Shown: positions 1-55,936 of the stretch, in pieces
Position numbering within the stretch: position 1 is the stretch's first letter
Layout: each line of letters starts with the position of its first letter
Assembly: GCF_014174255.1 (NCBI RefSeq)
Contig: NZ_JABEQJ010000031.1
Location: 1 to 55,936, forward strand
Length of the DNA stretch: 55,936 nt
Source: Gluconacetobacter sacchari
Lineage (GTDB): Bacteria > Pseudomonadota > Alphaproteobacteria > Acetobacterales > Acetobacteraceae
Reading direction: 5' to 3'
Notes under the pieces: generated by a model
What the model was told of the DNA's origin: nothing
Seen by the model: only the letters and a program-made list of their open reading frames with translations
The model's database searches: none
Translations under genes and position numbers: made by a program

Positions 1-52
1 AGACCGCAGCCAGAACACGGGTGCGAAGATCCACGGACAGAGCTTTCGACAT
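1..52 (-). CDS. IS630-family transposase, N-terminal fragment cut by window edge
   Basis: Reading leftward from an ATG at 52-50, the first 17 codons give MSKALSVDLRTRVLAAV, which matches the usual start of one subgroup of IS630-family transposases. The frame runs off the left edge of the window, so the DDE catalytic part is not visible. A purine-rich stretch (GGGAGGCC) upstream of the ATG could be its ribosome binding site. Upstream lies a terminal-repeat-like segment (about 82-119) that resembles the segment upstream of the neighbouring transposase remnant. The family call rests on a short peptide and is therefore moderate. Confidence 0.6.
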   Translation of the reverse strand, partial: MSKALSVDLRTRVLAAV

Positions 53-125
53 GACCGCCGGCCTCCCGTCCGGCCATCATGATGAATCATAAATACGCCC
101 GCTTGGGTACCCCTGACGACTCATT
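1..125 (-). mobile_element. IS630-family element (copy 2), left end and start of transposase
   Basis: This is the end of an insertion sequence whose transposase starts at 52 and continues beyond the window. Its upstream end shares a block with the adjacent older element: a GGTACC core followed by a GCG-rich stretch and TGATTCAT (minus-strand reading, roughly 119-82), matching the block at 697-661 in the same orientation. The two are thus related but not identical elements in tandem orientation. The outer boundary is placed only approximately, near where the older transposase frame loses similarity (about 125-140). Confidence 0.5.
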
Positions 126-629
126 CAGAATGAATTCCGCTCTAAAAATGTCCTGTGCCTCGGGATTTTGGGCATAATGCCGAGGGCGGGCTGTCAGAAG
201 GCGAAAACCCTCGCGGCGAACGATCCGGCTCATTCGGGATTCAGACAGGCTGACGCCGTGCTGTTCATGAAGCCATGCGCAAAGATCGCGCAATCGCCAG
301 CCCGTCACGCCATGGACGGCCGCAATCGATCCCTCCTCGATCCGATGCGCCAGGGCCTCCAGAACGGACGGCGTGATCCGTGGCGCAGCACCCCCGGCAT
401 GACGATCCACCAGCCCATCAGGGCCGTCGGTGTCGAACCGCACCACCCAGTCCCGCACAATCTGCCGATCCGTGCCAGCCAGGCGCGCCGCAGCCCCCCG
501 TGAGGCTCCATCATAGATCGCCGCCAGCGCTACAAGCCGTCGAGACTGACCAGCGTGTTTCGTTGTCCGTGCCAGTCTACGCAAACCCGCAGCGTCGTAG
601 TCCGCTCGTAATGACAGCGCCTTGCCCAT
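87..629 (-). pseudogene. IS630-family transposase, C-terminally truncated
   Basis: The 180-residue product has the N-terminal helix-turn-helix region of IS630-family transposases: residues 1-100 include the VALAAIYDGASRGAAARLAG segment and a DWVVRFDTDGPDGLVD segment. The winged-helix-like linker that follows runs to ARPRHYAQNPEAQDIF near residue 160. Homologues normally continue for well over 100 residues with the DDE catalytic domain; here the frame ends soon after residue 165 in a tail (ILNESSGVPKRAYL) encoded by the end of the second IS element. The gene is therefore a disrupted remnant with no catalytic core and should be inactive. Confidence 0.75.
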
Positions 630-700
630 TCCAGGTGCCTTCCGTTGACTCCGGCATCCTATGAATCACAATTCCGCGCTTCGCGGTACCCTTCATGAAT
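125..700 (-). mobile_element. IS630-family element (copy 1), remnant
   Basis: This is the remnant of an IS630-family insertion sequence carrying the truncated transposase. Its surviving end (about 661-700) contains two direct copies of GTGATTCAT (minus strand) flanking a GGTACC core, similar to the end of the second element. The other end is missing from the window because the second element replaces or interrupts it. The exact outer boundary and target duplication cannot be fixed from this sequence alone. Confidence 0.5.
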
Positions 701-737
701 CACCTCGTCAGCAGGTTGGTATAAGCCGCTCCCGCCC

Positions 738-775
738 GGAAAACGCGTGCCGGACCGCCGGTGGCGCGCGTTTCC
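738..775 (-). terminator. Stem-loop downstream of the ELM1-family gene
   Basis: Arms GGAAAACGCG (738-747) and CGCGTTTCC (767-775) can pair around a GC-rich loop, about 20 bp past the stop at 794. No clear T-tract follows in the minus-strand direction, so this is a possible terminator or processing stem rather than a textbook intrinsic terminator. Confidence 0.35.
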
Positions 776-793
776 TGTCATGATTTCAAGTTG

Positions 794-1810
794 TTAGTCC
801 AGACTCAGCCTTCGACGCATGGCCTCAGCCACCTCGATCGTGTCATCCAGCGGCGTCACAGGCCACGCCTCCAGCCGCCCCATAAAGCGGCGGATGCGGC
901 CGGCACCGGCCAGTTCGCGCAGAAACAACCCAATCCGCCGTGACCGGCCCGGCAGGTCCACGATCATCACGGGCGCGGTGCTCGCCACAGCCTCGGACAC
1001 CATCGAAACACTGTCCTGCGTCACCAAGACGGCATCGGCGCAGGCCAGCAGCCCCAGATACGGATTGTCCCCCCGCATGTCCCACACCCAGCCGCCCAGA
1101 GGCGCCAGCGCCTCGCGAACGATCCTGCACACGCCCTCGCTGGTCCGCCGCGACGGCGTCACAGCCACCCCGATCCCGTCGCGACCCATCATCTCTGCCA
1201 ATTGCACGACCAGACGCGCCGCTACTGCTTCGTTCAACTGAAAGCGGCCATTGGATCCACCCAGCAATACGGCAACCAGCGGACGCGGCAGATGCGCCAG
1301 ACGCGGCAGCCACGCCACCCGCGCCGCCGCGAGCCGCTCGGGCGAAACCCCATGCAACGCGGTTCGCGACAACAGCACATTGGGGCCGCTGATTTCATCA
1401 TGCCGGTTGGCAACCACCAGATCGAACCGATCCAGCCGCAGGCGCGGATTCTGGATCTGCACCACCCGCCGCGCGCCTCCGCGCAACGCGGCGCCCACCG
1501 CGCCGCCAGTGCCGCCGACGCTGAACACCAGCCCAGCAGTCCCCACATCCAACGGATCGACGGCCCGCATCGGCGCGGGCCACCACGCGGCAGGCACACG
1601 GCCCCACAGGCTCCGTGCCCGCACAGGACAGAAAAACGGGTCCAATCCGGCACGCGTCGCCAACCCGAAGGCCTGCGACCGCATTCCGGCCAGATCCTCC
1701 GCCACCACTGCCACCGCGTGCGCCGCAGGGGCCAGGACAGACGGGGGGTCGGGGATGCTCATCGCGCCATCTGCCGCCCGACCCTCGCAGCCGTCAATGC
1801 CGTCCGACAT
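794..1810 (-). CDS. ELM1/GtrOC1-family protein (DUF1022)
   Basis: The protein of about 338 residues resembles the bacterial ELM1 (mitochondrial-fission-ELM1-like, DUF1022) family, which has a glycosyltransferase-B-like fold. Supporting segments are the early AFGLATRAGLDPFF region, FSVGGTGGAVGAALR, a central LVAVLLGGSNGRFQL glycine-rich strand-turn, and the C-terminal ADAVLVTQDSVSMVSEA and APVMIVDLPG segments. Its biochemical role in bacteria is not established; a sugar-nucleotide or envelope role is inferred from the fold. The ATG at 1810 is chosen because GGGGGGAAG lies just upstream; longer frames run into the divergent helicase gene. Only 45 bp separate the two start codons, so promoters must overlap. 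No signal peptide or membrane segment is evident. Confidence 0.75.
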   Translation of the reverse strand: MSDGIDGCEGRAADGAMSIPDPPSVLAPAAHAVAVVAEDLAGMRSQAFGLATRAGLDPFFCPVRARSLWGRVPAAWWPAPMRAVDPLDVGTAGLVFSVGGTGGAVGAALRGGARRVVQIQNPRLRLDRFDLVVANRHDEISGPNVLLSRTALHGVSPERLAAARVAWLPRLAHLPRPLVAVLLGGSNGRFQLNEAVAARLVVQLAEMMGRDGIGVAVTPSRRTSEGVCRIVREALAPLGGWVWDMRGDNPYLGLLACADAVLVTQDSVSMVSEAVASTAPVMIVDLPGRSRRIGLFLRELAGAGRIRRFMGRLEAWPVTPLDDTIEVAEAMRRRLSLD

Positions 1811-1855
1811 TCGCTTTCTTCCCCCCGGCTCCCACACACGGTATCCCCTCAGAGG

Positions 1856-3040
1856 ATGACCGACACGCTCCCCCCTGCCGATACGACCAGCACAGACGCG
1901 CCATCCTTCGCGCAACTGGGTCTGAACGCCCGGATCCTGGCCAATATCGCCCGCGCCGGCTACGCCATGCCCTCGCCGATCCAGGCCTTGGCGATCCCGC
2001 CGATCCTTGCTGGAAAGGATGTCGAAGCCCTCTCGCGCACCGGCAGCGGCAAGACCGCCGCCTTCGCCCTGCCGCTACTCCAACGGCTCCTCGCCGCTCC
2101 CCGGCCGACCACGACCGAGCAGGAAGGCGCCCCCGGCATGGTCCGGACGCTGATCCTGTCTCCGACCCGAGAACTGGCCAGCCAGACCGCATCCGCCATC
2201 CGTACCTGCGCCCATGGCTGCCAGTTGATGATCGGCCTGGCGATCGGCGGCGTGCCCAAGGACCGGCAAACTCGCGCCCTGCGTGGCGGCGCCGATATTC
2301 TGGTCGCCACCCCCGGCCGCCTCCTGGATCACCTGGCAGACAGGACGATCGGGCTGGACGCGACCACCTGTCTGGTTCTGGACGAGGCGGACAGGATGCT
2401 GGAACTCGGCTTCATCGAGGATATCCAGGCCATTGCCGAACGCCTGCCGACCCGGCACCAGACCCTGCTGTTTTCCGCGACCATGCCGCCCGCCGTCGCC
2501 ACCCTGGGCCGCCGGCTGCTGCACCGTCCACTGCACATTGCCCCGCCCGAGGCCACATCTCCGCCCCCCCGCATCCGCCAGCAAGTCGCCTTCGTCGCGG
2601 CCACACGCAAGAACGCCACGCTGATCGCGCTGTTGAAGCGCGACACGCCGGACCGGGTCATGGTGTTCACCCGCACCAAACAGGCCAGCGACAGCCTGGC
2701 CCGCGCGCTGGTGTCCGCCGGCCTGCCGGCCGCGGCCCTGCATGGTGACCATGGGCAGGCACGGCGCGACCGCACGCTCGCCAGCTTCCGCCGCGGCACG
2801 CTGCGGGTATTGGTCGCCACCGACGTGATGGCACGCGGCATCGATATCGAAGATGTGATGCTGGTGGTGAATTTCGACGTCCCCGAACAGCCCGAGACCT
2901 ATATCCACCGTATAGGCCGCACCGCCCGCGCCGGCCGTCGCGGCACGGCGCTGTCGCTGTGCGCGCCGGAGGAACGGCAATTGCTGCGTGAGATCGAACG
3001 GCAGACCAGTGCCAGGATAACGGCAATCGACCCCACCTGA
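1856..3040 (+). CDS. rhlE: DEAD-box ATP-dependent RNA helicase (RhlE type)
   Basis: The 394-residue protein has all the motifs of DEAD-box RNA helicases in order: a Q motif (FAQLGLNARIL to PSPIQALAIP, about 17-48), Walker A SRTGSGKT (60-67), PTRELASQ (103-110), the DEAD box LDEADRML (175-182), SAT, and the helicase C-terminal motifs ending in HRIGRTARAGRRG. It would unwind short RNA duplexes in ribosome assembly or RNA decay. The length and absence of a long basic tail suggest the compact RhlE group; assignment to RhlE rather than another DEAD-box paralogue is moderately certain. The frame is open far upstream, but the motif start and the divergent neighbour favour the ATG at 1856, which has a closely spaced AGAGG. 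Confidence 0.85.
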   Translation: MTDTLPPADTTSTDAPSFAQLGLNARILANIARAGYAMPSPIQALAIPPILAGKDVEALSRTGSGKTAAFALPLLQRLLAAPRPTTTEQEGAPGMVRTLILSPTRELASQTASAIRTCAHGCQLMIGLAIGGVPKDRQTRALRGGADILVATPGRLLDHLADRTIGLDATTCLVLDEADRMLELGFIEDIQAIAERLPTRHQTLLFSATMPPAVATLGRRLLHRPLHIAPPEATSPPPRIRQQVAFVAATRKNATLIALLKRDTPDRVMVFTRTKQASDSLARALVSAGLPAAALHGDHGQARRDRTLASFRRGTLRVLVATDVMARGIDIEDVMLVVNFDVPEQPETYIHRIGRTARAGRRGTALSLCAPEERQLLREIERQTSARITAIDPT

Positions 3041-3052
3041 CGGCCTGCCGAT

Positions 3053-3080
3053 CCGAGACATTCTCATAAGAATTTCTCGG
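3053..3080. promoter_or_regulatory. Near-perfect inverted repeat after rhlE
   Basis: Arms CCGAGACATTCT (3053-3064) and AGAATTTCTCGG (3069-3080) pair at 11 of 12 positions around a CATA loop. It begins 12 bp after the helicase stop codon. No T-tract follows, so it may be an RNA-end-protecting stem, a weak terminator or a protein-binding dyad upstream of the next gene. Confidence 0.45.
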
Positions 3081-3220
3081 ACAGGACAGCCGCCATCTCG
3101 CGGCATTGCAGGTCCGGCGCGAAACTATAAAATCGTCGTCATGATCCGCCCGACCGCTCCCCTGGCGCATGACGATGGCCTGACCGGCATTTGGCCGGCG
3201 GGCGCACGGAGTCTGGCGGA

Positions 3221-4252
3221 ATGAGTTGCGGCACAGGTTCTCGCCCCGCGTCCTCGCCCCGAGTGCGCCGCCGCCCGAAATTTCTCGAAACCCTGCCACC
3301 CGCCCCCCAGGCGTTGCCGATTTGCACCCAGGAGATCACGCCCCCCGACCTCTCCCCGTGGCTGGCCGATCATTGCGGCATCCCCGGCGTGATGCATCAC
3401 GAGGCTCCCCGCCCCGGCCCCCACGTAGTGCTGACGGCCCTGATTCATGGCAACGAGTTCGCCGGCGCCATCGTTCTCGACCGGCTGCTGCGCGAGCAGG
3501 TCCGTCCGGCATGCGGGCGCCTGTCCCTGGTGTTCGCCAACCTCGCGGCCTTTGCCCGCTTCACGCCCGACAATCCGGTCGCCTCGCGCTTCGTCGAGGA
3601 AGACATGAACCGGGTCTGGAACCGCCAGTCCCTCTCCAGCCCCCGCCGTTCGACAGAACTGGATCGTGCGCGGGCGATCCTGCCGGTGATCGACACCGCC
3701 GACATCCTGATGGACCTGCATTCAATGCTCTGGCCCGGCGCGCCATTGATCCTGGCCGGCGCCACGGAGAGCGGCCGCCGCCTGTCGACGATGATCGGCG
3801 ACCCGCCGCTGGTGGTCTCGGACCACGGCCATCAAGCTGGTCCCCGCCTGATCGACTACGCCCGCTTCGCAGACCCCGACAGTCCCTACGCCGCCTGCCT
3901 GCTGGAAGCCGGCGCCCACTGGGCCGCCGACACGGTCGAAACAACCGACAGCGCGGTACGCGCGTTGCTGCGGCATTGCGGTCTGCTGCCCGCCGTACCC
4001 GAGTCCCCGGTCGCCGCCAGTCGCCACCTGGTGGTAACCGATATCGTGACGGCCCAGACGCCAAGCTTCCGATTCGTCAGGCCATTCCTGGGAGGCGAGA
4101 TCATCCGTCGCCAGGGCACCCTGCTCGCCCAGGACGGACCAGACGAGATCCGCACCCCCTACCCGGACTGCATGCTCGTCATGCCCAACCTTCGCCCCGG
4201 CCGTGGTCAGACCGCCGTCAGGCTGGCACAGACATCGTATCCCCGGCCCTAG
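3221..4252 (+). CDS. Succinylglutamate desuccinylase/aspartoacylase-family zinc hydrolase
   Basis: This 343-residue protein belongs to the M14-like AstE/aspartoacylase superfamily, which hydrolyses N-acyl amino acids or related amides with one zinc ion. The expected residues are visible: HGNE (76-79) supplies a zinc His and Glu, EEDMNRVW (127-134) resembles the conserved ND-xNR element, DLH (165-167) gives the second zinc His, and LLEAGAHW (227-234) carries the probable catalytic Glu (229). The C-terminal beta domain ends with a family-like YPDCMLVMPN segment. No arginine-catabolism (ast) genes accompany it, so the substrate is unknown. The ATG at 3221 is preferred over a TTG at 3191 because it follows GGCGGA and keeps the usual family length. 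Confidence 0.8.
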   Translation: MSCGTGSRPASSPRVRRRPKFLETLPPAPQALPICTQEITPPDLSPWLADHCGIPGVMHHEAPRPGPHVVLTALIHGNEFAGAIVLDRLLREQVRPACGRLSLVFANLAAFARFTPDNPVASRFVEEDMNRVWNRQSLSSPRRSTELDRARAILPVIDTADILMDLHSMLWPGAPLILAGATESGRRLSTMIGDPPLVVSDHGHQAGPRLIDYARFADPDSPYAACLLEAGAHWAADTVETTDSAVRALLRHCGLLPAVPESPVAASRHLVVTDIVTAQTPSFRFVRPFLGGEIIRRQGTLLAQDGPDEIRTPYPDCMLVMPNLRPGRGQTAVRLAQTSYPRP

Positions 4253-4285
4253 ACCGAACGACCCGATCCCGCAGGCTTCCCGGCC

Positions 4286-5437
4286 TCAACCCGCGATCCG
4301 GGCCCTCTCCAGATCCGCCCCGCCCCCCGGCAGCGGCGCATCACCGATCAGGTCGAGCCTCCGCCCGTTCCATCCCAACGTCCGCAGGCTGCGATCCATG
4401 ACGCCTTGGACGAGAACCTCCCTGCCATCCGGAGAAAAAACCAGTCCCTGCGGCCACAACGTCCCGGGCGCCTGCGCGAGTATATGCAACTGCCCGTTAT
4501 CCAGGCCCAGCATCGTCACCACACCACGCGGATTGTAGCGCGGCGAACGCGGCGGCAACGCCGATCCGTTCTGCGACACCACCGCGACATACCGGCCGTC
4601 CGGGGAAATATCCAACCCCTCTGGCGCATTGGGCACGGTCACCCGCCCGACCTCCCGGATCGGCGACGCCGTCAGATCGAGCACCGCGAGCGCACCCGGC
4701 AGGCCCTCGCCATGACCGAGCATGCCCATGACCGCATAATGCCCATCCGGGGTCATGCGGATGTTCCACGGCCCCGGCGCGATGTCGAGCGGAACGGGAT
4801 CGACCGAAACGTCATCGCCCGCGATGTGCAGAAGATAGACCCGGTCCGCCTGCCACAGGCTCACGAGCGCGCGCTTGCCGTCCGGCAGGATCGTCAAACC
4901 GGCCGGAAAGCCGGAAACCGGCAGCACAATCACCTTGCGCTCGCCGAGCCTGCCGCCGTCGAAGCGAAACCATGTCAGCACGCCCGAGCGGCCGTCGGCG
5001 ACAAGCAGATGCCGCCCGTCGGGCGTCAGGCGCATCGTGGTCGCACCGGGGGCCGAGGCCACCTGCTGGACGACCCGGGGCGTCGGCCCCGACACATCGA
5101 CGACACTGATGCGATCGTCGGGCACGATCTTCCCGGTCTTCACATCCGGCCGCGACGCCGACGACACGAAAACAATCTTTCCATCATGTGTAAATTCCAG
5201 CGCCGTCGGCGGCCCGACCACGCTGGCGGCCACCTGGACGCTCGCCCGCACCCGCCATGCGCCGCTCTCTCCCCTTTCCAGGACGGACAGCGTATCGGGC
5301 AGCAGCGGTCGGGGCAGCACTTGCACGCCATCCTGAAGAATGGAGTGTCCGTCATTAGCCGACACCACAGTCTGCGCGCAGGCGGGCGCGGCGAAGGCAA
5401 TCAGTGCCGTCAAGGCAAGCATCAACGGGTTGCGCAT
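4286..5437 (-). CDS. Secreted beta-propeller (YVTN/lactonase-like) protein
   Basis: The 383-residue protein begins with a Sec signal peptide (MRNPLMLALTALIAFAAPACA, cleavage likely after the final Ala). The rest is made of repeated blade motifs such as TPDGRHLLVADG, LPDGKRALVSLW, TPDGHYAVMG, SPDGRYVAVVS and SPDGREVLVQG, typical of seven-bladed YVTN/6-phosphogluconolactonase-like propellers. No enzyme-specific residues can be assigned, so it may be a lactonase, a binding protein or a scaffold. It is the last gene of cluster A, 83 bp after the cytochrome gene on the same strand. A lactonase acting on the aldonolactone made by the dehydrogenase would fit, but that is inference. The ATG at 5437 follows GGGA; a GTG at 5449 is the alternative. 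Confidence 0.75.
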   Translation of the reverse strand: MRNPLMLALTALIAFAAPACAQTVVSANDGHSILQDGVQVLPRPLLPDTLSVLERGESGAWRVRASVQVAASVVGPPTALEFTHDGKIVFVSSASRPDVKTGKIVPDDRISVVDVSGPTPRVVQQVASAPGATTMRLTPDGRHLLVADGRSGVLTWFRFDGGRLGERKVIVLPVSGFPAGLTILPDGKRALVSLWQADRVYLLHIAGDDVSVDPVPLDIAPGPWNIRMTPDGHYAVMGMLGHGEGLPGALAVLDLTASPIREVGRVTVPNAPEGLDISPDGRYVAVVSQNGSALPPRSPRYNPRGVVTMLGLDNGQLHILAQAPGTLWPQGLVFSPDGREVLVQGVMDRSLRTLGWNGRRLDLIGDAPLPGGGADLERARIAG

Positions 5438-5467
5438 CTTTGATCCCACTTCATCGGACCATGAACC

Positions 5468-5487
5468 GAAGGGCCGAGACGGCCTTC
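5468..5487 (-). other. Intercistronic stem-loop between cytochrome and propeller genes
   Basis: GAAGGGCCG (5468-5476) and CGGCCTTC (5480-5487) form a short GC-rich stem with a tiny loop and one bulge, between the cytochrome stop and the propeller start. It has no T-tract. It may set the relative mRNA level of the last gene of cluster A. Confidence 0.35.
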
Positions 5488-5520
5488 CGATCGGGTCGTT
5501 TCACGTTTCCACCAATTTTT

Positions 5521-6948
5521 TCAAGGCTTTTTCCCGACCCGCCTCAGAACCAGCAGGGCAGCCCCGGCAAGCATCAGCACACCGGCGATCATACCCGGCA
5601 CGGCAAACGCCCCCAGCCGCGCGATCAGCGGCTTCGGGCCACCGGTGCGGATCAGCGTCACCTCCTCCGCCGACACCCGCACCGCCGGATTGCCGAACTG
5701 CTGTTCGACATACGTGCTGATATCGGCAATGTCCTGATCCGACAGCGAATCGACATACGATCCGCTCCCGAAGCCGGGCATGTAGACGGTATGCCCTCCC
5801 ACCTCGCGGCGCACGCCCATCAGAATGGTGGAAATCAGGTTGTCCGGCCGGGCGGCACCCACGGCGGTATTATGAAAAAGCTGCGGATAATAGCCGTCGG
5901 GGCTCCCCGTTCCCGTCGGACGATGACACGCCGCGCATTCCCCCGTGAACAGCCGCTCCCCACGGACCAGCGCCCGCGCGTCAAGCCCGCGATACGCGGC
6001 TTCCCGATCCGACGGCTTGCCGTACGTATCGCGCGGCGCCTTGTCCGCGGCGTCCGCAATGGCCGGCACCTGCTTGATATAGGCGACGATCGCCCTGATA
6101 TCGTCGTCATTCAGATATTGCAGGCTATGTTCGACAGCCTCCGCCATCGGGCCGCCCGCCTGGGCCTTTCCGGGCACATCGCCGGTCTTGAGATACCGGG
6201 CCAGATCGTCATCGCTCCAGCCACCGAGGCCGCTTTTCGGGTCCGACGTGATATTCGGCGCATACCACGACGAGAGCGAGGCACCTCCCAGCGCCCTGCC
6301 GCCCATTTCGGCCATCATCACGTTGCGCGGAGTGTGACAAGTGTCGCAATGCGCCAGCGCATAAGCCAGATAATGCCCGCGATTGACCGCGACGGATTTG
6401 CCAGACTCCGGTTCGAAGCGCCTATCGTCGAGGAAGAGCGCGTTCCACACCGCCATGGTAGCGCGAATGTTGTAGGGAAACGGCAGCACCGTGCGCCGTG
6501 CCGGTGCCTCGACCGGCTTCACGTCCGTCATGAAATAGACGTACAGCGCATGAACATCCGCATCGGTCAGCTTGGTGTAGGATGTATAGGGCATCGCTGG
6601 ATAAAGATGCGCACCGTCGCCGCGAATCCCCTCCCGCAGGGCGCGGCCGAACTGCGCCTCGCTATACGTCCCGATGCCAAAATCCCTGGACGGCGTAATA
6701 TTGGTCGAATAGATCGCCCCGAGCGGCGAGGCGATGCCGTAGCCTCCGGCAAACGGCTTTCCACCCCCCGGCGCGGTATGGCAGGCCGCGCAATCCGCTG
6801 CCACGGCCAGATAACGCCCGCGCTCGGCGATCGGCTCATTTGCATCCACGCTCTGCGCATGGACGACGGCACGAGACAAGAGCAGCGCCACGGCGGCCAA
6901 CCCGACACGGCCGGCCAGCCCCAGCCCCTTTCCGGACCATCGTCTCAT
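5521..6948 (-). CDS. Tri-haem cytochrome c subunit of cluster A dehydrogenase (membrane-anchored)
   Basis: The 475-residue protein has a signal sequence (LAGRVGLAAVALLLSRAVVHA, ending near residue 31) and three c-type haem motifs: CAACH (53-57), CDTCH (201-205) and CAACH (338-342). It closes with a C-terminal hydrophobic helix (GMIAGVLMLAGAALLVL) followed by basic residues. This is the architecture of the cytochrome subunit of alcohol, gluconate, sorbitol and fructose dehydrogenases of acetic acid bacteria, which carries electrons from the flavin subunit to ubiquinone at the periplasmic face. The start ATG at 6948 overlaps the stop of the GMC gene by 4 bp (ATGA), indicating translational coupling. 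Upstream in-frame codons lie inside the GMC gene and are rejected. Confidence 0.93.
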   Translation of the reverse strand: MRRWSGKGLGLAGRVGLAAVALLLSRAVVHAQSVDANEPIAERGRYLAVAADCAACHTAPGGGKPFAGGYGIASPLGAIYSTNITPSRDFGIGTYSEAQFGRALREGIRGDGAHLYPAMPYTSYTKLTDADVHALYVYFMTDVKPVEAPARRTVLPFPYNIRATMAVWNALFLDDRRFEPESGKSVAVNRGHYLAYALAHCDTCHTPRNVMMAEMGGRALGGASLSSWYAPNITSDPKSGLGGWSDDDLARYLKTGDVPGKAQAGGPMAEAVEHSLQYLNDDDIRAIVAYIKQVPAIADAADKAPRDTYGKPSDREAAYRGLDARALVRGERLFTGECAACHRPTGTGSPDGYYPQLFHNTAVGAARPDNLISTILMGVRREVGGHTVYMPGFGSGSYVDSLSDQDIADISTYVEQQFGNPAVRVSAEEVTLIRTGGPKPLIARLGAFAVPGMIAGVLMLAGAALLVLRRVGKKP

Positions 6949-8603
6949 ACCCGTCCCTTTTCGAAATCGGCTTTTATGGAATCGGCCGCCCTCAGGCCAA
7001 GAGCCGCCATGCTCAGGGTCGTGTTGACGACGCTGGCGGACGGCATGGCTCCCCCGCCGGGCAGCCACAGATTACCGTGGTCATGGCTCCGGCAATTGCC
7101 GTCCACGACCGAATCCCTGGGGTCGGTCCCCATGATCGTACCGCCCATGATGTGATTGTTCGCGTTGTAGTCGGTGGTGATACGCAATTCCGTCCCGCCC
7201 AGAAGCCCCGCGATCTGCCGGACCTGGGTATTGACCGCATCGAGCCCGTTCCGAACATAGTCGCCCACGTCGTAATGAATATCCGGACAGGCGAGGCCAA
7301 GCGGGTCCTTGCGGGTCTTGCTCAGGGTCAGACGGTTGTCGGGGTCGGGCAGCGGTTCGAGACTGATCGACAGATCGACGCCGCACGCCGCGCGGCGGCG
7401 GATTTCATCATCCAGTTCCGTCCCCACCAGCCCGAGTTTCAGCGCCTGCTCGGTCGCTGGCGCGACCTGGCTGATATTGTTCAGGATCATCTTGTTGGCG
7501 GAATACCGGCTTCGGAAATCGCCATCTCGCGGCCCGACGATACAACTGCTCTGCGCCGGACCACGACCGAACCACAGCGGCTCGCTGGCCTGAAAGGACG
7601 CATGCACCCCCGAATGGTCCATCATGTTCCGACCGACCTGATCGGACGAATTGGCGATACCGTTCGGATTGCGCGCGTTGGCGGCCAGCAGCAGGAGCCG
7701 CGGCGTCTCGATCCCGTTGCAGGCCAGCACGAACGTCCTGCCCGACGCCTTGTGAGACCTGCGCTCCGCGTCATACCAGTGGACAGCCGTGACGCGATTG
7801 TTCTCGTCCGTATCGATCCGGTAGACCACCGCCTCGGCAATCGTCACTGCTCCCCTGGCTTCCGCGCGATCGATATGCTGGATGCCGTTATACATCGCAC
7901 CGATCGGGCAGATCGGCTGGCAATTATTGTTGCCGCAACAGGCCGGCCGATCGCCGAACGGCTCCACGCTCCGCCCTTGAGGAATCGGCACCAGGTGAAA
8001 GCCATGCGGATTGACGATCTCCGCCACCCGTCGGTCGCCATAGCCGAATGGAATCATGTCGCGTGGATAGGGGCGGCTGCGCTCGCTCGGCGACTGGAGC
8101 GACACGTCATGCGGGCCGGAAACACCCATCTCCTCTTCCGCCCGGCAATAATAAGGTTCGAGATCGTTGTACGAAATCGCCCAGTCCCGGCCGACACCAT
8201 AGCGCGACTTCATCTCGAAATCGACCGGCAGATGCCGCCAGCACGATGCCGCCCAATGCCACGTCGTGCCGCCGACCGTCCGCAGATAGCCCTGCTTGAA
8301 CGCCGACCCGTTGGGGCCGGACAGGCCGACATAATCGTTCGGTGGAAAATAGAGCGGCGCCTGAGCCAGGGGAGATTGCGGATACAGCCCCTGAAAGTCG
8401 GAATGGAGGCGATTATGGAACGACATGTTCCGCCAGTTCTCGACATATTGCGCGCGCTTGAGGCGCAGACCGGCTTCGAGGATGACGACCGAATGCCCGG
8501 CCGACGCCAGCTCGTTCGCGATCATGCCGCCCACGACACCCGAGCCGACGACGACGACGTCGGCCGACACGTCTCCGGTCGTGGAAAATTCTGGTATAGC
8601 CAC
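6945..8603 (-). CDS. GMC-family FAD dehydrogenase large subunit (sorbitol/fructose dehydrogenase type), cluster A
   Basis: The 552-residue flavoprotein has the N-terminal ADP-binding motif VVVVGSGVVGG (16-26) and GMC segments including LRTVGGTTWHW (107-117). A cysteine cluster CCGNNNCQPIC (C222, C223, C228, C232) is typical of the iron-sulfur-containing FAD glucose/fructose/sorbitol dehydrogenases. The C-terminal NHIMGG and SASVVNTTLSMAAL segments supply the catalytic His and FAD contacts. It has no signal peptide; family members are exported folded with their Tat-bearing small subunit. The start is GTG (8603), 3 bp after the small-subunit stop and behind CAGGGAGC. The gene order small-large-cytochrome matches the SLC clusters of acetic acid bacteria. 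The substrate (polyol, ketose or sugar acid) cannot be read from the sequence. Confidence 0.9.
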   Translation of the reverse strand: MAIPEFSTTGDVSADVVVVGSGVVGGMIANELASAGHSVVILEAGLRLKRAQYVENWRNMSFHNRLHSDFQGLYPQSPLAQAPLYFPPNDYVGLSGPNGSAFKQGYLRTVGGTTWHWAASCWRHLPVDFEMKSRYGVGRDWAISYNDLEPYYCRAEEEMGVSGPHDVSLQSPSERSRPYPRDMIPFGYGDRRVAEIVNPHGFHLVPIPQGRSVEPFGDRPACCGNNNCQPICPIGAMYNGIQHIDRAEARGAVTIAEAVVYRIDTDENNRVTAVHWYDAERRSHKASGRTFVLACNGIETPRLLLLAANARNPNGIANSSDQVGRNMMDHSGVHASFQASEPLWFGRGPAQSSCIVGPRDGDFRSRYSANKMILNNISQVAPATEQALKLGLVGTELDDEIRRRAACGVDLSISLEPLPDPDNRLTLSKTRKDPLGLACPDIHYDVGDYVRNGLDAVNTQVRQIAGLLGGTELRITTDYNANNHIMGGTIMGTDPRDSVVDGNCRSHDHGNLWLPGGGAMPSASVVNTTLSMAALGLRAADSIKADFEKGRV

Positions 8604-8606
8604 GCG

Positions 8607-9293
8607 TTATAGCTCCCTGTGCGGCAGCGGGGAATGAAGGGGGGAATGAGGCGGCGATTGCGGCGCGATCGTCCCCAACGGGGTGGTCTGCGGCGGCGTC
8701 CTGCTCTCGATCCCCTGTGGCACCGGCGCGGGCGGCATCGCCGGCAGGGACGCGCGCACCGGAATGCCCAGCGGCGGCGGCGGTTCCGCCCACCAGCCAG
8801 GCCGACCGAAACAATAGGTAGGCACCGGCAATCCGTCCCGCGTCGGCCGGTACATCAACGCGTCGTCATACGCCACCATCGGCGCATTCGTCCTGTCTTC
8901 GACCGAACCTGTATACCAGGCCGCAATCAACGCCAGCAGGTCGCCCTTCAGGTCGCCCGAACGCGCCAGGATCTCCTTCGGACTCCCCCCCTGCGCAACC
9001 AGGTCGAAAAGGCGGCCGATCCTGTCGCGATATTCCGGAAATGTCGCCCGCATCGCCGCGAACAGCCGGCGCGCGATGATCGGATCCAGGTCCGCATGGC
9101 CGGTGACGGCCCGCGAGACCGACAGGAAAGCCCCGTCGTCGACGGTCGCCGCGCACGCGGCATGCTCCGAAAGTCCGAAATCGCCGAGCACCACCGAAAA
9201 CCCGGCCACGACCGTTCCCATCATGAGCGAACGGCGTCGCATGCCGGAATGCGAGGCCGGCTCCGCGCCGTCCACGTCACTATGTCTGTTCAT
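8607..9293 (-). CDS. Dehydrogenase small subunit, FAD-SLDH family, Tat-exported (cluster A)
   Basis: The 228-residue protein has a twin-arginine leader (MRRRSLMMGTVVAGFSVVLG at 18-37). A domain typical of sorbitol/fructose dehydrogenase small subunits follows: FLSVSRAVTGHADLDPIIARRLF, then LIAAWYTGSVEDRTNAPMV and YDDALMYRPTRDGLPVPTYC. Such subunits are chaperones or escorts that carry the GMC subunit through the Tat pore. The last 60 or so residues form an unusual proline-rich tail (repeated SPPHSPLHSPLP-like segments) that exceeds the usual family length. The gene is first of the tightly packed small-large-cytochrome trio. The ATG at 9293 follows GTGAGGC; an internal ATG at residue 18 would leave a shorter Tat leader and cannot be excluded. 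Confidence 0.85.
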   Translation of the reverse strand: MNRHSDVDGAEPASHSGMRRRSLMMGTVVAGFSVVLGDFGLSEHAACAATVDDGAFLSVSRAVTGHADLDPIIARRLFAAMRATFPEYRDRIGRLFDLVAQGGSPKEILARSGDLKGDLLALIAAWYTGSVEDRTNAPMVAYDDALMYRPTRDGLPVPTYCFGRPGWWAEPPPPLGIPVRASLPAMPPAPVPQGIESRTPPQTTPLGTIAPQSPPHSPLHSPLPHREL

Positions 9294-9373
9294 GCCTCAC
9301 TTTTCTCCAGGACGCATACGGGGACCACGGAAAACAAAACGATACCGAAACGGAAACAGGGGCCGGATCCCGT

Positions 9374-9892
9374 TCACGATCCGATGGCCGACAGGGCGGC
9401 TTCCGCCGCCTCCTCGTCCTGGGCGTTGTTGCCTCCACTCACCCCAATGGCGCCGATCAGGCGGCCATCATGCAGGATCGGCAGACCGCCCGCCGCCGGC
9501 ATCGCATGCGGCAGCGCCAGTACCGCCATCTTTCCTCCGGCCAGCGCCTTTTCGAATGCGGCGGATGGGCGTTTGTAAAACACCGCGCTGACGGCTTTGC
9601 GTTCCGAAAGCTCCAGACTGGCCAGTTGCGCGTCCGCCATCCGCTCCACCAGGATCGTTCGGCCGCCCTCATCCACGACCGTCACGACGATCGACGTACC
9701 GATCGACACGGCTTTTTCCTCGGCCGCCCGCGCCATCGCCCTCGCTTGAGGTAGGGAAATGGCCACGGAGGCAGGGCTGGTATCGGTGCAAGCCGTGTTC
9801 GGCAAGCCCGCCGGATCGATCGCCGGTCCGCGCAAAATGCGACGTGGAAGGCGCAAGCCTATCTTCGCCGATACGCTTTTCAGTCGCAGCAC
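9374..9892 (-). CDS. GlcG/HbpS-family haem-binding-like protein
   Basis: From about residue 40 the product matches the GlcG/HbpS fold (DUF336): VAISLPQARAMARAAEEKA, IVVTVVDEGGRTILVERMADAQ, ELSERKAVSAVFYKRPSAAF, then LPILHDGRLIGAIGVSGG and a short acidic-alanine C-terminus. Members bind haem or act as accessory sensors, and many are encoded beside periplasmic oxidases. It is upstream of and co-directional with the cluster A dehydrogenase genes (80 bp gap), so it probably shares their transcript. The frame is open to 10051, but the upstream part has no family similarity and contains a 20 bp palindrome, so I place the start at the GTG at 9892 behind AAAGGCGAG. An ATG at 10000 is the alternative. 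No clear signal peptide is seen. Confidence 0.7.
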   Translation of the reverse strand: MLRLKSVSAKIGLRLPRRILRGPAIDPAGLPNTACTDTSPASVAISLPQARAMARAAEEKAVSIGTSIVVTVVDEGGRTILVERMADAQLASLELSERKAVSAVFYKRPSAAFEKALAGGKMAVLALPHAMPAAGGLPILHDGRLIGAIGVSGGNNAQDEEAAEAALSAIGS

Positions 9893-9971
9893 GTGGCTCG
9901 CCTTTCGATGATATTCCGTCGCATCCAAAGCGCCCTTTGCATGACGGGCAGGCGTTTCACTAGATCGATCC

Positions 9972-9991
9972 AATTCACGATATTGTGAATT
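9972..9991. promoter_or_regulatory. 20 bp near-perfect palindrome, candidate operator of cluster A
   Basis: AATTCAC (9972-9978) and GTGAATT (9985-9991) are perfect 7 bp arms around GATATT, so 18 of 20 positions are symmetric. The site lies 80 bp upstream of the preferred start of the GlcG/HbpS-like gene. Length and even spacing fit a dimeric helix-turn-helix repressor or activator; the cognate regulator is not in the window. Confidence 0.5.
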
Positions 9992-10086
9992 CGTCGCCAT
10001 TCGACACGTCTCAAACGTCCGTTTCGCGCCCCGAATACCGGCCCATGGCACTCTATCGTCACGAAGAAACGTTCCCTTTGCCTACA

Positions 10087-10114
10087 GACCCAACCTACTG
10101 GTATTGGATGGGTC
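10087..10114. promoter_or_regulatory. Inverted repeat in the divergent control region
   Basis: GACCCAACC (10087-10095) and GGATGGGTC (10106-10114) pair at 8 of 9 positions with a 10 bp centre. It may be a regulator site or a transcript stem; no T-tract follows on either strand. Confidence 0.35.
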
Positions 10115-10513
10115 TAAAATGATTTTCACACTTCCGGCAATTCACCCATCCCGATTGGCGTCGCGTCCGGCACACGCGATACGACGATCGCCATGGTCGA
10201 CGCAGGGAACTCGTCAGGGATACTTGATGACCAAAGACGCTTGCGCAACGTCGCGATGATGGGCTTCAACTCACATGTGTCATTCTTTTAGATCGATTCA
10301 GGCGAATTCCCGTGCCTGCTCGGCAACAGCCTACAACTTCACATTCTTCCACCTCATGCGTGTGATGCCACAATCTTTCCCCTGGTCGCGTCAAGCCACG
10401 AGCATCGCCGTTCAAAACAAAGAACTATTCAACGTCAAAAAAAATACAACCAAGAAACAATCAAGAAAAAGACAAAAATAGAAATGAAAAATATTTGTAC
10501 AATAAAATTTCCC

Positions 10514-10544
10514 GAACGAAAATCGTTCCCTCCAAGGGTATAAA
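10514..10544 (+). promoter_or_regulatory. Candidate promoter and operator of cluster B
   Basis: A perfect 6 bp dyad, GAACGA-AAA-TCGTTC (10514-10528), is followed by TATAAA at 10539-10544, a good -10 match. With normal spacing the -35 would fall inside the dyad, so a protein bound there would block polymerase. Transcription would begin near 10551, leaving a leader of about 46 nt before the ATG at 10597. No strong -35 consensus is visible, in keeping with regulated use. Confidence 0.45.
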
Positions 10545-10596
10545 TAATTTTTTATTTACAAACCCGCCTTTCCGACTTTCTGTAATGGAGTTCGCC

Positions 10597-11295
10597 ATGA
10601 AAACACCGTCCTCAACCCGCCGCACCTTTATCGGAGGCCTGCTCGGATCGGCCTCCTTCTGGCTTTACAGTAATCACGAAGTCTGGGCCGACGCCCTGGC
10701 CGCGGGCCAGGCCGGTCCCTACACGCCGCGCTATTTCAACGAGGCCGAATGGCGCTTTCTCAACGCGGCGTGCGAGCGGATCTTCCCGACCGACGGACAC
10801 GGGCCGGGCGCGCGCAGCCTCGGCGCCCCCGAATTCATCGATCGCCAGATGGACACGCCCTATGGCCACGGCGCGCTGTGGTACATGTCCGGGCCATTCC
10901 AGAACGCGCCAGCCAATCTCGGGTATCAGCTTTCGCTGCCGCCGCGCGAGATCTATCGGCAGGGCATTGCGGCGGCCGACGCCTATGTGCGCGACCACCA
11001 CGACGGCCGCGGCTTCGCGGATCTCGATGCCGCCGATCAGACGACGGTCCTGAAAGCCCTGGAGCAGGGCGATATCGCGCTCGGCTCCGTGCCGGGCCAC
11101 ACGTTCTTCGAACAACTGCGGCAGAATACGCTCGAAGGCGTGTTTTCCGATCCGCTCCATGGCGGCAACAAGGGCCTTGCCGGCTGGACCCTCCTCGGCT
11201 TCCCCGGCGCGCGCGCGGACTTCATGGATTGGGTCAACCAGGACGGGGCTCCCTACCCGTTCGGTCCCGTTTCGATTTCTGGCGAAACGGCCTAA
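10597..11295 (+). CDS. Gluconate 2-dehydrogenase subunit 3-family protein, Tat-exported (cluster B)
   Basis: The 232-residue protein begins with a twin-arginine leader (STRRTFIGGLLGSASFW, about residues 5-21). The mature part matches the gluconate 2-dehydrogenase subunit 3 family: YFNEAEWRFLNAACERIFPTDGHGPGA, a GAPEFIDRQMDTPYG segment, FFEQLRQNTLEGVFSDPLHGGNKG and a C-terminal GFPGARADFMDWV. Such subunits escort the FAD subunit through Tat and stay in the complex. The ATG at 10597 has GGAG 6 bp upstream; an ATG at 10585 would only add four residues. It is first in a three-gene operon, 14 bp ahead of the GMC gene. It shares no evident sequence similarity with the cluster A small subunit, so the two clusters use different escort families. 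Confidence 0.88.
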   Translation: MKTPSSTRRTFIGGLLGSASFWLYSNHEVWADALAAGQAGPYTPRYFNEAEWRFLNAACERIFPTDGHGPGARSLGAPEFIDRQMDTPYGHGALWYMSGPFQNAPANLGYQLSLPPREIYRQGIAAADAYVRDHHDGRGFADLDAADQTTVLKALEQGDIALGSVPGHTFFEQLRQNTLEGVFSDPLHGGNKGLAGWTLLGFPGARADFMDWVNQDGAPYPFGPVSISGETA

Positions 11296-11309
11296 GGAAT
11301 TTTCATATC

Positions 11310-13088
11310 ATGAGTACAATGAAAACCGACGCCATCATTATCGGCGCAGGCTGGGCGGGCTCGATCCTCGCCAAGGAACTGACCGAGGCGGGCCTGTCCG
11401 TCACGATCCTGGAACGGGGCGACGACCGCGCAACGGCGACTGAAGGCGATTATCCCAGCTCCATCGACGAACTCCGGGGTGCCATCCGCCACCGCCTTTT
11501 CCAGAATCTGTCGCAGACGACAGTCACCATCCGCAATACGGTCGACCAGACAGCGGTGCCCTACCGCCGCCTCGCCGCCTTCCTTCCCGGCGAGGGCGTC
11601 GGCGGCGCCGGCCTGCACTGGTCGGGCGTCCATTTCCGCGTCGCCCCCGACGATCTCGCGCTTCGGACCAACATTATCGCCAGATACGGCAAGTCCTTCA
11701 TTCCCGAAGGCATGAACCTTCAGGATTATGACGTGACGTACGAAGAACTGGAGCCGTTCTTCGACAAGGCCGAGAAAGTCTTCGGCACGTCCGGCGAGCC
11801 CCATACCATCAGGGGCAAGGTCGCCGGCAAGGGCAATCCCTTCGCGCCGGATCGTTCCGACGCCTTCCCCCTGCCCCCGATGAAGGACGTCTACTCCGCG
11901 ACCCTCTTCAAGACCGCCGCCGCCAATGTCGGGTACCACCCCTATTCCCTGCCGGCGGCCAACGCCTCGGCACAATATACCAACCCCTATGGCGTGCAGA
12001 TGGGCCCATGCAATTTCTGCGGATATTGCAGCGGATATGATTGCTACATGTATTCCAAGGCATCTCCCAACGTGAATATCCTGCCGGCCCTGCGTCAGGA
12101 CCCGAAATTCACGCTGGTCACCAAAGCCCATGTCCTGAAGGTCAATCTCGACAGCGACGGCAGGAAGGCTACGGGCGTCACCTACCTGGACCTGCGCACC
12201 CGGCAGCAGGTCGAACTGCGCGCCGATCTCGTCATCATCAGCGCCTTCCAGTTCCACAATGTCCATCTCATGCTGCTGTCCGGCATCGGCCAGCCATACG
12301 ACCCGGTGCGCAACACCGGCACGGTCGGGCGGAATTTCGTCTACCAGACGATCACGACCTCCCGCGCCTGGCTGCCCGCGAGGCACTATACCAACCAGTT
12401 CGTCGGCGCCGGCGGCGCGGGTGTCGCCATCGACGATTTCAACAGCCTGAATTTCGACCACGGCCCGCTCGGCTTCGTCGGCGGCGCACCGGTGTGGGTC
12501 AACCAGGCCGGCGTCAAGCCCATCGCCGCCGCCATCGGCGGCCCCGGCGGCAAGGCACCGACCTGGGGGGAAGGCTACAAGGACGCCTTGGTGGACACCT
12601 ACCGCCATTCGCTGGCGATCGACGCGCACGGCAGCAACATGGCCTACCGCGACGTGTATCTGGATCTCGACCCCACCTACTCGGACGCCTACGGCCAACC
12701 CCTGCTCAGAATGACCTTCACGTGGAAGGACAACGACATCCGCATGAACCAGTATGTCGTAAGCAGGATCGAACCCATCATGAAGGCGATGGGTGCCACC
12801 CGCTACGCGCTGGGCACGCTGAAGGCGGGCGAACCGTTCGATACGCGGCGCTATCAGACAACCCATCTCGGCGGCGGCGCCGTCATGGGCGCCGACCCGA
12901 AGACGAGCGCCGTCAACCGCTATCTCCAGAGCTGGGACGTCCCGAACGTCTTCGTCATCGGCGCCAGCGCGTTCCCGCAAGGCATGGGGTACAATCCGAC
13001 AGGCATGGTCGCCGCGCTGGCCTACTGGTCGGCCTATCACATCCGTACGACCTATCTGAAAAACCCCGGCCCCATGGTGCAGGCATGA
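11310..13088 (+). CDS. GMC-family FAD dehydrogenase large subunit (gluconate 2-dehydrogenase type), cluster B
   Basis: The 592-residue flavoprotein opens with the FAD-binding motif AIIIGAGWAGSILAKEL and has the GMC segment GEGVGGAGLHWSG. A four-cysteine motif CNFCGYCSGYDC (C234, C237, C240, C245) probably ligates an iron-sulfur centre. The C-terminal TTHLGGGAVMG and PNVFVIGASAFPQGMGYNPT segments supply the active-site His and FAD-binding residues. It lacks its own signal peptide and should be exported with the preceding Tat protein. Gluconate or another sugar acid or aldose is a reasonable substrate class, but it cannot be fixed from sequence. AAGGAA precedes the ATG. The stop overlaps the cytochrome ATG by 4 bp. 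The cysteine spacing differs from that of the cluster A enzyme. Confidence 0.9.
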   Translation: MSTMKTDAIIIGAGWAGSILAKELTEAGLSVTILERGDDRATATEGDYPSSIDELRGAIRHRLFQNLSQTTVTIRNTVDQTAVPYRRLAAFLPGEGVGGAGLHWSGVHFRVAPDDLALRTNIIARYGKSFIPEGMNLQDYDVTYEELEPFFDKAEKVFGTSGEPHTIRGKVAGKGNPFAPDRSDAFPLPPMKDVYSATLFKTAAANVGYHPYSLPAANASAQYTNPYGVQMGPCNFCGYCSGYDCYMYSKASPNVNILPALRQDPKFTLVTKAHVLKVNLDSDGRKATGVTYLDLRTRQQVELRADLVIISAFQFHNVHLMLLSGIGQPYDPVRNTGTVGRNFVYQTITTSRAWLPARHYTNQFVGAGGAGVAIDDFNSLNFDHGPLGFVGGAPVWVNQAGVKPIAAAIGGPGGKAPTWGEGYKDALVDTYRHSLAIDAHGSNMAYRDVYLDLDPTYSDAYGQPLLRMTFTWKDNDIRMNQYVVSRIEPIMKAMGATRYALGTLKAGEPFDTRRYQTTHLGGGAVMGADPKTSAVNRYLQSWDVPNVFVIGASAFPQGMGYNPTGMVAALAYWSAYHIRTTYLKNPGPMVQA

Positions 13089-14410
13089 AAATCCGCGCAT
13101 TCCCGTTCGCGGCGGCCCTCGGCGCGGCGGCCCTGCTCCTGCTTGCGTCCGCCCCGCACGCCCGCGCCGATGACACCGGAGATCTGGTCGCCAGGGGCCG
13201 GTATGTCGCCGAGGCATCCGATTGCAGCGCGTGCCATACCGTCAAGGGCGGCCGCCCCTTCGCGGGCGGGCTGGCCTTCAGGCTTCCCTTCGGGTCGATC
13301 TACGCGCCCAACATCTCGCCCGACCCGATTCACGGCATCGGGGCCTATTCCGAGGCGGCGTTCTCCCGCGCCGTCCGCGAGGGCGTCCGCCGCGACGGGG
13401 CCAGCCTGTATCCCGCCATGCCGTTCCCGTCCTACGCCCGCATGAGCGACAGCGACATCCACGCGCTCTTCACCTATTTCATGAAGGGCGTACAGCCCGT
13501 CGCCAGCGCCACGCCCGCCATCTCCTGGCCCCTGTCGATGCGCTGGCCGATGTCGCTGTGGCGGGCGGCCTTCGCTCCCTCGGTCCAGTCCGCGCAAAAG
13601 GACGTCGCTCGCCCGTTCCCCGATTCCGCCATCGCACGCGGCGCCTATCTGGTCGAGGGGCCCGGCCATTGCGGCGCCTGCCATTCTCCGCGCGGCATCG
13701 CGTTGCAGGAGAAGACCCTGTCCGCCAGTAGCAGCACGCTTTTCCTGTCGGGTGGCGCCCCCGTCGACGGCTTCGTTCCGACGAGCCTGCGCCAGGACCA
13801 GCGCACCGGCCTGGCGTCCTGGTCGGAAGACGACATCGTCACGTTCCTGGCCACCGGGCGAAACCGCAAGGGCGAAGCGTTCGGCGGCATGACCGACGCC
13901 ATCTCCCATGGCACGCAGCACCTCAGCGACGCCGACCTGCACGCCATCGCCCGCTATCTCCGCTTTCTAGGGCCGAACGATCCGAAGGCCACGGCATGGC
14001 AGTACGATCCGGCGGCCGCCACGTCCCTGCGGCAAGGCAACGCCACGGCACGCGGCGCCAAAGTGTATGTCGATCATTGCGCCGCCTGCCACCGCACGGA
14101 CGGCGCGGGCTACGCCCCGGCCTTTCCCCCGCTTGCGGGCAACCCGGTGGTCATGAGCGACAAGCCGGATTCCCTCGTCCATGTCGTTCAGAGCGGCGCG
14201 GCACTCCCCGGCATGGCCCGCGCGCCTTCCGCATTCGTCATGCCGGCCTACGGCCAGAGGCTCAGTGCCGAGCAGATCGCGGACGTGGTGACATTCATCC
14301 GTGGGGCCTGGGGCAACAACGCATCTCCTGTCGATGCGACGAGCGTCGCCAGCCTGCAACACTCGGCTCCCCCCCCGGTCCTGAGCGAAAAACCCGTTCC
14401 GCTGAACTGA
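13085..14410 (+). CDS. Tri-haem cytochrome c subunit of cluster B dehydrogenase, no C-terminal anchor
   Basis: The 441-residue protein has a Sec signal peptide (AALGAAALLLLASAPHARA, ending near residue 28) and three haem motifs: CSACH (47-51), CGACH (196-200) and CAACH (332-336). Segment order follows the alcohol/gluconate dehydrogenase cytochrome family, for example AFSRAVREGVRRDGASLYPAMP and GLASWSEDDIVTFLATGRN. In contrast to the cluster A cytochrome, no hydrophobic C-terminal helix is present; the protein ends in a polar, proline-containing tail. It may therefore be peripheral or held by its partners. The ATG overlaps the GMC stop by 4 bp, implying coupled translation. It is the last gene before a convergent terminator shared with glyA. 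Confidence 0.92.
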   Translation: MKIRAFPFAAALGAAALLLLASAPHARADDTGDLVARGRYVAEASDCSACHTVKGGRPFAGGLAFRLPFGSIYAPNISPDPIHGIGAYSEAAFSRAVREGVRRDGASLYPAMPFPSYARMSDSDIHALFTYFMKGVQPVASATPAISWPLSMRWPMSLWRAAFAPSVQSAQKDVARPFPDSAIARGAYLVEGPGHCGACHSPRGIALQEKTLSASSSTLFLSGGAPVDGFVPTSLRQDQRTGLASWSEDDIVTFLATGRNRKGEAFGGMTDAISHGTQHLSDADLHAIARYLRFLGPNDPKATAWQYDPAAATSLRQGNATARGAKVYVDHCAACHRTDGAGYAPAFPPLAGNPVVMSDKPDSLVHVVQSGAALPGMARAPSAFVMPAYGQRLSAEQIADVVTFIRGAWGNNASPVDATSVASLQHSAPPPVLSEKPVPLN

Positions 14411-14457
14411 GCAATGGAAACAGGTGCCGAATCGCGGTGCCCGGCATTCAATTCAAT

Positions 14458-14493
14458 AAAAAAACGCGCGCCGGGTCACCCCCGGCGCGCGTT
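14458..14493 (-). terminator. Intrinsic terminator of glyA
   Basis: A perfect 13 bp stem (arms 14463-14475 and 14481-14493, AACGCGCGCCGGG and its complement) with a 5-nt loop is followed, on the minus strand, by seven T residues. It lies 25 bp past the glyA stop. It may also act weakly on the convergent cytochrome transcript, though without a T-tract on that side. Confidence 0.88.
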
Positions 14494-14517
14494 CACAACT
14501 CCATTACGGCAGAAGGC

Positions 14518-15816
14518 TTAGCGATAGATGGGGAAGCGGGCGCAGAGCGCCTTCACTTTCTCATGCACCGCCTGCTCGGCCGCGCTCGCGCCGTCCTCCC
14601 CCTTCTCGGCCAGCGCGGTCAGGACTTCGTCGATCATCTTCCCGATCGCCCGAAATTCCTCGACCCCGAACCCGCGCGCGGTCGCGGCCGGGCTGCCCAG
14701 GCGAATCCCCGACGTCACCGCCGGCTTCTCCGGATCGAACGGCACGGCATTCTTGTTCGCCGTGATCCCGGCGCGCTCCAGCGCGCGCTCGGCGGCGCGG
14801 CCAGTCACCTTCTTGGGGCGCAGGTCGACCAGCAGCAGATGGCTGTCGGTGCCGCCGGTCACGATGTCGAAGCCACATTCCAGCAGCGTCTCGGCCAGCA
14901 CCTTGGCATTGGCCGCCACCGCTTCCTGATAGGCGCGGAATTCCGGCTGCAACGCCTCGCCGAACGCCACCGCCTTGGCCGCAATGACATGCATCAGCGG
15001 TCCGCCCTGCAAGCCGGGGAACACCGCCGAATTGATCTTCTTCGCCAGGTCGGCGTCGTTGGTCAGGATCACCCCGCCACGCGGGCCGCGCAGCGTCTTG
15101 TGCGTGGTGCTGGTGGTGACGTGCGCGTACTGCACCGGCGAGGGATACAGCCCGGCCGCCACCAATCCCGCGAAATGGGCCATGTCGACCATCAGATACG
15201 CCCCGACCTCGTCCGCGATGGCGCGGAAGCGCGCGAAATCGATCACGCGAGGATAGGCCGAGCCCCCCGCCACGATCAGCTTCGGCCGCTCGGCGCGGGC
15301 CAGGCGCTCCATCTCCTCGTAATCCAGCAGGCCATCGTCCCGCCGGACGCCGTACTGCACCGCGCGGAACCATTTGCCGGAATAATTCGGCGCGGCCCCG
15401 TGCGTCAGGTGACCGCCGGCGGCCAGGCTCATGCCCAGGATGGTATCGCCGGGGCTGACCAGCGCCATGAAGGCCGCCTGGTTGGCATTGGCGCCGGAAT
15501 GCGGCTGCACATTGGCGAATTCGGCGCCGAACATCGCCTTCACGCGCTCGATCGCCAGGGATTCGACCTTGTCCACCTCGACGCAGCCGCCGTAATAACG
15601 CCGGCCGGGATAGCCTTCGGCATATTTGTTGGTCAGGACGCTGCCCTGGGCTTCCAGCACCGCCTGCGAGACCATGTTCTCGCTGGCGATCAGCTCGATC
15701 CCGTCACGCTGACGTTCCAGCTCACCCGCGATCATCCCGGCCACCAACGGGTCCCGCTCGGAAAGAGGGGCACGGAAATAGGATTGCAACCCGCTCTGGC
15801 TCAAATGGTCCGACAT
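14518..15816 (-). CDS. glyA: Serine hydroxymethyltransferase
   Basis: The 432-residue enzyme interconverts serine and glycine with transfer of a one-carbon unit to tetrahydrofolate, using PLP. Diagnostic segments include [13 protein letters not shown] (41-53), [15 protein letters not shown] (63-77), [14 protein letters not shown] (103-116), [12 protein letters not shown] (211-222) and the PLP-lysine motif [15 protein letters not shown] with Lys240. Length is typical. The ATG at 15816 has GGAGA 8 bp upstream; longer in-frame extension lacks family similarity. It stands alone with its own strong terminator, divergent from the amino acid permease. No glycine riboswitch or other structured leader is recognisable in the 207 bp upstream. 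Confidence 0.97.
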
Positions 15817-16023
15817 CGTTATAATCTCCAAACGTTCGTGCAACGCTTTCGTCAGCCCCTGGAACGGTTCCAATGGCCCTCGCCCGCGCGTCATTGCAAT
15901 TTGTCGCATTCTAGCGTCTTCAAGCCAGCGAGGCCACACATCGAATAGCCGACAGTCCTCCGCCGGCCGCCCCGCGACCCGGTTTGCTTCCGTCCGACAT
16001 CCCTTTTCCAGGAGACGCCCTGC

Positions 16024-17484
16024 ATGGCGCAGCCGCCCGCCACTCGCTTCAGTTCAAGCCTGCTCCGCCGCAAACGAATCGAAATGCCCGCCGACAGCCA
16101 GGGCCTGCGGCGGGTCCTCGGCCCGGCCAGCCTGATCGCGCTGGGCATCGGCTGCACCATAGGCGCCGGCCTGTTCTCGCTGACCGGCATCGCCGCGTCG
16201 GAAAATGCGGGGCCGGCGGTGGTGCTGTCCTATATCGTCGCCGCGATCGCCTGCGGCTTCGCCGGACTGTGCTACAGCGAGCTGGCCAGCATGATCCCCA
16301 TCGCCGGCAGCGCCTACAGCTACGCCTACATGGCGCTGGGCGAGGTCGTGGCCTGGATCATCGGCTGGGACCTGGTGCTGGAATACGCGGTCGGCGCCGC
16401 CGCCGTGTCGGTCAGTTGGTCCCGTTATGTTGCGTCCCTGCTCGGCAGTTGGGGGATCTCCCTCCCGCCCCGATTGCTGGCGTCGCCCTTCGAAAGCGTG
16501 GTGCTGCCCGACGGCAGCCATGTCGCGGGGCTGATGAACCTGCCCGCGGCCTTCATCATCTGCGTCGTCTCGGCGCTGCTGATCCGCGGCGTTTCCGAAT
16601 CGGCGCGGGTCAACGCCGTCATCGTGGTGGTCAAGCTCGCGATCATCGTCGCCGTGATCGCGTTCGGCGTGCCGTATATCAAGACGGCGAACTACGTGCC
16701 CTTCATCCCGGCCAATACCGGCACATTCGGCCATTTCGGCCTGTCGGGCATCATGCGGGCGGCCGGCACCATCTTCTTCGCCTATGTCGGCTTCGACGCC
16801 GTCTCCACCGCGGCGCAGGAGGCCCGCAACCCCGGGCGCGACATGCCGATCGGCATCCTGGGCAGCCTGCTGATCTGCACCGTCGCCTATGTCCTGTTCT
16901 CGCTCGTGCTCACCGGGCTGGTAAATTACAAGGACATGCTGGGCGACGCGGCACCGGTCGCCACCGCCATCGACCAGACACCCTTCGCCTGGCTGAAACT
17001 GGCGGTGAAATGCGGCATCATCTGCGGCTTCACCTCGGTCCTGCTGGTGCTGCTGCTGGGACAGAGCCGCGTCTTCTACGCCATGGCGCGCGACGGCCTG
17101 CTGCCGCGCCTGTTCGCCTCCATCCACCCGACCTGGCGCACGCCCTGGTATTCCAACCTGCTGTTCATGGTCCTGACCGGGTCGCTGTCGGCATTCCTGC
17201 CGATCGACCAACTCGCCCACATGACCTCCATCGGCACATTGCTGGCCTTCGTCATCGTCTGCATCGGCGTCATGTTCCTCCGCCGCAGCGCCCCGGACAT
17301 GGAGCGCCGCTTCCGCGTGCCGGGCGGCCCGGTCATTCCCCTCCTCGGCATCGTCTGCTGCATGGCGGTCATGCTGTCGCTGGACGGGCTGACCTGGGTG
17401 CGACTGGCGATCTGGCTGGTCGTCGGCATGGTGATCTATTTCGGCTACAGCCGGCGCAACAGCCACCTGGCCCCCGATAGCTGA
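16024..17484 (+). CDS. APC-superfamily cationic-type amino acid permease
   Basis: The 486-residue membrane protein has about twelve hydrophobic segments and the APC signature in the first helix, [20 protein letters not shown], followed by [27 protein letters not shown] spread over the next helix and loop. The pattern and the YNxxAxVLF-like middle segment resemble the cationic amino acid transporter (CAT/YfnA) branch. It would import amino acids by proton symport or exchange; the substrate is not predictable. AGGAGA lies upstream of the ATG at 16024. The divergent arrangement with glyA suggests only proximity. A stem-loop follows the stop. Confidence 0.85.
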
Positions 17485-17493
17485 CCGGCGGCG

Positions 17494-17522
17494 GGGCGCC
17501 GGGGCATAGCCCCCCGGCGCCC
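17494..17522. terminator. Strong stem-loop after the permease gene
   Basis: GGGCGCCGGGG (17494-17504) and CCCCGGCGCCC (17512-17522) form a perfect 11 bp stem with a 7-nt loop, 10 bp past the permease stop. It lacks a T-tract, so it may terminate imperfectly or protect the mRNA end. Confidence 0.6.
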
Positions 17523-17544
17523 ACGCATCTGGCCACCCCGGTGA

Positions 17545-18582
<1,038 letters not shown>

Positions 18583-18724
18583 CCGTCGGCAGGTCAAAAA
18601 TCGTCATGTCCGGCGCGGTTTGTGATGCAAGGCGTCCGCTTTGCCGTTAGCATCGGGCTGAACCGCTGCCTCGCGACGTTCCAGGGTACGTGTCCGGGGC
18701 CGCCGAAGCCTGTCGAGGAGGCGT

Positions 18725-19504
18725 ATGACCTACACATCGCCGCGTCGTCCGCAGCTTTTCTACACGACCGCTCCCATGCCGTGCCCCTATATTTCCGGCC
18801 GCATGGAACGCAAGGTCGTGACCGACATCGGCGGCCCGGACGCCGAGCGGCTGCATAACCGCCTGTCCCGCGCCGGATTCAGGCGCAGCCATACCATCGC
18901 CTATGCGCCGGTCTGTCCGTCGTGCAACGCGTGCGTGCCGATCCGGATCCCGGTCGCCACCTTCAGCCCGGACCGCACGCAGCGCCGCACCCTGCGCCGC
19001 AACGCGACGATCGAGGGGTTCGAGGTCCCGGCCCATGCCACCACCGAGCAATTCGTCCTGTTCCAGCGCTACCAGTTCGCCCGCCACGCGGAAGGCGACA
19101 TGGCGGCGATGAATTTCTACGATTACCGCGCCATGATCGAGGATACGCCGGTCGATACGGCGATGGTCGAATTCCGCAACCAGGAAGACCAACTGGTCTG
19201 CGTCAGCCTGATCGACCGGCTGGATGACGGATTGTCGGCGGTCTACAGCTTCTACGACCCCGGCATGGAAAGCCGTTCGCTGGGGTCCTACGCCATCATG
19301 CACCTGATCGCCCATGCCGGCCGCCTGGGCCTGCCCTATCTCTACCTTGGCTACTGGATCCGCGACAGCGCCAAGATGGCCTACAAATCCCGCTTCCACC
19401 CGGCGGAAATCCTCCACCACGGCACGTGGGGGCCCCTCGACCTGGGCAACCTGCCCGCCGACGGCAGCAACGCGACCCGTTTCCCGGCCGGCCTCCCGGA
19501 CTAG
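18725..19504 (+). CDS. bpt: Aspartate/glutamate leucyltransferase (Bpt-type aminoacyl-protein transferase)
   Basis: The 259-residue enzyme attaches leucine from Leu-tRNA to N-terminal Asp or Glu of proteins, marking them for ClpAP through the N-degron route. Family features are FYTTAPMPCPYISGRMERKV (12-31), the cysteine pair CPSCNACVPIRIPV (63-76), RNATIEGFEV and the acyltransferase core YSFYDPGMESRSLGSYAIMH, with YLYLGYWIRDSAKMAYKSRFHP near the C-terminus. The ATG follows GAGGAGG. It ends 26 bp from the convergent parC gene. The annotation as arginyltransferase seen in older records refers to the same family. Confidence 0.92.
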   Translation: MTYTSPRRPQLFYTTAPMPCPYISGRMERKVVTDIGGPDAERLHNRLSRAGFRRSHTIAYAPVCPSCNACVPIRIPVATFSPDRTQRRTLRRNATIEGFEVPAHATTEQFVLFQRYQFARHAEGDMAAMNFYDYRAMIEDTPVDTAMVEFRNQEDQLVCVSLIDRLDDGLSAVYSFYDPGMESRSLGSYAIMHLIAHAGRLGLPYLYLGYWIRDSAKMAYKSRFHPAEILHHGTWGPLDLGNLPADGSNATRFPAGLPD

Positions 19505-19508
19505 GAAC

Positions 19509-19522
19509 GGGGGCCGGCCCCC
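19509..19522. terminator. Palindrome between convergent bpt and parC
   Basis: GGGGGCC-GGCCCCC is a perfect 14 bp palindrome in the 26 bp between the two stop codons. Its position fits a shared bidirectional stop signal, but it has almost no loop and no T-tract, so efficiency is doubtful. Confidence 0.35.
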
Positions 19523-19530
19523 CACCCGAC

Positions 19531-21750
19531 CTAAGCCTTCGGCTTGGGCTTCCGGGTCGCCCAGGCCGGGGCCGCGCGGCCGACATCGGCCCGCTTGCCC
19601 AGATACTCGCGAAACTCGGCGAAGGCACGCACCCGCGCCGGGTCGGGCCATGCCACCCCGCCCGTCGAGGACAGGATGCACGCATCCAGCAGCCCGCCAT
19701 CCTTGTATTTCTGCAAGGCCACGCCCAGTCCCCGCGCCATTTCCGGCAATTGCGCCACAGGAAAGACCAGCATGCGGTGATTCCGGCCCAACACCACCAC
19801 ATGGTCGCCTTCGACCGGCAGGCAGATCCGCGCGCTCTCGTCGTCTTTCAGGTTCAGCACCTGCCGCCCGGTCCGCTTCTCCGCCACCATGTCCTCGTCA
19901 CGCACCAGCAGGCCACGCCCGGAACTGGAGGCCAGCAGATGCCGCGCGCCCTCGCGCACCGGAAACACCGCCACCACGTCCTCGTCGTTCGACAGGTCGG
20001 CCAGCAGGCGGATCGGCTGGCCGTCGCCCCGGCCACGCGGCAGATCGGCCGCCCGCACCGTAAAGGCCCGCCCATCGGTGGCAAAGAAGCACAGCCGATC
20101 GGTGGACTGGCATTCGACCGCCAGGCGGAACCTGTCGCCTTCCTTGAATTTCTGCGCTCCCGGGTCGACCGCATGGCCCTTGACGGTCTTCACCCACCCG
20201 TTGGCCGACAGGATCATGGTCAACGGCTCGCGCTCCACGGCCTCGACCACCGACACATCGATCGCGCGCGGCGGGGCCGCCAGTTCGGTCCGCCGCGCGC
20301 CCAACGCACCGCTCCCGAAGGCCTTGCGGATCTCCCTGATCTCCCCGGTGATCGTCTTCCAGCGCAGGGCGTCGCTCGCCAGCAGGGCATTCAGCCCGGC
20401 ACGCTCGGCGGTCAGGTCGGCATGATCCTTGCGGATCTCGATCTCCTCCAGCCGGCGCAGGCTGCGCAGGCGCATGTTCAGGATCGAATCCGCCTGCAAC
20501 TCGCTCAGCGAGAACGCGGCCATCAGCCCGGCCTTCGCATCGTCCTCCTCGCGAATGATCCGAATCACCTCGTCGAGATTCAGATAAACCGCCAGGAACC
20601 CTTCCAGGATCTCCAGCCTGCGGTCCACCGCCTGCAACCGGTGGCGGCTGCGCCGTTCCAGCACCTCGTGCCGATGATCCAGCCAGGCTTGCAGCACCTG
20701 TCGCAGATCGCGCACGCCCGGCACCCGGTCGGCCCCCAGCACGTTCATGTTCAGGCCGAACCGGCTCTCCAGCGGCGTGGCGCGGAACAACGTCTCCATC
20801 AGCACCTCGGGCTCGACGCTGCGCGTCTTCGGCTCCAGCACCAGGCGGATGTCGGTAGTACTCTCGTCGCGGATATCGCCCAGAAGCGGCAGCTTCTTCT
20901 GCTCCATCAGGTCGGCGATCAACTCGATCAGGCGCGATTTCTGCACCTGGTACGGAATTTCCGTCACCACGATCTGCCAGGTGCCGAACCGGCCCTGCTC
21001 GACGGCCCACCGCGCGCGAATGCGCATGCTGCCGCGCCCGGTCTCGTACGCCTGCACCAGCGTCTCGCGATCCTCGACGATCACGCCGCCGGTCGGAAAA
21101 TCCGGGCCCGGCATCAGGGCCAGCAGATCGGCGACGCTGGAGTCGGGCTTGCGCACCAGCAGCATCGCCGCGTCGCAGATCTCGCCCACATTATGGGGCG
21201 GAATGTTGGTGGCCATGCCGACCGCGATCCCCGCCGCGCCATTGGCTAGCAGGTTGGGAAAGGCCGCCGGCAGCACCACCGGCTCCTCTTCCTCGCCATC
21301 ATAGGTCGGGCGGAAATCGACCGCGTCCTCGTCGATCCCCTGCAACAGCGCCCGCGCGACCTCGGTCATCCGGGCCTCGGTGTAGCGCATCGCCGCAGCG
21401 TTATCGCCGTCGATCGAGCCGAAATTCCCCTGCCCCTCGACCAGCGGGTAGCGCACGGCGAAATCCTGCGCCAGCCGGACCAGCGCCTCATAGACCGAGG
21501 CATCGCCATGGGGATGATATTTACCGATGACGTCACCCACGACGCGGGCGCATTTCTTGAACCCCGATGTCGGGTCCAGGCGCAATTGCCGCATCGCAAA
21601 GATCATCCGCCGATGCACCGGCTTCAGCCCGTCGCGCACATCGGGCAGCGACCGCGACATGATGGTGGACATCGCATAGGCCAGATAGCGCACGCTCAAC
21701 GCGTCCGCGAGGGGGGTCTCCTCGATATGGCCACTGGTTTCCACTGACAT
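19531..21750 (-). CDS. parC: DNA topoisomerase IV subunit A
   Basis: The 739-residue protein is the DNA-cleaving subunit of topoisomerase IV, which decatenates daughter chromosomes with ParE. It shows the GyrA/ParC core SLPDVRDGLKPVHRRMIFAM, GKYHPHGDASVYEALVRLAQ (76-95) and the active tyrosine in AMRYTEARM (Tyr123), then a coiled-coil and a C-terminal beta-pinwheel. The short C-terminal domain without a GyrA box separates it from GyrA. At the position matching Escherichia coli ParC Ser80, where mutations confer quinolone resistance, this protein has Ala84. GGAGGA precedes the ATG at 21750; a GTG at 21756 would sit directly on that site. It is probably expressed with recO upstream (80 bp gap). 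Confidence 0.95.
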   Translation of the reverse strand: MSVETSGHIEETPLADALSVRYLAYAMSTIMSRSLPDVRDGLKPVHRRMIFAMRQLRLDPTSGFKKCARVVGDVIGKYHPHGDASVYEALVRLAQDFAVRYPLVEGQGNFGSIDGDNAAAMRYTEARMTEVARALLQGIDEDAVDFRPTYDGEEEEPVVLPAAFPNLLANGAAGIAVGMATNIPPHNVGEICDAAMLLVRKPDSSVADLLALMPGPDFPTGGVIVEDRETLVQAYETGRGSMRIRARWAVEQGRFGTWQIVVTEIPYQVQKSRLIELIADLMEQKKLPLLGDIRDESTTDIRLVLEPKTRSVEPEVLMETLFRATPLESRFGLNMNVLGADRVPGVRDLRQVLQAWLDHRHEVLERRSRHRLQAVDRRLEILEGFLAVYLNLDEVIRIIREEDDAKAGLMAAFSLSELQADSILNMRLRSLRRLEEIEIRKDHADLTAERAGLNALLASDALRWKTITGEIREIRKAFGSGALGARRTELAAPPRAIDVSVVEAVEREPLTMILSANGWVKTVKGHAVDPGAQKFKEGDRFRLAVECQSTDRLCFFATDGRAFTVRAADLPRGRGDGQPIRLLADLSNDEDVVAVFPVREGARHLLASSSGRGLLVRDEDMVAEKRTGRQVLNLKDDESARICLPVEGDHVVVLGRNHRMLVFPVAQLPEMARGLGVALQKYKDGGLLDACILSSTGGVAWPDPARVRAFAEFREYLGKRADVGRAAPAWATRKPKPKA

Positions 21751-21829
21751 GCGCACTCCTCCTGTCCGGAGGAACAGATAGAGAAAATGCAGGATTTGTC
21801 CATCACGCGGATGGCGGTGCCAGCCGCGC

Positions 21830-22573
21830 TCAGTCCGGCTCCGCTCCGATCATGTCCGCCAGCCGCAGCCGCGCCGCCGGCAACGGCCGATGATGCTGGC
21901 CAAAGGCATCGCGCGCCAGGAAATGCCCGGTCAGCCGCAATCCGTCCCGCCAGTCGGCACGCGTGCCGGGATCGGACTCGTCCAGGAACAGGCCAGGCAG
22001 CCGCAGCAGGCGCGGCCGCCACGTCCCCGCCCCCGAATCGCTGACGGCGCGCCCCGTGCGGGGCGACACCCACGCCAGCCCCTCCGTCGCCCCGGTCACC
22101 GCACAGGCCGACAGATCGAGGCCATAGCCCAGGTCGGCCAGCAGACTGGCCTCCCACCGCAGCAGCGCGGCCATGCCGTTCCACGCCGCCATTTCCGGGT
22201 CCAGGCTGATCAGGGCAAAGAAACGGGTCAGCAAATCGAAGATGCGCGGATGCGGCTCGCGCTCCGGCAGGCTGCCATCGGCCACGGCACAGACCGAGGC
22301 CAGCATGGCCAGCGCCAGTGGGGCGGACATCACGCGCGCCGCGGACCCATGCACCAGTTCGCCGGACAGATTGCCCAGTTGCTCGGGCAAACGCCCGCGC
22401 CACACGGCCCGGACCAGATTGCCGGGCTGCCACAACGCCCGCCCGGCGCGCGCGGCCCCGCCGCGCGACAGGCCGTGGAACAGCCCATGCTCCTCGGTCA
22501 GCAGATGAATGATGGCGCTGCTCTCGCCATAGGGGGCGGCAGACAGCACAAGGGCGGGCGCCTCCCATTCCAT
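21830..22573 (-). CDS. recO: DNA repair protein RecO
   Basis: The 247-residue protein helps RecR load RecA on SSB-coated single-stranded DNA. The N-terminal OB-fold region (MEWEAPALVLSAAPYGESSAIIHLLTEEHGLFHGLSRGG as a continuous block at 1-39) is characteristic, followed by LWQPGNLVRAVWRGRLPEQLG and the helical C-terminal domain. The zinc-ligand cysteines found in some RecO proteins are largely absent, as is common in this lineage. It lies 42 bp downstream of tsf on the same strand and may be cotranscribed with it and parC. Confidence 0.9.
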   Translation of the reverse strand: MEWEAPALVLSAAPYGESSAIIHLLTEEHGLFHGLSRGGAARAGRALWQPGNLVRAVWRGRLPEQLGNLSGELVHGSAARVMSAPLALAMLASVCAVADGSLPEREPHPRIFDLLTRFFALISLDPEMAAWNGMAALLRWEASLLADLGYGLDLSACAVTGATEGLAWVSPRTGRAVSDSGAGTWRPRLLRLPGLFLDESDPGTRADWRDGLRLTGHFLARDAFGQHHRPLPAARLRLADMIGAEPD

Positions 22574-22615
22574 CAGGAAGGCCCCGCCCCGTTCATGCCC
22601 TATGCCCGGCGCAAA

Positions 22616-23521
22616 TCAGCCGCCGGCCGCCTTCGCGACTTCGGCGGCGAAGTCGTTCTCTTCCTTCTCGATTCCCTCACCGAGCTGGAAGCGCTCGAAG
22701 CCGGCCAGCTTGGCGCCCGCCTTCTCGACGATCTTGCGCACACGGCTCTCGCCGTCATGCACCCACACCTGCTCCAGGAGAACGACTTCCTCGTAGAACT
22801 TGCGGATCCGGCCCTCGACCATCTTGTCGATGATCGCCTCGGGCTTGCCCGACGCCCGTGCCTGCTCGACCAGCACCGCGCGCTCACGCTCCAGCGACGC
22901 CGGATCGACACTGTCGATATCCAGCGCGGCCGGGCGGGTCGCGGCGACATGCATGCCGATCTGGCGGCCCAGCGTCTCCAGCGCCTCGCTCTCCGACGGC
23001 GCCTCGATGGCGGCCAGGACGCCGATCTTGCCCAGGCCCGGACGCACGGCCGAATGGATGTAGCTGGCCACGACGCCCGACGGCACGCTCAGCACGCGGG
23101 CGCGGCGGATCGACATGTTCTCGCCGATGGTCGCGATCAGGTGCGTCAGTTCCTCGGCGACCGTGCGGCCGCTGTCCAGCACGACTGCCTTGATCTTCTC
23201 CAGGTCTTCGCCGGCGACCAGCGCGGCCTTCGCCACGGCCTCGACAAAGCCCTGGAAACTCTCGTTCCGGGCGACGAAATCGGTCTCGGCATTCACTTCG
23301 ACGATGGCGGCACGGTTCGGGGCCGCGGCCACGGCGACCAGACCTTCGGCCGTGACGCGGCCCGACTTCTTCGCCGCGGCGGCCAGGCCCTTCTTGCGCA
23401 GCCAGTCGATGGCCGCCTCGATCTCGCCGGCGGCCTCGTTCAGGGCCTTCTTGCAATCCATCATGCCGGCGCCGGTCTTCTCACGAAGTTCCTTCACCAG
23501 AGCCGCGGTAATCTCCGCCAT
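22616..23521 (-). CDS. tsf: Elongation factor Ts
   Basis: The 301-residue protein exchanges GDP for GTP on EF-Tu. The N-terminal UBA-like motif [21 protein letters not shown] (as a continuous block at 7-27) and the [19 protein letters not shown] core segment are diagnostic, as is the C-terminal dimerisation domain with [28 protein letters not shown] lies upstream of the ATG. It follows rpsB in the near-universal rpsB-tsf order, with a 119 bp gap carrying two strong stem-loops. Confidence 0.97.
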
Positions 23522-23542
23522 ATCCGTCTCTCCTCAAGGCAG

Positions 23543-23574
23543 GGGCGCGTCCTGCCTCGAGGCCGGACGCGCCC
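23543..23574 (-). promoter_or_regulatory. Stem-loop in the tsf leader
   Basis: GGGCGCGTCC (23543-23552) and GGACGCGCCC (23565-23574) form a perfect 10 bp stem with a 12-nt loop that itself contains CCTCGAGG. It ends about 8 nt before the tsf ribosome binding site, so it could influence tsf translation or protect the RNA end made at the upstream hairpin. Confidence 0.5.
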
Positions 23575-23593
23575 GCGCTTTCATCTTCAACAA

Positions 23594-23619
23594 GACCCCG
23601 CCCCGCAGGGGCCGGGGTC
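23594..23619 (-). terminator. Terminator-like hairpin between rpsB and tsf
   Basis: On the minus strand GACCCCG pairs with CGGGGTC, and an inner CCCC pairs with GGGG around TGC, giving an almost perfect 11 bp stem followed by TTGTT. It lies 22 bp past the rpsB stop. It is a plausible partial terminator that would lower tsf relative to rpsB. Confidence 0.55.
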
Positions 23620-23640
23620 CTTCCAGGCGACCCGCCGGGA

Positions 23641-24429
23641 TCAGACCGCCGGAGCGGCCTCGACTTCCGCGGCCGCCACTTCGGCGGCCGTGTCGATCGG
23701 CAGTTCCTCGGCGGCGCCGAAATCCTGGCCCGACGCACCCAGCTCGGCCGAAATACCATCCAGCACCGCGCCCGACACCAGCTCGCAATACAGGGCGATG
23801 GCGCGGATGGCGTCGTCATTGCCCGGGATCGGATAGGTCACGCCGCGCGGGTCGGAATTGCTGTCCAGGATCGCCACGACCGGAATGCCCAGCTTGTTGG
23901 CTTCCTCGACCGCCAGCTTCTCCTTGTTGGTGTCGATCACGAACAGGATGTCGGGCAGGCCGCCCATCTCCTTGATGCCACCCAGCGACCGCTCCAGCTT
24001 CTCGCGATTGCGGGTGATGTCCAGGATTTCCTTTTTCGTCAGGCCGTGCGTGTCCCCGCCCAGCATGTCGTCGATCTGGCGCAGGCGCTTGATCGAACCG
24101 GTGATGGTCTTCCAGTTCGTCAGCATGCCGCCCAGCCAGCGATGGTTGACGTAATACTGGCCGGACCGCTTCGCGGCTTCGGCGATCTGGTCGGCGGCGG
24201 CGCGCTTGGTGCCGACGAACAGCACGCGGCCACCACCGGCGACGGTGTCACGGATCGCCTTCAGGGCGCGGTCCAGCATCGGGACGGTCTGCTGGAGGTC
24301 GATGATATGGACCTGGTTGCGCACACCGAACAGGAACGGCGCCATACGGGGGTTCCAGCGGCGGGTATGGTGTCCGAAATGGACGCCGGCTTCCAGCAGT
24401 TGGCGCATGGTGAAATCGGGCATAGCCAT
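23641..24429 (-). CDS. rpsB: 30S ribosomal protein S2
   Basis: The 262-residue protein shows the S2 signature at its start ([20 protein letters not shown], then [25 protein letters not shown]) and the later [12 protein letters not shown] and [20 protein letters not shown] segments. An alanine/glutamate-rich C-terminal tail follows residue 240, as in related alphaproteobacteria. AAGGA precedes the ATG at 24429 by 10 bp; an ATG at 24423 is a close alternative. It is the first gene of the rpsB-tsf unit and starts 183 bp downstream of dnaE. Confidence 0.97.
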
Positions 24430-24611
24430 GGCGGCTGTATCCTTGGTCTTCTGGTTGGTCCTCCGCGAGGCCCCGGTCCCGCAAGGGGACACCAGAGGAA
24501 CAGCCTCGCGTGCGAATTGCCGGTATTTCCACCGACGGGCGTCCTATGGCCATTTTCGCCGCATATTGCAAGCGCGGCGGGGCGGAAAACCGCCGCATGT
24601 CGGCCAGCCTG

Positions 24612-27600
24612 TCATCCCTGCTCGACGCGCGCGACCCCCGCCACGGCCCGGATCGCCTGCGCCATGCGCGGCGTCACGCGATAGGCACCGCGCAGCGTCA
24701 CCTCGACATCCCGCGTCTCCGCCACCGACGGCAGCAGGATCACGCGGCCCCGCCCGCCCCGGCTGTCGGCCAGGATGTCATAGATCGGCGACACCGCCTC
24801 CTCACGATCGAACCAGATACGCAGTTCCGCCGCCGCATCCGCCGCCGCCTGCTCCAGCGATACCACGTCGCTGGCGGTGATGCGCAGCGCCTCGCCATCC
24901 AGACGCAGATCCGCCGTCACCAGGATCGCCGTGCCGGCGGTCAGGATCTCGCGGGTGCGCGAGAGCACCTCGGAAAACAGCGTGACCTCGCACCCGCCGC
25001 TGGAATCCGACAGGCGAACCCACGCCATCTTGCTGCCGGTCCGCGTGGGCCGTTCCTTGCGGTCCACCACGCACCCGGCGATCTTCACCCGCGTCACCCC
25101 GGCCTGCGCCGCCGCCTCCAGCCCCGTCGCCCGAACCGCGCCCAGCCGGCGCAGCAACGGCCCGTAGGAATCCAGCGGATGCGCGGTCAGATGAAAGCCG
25201 ATCGCCTCGGCTTCCATCCCCAGCCGCTCGAATTCCGGCCAGTCCGCCACGTCGGGCAGCCGCAGGGGCTCGGCCGCCGCCGCCGCGCCGCCACCGCCGA
25301 ACAGGCCGATCTGCCCGCTGGCCGCTTCCTCCGCCTGCGCGTTCGCCCGGCGCAGCACGGTTTCCGCCGCCGCCGCGACCAGATGCCGGTTGGGGGTCAT
25401 GGTGTCGAAGGCCCCCGCCTTGGCCAGGTTCTCGACCTGCATCTTGTTCAACTGGCGCGGATCGACCCGCGCCGCCAGATCGGCCAGATCGGCGAACGGC
25501 CGCCCGCCCCGCGACGCCACCAGCGCCTCCATCGCCGAAAACCCGACCTTCTTCACGGCCGCCAGCGCATAGCGAATGCCCAGCCGCCCATCCCCTAGAC
25601 GCTCGACGGTAAAATCCGCGCCCGACGCATTGATATCGGGCGGCAGCACCGGAATCCCCAGCCGCTCGGCCTCCTGGCGCAACGCCGCCAGCTTGTCGGT
25701 CTTTTCCCGCGCCAGCGACATGCACGCCGCCAGGAAGGCCACCGGATGGTTCGCCTTCATCCACGCCGTCTGGTACGATACCAGCGCATAGGCGGCGGCA
25801 TGGGATTTATTGAAGCCGTAATCCGCGAACTTGGCCATCAGGTCGAAGACCTCGACCGCCTTCTCCCGGTCGATGCCGCGTCTCACCGCGCCTTCGGTAA
25901 AGATCTCGCGCTGCGTGTCCATCTCCGCGCGGATCTTCTTGCCCATGGCGCGACGCAGCAGGTCGGCACCGCCCAGGCTGTAGCCCGCCATCTTCTGGGC
26001 GATCTGCATCACCTGCTCCTGATAGACCATGATGCCGTAGGTCTCTTCCAGGATCGACCGGATCTCCTCGTGCGGCGGCTCCCACGCCTCGCCATGCTTG
26101 CGGCGACAGTAATCGGGGATATTGGCCATCGGCCCCGGCCGATAGAGCGCCACCGCGGCGATCAGATCCTCCAGCCGCGTCGGGCGCATCTGCTTCAGAA
26201 CGTCGCGCATGCCAGCGCCTTCGAACTGGAACACGCCGCCCGTGTCGCCGCGCGCCAGCATCTCGTAGGTCAACGCGTCGTCCAGCGGCAGGGCGGACAA
26301 CTCCACCGTTTCGCCCAGCCCCTTGAGAAACTGCACCGCCCGCTGAAGAATGGTCAGTGTGGTCAGACCCAGGAAGTCGAACTTCACCAGCCCCGCCTGC
26401 TCGACGAACTTCATGTTGTACTGCGTCACCAGCATGTCGCTCTTGGGGTCGCGATACAGCGGCACCAGTTCGACCAACTGGCGGTCCCCGATCACCACGC
26501 CGGCGGCATGCGTGCTGGCATGGCGATACAGCCCCTCAAGCTGCTGGCCGATCTCCAGCAGCCGGCGGATCGCCTCGTCGTCGTCGCGCATCTCCTGCAA
26601 GCGCGGCTCGCCCTCGATCGCCTGCTTCAGGGTCACGGGCTTGGCCGGGTTGTTCGGAATCAGTTCCGCGACCTTGTTGACCATGCCGAACGGCAGGCCC
26701 AGCACGCGGCCCACGTCGCGCACCGCCGCCCGCGCCTGTAATTTTCCAAAGGTGATGATCTGCGCCACCCGGTCGGGACCATACTCCCCGCGCACGTAGC
26801 GGATCACCTCGTCCCGTCGATCCTGACAGAAATCGATATCGAAATCCGGCATCGACACGCGCTCGGGGTTCAAAAACCGCTCGAACAGCAGGTTGAAGGG
26901 AATCGGATCGATATCGGTGATCGTCAGCGCCCAGGCGGCCAGCGAGCCCGCGCCCGATCCGCGCCCCGGCCCTACCGGAATGTCATGCGCCTTCGCCCAC
27001 TGGATAAAGTCGGCCACGATCATGAAATAACCGGGGAAGCCCATCTTCGCGATGATGTCGAGTTCGAAGGTCAGCCGCTCGCGATAGACCTGCCGCGTCG
27101 CGTCATCCATCACCATGCGCGCCAGGCGATGCTCCAGCCCCTCGGCCGCCATCGCCCGCAGCGTCTCCTCCTCGGTCGCCCCCGGCTGCACCTTGGGGCA
27201 CACCGGCAGCAGCGGCTTGCGCGTCTCCACCCGCACCGCGCAGCGCCGGGCGATCGCCAGCGTGTTGTCGCAGGCCTCCGGCAGGTCGGCGAACAGTTCG
27301 CGCATCATCCCAGGCGGCTTGAACCAATGTTCCGGCGTCACCCGCCAGCGGTCTCGCTCCGCGATCGTGCGGCCCTGCGCGATGCACAGCAGCGCATCAT
27401 GCGCCTCGTACATCCCCGGATCGGGAAAGAAACATTCATTGGTCGCCACCAGCGGCAGGCCCAGCCGGTCGGCCAGCGCGATCATCCCCGGCTCCACCGC
27501 CTGCTCGACCGGCAGACCATGGCGATGCAACTCCACCGCCAGCCGGTCGCCAAACGCCTCGCGCACCGTTTCCAGCCACCGCGCCGCCTCCGCCTGCTGC

Positions 27601-28040
27601 CCGTCGGCCAACAGGCGAAACAGCGGCCCCCGCGTCCCGCCGGTCAGCAGGATCAGCCCTTCGGCACGCGCACACAGCGTCTCCAGCGTCACGGTCGGCT
27701 CGGCGGTATCGCCCTGCAAAAACCCCTGCGAGGACAGATATTGCAGGTTCATCAGCCCAATATCATCCTGCGCCAGCAGCACCACTGGCTCGGCCGGCAG
27801 GCCGGGCTTGTCCCCGCGCGGCGGCAGGCCGATCTGGCAGCCAATGATCGGCTGCACCCCCTTGCCCGAGCAATATTGCGAAAATTCCAGCGCCCCGAAC
27901 AGATTGCCGGTATCGGTGATCGCCACCGCCGGCATCCGCATATCCTTCGCCAGCCCGGCGATATCCGGCACCCGAATCGCCCCCTGGCTCAACGAATAGG
28001 CGGAATGGACACGAAGATGGACGAAATCGGCATGGGACAT
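24612..28040 (-). CDS. dnaE: DNA polymerase III subunit alpha
   Basis: The 1142-residue protein is the replicative polymerase subunit. It has an N-terminal PHP domain (FVHLRVHSAYSLSQGAI and AITDTGNLFGALEF), the palm with the catalytic aspartates in PDFDIDF (398-404) and the conserved GPGRGSGAGSLAAW (358-371). A helix-hairpin-helix region follows, and a C-terminal OB-fold (VTRVKIAGCVVDRKERPT and related) ends the protein. Length is normal for DnaE1. The PHP metal ligands look partly degenerate (for example VHSAYS, with Val where metal-binding PHP domains have His), as in Escherichia coli. It starts just beyond a composite inverted repeat that separates it from lolD, and no strong ribosome binding site is visible. 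Confidence 0.96.
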   Translation of the reverse strand: MSHADFVHLRVHSAYSLSQGAIRVPDIAGLAKDMRMPAVAITDTGNLFGALEFSQYCSGKGVQPIIGCQIGLPPRGDKPGLPAEPVVLLAQDDIGLMNLQYLSSQGFLQGDTAEPTVTLETLCARAEGLILLTGGTRGPLFRLLADGQQAEAARWLETVREAFGDRLAVELHRHGLPVEQAVEPGMIALADRLGLPLVATNECFFPDPGMYEAHDALLCIAQGRTIAERDRWRVTPEHWFKPPGMMRELFADLPEACDNTLAIARRCAVRVETRKPLLPVCPKVQPGATEEETLRAMAAEGLEHRLARMVMDDATRQVYRERLTFELDIIAKMGFPGYFMIVADFIQWAKAHDIPVGPGRGSGAGSLAAWALTITDIDPIPFNLLFERFLNPERVSMPDFDIDFCQDRRDEVIRYVRGEYGPDRVAQIITFGKLQARAAVRDVGRVLGLPFGMVNKVAELIPNNPAKPVTLKQAIEGEPRLQEMRDDDEAIRRLLEIGQQLEGLYRHASTHAAGVVIGDRQLVELVPLYRDPKSDMLVTQYNMKFVEQAGLVKFDFLGLTTLTILQRAVQFLKGLGETVELSALPLDDALTYEMLARGDTGGVFQFEGAGMRDVLKQMRPTRLEDLIAAVALYRPGPMANIPDYCRRKHGEAWEPPHEEIRSILEETYGIMVYQEQVMQIAQKMAGYSLGGADLLRRAMGKKIRAEMDTQREIFTEGAVRRGIDREKAVEVFDLMAKFADYGFNKSHAAAYALVSYQTAWMKANHPVAFLAACMSLAREKTDKLAALRQEAERLGIPVLPPDINASGADFTVERLGDGRLGIRYALAAVKKVGFSAMEALVASRGGRPFADLADLAARVDPRQLNKMQVENLAKAGAFDTMTPNRHLVAAAAETVLRRANAQAEEAASGQIGLFGGGGAAAAAEPLRLPDVADWPEFERLGMEAEAIGFHLTAHPLDSYGPLLRRLGAVRATGLEAAAQAGVTRVKIAGCVVDRKERPTRTGSKMAWVRLSDSSGGCEVTLFSEVLSRTREILTAGTAILVTADLRLDGEALRITASDVVSLEQAAADAAAELRIWFDREEAVSPIYDILADSRGGRGRVILLPSVAETRDVEVTLRGAYRVTPRMAQAIRAVAGVARVEQG

Positions 28041-28067
28041 GCCAGGGATGCTATCACAAGGTCCGTC

Positions 28068-28190
28068 GTTCTTTTTTGAAAAAAAGAACCAAAAAACGTC
28101 CGATCCGTTCAGGAGCTTTTTGCTTGCGCCCCGCGACGCCCCGAACGAATCAAAAGTCTTTCTGCTTCTTTTTCTTCAGGAAAAGATGCC
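28068..28190. repeat. Composite inverted repeat between lolD and dnaE
   Basis: The left arm (28068-28112) and right arm (28141-28190) are imperfect inverted copies about 45 bp long, sharing the blocks GAA-AAAAAGAA, CAAAAAA-like purine runs and GAT-CGTTC. Each outer end also forms its own hairpin: GTTCTTTTTT with AAAAAAGAAC on the left, CTTTTTC with GGAAAAG on the right. The centre is GC-rich. The right arm stops exactly at the lolD stop codon (28191). The AT-rich arms contrast with the GC-rich genome. A dispersed intergenic repeat or an elaborate terminator are both possible. Confidence 0.6.
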
Positions 28191-28872
<682 letters not shown>

Positions 28873-28880
<8 letters not shown>

Positions 28881-30123
28881 GACGCAGGGCCTCCACCGGA
28901 TCGGTTCGCGCCGCGCGCCAGGACGGATAAAGCGTCGCCAGCAACGAAAGCACCAGCGCCATGACGATCACCTCGAACACCTGCGGCCAGACCAGCTTCG
29001 CCGGCAGGCGCTCCAGGTAATAGATTTCCGGATTGAACAGGTTGGTTCCCGTCAACGATTGCAGAAACTGGCGGATCCGCTCGATATTCAGGCAGAACAC
29101 GATCCCGATCGCCGTGCCGATCACCGTCCCCGTCACCCCGACCGAGGCCCCGCACATCAGGAAGATGCGCATGATCGCGCCCCGCGTGGCCCCGATGGTG
29201 CGCAACACCGCGATATCCCCGGTCTTGTCCTTCACCATCATGATCAGCGACGAAATCACGTTGAACGCCGCCACCAGCACGATCAGCGTCAGGATCAGAA
29301 ACAGCACGTTCTGCTCCACCTGCACCGCACCGAAGAAGGCGTTGTTGGTCTGCGTCCAGTCCAGCACCCGCACCCTGGGGTCCGAGACGACCGCCTGTTC
29401 GATCGCCTGACGCACCGGCCGCACATTCGTCGGATCCCGCGTCATCACCTGGATCTGCGTCACCTGCCCCGGCATCTCGAAATAGATCTGCGCCGCCGCC
29501 AGCGGCAGGAACACATAGCCCACATTATAGTCGTTCATGCCGGCATCGAAGATGCCCACCACATGATAGGCGCGGATGCGCGGCATCATGCCGAACGGCG
29601 TCGCCGCCCCGTTGGGCGAGATCAGCGTGATCTTCGATCCCACCGACAGTCCCGCCCGCTCCGCCAGCGTCACCCCGATGATGATCGCATCATTGCCGAC
29701 AAATTTGTCCAGCGATCCGGCAACCAGCGAGTCGCTGACTTCGTGCAGGTCGCGCAGGCCCTGCATGGTCATGCCCCGCACCATGCCGCCCGCGTTGTAC
29801 GAACCGGAATTGAGCAGCGCCTGCCCCTCGATCAGCGGCGTCGCGGTCACCACTCCGGGCACCTGGCGCACGGTCGCGGCCAGATCGTCATAATTCCCGA
29901 TGGTCCGGCTCACGCCGAACAGGCTCAGGTCACCGTTCAGCCCGAGGATCCGCCCCATCAGGTCGGCCTTGAACCCGTTCATCACCGACATGACGATGAT
30001 CAGCGTCGCCACGCCCAGCGCGATCCCGACCAGCGAGAAGATGGCGATGACCGATACGAACCGCTCGCCCTTGCGGGCGCGCAGATACCGGCCGGCAACC
30101 GCCCGTTCGAACGGACCGAACAT
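28873..30123 (-). CDS. lolC: Lipoprotein-releasing ABC transporter permease (LolC/E family)
   Basis: The 416-residue permease has one N-terminal and three C-terminal membrane segments around a large periplasmic domain, as in LolC/LolE. Characteristic pieces are [20 protein letters not shown] at the start, [19 protein letters not shown] in the first helix and [21 protein letters not shown] before the C-terminal helices. Only one permease gene is present, so the transporter is probably a homodimeric LolF-like type, as in many alphaproteobacteria. It starts 3 bp after the proS stop, within a proS-lolC-lolD unit. Confidence 0.92.
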
Positions 30124-30126
30124 CGA

Positions 30127-31443
30127 TCAGCCCCCGAGAATACGCGCCAGGGCCTCGTCCACCGACAGTTCGACGCGCGTGCCGTCGGCGCGGCGCTTCA
30201 GCTCCACCACGCCCTCCTTGGCGCCGCGCGGCCCGACGATGACCTGCCACGGATGGCCCATCAGGTCGGCATCGGCGAACTTCACCCCGGCGCGCTCGCC
30301 CCGATCGTCATACAGGAACGCCTCGGGCGCGGCGCCATGGATCGTCTCGCAGATGGCGTCGCAGGTCGCATCGCCGGACTTCAAATTCAGGATTGCGGCC
30401 CGGAACGGCGCCACACTGTCGGGCCAGATGATGCCGTTCTCGTCATGGCTGGCCTCGATGATCGCGGCCACCAGGCGCGAAACGCCGATCCCGTAAGACC
30501 CCATTTCCGGATAGAGCGGCGCGCCATCCGGTCCGCTGACGGTAATCCCCATCGATTCGGTATATTTGCGACCGAAATGGAAGATATGGCCGACCTCGAT
30601 CCCCCGCCCCTCGCGCCGGCGTTCGGCCGGCACGTCCGCCCAGGCGGCCTCGTCGTGCTTTTCGTCCGTCGCGGCATAGAACGAGGTCATGCGGGTAAAG
30701 AACGCCTCCAGCGACGCCCGGTCGTCGATATCCACCGGCTCCGACAGCCAGTCCTGCGCCTCGAACCCGCTGTCGAAGAAGACGCCGCTTTCGCCCGTCG
30801 GCGCCAGGATCAGGAATTCATGGCTCAATTCGCCGCCGATCGGCCCGGTATCGGCCACCATCGGGATCGCCTTCACGCCCAGCCGCTGGAACGTGCGCAG
30901 ATAGGCCAGCATCATCCGCCGATAGGAATCGACCGCCGAGGCATAATCGGCATCGAAGCTGTAGGCATCCTTCATCAGGAATTCGCGCCCGCGCATCACG
31001 CCGAAACGCGGCCGCACCTCGTCGCGGAATTTCCACTGGATATGATATAGCGCCTGCGGCAGTTCCCTATAGGATTTGACCACCTGGCCGAACAGGTCGG
31101 TGATCATCTCCTCGTTGGTCGGTCCGTACAGCAGTTCGCGCTCGTGCCGGTCCTGGATGCGCAGCATTTCCGGACCATAGGCATCATAGCGGCCCGACCG
31201 GCGCCAAAGATCCGCCGACTGGATCGTGGGCATCAGCAGTTCCTGCGCCCCGATCGCGTCCTGCTCCTCGCGCACGATGCGCGCGATGTTCTGCAAGACG
31301 CGCAATCCCGCCGGCAACCAGGCATAGATCCCCGCCGCCGTCTGGCGGATCAGCCCAGCCCGCAACATCAGCCGGTGGGAAACGACCTGCGCCTCGGCAG
31401 GATTCTCCTTGAGAGTGGGCAGGAAGCCGCGCGACAGACGCAT
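30127..31443 (-). CDS. proS: Prolyl-tRNA synthetase (short alphaproteobacterial form)
   Basis: The 438-residue class II synthetase charges tRNA-Pro. Class II motifs are visible: [20 protein letters not shown] (motif 1 area), [14 protein letters not shown] and the [26 protein letters not shown] run split by short loops (motif 2), and [20 protein letters not shown] (motif 3). The C-terminal anticodon-binding domain is present. The YbaK-like editing insertion of the long bacterial form is missing, as is usual in alphaproteobacteria. It is followed within 3 bp by lolC. Confidence 0.96.
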
Positions 31444-31645
31444 ACCGTTATCAACCTCGAAAAACCGGCGCAGCGCCGGGTGGATCGTTACTCAGGACAA
31501 GGTGAATACGCCAGAATCCGCGCCGCCGCCATGTCCGGCCGACAACACCCAACTGTGAAGGGCCGAAGCCGCCCCGACCCGTGACAGGGCCGGCCAGGAC
31601 TCATACAGTGCGCCCACCCAATCCGGAGAAACGCCGGGTTTAGGG

Positions 31646-31710
31646 AAAAAACGTCCGGGGCCGGCAGAAAGGGCGACATGACCTTTCTGCCGCAACCTTC
31701 CGGCGGCCCC
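31646..31710 (-). terminator. Intrinsic terminator of rnj
   Basis: A perfect 10 bp stem, GGCAGAAAGG (31663-31672) with CCTTTCTGCC (31682-31691), is enclosed by GGGGCC (31657-31662) and GGCCCC (31705-31710). On the minus strand it is followed within a few bases by six T residues. It begins 11 bp past the rnj stop and separates rnj from proS. Confidence 0.85.
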
Positions 31711-31721
31711 TTTTGCAGGTC

Positions 31722-33368
31722 CTAGACCCGCAGCAGATGAACGTCGACCAGCGGCCGCTTCTGCAATTTCCGCCCCAGCGCCCTGCGCAGCGCCGTCTTC
31801 GCCGCCTCGCGGAACGTATTGTCGTCCCGACGCAACTCATCGGGGATCTCGTCCAGCGCGTCGCCGAATTCCTCGGTCAGGCGCGTCGTCTCGGGGTCCT
31901 CGGGGTCCAGCAGGCCAGGCGCGCTCACCTTCGGATCACCGATCAGATAGCCTTCGTCATCCACCGCGAAGCTGCCCATCACGATGCCGTTGAACAGCAT
32001 GCGCCGGCGCGCCGCCAGCACGCCGCCATTCATCGGCAGCAGCCGCCCGCCATCCAGCACCAGCCGGCCGGTCGGCGCGGTATCCACGACCTCGACCGTT
32101 CCCGGCGCCAGGTTCAGGATGTCGCCATCCTCCAGCAGGATCGGCAACACGCCCTTTTCGCGCGCGATGGCGGCATTGGCGGTCAGGTGGCGCCATTCGC
32201 CATGCACCGGCACGGCAAAGCGCGGCCGCACCAGGTCGAACAGCCGCCGCACGTCGCCGCCCGTGGCATGGCCCGACACATGGACCAGATGATCGCGATC
32301 GGTCAGCACCCGCACGCCGCGGCGCGTCAGGTTATCCTGCACCTGCATCACCGCCTGCTCGTTGCCCGGGATCATGCGGCTGCTGTAGATGACCGTATCC
32401 CCCTGGCCCAGCGAGATATTGGGGTGGCTGTCGCTGGCGATGCGCGACAGCGCCGAACGCGGCTCGCCCTGGCTGCCGGTGATGATCATCACCACCTCGT
32501 CATCGGGCAGCGAATTGGCTTCCTGCTCCGACAGAAAGGGCGGCACATCGGCCAGGTAGCCGCATTCCCGCGCCGCCACGTCCAGATTGCGCAGCGACCG
32601 GCCAACGATCACCACCGACCGGCCGGCCGCCTGGGCGGCCTTGGCGACGGTCTCGATGCGGGCCACGTTGCTGGCGAAGCAGGTCACGGCGATACGCCCG
32701 CTCAACGAGGCGATCAGGTCGGTCATGCTCCGCCGCACATCGGATTCCGAGGCCGACGGCCCCTGGGTCATCACGTTGGTACTGTCGCAGACCATGGCCA
32801 GCACGCCCTCGTCGCCGAGGGCCTCGAAGGCCGCGACGTCGGTGGGCGGTCCCACCATCGGCTGGGGGTCGAACTTCCAGTCGCCGGTATGGACGATGAT
32901 GCCATACGGCGTACGCAGCACCACCGCCTGGGCCTCGGGCACGGAATGCGTCACCGGAATGAAGCGCAGGTCGAACGGCCCGACATGAAAGGCGCCGCCG
33001 GGCGCGATGACATGGATCTTCACCTGCTGCTGTAGATGCGCCTCGCTCAGCTTGCGGCGCAGTACGGCGGCGGCAAAGGGCGTGGCATAGATCGGACAGC
33101 CGAGGCGTGGCCACAGATGGGCGACCGCCCCCAGATGGTCCTCATGCGCGTGGGTAATCACCAGCCCCGCCAGATCGGCCTTCCGGTCGACGATAAAGAC
33201 CGGGTCCGGCATCAGGATCTCGGCTTCCGGCGTGTCGTTGCCGGAAAAGCCGATGCCGCAATCGATCGCCAGCCAGGTGGAACCCAGCCGGTAGAGATTC
33301 AGATTCATGCCGATCTCGCCCGTTCCGCCCAGAGGCAGAAAGGCCAGACCATCATTGGTGTCGCTCAT
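31722..33368 (-). CDS. rnj: Ribonuclease J
   Basis: The 548-residue enzyme is a metallo-beta-lactamase/beta-CASP nuclease with 5'-exonuclease and endonuclease activity in RNA maturation and decay. The metal-binding motif is ITHAHEDHLGAV (71-82) with further ligands in TGDWKFD and the C-terminal HGEWRHL. The beta-CASP region includes VTCFASNVARIETV, IITGSQGEPRSALSRIA and VSGHATGGD. Length matches RNase J of alphaproteobacteria, which use it alongside RNase E. It follows birA by 258 bp and ends in a strong terminator. Confidence 0.95.
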   Translation of the reverse strand: MSDTNDGLAFLPLGGTGEIGMNLNLYRLGSTWLAIDCGIGFSGNDTPEAEILMPDPVFIVDRKADLAGLVITHAHEDHLGAVAHLWPRLGCPIYATPFAAAVLRRKLSEAHLQQQVKIHVIAPGGAFHVGPFDLRFIPVTHSVPEAQAVVLRTPYGIIVHTGDWKFDPQPMVGPPTDVAAFEALGDEGVLAMVCDSTNVMTQGPSASESDVRRSMTDLIASLSGRIAVTCFASNVARIETVAKAAQAAGRSVVIVGRSLRNLDVAARECGYLADVPPFLSEQEANSLPDDEVVMIITGSQGEPRSALSRIASDSHPNISLGQGDTVIYSSRMIPGNEQAVMQVQDNLTRRGVRVLTDRDHLVHVSGHATGGDVRRLFDLVRPRFAVPVHGEWRHLTANAAIAREKGVLPILLEDGDILNLAPGTVEVVDTAPTGRLVLDGGRLLPMNGGVLAARRRMLFNGIVMGSFAVDDEGYLIGDPKVSAPGLLDPEDPETTRLTEEFGDALDEIPDELRRDDNTFREAAKTALRRALGRKLQKRPLVDVHLLRV

Positions 33369-33626
33369 AACCTATCCTTTTGTACCAACACGAATCATGA
33401 GGAGGAAAACAGCCTCCCCACGGGAATATGCAAATATGGGTACGGTCCGCATGGCCCTCCACGGGCGCGCCGGCATTTCCCCGCGCGGACGGCAATCCCG
33501 TCCGCCAGACATCCACGCCCCACCCGGGGGCAATCCCGCCGCGCGGCCCGCGCGATCGGAGCCGGGAACTCCCTGTTCCCGCTCGACGATCGTCGGACCG
33601 ACGCGCCCCTAAACCCTGACCGGCCG

Positions 33627-34412
33627 TCAGGTTCCCCTGCTCCCGGACGCCCCTGCGGCATCGCGGTCCAGCAGCAGGATCTCGCCGGTCGAAATCCGTC
33701 TCAGCCCCTCGGCACAGCGCAGCAGGAGCATCCCCTGCTCGTCCAGACCGACGAACGAACCTTCTACCTGCCCGCTTTCGCCGCGCACCACAAGCCTGGT
33801 ACCCGCAGGGTGGGCGCGCTCCAGCCATGCTGCCCTCAGCGATTCGAACCCGTCCGCGCGCCACACCGCCTGCCATCGATCCAGTTCGACGCAGATCGCA
33901 CGGGCCAGAATCTCAGGATCCGGGGCGGTGCCAAACGCGGCGACGCAGGCCAGGGTCCGCCCGGCAATCGACGGCGCGGCACGCAGGTTCGCCCCGAACC
34001 CGATGACCAGCCACCGCCCCCTGGCATCGTTCCCGCTCTCGATCAGGATGCCGGCGGTCTTGTCCCCCCCCAGCAGCAGGTCGTTGGGCCATTTCAGCCG
34101 CAACAGCGCCGGATCGCGAATCCAGGGCAGAATCGCCCCATGAAAGGCCAGCCCGGCCACGAACGGCCACAGCCCCACCGCGCCGTCCGCCTCGCCGGGG
34201 CGCAGCAGGACCGACAAGGCAAGATTGCCGCCAGGGTCCTGCCAGTCGCGCCCCCGGCTGCCCCGGCCCCCGGTCTGGCGCCGGGCCATGATCGCCAGTC
34301 CCGCCTCCGCCCCCTGCCCGGCCGCCGCGATGCAGCAGTCGGAGGTCGAGCCCAGTTCGTCATGAACGTCCAGACGCCAGGCGACAGCCCCCGGCGCCGA
34401 TCGTACCGTCAC
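33627..34412 (-). CDS. birA: Biotin--[acetyl-CoA-carboxylase] ligase
   Basis: The 261-residue enzyme makes biotinyl-AMP and attaches biotin to carboxyl carrier protein. Motifs are GRGSRGRDWQDPGGNLALSV (biotinyl-adenylate loop), LRLKWPNDLLLGGDKTAGIL and a C-terminal SH3-like cap domain with RGESGQVEGSFVGLD. The N-terminal helix-turn-helix is absent, so it is a monofunctional ligase, not a repressor. The GTG start at 34412 overlaps the nuoN stop by 4 bp (GTGA), so birA is the last gene of the nuo transcription unit. The in-frame extension upstream lies inside nuoN and is not coding. Confidence 0.92.
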   Translation of the reverse strand: MTVRSAPGAVAWRLDVHDELGSTSDCCIAAAGQGAEAGLAIMARRQTGGRGSRGRDWQDPGGNLALSVLLRPGEADGAVGLWPFVAGLAFHGAILPWIRDPALLRLKWPNDLLLGGDKTAGILIESGNDARGRWLVIGFGANLRAAPSIAGRTLACVAAFGTAPDPEILARAICVELDRWQAVWRADGFESLRAAWLERAHPAGTRLVVRGESGQVEGSFVGLDEQGMLLLRCAEGLRRISTGEILLLDRDAAGASGSRGT

Positions 34413-35833
34413 CTGAACAGGGCCTGCGCCGCGGCCTCGGCCGCCGTCGAAACCGGCCCCAGCACGATCAGGAACCCGGCGGTCGCGATCCCCATCCCGA
34501 CCGAGACGAAGGACAGCGACAGCGGCCGCCGATCCAGCGGCGCCGCCGCCTCGTCGAAGAACATCACCTTGATGACGCGCACATAATAATAGGCACCGAT
34601 CACGCTGCTGACGACACCGACCGCCGCCAGCCCGAACAGGTGCGCGTTCACCGCGGCATAGAACACCAGCATCTTGCCGAAGAACCCGGCCATCGGCGGC
34701 GCGCCGACCATGCTGAACATGAAGATCGCCATCGCGGTGGCCAGCCCTGGATCGGTGCGGTTCAATCCGGCCAGATCGGCGATCCGCGTCACCGCGCGCC
34801 CCTTGCGGCGCATGGCGATGATAACGGCGAAGACCCCGACATTCATCAGCAGATAGGTGGTCAGATAAACCAGCGTGCCGCGCATGCCCTCCTCGGTGCC
34901 GGCGGACAGGCCCATCAGCGCGTAGCCCATATGCCCGATCGACGAATAGGCCATCAGCCGCTTGATGTCGGTCTGCGGAATGGCCGCCAGCGACCCGAAC
35001 AGCATCGAGACGATCGCAATGGCCTCGATCAGGATCTGCCATTGCGGCGAAACATGGCCGAACGGCCCCGCCATCACCCGCAGCAACAGCGCGAAGGCCG
35101 CGATCTTCGGCGCCCCGGCCATGAAGGCCGTCACCGGGGTCGGCGCGCCCTGATAGACATCAGGCGTCCACATATGGAACGGCACCGCCGACAGCTTGAA
35201 GGTCAGGCCCGCCAGCATGAACACGATGCCGATCATCAACCCCATCGGCACGGCGGAGGTCGCACTCAGCGCGGTCCGGATGGCACCATATTCCATGGTG
35301 CCGGCAAATCCGTAGACCAGGGCCGAACCATAGAGCAGCAGTCCCGACGCCAACGATCCGAGCACGAAATATTTCAGCCCCGCCTCGGCCCCCCGCACAT
35401 CGTCCCGCGCGAAGGCGCAGAGGATGTAGATGGCCAGCGACGACAGTTCCAACCCGATGAACAGCGTCATCAGGTTGCCCGACGACGCCATCATCATGGT
35501 GCCAAGGGTCGAGAACAGCAGCAGGACCGGAAATTCGAACCGCTCGATCTTCATCTCCCGCGCATAGCCGACCGTCAGCACCGTCGTCAGCGCCCCGCCC
35601 GCCAGACTGAGGATCTTCATGAAGCGGGCGAAGCTGTCATTGATGAAGATGTGGTTGTAACCGATCCCGTCGGGCGACATCACGACCAGGAACGCGGTCA
35701 GGGCGAAGGCGCCGATGCTCAGCATGGAGCAGGAGAGAAAGGGCTGTTCCTTCTTCTGCACCACCCCGAAGACGAGGATCGCGAGGCCGCACAGCGCCAG
35801 GACGATTTCCGGCAGAGCAAGTGTCCAGTTCAT
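34409..35833 (-). CDS. nuoN: NADH-quinone oxidoreductase subunit N
   Basis: The 474-residue antiporter-like membrane subunit has about fourteen hydrophobic segments. NuoN-specific segments are present: the LSSLAIYILCAFARDD loop, VPFHMWTPDVYQGAPTPVTAF, IKRLMAYSSIGHMGYALMGL and FSMVGAPPMAGFFGKMLVF. It forms a proton channel between NuoK/J and the next antiporter-like subunit. The ATG at 35833 is the first that gives the family N-terminus (MNWTLALPEIVLALCG). It lies only 23 bp after the nuoL stop, the place where nuoM would normally be. Confidence 0.95.
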   Translation of the reverse strand: MNWTLALPEIVLALCGLAILVFGVVQKKEQPFLSCSMLSIGAFALTAFLVVMSPDGIGYNHIFINDSFARFMKILSLAGGALTTVLTVGYAREMKIERFEFPVLLLFSTLGTMMMASSGNLMTLFIGLELSSLAIYILCAFARDDVRGAEAGLKYFVLGSLASGLLLYGSALVYGFAGTMEYGAIRTALSATSAVPMGLMIGIVFMLAGLTFKLSAVPFHMWTPDVYQGAPTPVTAFMAGAPKIAAFALLLRVMAGPFGHVSPQWQILIEAIAIVSMLFGSLAAIPQTDIKRLMAYSSIGHMGYALMGLSAGTEEGMRGTLVYLTTYLLMNVGVFAVIIAMRRKGRAVTRIADLAGLNRTDPGLATAMAIFMFSMVGAPPMAGFFGKMLVFYAAVNAHLFGLAAVGVVSSVIGAYYYVRVIKVMFFDEAAAPLDRRPLSLSFVSVGMGIATAGFLIVLGPVSTAAEAAAQALFR

Positions 35834-35856
35834 CGGTTCAAACCCGTTCCCGGAGA

Positions 35857-37797
35857 TCAATGGAAGACCAGCAGGGTGGAGACGAGCACCACCAGGCCGA
35901 TCAGCATCGTGAAGGCATAGATCGCGATCGAACCGGTCTGGGTCCGCACCGCCTGGGCGGCGGTCCCCGCCGTCACCCGGGCCAGGCCGTGGGGAATCCC
36001 CTCGATCACCTCCTCGTCCACACCTTTCCACAGCAGGGTGGCGAGGGCGCGATACGGCCGGATGAACAGATGGTCGTACAGTTCGTCGAAATACCATTTG
36101 TTCAGCAGGAACAGATAGATCGGCCGCAGGCTGGCCGCCAGCGACACCGGGACGCCGGGGCTGGCCACATAGCACAGATAGGCCACCAGAATACCCAGCA
36201 CGCCAGCAACGGTCGGCACCAGCGCAATCAGTTCCGGCGTCTGTTCCAGCGTCGCGATGATGGTGTTGCCCGGCGCGTTCACGATCGCCCCGTTCCAGAA
36301 CGCTTCCTGGCCCGCGCCGATATAGTACGGCGCCAGCAGCAGGCCGGCCAGCACGGCGCCGATCCCCAGCAGCACCAGCGGCACCGTCATCCAGGCCGGG
36401 CTTTCATGCGCGCCCTCATGCAGGTGCGCCTCGCGCGGCGCGCCATGGAACACCAGGAAGATCAGCCGCCAGCTATACAGGGCGGTGATGAAGGCGGTGA
36501 CGCAGCCCAACGTCCAGCCATAGAAGCCCAGGCCGCTATGCGCCATCCACGTGGCTTCCAGGATCGCATCCTTGGACCAGTAGCCGGCGAAGGGGAAGAT
36601 GCCGGCCAGGGCCAGGCTGCCCACCCACATCGCGCCATAGGTCAGCGGAATCTTCTTCCACAACCCGCCCATGCGGAACATGTCCTGCTCGTCATGCACG
36701 GCATGGATGACCGAACCCGCGCCCAGGAACAGCAGCGCCTTGAAGAAGGCATGCGTCGTCAGATGGAAGACCGATGCCTGATACGCCCCGGCCCCCACCG
36801 CCATGAACATGTAGCCAAGCTGCGAACAGGTGGAATAGGCGATCGTGCGCTTGATATCCGGCTGCACCAGCCCGACCGTGGCGGCGAAGAAGCAGGTCGT
36901 CGCCCCAATGAACAGGATGAAGGCCTTGGTATCGGGGGCGAACTCCACCAGCGGCGACATCCGCGCCATCAGGAACACCCCGGCCGTCACCATGGTCGCC
37001 GCATGGATCAGGGCCGAGACCGGCGTCGGGCCCTCCATCGCGTCCGGCAGCCAGGTGTGCAGGAAAAGCTGCGCCGACTTGCCCATCGCGCCGATAAACA
37101 GCAGCAGGCAGATCGTCTCATAGATCCGGTGCGTGCCGAACAGCGTATAGGTATCGTCGCCATGCGCGGGCACCAGCGCGAAGATATTGTCGTAGGTGAC
37201 CGAGCCGAATTCGACGAACAGCAGCGCGATCCCGACCATGAAGAACAGATCGGCCACGCGATTGACCACGAAGGCCTTGATCGCGGCGGCACAGGCGCTG
37301 GGCCGGTCGTACCAGTAGCCGATCAGCAGATAGCTGGCCAGGCCCACGCCCTCCCAGCCGAAGAAGAGCTGGATCAGGTCGTTCGACGTCACCAGCATCA
37401 GCATGGCGAAGGTGAACAGCGAGAGATACGAGAAGAACCGATAGGTCGGGATCGTCTCGTGCCCCATGTAGCCGACGCTGTAGACATGCACGAGGGCCGA
37501 GACCAGCGTCACCATGGCGACCATGGACAATGACAGCGTATCCAGCCGCAGCGTCCAGGCGGCATGGAAGCTGCCGGCGCGGATCCAGTCCGCCAGTTGC
37601 ACCACGACCGGCATGCCGCCGGCATGCATCGCCGTAACCAGCGCGCCACCGGCGCACAGGGCTGCGATGAGCATGACGGAAGTGGTCAGCGCCTTGGCCG
37701 GCCCGTCGCCCATCACCCGCCCGAACAGCCCCGCCACCACGCAGGCGAACAGGGGGCCGAGGACCGCGATCTCGAAAAGGATGGATGCCGTCTGCAT
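35857..37797 (-). CDS. nuoL: NADH-quinone oxidoreductase subunit L
   Basis: The 646-residue protein is the distal antiporter-like subunit of complex I. Signatures include NDLIQLFFGWEGVGLASYLL, the lysine-containing AIKAFVVNRVADLFFMVG, HTWLPDAMEGPTPVSALIHA, IKRTIAYSTCSQLGYMFMA and THAFFKALLFLGAGSVIHA. The long C-terminal lateral helix region and final membrane segment (IYAFTMLIGLVVLVSTLLVF) are intact. The gene is thus full length rather than a nuoL-nuoM fusion or a truncated copy. It follows nuoK by 7 bp. Confidence 0.96.
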   Translation of the reverse strand: MQTASILFEIAVLGPLFACVVAGLFGRVMGDGPAKALTTSVMLIAALCAGGALVTAMHAGGMPVVVQLADWIRAGSFHAAWTLRLDTLSLSMVAMVTLVSALVHVYSVGYMGHETIPTYRFFSYLSLFTFAMLMLVTSNDLIQLFFGWEGVGLASYLLIGYWYDRPSACAAAIKAFVVNRVADLFFMVGIALLFVEFGSVTYDNIFALVPAHGDDTYTLFGTHRIYETICLLLFIGAMGKSAQLFLHTWLPDAMEGPTPVSALIHAATMVTAGVFLMARMSPLVEFAPDTKAFILFIGATTCFFAATVGLVQPDIKRTIAYSTCSQLGYMFMAVGAGAYQASVFHLTTHAFFKALLFLGAGSVIHAVHDEQDMFRMGGLWKKIPLTYGAMWVGSLALAGIFPFAGYWSKDAILEATWMAHSGLGFYGWTLGCVTAFITALYSWRLIFLVFHGAPREAHLHEGAHESPAWMTVPLVLLGIGAVLAGLLLAPYYIGAGQEAFWNGAIVNAPGNTIIATLEQTPELIALVPTVAGVLGILVAYLCYVASPGVPVSLAASLRPIYLFLLNKWYFDELYDHLFIRPYRALATLLWKGVDEEVIEGIPHGLARVTAGTAAQAVRTQTGSIAIYAFTMLIGLVVLVSTLLVFH

Positions 37798-37804
37798 GGC
37801 CCGC

Positions 37805-38128
37805 TCAGCCCTTCATCATGGTGACGTCGTCGACCTCGATCGACCCGCGATTGCGGAAATAGACCGTCACGATCGCCAGCCCGATAGCGGATTCCGCCGC
37901 CGCGATAGTCAGGACGAACAGGGTGAAGACCTGCCCGGACAGATCGCCGAGTGCCGAGGAAAACGCGACGAAATTCAAATTCGCCGACAGCAGGATCAGC
38001 TCGATCGACATCAGGATGATGATGACGTTCTTGCGGTTCAGAAAGATGCCGAACACGCCCAGAACCAGCAGGATGGCGCTGACCGTCAGATAAGGCCCGA
38101 TGCCGATGCTTCCCAGTCCGCCGGTCAT
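37805..38128 (-). CDS. nuoK: NADH-quinone oxidoreductase subunit K
   Basis: The 107-residue protein has three membrane segments and the NuoK/MrpC pattern: [20 protein letters not shown], then [20 protein letters not shown] with the conserved membrane Glu, and [20 protein letters not shown] with the second. These glutamates form part of the proton pathway. It overlaps nuoJ by 4 bp and sits directly before nuoL. Confidence 0.96.
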
Positions 38129-38889
38129 TGCGCCAGCCCTCCATGATTGTCGGCGCCGTGCCCGCCCCGCTGGGTCTCATGGGCCGGAGTGGCCTGGGGC
38201 ACGGGCTCGGCCGTCACCCCGTACGATCCGGGCACCGACGCGATGTAGTAGGAACGTTCCGGCCGGCGGAAACCGCCATTGGCCGTCACCCCCTGCCCCA
38301 GCGGCACGGTCATCATGGCCAGCGTATCCGCCGCGGTGCGCTCGTGCTGCCGCTCGATATTCTGCCTGCGCCCCATCGGCCGTTCGCGCAGCGTCAGCAC
38401 GATGGCGCCGATCATCGCGACCAGCAGCACAAGGCCGCACGATTCGAACAGGAAGACGTAGTGCGTGTACAGCACGTCACCCAGGGCGGCCGTATTGGTC
38501 CGGCCCGGCGCCGCCACCACATGCGGCACGGAGGCGATGTCCTGCGCCACCCGCCAGTGGCTGAAGGCCAGCGCCAGTTCCGCCAGCAGCACCAGCCCCA
38601 CGGCCGCGCCAAAGGGGGCGTAGCGCTGCAATCCCTCGCGCATCTGCGCGAAGCGGACATCGAGCATCATCACCACGAACAGGAACAGCACCGCGACGGC
38701 GCCGACATAGACGATGACCAGGATCATCGCCAGGAACTCGGCGCCCGCGACCAGGAACAGACCCGCCGCATTGAAGAAGGCCAGGATCAGGAACAGCACG
38801 GAGTGAACGGGATTCCGCGCGCTGACCACCATTCCGGCCGACAGGATCAGCACCGTCGCGAACACGTAGAAGACGATTTGGGTCATCAT
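38125..38889 (-). CDS. nuoJ: NADH-quinone oxidoreductase subunit J, with long hydrophilic tail
   Basis: The first 170 or so residues are a typical five-helix Nuo[41 protein letters not shown] and a helix near [17 protein letters not shown]. The remaining 80 residues are hydrophilic and rich in His, Gly and Gln, ending [18 protein letters not shown]; this makes the protein longer than the usual 200 or so. The tail is on the cytoplasmic or periplasmic end, depending on topology, and has no recognised function. The gene overlaps nuoK by 4 bp. Confidence 0.94.
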
Positions 38890-38949
38890 CGGTGACCTTC
38901 CTGCCGCATGGCTCTTTTCTCCCGCTGCCGCACTGTCCCGGCCTCCCCC

Positions 38950-39438
38950 TCAGCGATAGGGCGCATCGAGTTCCAGCCGCCGCGCCAGGACGCTTTCCCA
39001 GCGGTCGCCGTTGGCGAGCAGCTTGTCCTTGTTGTACATGAGTTCTTCCCGCGTCTCGGTCGCGAACTCGTAATTCGGCCCCTCGACGATCGCGTCGACC
39101 GGGCAGGCTTCCTCACACAGCCCGCAATAGATGCATTTCGTCATGTCGATGTCGTAGCGCGTGGTGCGCCGCGACCCGTCATCGCGCGGTTCGGATTCGA
39201 TGGTGATCGCCTCCGCCGGGCAGGCCGCCTCGCACAGCTTGCAGGCAATGCAGCGCTCCTCGCCGTTCGGATAGCGGCGCAGCGCATGCTCGCCACGAAA
39301 ACGCGGCGACAGCGGTCCCTTCTCGTAGGGATAGTTGATCGTCACCTTGGGCTTGAAGAAAGCCCGCAGCGTCGCCCCCATGCCGGCCACCAGTTCGGCC
39401 AGCAGAAAGGAACGGACCGTTCGGTCGAGAGTGCCCAT
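38950..39438 (-). CDS. nuoI: NADH-quinone oxidoreductase subunit I
   Basis: The 162-residue ferredoxin-like subunit binds clusters N6a and N6b. Two 4Fe-4S motifs are seen, [12 protein letters not shown] (Cys 63, 66, 69, 73) and [12 protein letters not shown] (Cys 102, 105, 108, 112). It relays electrons from NuoG to NuoB. The ATG shares one base with the nuoH stop (TGATG). The open frame extends upstream inside nuoH but that part has no similarity and is not coding. Confidence 0.96.
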
Positions 39439-40463
39439 CAGCTCGCTCCTCCCTGGGGCAGCAGCCCGGTCGCCATCAGGAAACCCGCCGTCAGCACCAT
39501 CCACACCAGCGAGAGCGGGAGGAACACTTTCCACCCCAGCCGCATCAACTGGTCGTAGCGGTAACGCGGGAACGTCGCGCGCACCCAGATGAAGACGAAC
39601 AGGCAGAACAGGATTTTCGCGATCAGCCACAGCGGCCCCGGTATCCAGGTAAAGGGCGCGATCCCGATCGGCGGCAGCCAGCCACCGAGGAACAGGATGC
39701 TGACCATTCCCGACATCAGGAACATGTTGGCATATTCGCCGAGGAAGAAGAGGCCGAAGGCAAGCGCCGAATACTCGACGAAAAAGCCGGCCACCAGCTC
39801 GCTCTCGCCCTCGGGCAGATCGAACGGCGCGCGATTGGTTTCCGCCAGCGCCGAGATGAAGAAGATGATGAACATCGGGAACATCGGCAGGCAGAACCAC
39901 ACATGGCGCTGCGCCAGCACGATATCGTTGAGGTTCAGGCTCCCCACCGCCAGCAGCACCGACACGATCACCAGGCCGATCGACACCTCGTACGACACCA
40001 TCTGCGCCGCCGCGCGCAGCCCGCCGAGAAAGGCGTATTTCGAATTGGACGCCCAGCCCGCGATCAGCACGCCATAGACCCCCAGCGAGGAAATGGCGAG
40101 CAGGTACAGCACCCCGACATTGATATCGGCCACCGCCCACCCGTCATTGGTGGGAATGACCGCCCAGGCGGTCATGGCCAGCGAGAAGGTCAGGAACGGC
40201 GCAAACAGGAACAGGAAGCGATTGGCCCCCGACGGGATCACGGTTTCCTTGGTCATCATCTTGATCGCGTCGGCGAAGGCCTGCAACACGCCGAACGGGC
40301 CATTGACGTTCGGCCCCTTGCGAAGCTGCATCGCCGCCATGACCTTGCGTTCGGCCAGCGTCAGATAGGCCACGCCCAGCAGAAGCGGCACCAGGACGGC
40401 CAGCGCCTCGAGGACCGTCAGGATCACCTGGCCGATCAATGTGTGCAGAAAGAAATGCGCCAC
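39438..40463 (-). CDS. nuoH: NADH-quinone oxidoreductase subunit H
   Basis: The 341-residue, eight-helix subunit forms much of the quinone chamber. Typical segments are [25 protein letters not shown] near residues 36-60, [44 protein letters not shown] with the conserved loop glutamates, and [22 protein letters not shown]. It lies between nuoG and nuoI with minimal spacing. Length is normal. Confidence 0.97.
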
Positions 40464-40469
40464 GTCGCC

Positions 40470-42536
40470 TTACTCCGCCGCCACGGTCCGGGGATGGACA
40501 TAGATCCGCGAACACTCGCCCATCGTCGGGCTGGCCCGGCAGATCGGATCCGTCTGATAATAATCGTCGAAGACCGGGCGGAACGGCACCGGCGACACCG
40601 CGCCGACCCCCACCGGCCCCGGCAGCGCCGACACGTCCACCTCGTCCAGCCCGCCGATCACCCGGAAGACCGGATTGACCGTGGCCAGCCGCTCGCGCAG
40701 CGCCTCCATGGTGTCATAGGGCAGCGTATGCCCCACGACCTCGGAAAACGCCCGCAGGATGCGCCAATCCTCACGCGCGTCGCCGGGCGGCATGACCGCC
40801 TGGAACGACCGCTGGACCCGCCCCTCGGTATTCACATACGTTCCCGATTTCTCGGCATAGCTCGCGCCGGGCAGGATCACATCCGCCCGTGCCGCCGCCG
40901 CGTCGCCGTGATGGCCCTGGTAGATGACGAAGGTCTCGGGCCCGATCTGCGCGGTATGGAACTCGTCCGCCCCCAGCAGCCACAGCACCTCGACACCGCC
41001 GCTCATCATCCCGGCGGCGCTGCGCCCGCCCTTGCCGGGCACCAGCCCCAGATCCAGTCCGGCGACCCTGCTGGCCGCGCGATGCAGGACATTGAAGCCG
41101 TTCCATCCGGCACCCACCGCCCCCGTTTCGGCCGCCAGCGCCCAGGCAGCGGCCAGGATGGCCCGCGCATCCGACCGCGTCAGCGCGCCATGCCCGACGA
41201 TGATCATCGGCTTCTTCGCCGTCTTCAGAACCTCGGCGAAGGGATGCGTGCCATCCCGCAGCGCGGCCAGCACCTCCGGCCCCTCGCCCAGCACGTCCGC
41301 CTTGTAGGTCGGGTCGGCCGTCGGCGCGCCGACAAGCCCGACCGGAAAGCCGCCCCTTCCCGCCGAGAGGAAGCGCTTGCGGATGCGCGCGTTCAGCACC
41401 GGCGCCTCCTGGCGCGGGATCGACCCCACGACCAGCAGCGCATCGGCCTCCTCGATCCCGGCGATGGTGGTGCCGAAGGTATAATAGGCCCGGTGCGACA
41501 GATCATACTCCGCGCCATCCTGCCGGCAGTCGATATTGGGCGACCCCAGCGCCGTCATCAGGTCCTTCAGCGCGAGCATGCTCTCGGCGTCGCACAGATC
41601 GCCGGCAATGGCGCCGATCCGCTCACCCGCCACGCCCTCCAGCCGCCGGCCGATCGCCACGAACGCGTCCTGCCACGAGACCGGATGCAGCTTGCCATGC
41701 ACCCGCACCCAGGGCCGATCCAGCCGGCGATGCTTCAACCCGTCGACCGAAAACCGCCCCTTGTCGGCCAGCCATTCCTCGTTCACCGCGTCATTGACCC
41801 GGGGCACCGACCGCAGCACGGCGGTGCCGCGCACATGCAGGCTGATATTGGTCCCTACCGCATCGCTGACATCGATCGAATCCGTCCGCTTCAATTCCCA
41901 CGGCCGCGCGGTAAAGGCATAGGGTTTGGAGGTCAGGGCGCCCACCGGGCAGATATCGATCAGGTTGCCCGACAGTTCGGATGTCAGCGCCTTCTCGACG
42001 TAATTGGTCACTTCCATGTTCTCGCCGCGCGAGACCGCACCCAGTTCGGGCACGCCCGCGATCTCGGTCGCAAAGCGGATGCAGCGCGTACACTGGATAC
42101 ACCGCGTCATCACGGTCTTGACCAGCGGGCCGAGATATTTATCCGTCACCGCGCGCTTGGCTTCGTGATAACGCGAATGATCGGCGCCATAGCCGAACGC
42201 CTGGTCCTGTAGATCGCACTCGCCACCCTGGTCGCAGATCGGGCAGTCCAGCGGATGGTTGATCAGCAGGAATTCCATCACCGCCCGCCGCGCCTTGCGC
42301 ACGATCTCGGTGTCGGTCAGGATCTCCATCCCTTCCCCGACCGGAAAGCCGCAGGACGCCACCGGCTTCGGCGCCCGCACCACCTGCACCAGGCACATGC
42401 GGCAATTGCCCGCGACCGACAGGCGCTCATGGAAACAGAAGCGCGGAATTTCCTTGCCGGCCGCCTCGCACGCCTGGAGCGCGCTGGACCCGTTGGGAAC
42501 GTCCACGACGATCCCGTCGACGGTTACCTTCACCAT
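40470..42536 (-). CDS. nuoG: NADH-quinone oxidoreductase subunit G
   Basis: The 688-residue subunit carries the electron chain of the peripheral arm. The 2Fe-2S ligands are Cys34, 45, 48 and 62; the His-ligated 4Fe-4S cluster uses His94 with Cys98, 101 and 107 (NHPLDCPICDQGGECDLQ); the next cluster uses Cys146, 149, 152 and 196 (CIQCTRCIRF and DICPVGA). The C-terminal molybdopterin-oxidoreductase-like domain is present, without the extra cysteine motif seen in some NuoG proteins. The ATG at 42536 lies 5 bp after the nuoF stop; the longer frame is spurious. Confidence 0.96.
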   Translation of the reverse strand: MVKVTVDGIVVDVPNGSSALQACEAAGKEIPRFCFHERLSVAGNCRMCLVQVVRAPKPVASCGFPVGEGMEILTDTEIVRKARRAVMEFLLINHPLDCPICDQGGECDLQDQAFGYGADHSRYHEAKRAVTDKYLGPLVKTVMTRCIQCTRCIRFATEIAGVPELGAVSRGENMEVTNYVEKALTSELSGNLIDICPVGALTSKPYAFTARPWELKRTDSIDVSDAVGTNISLHVRGTAVLRSVPRVNDAVNEEWLADKGRFSVDGLKHRRLDRPWVRVHGKLHPVSWQDAFVAIGRRLEGVAGERIGAIAGDLCDAESMLALKDLMTALGSPNIDCRQDGAEYDLSHRAYYTFGTTIAGIEEADALLVVGSIPRQEAPVLNARIRKRFLSAGRGGFPVGLVGAPTADPTYKADVLGEGPEVLAALRDGTHPFAEVLKTAKKPMIIVGHGALTRSDARAILAAAWALAAETGAVGAGWNGFNVLHRAASRVAGLDLGLVPGKGGRSAAGMMSGGVEVLWLLGADEFHTAQIGPETFVIYQGHHGDAAAARADVILPGASYAEKSGTYVNTEGRVQRSFQAVMPPGDAREDWRILRAFSEVVGHTLPYDTMEALRERLATVNPVFRVIGGLDEVDVSALPGPVGVGAVSPVPFRPVFDDYYQTDPICRASPTMGECSRIYVHPRTVAAE

Positions 42537-42541
42537 CGCCC

Positions 42542-43867
42542 TTACTCCGCCGCCACAGGAATGCCGAGCGGCACCTGCGTGATCCGCCCCACGCCGTGGG
42601 CCGCCTTGTAGGACGCGATCCGCTCCTCCATCACCGGACGGAAATGCCGGATCAGCCCCTGGATCGGCCACGCCGCCGCGTCGCCCAGCGCGCAGATCGT
42701 GTGGCCTTCGACCTGGCGCGTCACCTGTTCGAGCATGTCGATTTCCTCGATTTCCGCCCGACCCTCGACCATCCGGTTCATGACCCGCATCATCCAGCCG
42801 GTGCCCTCGCGGCACGGCGTACACTGGCCGCAGCTCTCATGCTTGAAGAATTGCGAGAACCGGGCGATCGCCCGGATGATGTCGGTCGATTTGTCCATCA
42901 CGATCATGCAGCCGGTGCCCAGGCCCGAGCGCTCGGCGCGCAGGCTGTCGTAATCCATCAGCACCGTCTCGCACACCGACGCCGGCAGCACCGGCACCGA
43001 GCAGCCGCCGGGGATCACCGCCAGCAGATTGTCCCAGCCGCCGCGGACCCCGCCGCCATGCGTCTCGATGATCTCCTTCAGCGGCACGCCCAGCTCTTCC
43101 TCGAACACGCAGGGCGTGTTCACATGGCCCGAAATGGCCATCAGCTTGGAGCCGGCATTGTTCGGCCGCCCAAGCGCCGAGAACCACGAGGCTCCGCGCC
43201 GCAGGATGGTGGACGAAACCGCGATGCTCTCGACATTGTTGACCGTCGTCGGGCAGCCATACAGCCCCATCGCCGCCGGAAAGGGCGGCTTCATGCGCGG
43301 CTGCCCCTTCTTGCCCTCCAGGCTCTCCAGCAGCGCGGTTTCCTCGCCGCAGATATAGGCCCCGGCGCCGCGATGAATGTAGAAATCGAAATCCCAGCCC
43401 GATCCGGCGGCATTCCTGCCGATCAGCCCGGCCGCATAGGCCTCGTCGATCGCGATCTGAAGATGCCGCGCCTCGTTGAAGAACTCGCCGCGGATATAGA
43501 TATAGGCCGCATGCGCCCCCATCGCGAAGGACGCGATCAACGCGCTTTCGATCAGCTTGTGCGGCTCGTGCCGCAGGATTTCACGATCCTTGCAGGTCCC
43601 CGGCTCGGATTCGTCGCCATTGATGACCAGATAATGCGGGCGCCCGTCCGAATTCTTGGGCATGAACGACCATTTGACCCCGGTCGGAAAACCCGCCCCT
43701 CCCCGGCCGCGCAGGCCGGACCCCTTCATCTCGTTGACGATGGCGTCGCGCCCGCGCGCCAAAATCTCGGCGGTGCCGTCCCAGTCGCCGCGCTGGCGCG
43801 CCCCGGCCAGCCGCCAGTCATGCTGACCGTACAGATTGGTGAAGATCCGGTCCTTATCCTGCAACAT
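42542..43867 (-). CDS. nuoF: NADH-quinone oxidoreductase subunit F
   Basis: The 441-residue subunit binds NADH, FMN and a 4Fe-4S cluster. The FMN/NADH glycine motif is [13 protein letters not shown] (51-63), with [15 protein letters not shown] and [15 protein letters not shown] also conserved. The cluster ligands are Cys346, 349 and 352 ([13 protein letters not shown]) and Cys392 ([11 protein letters not shown]). GGGGGAGAG precedes the ATG. It lies between nuoE and nuoG. Confidence 0.97.
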
Positions 43868-43881
43868 GCCGTCTCTCCCCC

Positions 43882-44520
43882 TCAGCCCTGCTTCGCTGGA
43901 CTGTCCGCCAGCGTCCTGCGCCCACCTTCCGGCGCCGAATTCAGCCGGTCGATCGTCGGTCCCGGCACCGGGCGCTCGCCGCGCCGCAGCGCCTCGATCA
44001 GTTCGATCGTGCGCGGCCCGTCCAGATCCTCGTAGAAATCGTCATCGACCTGTAGGATGGGCGCATTGGCGCAGCCCCCCAGACACTCGACCTCGGTCAA
44101 GGTAAACAACCCGTCGGCGCTCGACTGGCCGAACCCCGAAATCCCGGTCGCCTTCTTGCACGCCGCGACCACCTCGTCCGAGCCACGCAGCCAGCACGAA
44201 GTCGTGGTGCAGACCTGAAGATGATACCGCCCGATCGGCTTGGTATTGAACATCAGGTAGAAGGTCGCCACCTCGTAGACACGGATCGGCGCAACCTCCA
44301 GCCGGCGCGCCACCTCGTCCATCGCCACGCGCGGCACCCAGGCGCTGCCGGTCTGCCGGCCCATCTGCTTCTGCACCACATACAGCAGCGGCAGCGTGCC
44401 GCTCGCCTTACGCTCGGGCGGATATTTGGCCAGGATCGCCGCGATCTGCTCTTCGCTCTCGGCATCGAAGGCGAAGCCGTCGGGCTGTTCGATCTGGTCG
44501 ATGGGGGAATGAGCGGACAT
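43882..44520 (-). CDS. nuoE: NADH-quinone oxidoreductase subunit E
   Basis: The 212-residue thioredoxin-fold subunit binds the off-path 2Fe-2S cluster through Cys104, Cys109, Cys146 and Cys150 ([11 protein letters not shown] and [10 protein letters not shown]). The helical N-terminal part with [16 protein letters not shown] is typical. It pairs with NuoF in the NADH-oxidising tip. The ATG at 44520 follows the nuoD stop by 5 bp. The C-terminal 40 residues are a polar extension common in alphaproteobacterial NuoE. Confidence 0.96.
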
Positions 44521-44525
44521 CTCTG

Positions 44526-45776
44526 TCACCTGTCTATCTCGCCGAACACCAGGTCCAGCGACCCGATGATGGCAACCGCGTCGGCCAGCATGTGGCGGCG
44601 CGACATCTCGTCGATCGCCTGGAGATGGGCGAAGCCGGTGGGCCTGATCTTGCACCGGTAGGGCCGATTGCTGCCATCCGCGACCAGATAGACCCCGAAT
44701 TCGCCCTTGGGGCTTTCGACCGCCGTATAGGTCGCCCCCGGCGGCACGTGATAGCCTTCGGTGAACAGCTTGAAATGATGGATCAGCGCTTCCATCGAGC
44801 GTTTCATCTCCCGGCGCGGCGGCGGGGTGATCTTGTGGTCCTGCACCTTGACCGGCCCCGGCCTGATCTGCGCCAGGCACTGCTCGACGATCTTCACGCT
44901 CTCGCGCATCTCCGCCACACGCACCAGATAGCGGTCGTAGCAATCGCCCTGGCGCGTGACGGGAATGTTGAACGTCACCTTGTCGTAATTGTCATACGGT
45001 TGCGCGCGGCGCAGGTCCCACGGCACGCCCGACGCCCGCAGGCAGGGCCCGCTGAACCCCCAGGCCAGCGCCTGCTCGGTGGTGAACACGCCGATCCCCA
45101 CCGTTCGCTGCTTCCAGATCCGGTTGTTGGTCAGCAGCGTTTCCAGATCGTCGATCCAGCGCGGGAAGTCCCGCGCCCACTCCGCGATCCGCTCCTCCAG
45201 GCCCGCCGGCATGTCACGCGCAACCCCACCCGGGCGGAAATAATTGGCATGGAAGCGCGCGCCCGACGCCGCCTCGTAGAATTCGATCAGCTTCTCGCGC
45301 TCTTCATACCCCCACAGCGCCGGGGTCAGCGCGCCGCAATCCAGCCCGAACGAGGTCAGGTTCAGGATATGGTTCAGGATGCGCGTCATTTCGGCGAACA
45401 TCACGCGAATCCACTTCGCGCGGTCCGGGGCCTCGATCCCCAGCAGCTTTTCCGTCGCCAGCGCGAAGGCCTGCTCCTCGCACATCGGCGAGACGTAATC
45501 GAGCCGATCGAAATACGGCAGCGCCTTCGGATAGGTCTTGTATTCGATCAGCTTTTCGGTGCCGCGATGCAGCAGCCCGATATGCGGAATGGCGCGGGCG
45601 ACGACCTCGCCCTCCATCTCCAGCACCAGCCGCAGCACACCGTGGGCCGAAGGATGCTGGGGGCCGAAATTCAGAGCGTGGGAATCGATCTCCACCGTCC
45701 GGATCTCGGCTTCGGCGGCCGCGCCCTCGGACAGCAGCGCCTCGGGAATATCCTCGTGAAGGACAATCTCGCTCAT
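44526..45776 (-). CDS. nuoD: NADH-quinone oxidoreductase subunit D
   Basis: The 416-residue subunit, related to the large subunit of NiFe hydrogenases, forms the quinone site with NuoB. Diagnostic segments are [60 protein letters not shown] and the C-terminal [22 protein letters not shown]. NuoC and NuoD are separate genes, unlike the fused NuoCD of enterobacteria. A 52 bp gap separates it from nuoC. Confidence 0.97.
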
Positions 45777-45828
45777 CGTCCGCTCTCCCTCACCGTGCGC
45801 GTCCTCGCCTCGTGTCTGGATGGTCCCG

Positions 45829-46494
45829 TCATCGCGGCAGCTTCAGCCCCTGGCGGGATTCATGCGCCTTCTCGTCGCCCGGCAGGGTCAGGATGCCCTC
45901 CCACGGCGATTCGAAATCGAAATTACGGAAATCCTGCGTCAGTTTGACCGGTTCATAGACCACCTGGCGCCGATCCTCGTCGTATCGCATCTCGACATAG
46001 CCGGTCAGCGGAAAATCCTTGCGCAACGGATGCCCCTCGAACCCGTAATCGGTCAGGATGCGGCGCAGATCCGGCTGGCCCGAGAACAGGACGCCGAACA
46101 GGTCATAGCATTCGCGTTCCCACCATGTGGCGCACGGCCATAAATGATGGACCGACGGCACCGGATTGGTCTCGTCCGTCGTCACGATCACGCGGATCCG
46201 GTGATTATGCGTCACCGAAAGCAGGTTATAGACGACCTCGAACCGCTCGGCCCGCGCCGGATAATCGACGCCGCACAGATCCATCAACTGCTCGCAGGCA
46301 TAACGCGGATCGTCGCGCAACAGGCTCATCAGCGCCAGCAGCCGGTCGCGGCTGGTCCGCACCACCAGTTCGCCCCCCTCGATCGCGGCCGCGTGGATCC
46401 CCGGCACGCCGGTCGACAGCGCAAAGGCCAGGGCCCCCAGCGCGCCGCGCGCCAGAGACACCTGCATCGTCAGTTCGGCACCCGGTTCAGCCAC
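45829..46494 (-). CDS. nuoC: NADH-quinone oxidoreductase subunit C
   Basis: The 221-residue hydrophilic subunit of the quinone module shows the signature [21 protein letters not shown], followed by [20 protein letters not shown] and the C-terminal [16 protein letters not shown]. The GTG start at 46494 overlaps the nuoB stop by 8 bp and follows AGGGACG; an ATG at 46467 is an alternative, and the longest frame, which starts at 46545 inside nuoB, is rejected. The N-terminal region is variable in the family, so the start is less certain than the gene. Confidence 0.93.
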
Positions 46495-47062
46495 GGAGAA
46501 TCGTCCCTGTTCTGCGGATCTTCTTCTGCAATTGCAGGATGCCATAGATCAGCGCCTCGGCCGTCGGCGGGCAACCGGGGACATAGACATCCACCGGCAC
46601 GATCCGGTCGCATCCACGCACGACGGAATAGGAATAATGGTAATAGCCCCCGCCATTGGCGCAGGACCCCATAGAGATCACCCAGCGCGGCTCGGCCATC
46701 TGGTCATAGACCCGGCGCAGGGCCGGCGCCATCTTGTTGGTCAGCGTGCCCGCCACGATCATCACATCCGACTGGCGCGGCGAGCCACGCGGAATGATCC
46801 CCATCCGGTCCAGATCATAGCGCGGCATATAGGCGTGGATCATTTCCACCGCGCAGCAGGCCAGCCCGAAGGACATCGGCCACAGGCTGCCCGTGCGGCC
46901 CCAATTGACCAGCTTGTCGAGATTGGCGACGACGAACCCCTTCTCGGTGATCTCGCCGGTAATCCCCTTGATGACGGCATCCTGTTCCGGCCCCGGGGGC
47001 AGCATTTCGCGGTTCCAGGCGATCGCGCCCTGCCCGTCCCCTGTCGCATCAGCTTTGTTCAT
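46487..47062 (-). CDS. nuoB: NADH-quinone oxidoreductase subunit B
   Basis: The 191-residue subunit binds the terminal cluster N2 through the tandem pair Cys69-Cys70 ([11 protein letters not shown]), Cys134 (MGSCANGGG) and Cys164 ([10 protein letters not shown]). It donates electrons to quinone. GGGAGGGAAC lies upstream of the ATG at 47062. It follows nuoA by 37 bp. Confidence 0.97.
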
Positions 47063-47099
47063 GCCTCTGTTCCCTCCCGTAGCCCGGCCCCGGTGCCGC

Positions 47100-47465
47100 T
47101 CAATCCCAGTCCAGCGCGCCCTTGCACCATTCATAGATGAACCCGACCGTCAATATGCCCAGGAACCCCATCATCGACAGAAAGCCGAACAGGCCGATTC
47201 GCGACAGGCTGACCGCCCACGGAAAAAGAAAGGCGACTTCGAGGTCGAAGATGATGAACAGGATCGCCACCAGATAGAACCGGACATCGAACCGATGCCG
47301 CGCATCGTCGAACGCCTCGAACCCGCATTCATAGGCCGAGACCTTCTCGGCATAGGGCTTCTGATGGCCGCAGAGCAGGGAGCTTCCCAGCATCGCGCCG
47401 GCGATGACGACCGCCAGCACACCGAAGACGAGAACGGGGAAATAATTTGCGAGCACCGGCTGCAT
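47100..47465 (-). CDS. nuoA: NADH-quinone oxidoreductase subunit A
   Basis: The 121-residue, three-helix membrane subunit begins the nuo operon. The conserved loop [20 protein letters not shown] and the helix [20 protein letters not shown] are characteristic; the loop cysteine is the one exposed in the active/deactive transition of mitochondrial ND3. About 280 bp of non-coding DNA separates it from the upstream tRNA-Asp gene and should hold the operon promoter, but I could not define its boxes with confidence. Confidence 0.97.
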
Positions 47466-47749
47466 GGCGCGTCTCCCTGGCTGATGGCACGCCGACGCGG
47501 CGTCACGACGAAACAGGGCGTCGTCATGGTCAGGAGGTTAGACCCATCGTCCGGACCCGACCAGACCGCGACGCGTCATCAAGTGATGAACATTCCCGTG
47601 ATGACGAATACGCCACGCGAACATGCGCGTTACGGACAACCCACATTTCTCCGGCCAGAATAAAGGGCCGGACACAGATCGGATTATTGGGGAAATGCAC
47701 CTTGAGACAGGTGCCACGCGGTCGATCATTATCAGGCATGAAACGACCA

Positions 47750-47826
<77 letters not shown>

Positions 47827-47914
47827 GAAGGCGTGAGGCGGTGTTTAACCATGCTGCCCGGACGCGTCAACCAGACGATCGTCTTTTTGTCCGATCGCCG
47901 GACAGGCACCATGC

Positions 47915-47989
47915 TGGTGGGCGATGACGGGATCGAACCGCCGACCCTCTCGGTGTAAACGAGACGCTCTACCGCTGAGCTAATCGCCC
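47915..47989 (-). tRNA. tRNA-Val (TAC)
   Basis: The 75-nt gene on the minus strand has perfectly paired acceptor arms GGGCGAT/ATCGCCC, the D-arm TAGCTCAGCGGTAGAGC, and anticodon stem TCTCG/CGAGA with loop TTTACAC giving TAC. The T-arm contains GGTTCGATCCC and CCA is encoded. It is 88 bp upstream of the tRNA-Asp gene, and the two may be cotranscribed. Confidence 0.95.
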
Positions 47990-48056
47990 TCGAAACCTGG
48001 CCGCACCTGCGCGGGCGGCGATCCGGCGCACCTGTCCGGTCAGGCTCCCAAACGGG

Positions 48057-48103
48057 GCTGGCCCACCGGGCCAGCCGGGGGCGGGCGAACGGGCCGCCCG
48101 CCC
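48057..48103 (-). terminator. Two tandem GC-rich stem-loops downstream of hup
   Basis: GGCTGGCCC/GGGCCAGCC (48057-48077) and GGGGCGGGC/GCCCGCCCC (about 48078-48103) form adjacent perfect stems about 20 bp past the hup stop. Neither is followed by a T-tract on the minus strand, but together they are a plausible termination and 3'-end protection signal. Confidence 0.5.
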
Positions 48104-48122
48104 CAACCCTGTCAGGGCGTGA

Positions 48123-48407
48123 TCAGCTCACGGCTTCCTTCAGGTTCTTGCCCGGCTTGAAGCGCACCGAGGTCGAAGCCGGAATGTCGATTTCCTCGCC
48201 CGTGCGGGGGTTACGGCCCTTGGCGGCCTTGCGGGTCGCCGTCACGAAGGTGCCGAAGCCCACCAGGCGGACTTCCTGCTTCTTCGACAGGGCCTTCTCG
48301 ATCGCACTGAACACGGCGTCGACCACTTCGCCAGCCTTCGCCTTCGGCAGATCGGCATCATCCGCCACAGCGGCGACGAGTTCCTGCTTGTTAAGTGGCT
48401 TCTCCAT
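48123..48407 (-). CDS. hup: HU-family DNA-binding protein
   Basis: The 94-residue histone-like protein bends and compacts DNA as a dimer. The N-terminal helices (LNKQELVAAVADDADLPKAK, then VDAVFSAIEKALSK) precede the beta-arm with VRLVGFGTFVTATRKAAKGRNP and the DNA-intercalating RNPRTGEEIDIPAS proline region. A C-terminal FKPGKNLKEAV completes the fold. Its own promoter is visible upstream, so it is likely a single-gene unit after lon. Confidence 0.95.
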   Translation of the reverse strand: MEKPLNKQELVAAVADDADLPKAKAGEVVDAVFSAIEKALSKKQEVRLVGFGTFVTATRKAAKGRNPRTGEEIDIPASTSVRFKPGKNLKEAVS

Positions 48408-48472
48408 TTTACGCCTTTCTTTCTCTGTGCGCGCGCCGGAACCATGTTTTCGCCAACGCCGCAGTGGCCCGC

Positions 48473-48500
48473 ACTATGCAGCCGTTTTTCATCGCGTCAA
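48473..48500 (-). promoter_or_regulatory. Sigma-70-type promoter of hup
   Basis: On the minus strand TTGACG (48500-48495) and CATAGT (48478-48473) are separated by 16 bp, matching 5 of 6 and 4 of 6 consensus positions. The predicted start lies about 60 bp before the hup ATG. Confidence 0.5.
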
Positions 48501-48578
48501 CCAAGCACACTCCCCCGATCGGCCGAAAATCGGGCCGAACCGGGGGGCTGGTGCCTTTTTGACACAATCAATGCGGTC

Positions 48579-51098
48579 TCAATGCGGCAGAGACGAGGCT
48601 GCCATTCCCGTTGCAGGGGCCGGGCTGGCCACCGCGTCTTCCGACTCCTGGCTCCACTCGATCGCCTCCGGGCGCCTGGCCAAAGCCTTGCCGATCACCT
48701 CGTCGACATGCGAGACGGGAATGACGCGCAGGCCCTTCTTCACCGTGTCCGGAATATCGACCAGGTCCTTCTCGTTATCCTTGGGAATGAAGACGGTCTT
48801 GATGCCCGCCCGATGGGCGGCCAGCAGCTTCTCCTTCAACCCGCCGATCGCCAGGACCCTGCCGCGCAGCGTGATCTCCCCGGTCATCGCCACGTCGCGC
48901 CGCACCGGGATGCCGGTCAGCACGCTGACCAGCGAGGTCGCCATCGCGATCCCGGCCGAAGGCCCGTCCTTCGGCGTGGCCCCCTCGGGCACATGCACAT
49001 GCAGGTCACGCTTCTCGAACAGGGTCGGCTTGATGCCGAAACTCACCGCCCGGCTGCGGACATAGGACAGCGCCGCCGCGACGCTTTCCTGCATCACGTC
49101 GCCCAGCTTGCCGGTATGCTTGATCGCGCCCTTGCCCGGCACCATCACGCTCTCGATGGTCAGGATCTCGCCGCCCACCTCGGTCCAGGCCAGCCCGGTC
49201 ACCACGCCGACCATGTCCTCGGCCTCGGTCTCGCCATAGCGGAACCGCTTCACACCGGCGTATTTTTCCAGGTTCTTGCGGGTGATCGCCACCTTCTTGG
49301 CCTTGCCGGTCACGATCTCGCGCACCGCCTTGCGGGCCAGGGTCGCGATCTCGCGCTCCAGGTTCCGCACGCCGGCCTCGCGGGTATAGCTGCGCACCAT
49401 CTCGCGCAGCGCATCGTCGCTGACCGACCATTCGTCCGGCTTCAGGCTATGGGCCTCGCCCTGCTTGCTCAACAGATGGCGCTTGGCGATCTCGACCTTC
49501 TCGTCCTCGGTATAACCCGACAGGCGGATGATCTCCATGCGGTCCAGCAGCGGCTGAGGCATGTTGAGGCTGTTGGCGGTAGTGACGAACATCACGTCCG
49601 ACAGGTCGTAATCGACCTCCAGATAATGGTCGGCGAACGTGCCGTTCTGCTCCGGATCCAGTACCTCCAGCAGCGCCGAGGACGGATCGCCGCGCCAGTC
49701 GGACCCCAGCTTGTCGATCTCGTCCAGCAGGAACAGCGGGTTGGAGGCCTTGGCCTTCTTCATCCCCTGGATGATCTTGCCGGGCATCGAGCCGATATAG
49801 GTCCGCCGATGGCCGCGAATCTCGGCCTCGTCGCGCACGCCGCCCAGCGACATGCGCACATAGTGCCGCCCCGTCGCCTTGGCGATCGACCGCGCCAGCG
49901 AGGTCTTGCCCACGCCGGGCGGCCCGACCAGGCAGAGAATCGGCCCCTTGACCTTCTGCGCCCGGCTCTGGACCGCCAGATATTCCAGGATGCGCTCCTT
50001 GACCTTCTCCAGACCGTAATGGTCGGTATCGAGCACCTTCTCGGCTTCGGCCAGATCCCCGCGCACTTTCGACCGCTTCTTCCACGGCAGGCTCAGGATC
50101 CAGTCCAGATAATTGCGCACCACCGTCGATTCGGCCGACATCGGGCTCATGGCCCGCAGCTTCTTCAACTCGCCCAGCGCCTTGTCGCGAGCCTCCTTGG
50201 GCAGGCGGGCCTTGGCGATCTTCTCCTCAAGCTCGGCGGTCTCGTCCCGGCCTTCCTCGCCTTCGCCCAGTTCCTTCTGGATCGCCTTCAACTGCTCGTT
50301 CAGATAGTACTCGCGCTGCGTCTTCTCCATCTGCCGCTTGACGCGGTTGCGGATGCGCTTTTCCACCTGGAGAACGCCGATCTCGGCTTCCATATGCGCG
50401 AACACCCGCTCCAGCCGGGCATTGACGCCAGGGATCTCCAGGATCTCCTGCTTCTCCGCGATCTTCAAATTCAGGTGGCTGGCAATGGTGTCGGCCAGCT
50501 TCGACAGATCCTCGATCTGGTTCAGCGAAACCAGCACCTCGGGCGCGATCTTCTTGTTCAGCTTGATATATTGCTCGAACTGCGAAACCACGGTGCGCCC
50601 GAGCGCCTCGCCCTCGTTATCGACGGTCGGCTCCTCGGCCACCGCGGTGATCTCGGCCTCGAAATGCCCATCGATATCGTGCAGCGCGGTGATCCGCGCC
50701 CGGCGCACCCCCTCGACCAGCACCTTCACCGTGCCGTCGGGCAGCTTCAGCAATTGCAGGATCGTCGACACCGTGCCGTAGCGATAGATGTCGTCGGCCG
50801 ACGGATCATCCTGCGAGGCATTCTTCTGCGCGACCAGCAGGATCTGCTTGTCATGCTTGGTGACCGCTTCCAACGCCCGGACCGATTTCTCGCGCCCGAC
50901 GAACAGCGGCACGATCATGTGTGGAAAGACGACGATATCGCGCAGCGGCAGCACCGCCATCGTCTCGGAGTCGGACATCCCGGCCCCCTCCCCGTCGGAG
51001 TCGGGCGCGGACACGGACACGGGCGAAACATGGTCCTCGACAGCGGCGGCCTCGCCGCTATCGGGACGATCGGACTCGGATCGGGTGGGTTTGGGCAT
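48579..51098 (-). CDS. lon: ATP-dependent protease Lon
   Basis: The 839-residue protease degrades misfolded and regulatory proteins. The LAN domain starts with [20 protein letters not shown]; Walker A is GPPGVGKTS with Lys398; the serine-lysine dyad lies in [14 protein letters not shown] (Ser714) and [19 protein letters not shown]. About 45 residues of acidic, Ser/Asp-rich sequence precede the LAN domain. The ATG at 51098 has AGGAGG about 9 bp upstream, which supports including that extension. It is in the tig-clpP-clpX-lon-hup order usual in alphaproteobacteria. Confidence 0.96.
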
Positions 51099-51319
51099 AT
51101 CGTGTGACCTCCTGAAGGACGATCGCGGGCAGGCGCCCAATGGCGGCGCGCACCGCCCGGTGTCTCGCTGACGCGATGACGGAAAACATCAAGTCGTCAT
51201 TCGGGGCCGCCACGGCAAGACCCCAGAATGAGGAGAAGAAATCGGGCATGACCGCCGGCGCGCGGCATCCACCGATGCAGGATGGAAATCTCGGGGGAGC
51301 AGGCGGCACGCGCGACCGA

Positions 51320-52579
<1,260 letters not shown>

Positions 52580-52786
52580 AACCGCTCCTCACCCCGGAAT
52601 GCCGGGCCGCATGGCGTCCGGACCGGGGTCGAAAATCTTGACTCAGGACGAGCCTCCTATCAAGCCCGCCCAAGCCGGCGGGCACCGCCGAAGATCAGCA
52701 GGACATGCCCCACCTTGGCATCCCGCCCCCGCATCCCGGAGGGCTTCAGGGCCGGGACGCGCGATAAATCACTATCTTGGCCGGCC

Positions 52787-53425
52787 TCAGCTCTTGGCCG
52801 CGGCCGTCGATGCGTGATTGCGCACCACCTCGTCCACGATGCCGAAGGTCAGCGCCTCGTCGGCCGACATGTAGCTGTCGCGCTCCAGCTTGCGCTCGAT
52901 CTCTTCCAGCGACTGGCCGGTATGGGTTTCATAGATCTCGTTCAGGCGCTGGCGAATCGTCAGGATCTCGCGTGCCTGGATTTCGATGTCGCTGGCCTGC
53001 CCCTGCGCGCCGCCCGAGGGCTGATGCACCATGACGCGGGCGTTCGGCAACGCGAACCGCCGCCCCTTCTCGCCGCCCGCCAGCAGCAGCGACCCCATCG
53101 AGGCCGCCTGGCCGATGCACACCGTGCTCACCGGGCTGCGGATATACTGCATGGTGTCATAGATCGCCAGCCCGGCCGACACCACGCCCCCGGGGCTGTT
53201 GATGTAGAACGAGATCTCCTTGGTCGGGTTCACGCTCTCAAGATACAGGAGCTGCGCCGACACCAGGGCCGCCACCTGATCGTAGACCGGCCCGGTCAGG
53301 AAGATGATCCGTTCCTGCAACAGGCGGGAATAGATGTCGAAAGCCCGCTCCCCGCGCGAGGTCTGCTCGACCACCATGGGCACTAGGGCGTTGCTGAAGA
53401 TCTCCACGGGATCCCGATCCCTCAT
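52787..53425 (-). CDS. clpP: ClpP protease catalytic subunit
   Basis: The 212-residue serine protease has the catalytic triad Ser109 ([11 protein letters not shown]), His134 ([16 protein letters not shown]) and Asp183 ([11 protein letters not shown]). It forms a tetradecamer that degrades proteins unfolded by ClpX. The ATG at 53425 gives the family N-terminus ([20 protein letters not shown] soon after); the longer frame to 53560 has no similarity. The 199 bp between tig and clpP should carry its promoter, but no heat-shock sigma consensus is clear to me. Confidence 0.97.
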
Positions 53426-53624
53426 AGTCTCATTCCCGTTCCTGAAGACGCGAAGACCCGACTCACCATCCCGAGGGCACCTGCGGCGCCGCCGGGCATG
53501 GTGGCCGGGTCGTTCCCCGGTTACCTCCATCAAGATAGAGATAAACCGTCCGGATACCACCCCACCGCCATCATTTCGCGGCGATAAAAGCGATGGAGGC
53601 TCCGTTGGCGGAAAACCGGGCCGA

Positions 53625-54962
53625 TCAGAGATCGGCGGGCGGGATCTCGGCCAGTTCCTCGGGCGTCACGTCCTTGTCGGTCACCGTGGCCAGCTCGATC
53701 ACGTAATCGACGACCTTGTTCTCGAAGATCGGGCCGCGCAGGCTCTCGGCCGCCTGCGGGTTCTTGCGGAAGAAGTCGAACACCGCCTGTTCCTGGCCCT
53801 GGTAGCGCATGGCCTCGGCGCGGATCGCCTGCAACATCTCGTCCTGCGAGACGGTGATGGCGTTCGCCCGGCCGATCTCGGCCAGCAGCAGGCCCAGCTT
53901 CACCCGGCGCTCGGCGATCTTGCGGTAATCGGCCCGCAGGGTCTCCTCGTCCTTGCCCTGGTCTTCATCGTCCAACTGGCCTTCCTTGCGGTCGGCCTCG
54001 ACCCGCTGCCAGATCTGGGCGAACTCGGCCTCGACCATCCCCTGGGGCGCCTCGAAATCGGTCTTCCCGGCCAGCGCGTCCAGCAGCTCGCGCTTGATGC
54101 GTAGGCGCGACAGTTGCTCGTATTCCTGCTCGACCTGCTTGGTGATCAGGTCGCGAACCTGCTCCAGCCCCTCGAAACCCATCTTCTTGGCCAGGTCGTC
54201 GTCGATCGCGACATCGATCGCGCGCTTCAACCCCTTCGCCTTGATGTCGAAGGTCGCTTCCTTGCCCGCCAGGTTCTCCGCCGAATAATCGGCCGGGAAG
54301 GTGACGGTGATCACCTTCTCCTCGCCCGGCGACAGGCCCTCGATCTGCTCGGCGAAACCGGGGATGAAGCCCGCGCCGCCGATCTCGACATTCACGTCGT
54401 CGGCGGTGCCGCCCTCGAACGGCTCGCCGTCCAGCTTGCCCACGAAATCGACGACCACGATATCGCCCTGCGCGGCCGGACGGATCTCCTCGATCGTCTC
54501 GAAATTGCGCTGGCGGCTCGCAATGTCCTTCAGGGCCTTGTCGACCGTCTCGGCATCCGGCGTCGCCTTCAGGCGCGTCAGCGTCAGCCCCGACAGGTCA
54601 GGCTGCGCGATCTCGGGCAGCACTTCCATCTCGACGGTGAATTGCAGATCGGCCTTGCCGTCCGCCTCGGCACCGGACACCAGGTCGACGCGCGGCTGCA
54701 ACGCGGGGCGCAGATTGCGGTCCTCCAGCAGCGCGCGGGTGGCCTCGCTGACGGCCTGCTCCAGCACCTCGCCCTGCACGGCGGCACCGTAGCGCTGCGT
54801 GACGAGGCTCAGCGGCACCTTGCCGGGACGGAAACCCGGCAGGCTCATGGACTGCCCCATTTCCTTCAGGCGGGCGGTCCGCTTGCTCTCCAGTTCGCCG
54901 GCGGGCACCGTGACGGTAAAGCCGCGCTTCAGGCCGTCGGAAAGCGTTTCAGTAACCTGCAT
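53625..54962 (-). CDS. tig: Trigger factor (ribosome-associated chaperone)
   Basis: The 445-residue chaperone binds nascent chains at the ribosome exit. The N-terminal ribosome-binding signature is in [19 protein letters not shown], the FKBP-type prolyl isomerase domain (about 150-240) includes [20 protein letters not shown] and [12 protein letters not shown], and a helical C-terminal substrate cradle follows. The ATG at 54962 gives the usual MQVTETL start; an ATG at 54974 sits too close to GAGAGG, though it remains possible. It is 147 bp downstream of tRNA-Leu. Confidence 0.95.
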
Positions 54963-55109
54963 CTGCCAGGCCATCCTCTCGGTCAGAACTTCCAAAGAAC
55001 GCACGTGTCCACCCCGGACGGCGACATCCGCACGCCAAAACAACCGGCACGGGCAGCGCCGCGCGCGGCGCCCGACTCCCACACCAATTCCATCAGTCTC
55101 TCGCCGGGC

Positions 55110-55194
<85 letters not shown>

Positions 55195-55223
55195 ATCGGC
55201 GCCCGGTCTCCAAGCGCGCGGCT

Positions 55224-55936
55224 TTAGCGCACGCCGCCAGATCCGGCAAGCCGACAAAGGCGCGAGTCCGCGCCCCGGGGCGCCGCCGCCAGGCCCAGCG
55301 ACACCGCCCGCGCCCTGGCCGCCCCCAGATGCCGGTCGAACTGCTCGGCCACCGGCCAGGGTCCCGCGCGCATCCCGGCCTCGCCATGAATCCACACCCC
55401 GGCGCACGCCGCCTGCCACGGCGCCATCCCCGCCGCCAGAAGGGCGGCGATGATCCCGGTCAGCGTATCGCCCGACCCGGCGGTCGCCAGCGCCGCCGAG
55501 GCATGGTCGTTGATCGCCGCCCGGCCGTCGGGCGCCGCGATCACGGTATCCGGCCCCTTCAGCACCACCACGGCCCCGATCCGCCGGGCGGCCGCCCGCG
55601 CCGCCGCCAGCCGCCCGGCCGGCGGCGCGCCGAAGACCCGGGCGAACTCCCCTTCATGCGGCGTGACCACGCTCACCCCGGCCAGGCGCTCCGGCGCCCC
55701 GGCCGCCCAGGCGAACGCCCCCGCATCGGCCAGCACCGTCCGCCCAGCCTCCAGCAACATGGGCAACACCCGGCCCACCTCCTGCTCCGTCAGGCCCGGC
55801 CCGCAGACCCAGACCACCCTGCGCCGGTCCTCCAGCAGGCCGGACAGGTCGCCGTCATCCACGACCAACCCCGGCTCGGCCATGCGGTACCGATCCGCCG
55901 CCGGCCCGGCCGCCAGCAGCACCAGCCCCGCCCCGG
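55224..55936 (-). CDS. nnrD: ADP/ATP-dependent NAD(P)H-hydrate dehydratase domain, 5' end beyond window
   Basis: The visible 237 or so C-terminal residues match the ribokinase-like dehydratase domain of YjeF/NnrD proteins, which repair hydrated NADH and NADPH. Segments are VVWVCGPGLTEQEVG, VLADAGAFAW, VVTPHEGEFARVFG, AVVVLKGPDTVIAAPDGRAAIN and the catalytic AGSGDTLTGIIAALLA. The frame continues to the right edge without a convincing start: the codons before 55922 read GAGLVLLAAGPAADR, typical of the domain interior. The missing part may hold the usual N-terminal epimerase (NnrE) domain. It ends 29 bp upstream of the tRNA-Leu gene. Confidence 0.85.
   Translation of the reverse strand, partial: GAGLVLLAAGPAADRYRMAEPGLVVDDGDLSGLLEDRRRVVWVCGPGLTEQEVGRVLPMLLEAGRTVLADAGAFAWAAGAPERLAGVSVVTPHEGEFARVFGAPPAGRLAAARAAARRIGAVVVLKGPDTVIAAPDGRAAINDHASAALATAGSGDTLTGIIAALLAAGMAPWQAACAGVWIHGEAGMRAGPWPVAEQFDRHLGAARARAVSLGLAAAPRGADSRLCRLAGSGGVR

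Follow-up and report, generated by a model that had tools for sequence, protein, structure and literature searches.

A stand-alone nuoM gene accompanies the nuoM-less complex I operon of Gluconacetobacter sacchari and its relatives

The DNA considered here, a stretch of 55,936 nucleotides hereafter called the window, is contig C31 of the 4.83-Mb genome of Gluconacetobacter sacchari, assembled in 114 contigs. Its minus strand carries a complex I operon that reads nuoA-B-C-D-E-F-G-H-I-J-K-L-N. The operon begins with nuoA (47100..47465; PF00507, 131.6 bits), followed by nuoB (46487..47134; NF005012) and nuoC (45829..46545; NF004733), both with uncertain starts, nuoD (44526..45776; NF004739), nuoE (43882..44529), nuoF (42542..43867; NF010120), nuoG (40470..42533; TIGR01973), nuoH (39438..40463; NF004745), nuoI (38950..39438; NF004539), nuoJ (open reading frame 38125..38889, scanned over 38125-38751; NF005164) and nuoK (37805..38128; NF004323). 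For nuoE the assignment comes from the subfamily model TIGR01958 (156.4 bits, cut-off 142.4) and from PF01257, the equivalog models scoring below their cut-offs. The last two genes are nuoL (35857..37797, 646 aa; NF005141, 783.9 bits, cut-off 556; TIGR01974, 783.7 bits, cut-off 407.5) and nuoN (34409..35833, 474 aa; NF004440, 608.2 bits, cut-off 519). A longer open reading frame at 34409-36175 consists of nuoN with a spurious upstream extension. Every gene from A to L, as well as N, matches its family in profile scans and has an intact frame. The sequence-only reading had found no space for nuoM between nuoL and nuoN, and this was confirmed: the two intact genes, both above curated NCBIfam cut-offs, are separated by 23 bp (35834..35856, minus strand), running from the nuoL stop codon to the nuoN ATG. 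This is the slot occupied by nuoM in other Acetobacteraceae and in other alphaproteobacteria. The order nuoL-nuoM-nuoN was present in 44 of the 45 operonic loci fetched, a set in which L168 stops short of nuoN and some other loci are truncated by contig ends.

The proposal that nuoM is lacking holds for the operon but not for the genome. A genome-wide profile search located PF00361 proteins at seven places, namely two in the window (nuoL and nuoN), three on contig C11, one on contig C1 and a weak match on contig C32, and the TIGR01972 cut-off was passed at two of these only, on C1 (547.8 bits) and by the C11 nuoM (512.4 bits). The C1 gene (G000:C1:156706-158214) starts with GTG, has an intact frame and encodes a protein of 502 aa, P0001, that scores 593 with NF004499, the equivalog model for alpha-type NuoM (cut-off 585), and has subunit M of entry 8qby as its best solved relative. 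It is the single NuoM of the alphaproteobacterial type in the genome, so that loss of nuoM from the genome can be discarded, and relocation, one of the options originally listed, is what was found. The gene follows ileS-lspA-DUF3035-mutL on the same strand, 134 bp behind mutL. This gap contains one weak terminator-like hairpin (1 found versus 0.2 expected), and no sigma-70-like promoter was found in 401 bp around it. A protein first labelled RibF in the survey of nuoM neighbourhoods is an acireductone synthase according to NCBIfam. The C11 gene belongs to a second, distinct complex I cluster that spans nuoG through nuoN and includes a nuoM of its own, placed between L and N (L009; G000:C11:75000-94900); it is also found in the other members of the genus with matches. 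The C11 NuoM was rejected as a substitute for the missing subunit, since its gene sits between the L and N of that cluster and its identity to the relocated protein is only about 39%. In two other genomes the match to the second-cluster nuoM runs through one TGA (G004:C1:802927-804405 and G012:C3:2549582-2551060). The C32 protein (L010:4276-6021, 581 aa) is a weak antiporter-like relative that reaches 44.1 bits with hydrogenase 4 subunit B, far below the cut-off.

The separation of nuoM from the operon is widespread among relatives. In a survey of 60 relatives, a NuoM match was found in 13 of the 14 genomes of the genus, always away from nuoL-nuoN; the fourteenth (G013) is an assembly of 1310 contigs with 87% completeness. 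Within this genus, which by kinship is that of Gluconacetobacter, the nuoM coordinates of G004 agree with those of G. diazotrophicus PA1 5 (NC_011365). The 22 other genomes of the family comprised three with the split (G014, G022 and G026), 15 with an alpha-type nuoM adjacent to nuoN, two with a gamma-like set alone, also adjacent (G021 and G035), one with NuoM only and one with neither. Across 299 genomes of the family, all 40 whose NuoM shares at least 62% identity with P0001 had nuoN apart, on a different contig in 27 cases and, in the other 13, at a distance of at least 188 kb along one contig. NuoM and NuoN were jointly present in 243 of the 299 genomes and jointly absent from 49 (292 of 299 concordant); two had NuoM only and five NuoN only, and none of these seven belongs to the 40. 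In a named collection, the DNA fetched around 70 of 80 nuoM loci, which reached at most 8 kb to each side and less in several cases, contained neither nuoL nor nuoN; these loci included Gluconacetobacter, Komagataeibacter, Novacetimonas, Acetobacter, Commensalibacter and Lichenicoccus. Same-strand upstream genes were mutL in 59 of the 70 and ileS in 56. The 11 loci with mutL missing from the fetched DNA were one metagenome-assembled genome (L131) and ten Acetobacter loci (L093-L097, L099, L114, L115, L128 and L130). In these ten nuoM lies beside neither mutL nor nuoL/nuoN, which points to a second move, of nuoM or of its neighbours.

An alignment of 17 relocated NuoM proteins, two stand-alone (solo) proteins from genus g124, three other solo paralogues and 44 sequences from operons or outgroups revealed both strict conservation and strong divergence. 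The window genome's protein has the glutamate of TM5, the lysines of TM7 and TM8, the exit-path histidine and the glutamate of TM12. Seven channel residues, matched by motif, were checked (E144, K223, H230, K254, H311, H337 and E396), and all are invariant in 17/17 relocated, 2/2 g124 solo and 44/44 operonic or outgroup sequences. H230 and H337 also count as channel residues. The channel roles were otherwise taken from E144, K234, K265, H322 and E407 of E. coli NuoM, as given in the available part of PMC9271201. The 44 operonic and outgroup sequences have 200 conserved columns. The relocated group keeps 113 of these and loses 42 (agreement below 10%); a different residue is fixed at 19, of which eight fall between positions 218 and 253. 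Residue 237, the histidine of the WLPDAH motif in all 44 operonic and outgroup sequences, is tyrosine in 17/17 relocated proteins (L008 being that of the window genome), 2/2 g124 solos and 3/3 other solo paralogues, which reads as a parallel change in stand-alone copies. The distance from related family members minus half the within-group spread was 0.77 for NuoM as compared with 0.22 for NuoG, 0.20 for NuoH, 0.38 for NuoL and 0.37 for NuoN (L154 and L161 excluded). Within the group, the dN/dS values of nuoM in three comparisons (0.059, 0.183 and 0.239) resemble those of nuoN (0.078-0.237) and indicate similar purifying selection on the two genes. Three of four solo proteins scanned fall below the NF004499 cut-off of 585 (515.2; 484.9, with a fragment as query; 584.5), and all pass TIGR01972. 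The other solo paralogue (L160, L162, L164 and L157, from G269, G138, G194 and G024, respectively) is a second, independent stand-alone NuoM whose copies form a separate clade (100/100) next to operonic relatives. Since its TM8 lysine is replaced by asparagine in the three aligned copies (L157, L160 and L164), this paralogue may be unable to pump.

Phylogenetic analyses bear on the origin of the relocated gene. In both NuoM trees (64 and 66 rows, the second with ten rows of the first dropped), the relocated proteins group with the g124 solo NuoM (100/100), and a very long stem leads to this clade. Genus g124 is probably Granulibacter; its three genomes, single chromosomes of 2.69-2.74 Mb, all contain the solo type in addition to an ordinary operonic nuoM. 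A clade uniting the solo and operonic proteins of g124 was rejected (p-AU 0.0001). This combination, one clade with the g124 solo while g124 retains its operonic nuoM, suggests that a diverged second copy, once present beside the operonic nuoM as is still the case in g124, displaced the operonic copy in the ancestor of the acetic acid bacteria. We lean slightly towards this explanation. The second copy would have diverged alongside the operonic one, which would then have been lost in that ancestor. In the NuoG-H-L-N tree, the acetic acid bacteria had closer relatives than g124, so that a displacing second copy would require extra losses or one transfer. That tree was built without L200, L203, L206, L207 and L208, which have no full NuoG, and the g124 NuoL in it (L152, L154 and L156) is a three-residue extract that carries no weight.

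Alternatively, the operonic nuoM itself may have changed place: in the ancestor of the acetic acid bacteria it would have settled behind mutL, evolving fast thereafter, and g124 would have acquired a copy later by transfer. Placing the solos where the NuoG-H-L-N tree puts their genomes, beside L194 (93/98 in that tree), was not rejected for NuoM (p-AU 0.464), and the mutL-nuoM linkage is also present in the early-branching G014 (L173), both of which agree with a simple move. The double state in all three g124 genomes speaks against it, as do a NuoM stem much longer than those of the neighbouring subunits and the position of the g124 solo outside, not within, the other solos. The latter sister relationship received only 79/85 and 87/84 in two analyses, neither being starred. 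A simple move is a real but less probable contender. A further alternative, displacement by a nuoM from an alphaproteobacterium outside the family, appears improbable. Although solos branching outside the family's operonic clade were not rejected by the AU test (p 0.433), the free tree, rooted on 17 outgroup rows, unites the whole family, solos included, in one clade (100/99) and places the solos beside 18 operonic rows of the family (90/80). In addition, among 385 sampled genomes of the class (cut-off 1e-150), no donor outside the family was found, the best relative besides the solo type being at most 56% identical. A warning about long branches joining was also issued by the tree program. 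We prefer displacement by a second copy, followed by simple relocation and then by a foreign donor; these weights are shares of the question of origin and are separate from our confidence in the relocated NuoM as a working subunit. Put in more detail, a fast-diverged second NuoM would have arisen or arrived, coexisted with the operonic NuoM and finally taken its place; changes would have accumulated in a burst around TM7-TM8, all checked channel residues remaining fixed, a scenario that we regard as evenly balanced between true and false. If it is true, one complex I in g124 could take either of two NuoM subunits.

As to function, we are confident that the C1 gene encodes a relocated, working NuoM of an ordinary alphaproteobacterial (mitochondrial-type) complex I, encoded at a separate locus. 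The genome has a full set of 14 Nuo subunit genes of one type, A to L and N in the window and nuoM on C1, and the window enzyme would most likely be an ordinary 14-subunit complex I. NuoM would be produced in trans and then inserted into the membrane, where it would occupy its normal position between NuoN and NuoL. The complex would then have its 14 subunits as well as the usual paths for protons. Protein levels in Acetobacter pasteurianus are compatible with this. In the available part of PMC10742644, the values for NuoM (fig_HN.1610) are 0.62, 0.33, 2.16 and 1.78, and the operon proteins NuoB-NuoN (fig_HN.3342-3354) shift in the same direction, except for NuoN in the first column (0.93). The number fig_HN.1610, far from those of NuoB-N, points to the relocated gene. 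According to a title cited in the accessible text of PMC12361115 (Oppermann 2022), complex I assembly in E. coli does not depend essentially on the order of the nuo genes.

A complex I that lacks NuoM, with a shortened membrane arm and another role for the relocated protein, is very unlikely by comparison with such a working NuoM. The loss of 42 of 200 conserved columns from the relocated protein would fit this idea, but the retained channel residues, the purifying selection, the co-occurrence with nuoN and the parallel protein levels all run counter to it. The window NuoL is of ordinary length, 646 aa, as compared with 638-652 aa in nearly all relatives and 676 in one (fragments and three failed extractions excluded). 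The shortened or rewired membrane arm originally envisaged accordingly finds no support, nor does a decayed operon, given the intact frames and the nuoM dN/dS of 0.06 to 0.24 in three comparisons; the enzyme lacking NuoM, as first proposed, is explained away. That a segment was lost in assembly or by deletion at 35834-35856 is next to impossible, since the split is common to the whole clade: a missing gene taken alone and the 114-contig assembly would allow it, but the tight nuoL-nuoN junction recurs in 24 of 24 genomes examined, with a gap of 23-26 bp in all 14 of the genus, the present one included, and of -1 to 46 bp in all ten further split-nuoM genomes (the nuoN start of L180 being inferred); the 24 include one-contig assemblies such as G011, G026 and G208.

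Surveys based on operons would record acetic acid bacteria as devoid of NuoM; one recent survey, according to the accessible text of PMC12361115, clusters matches no more than 250 bp apart. The clade amounts to a natural experiment in which complex I has had its central proton-pumping subunit exchanged, the 19 differently fixed positions of NuoM are candidates for the fitting of subunits to each other, and genus g124 offers two NuoM side by side in one genome.

Comparison with published systems indicates which parts are already known. Two nuo operons were reported in Gluconacetobacter diazotrophicus and one in Granulibacter bethesdensis in the available part of PMC4596401, where the tree was built on nuoHIJKLN, nuoM not being included. 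The C11 cluster, with nuoM between L and N, resembles the second cluster of G. diazotrophicus and appears to be its counterpart. The G. diazotrophicus operon with nuoCD for which nuoM is listed in the accessible portion of PMC9368920 is probably that second cluster as well. In strain 386B, nuoA-nuoN was called complete without nuoM being named in the text available from PMC3751514, and the portion of PMC4013037 at hand contains nothing on nuo. The 2M complex I (Chadwick 2018, as cited in the available part of PMC6606698) is similar to the state of g124 in that two alpha-type NuoM occur in one genome, but the second nuoM of g124 lies outside the cluster; the g124 NuoL match spans 649 codons. 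A 2M enzyme was rejected for the window genome, which has a cluster without any nuoM, one alpha-type nuoM elsewhere and a NuoL that is not lengthened. In the literature searched, as far as its accessible text goes, no discussion of the clade-wide split, the NuoM divergence or the double state was found, and there was one explicit listing of the split. This is the available part of PMC5158111 on A. pasteurianus, in which nuoM (APT_00690) is listed apart from the operon (APT_01737-01725), so that a separate nuoM in this species is already in print; that text gives locus tags only and leaves split, spread and divergence undiscussed. The A. pasteurianus complex I shows the same split as the present one, its nuoM (L112) likewise lying behind mutL. 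With the canonical alphaproteobacterial or mitochondrial-type complex I (NDH-1, nuoA-N), finally, the window genome shares the 14 subunit genes, the order A to L and N and the channel residues of NuoM, while differing in a nuoM that lies outside the operon and encodes a protein on its own long branch.
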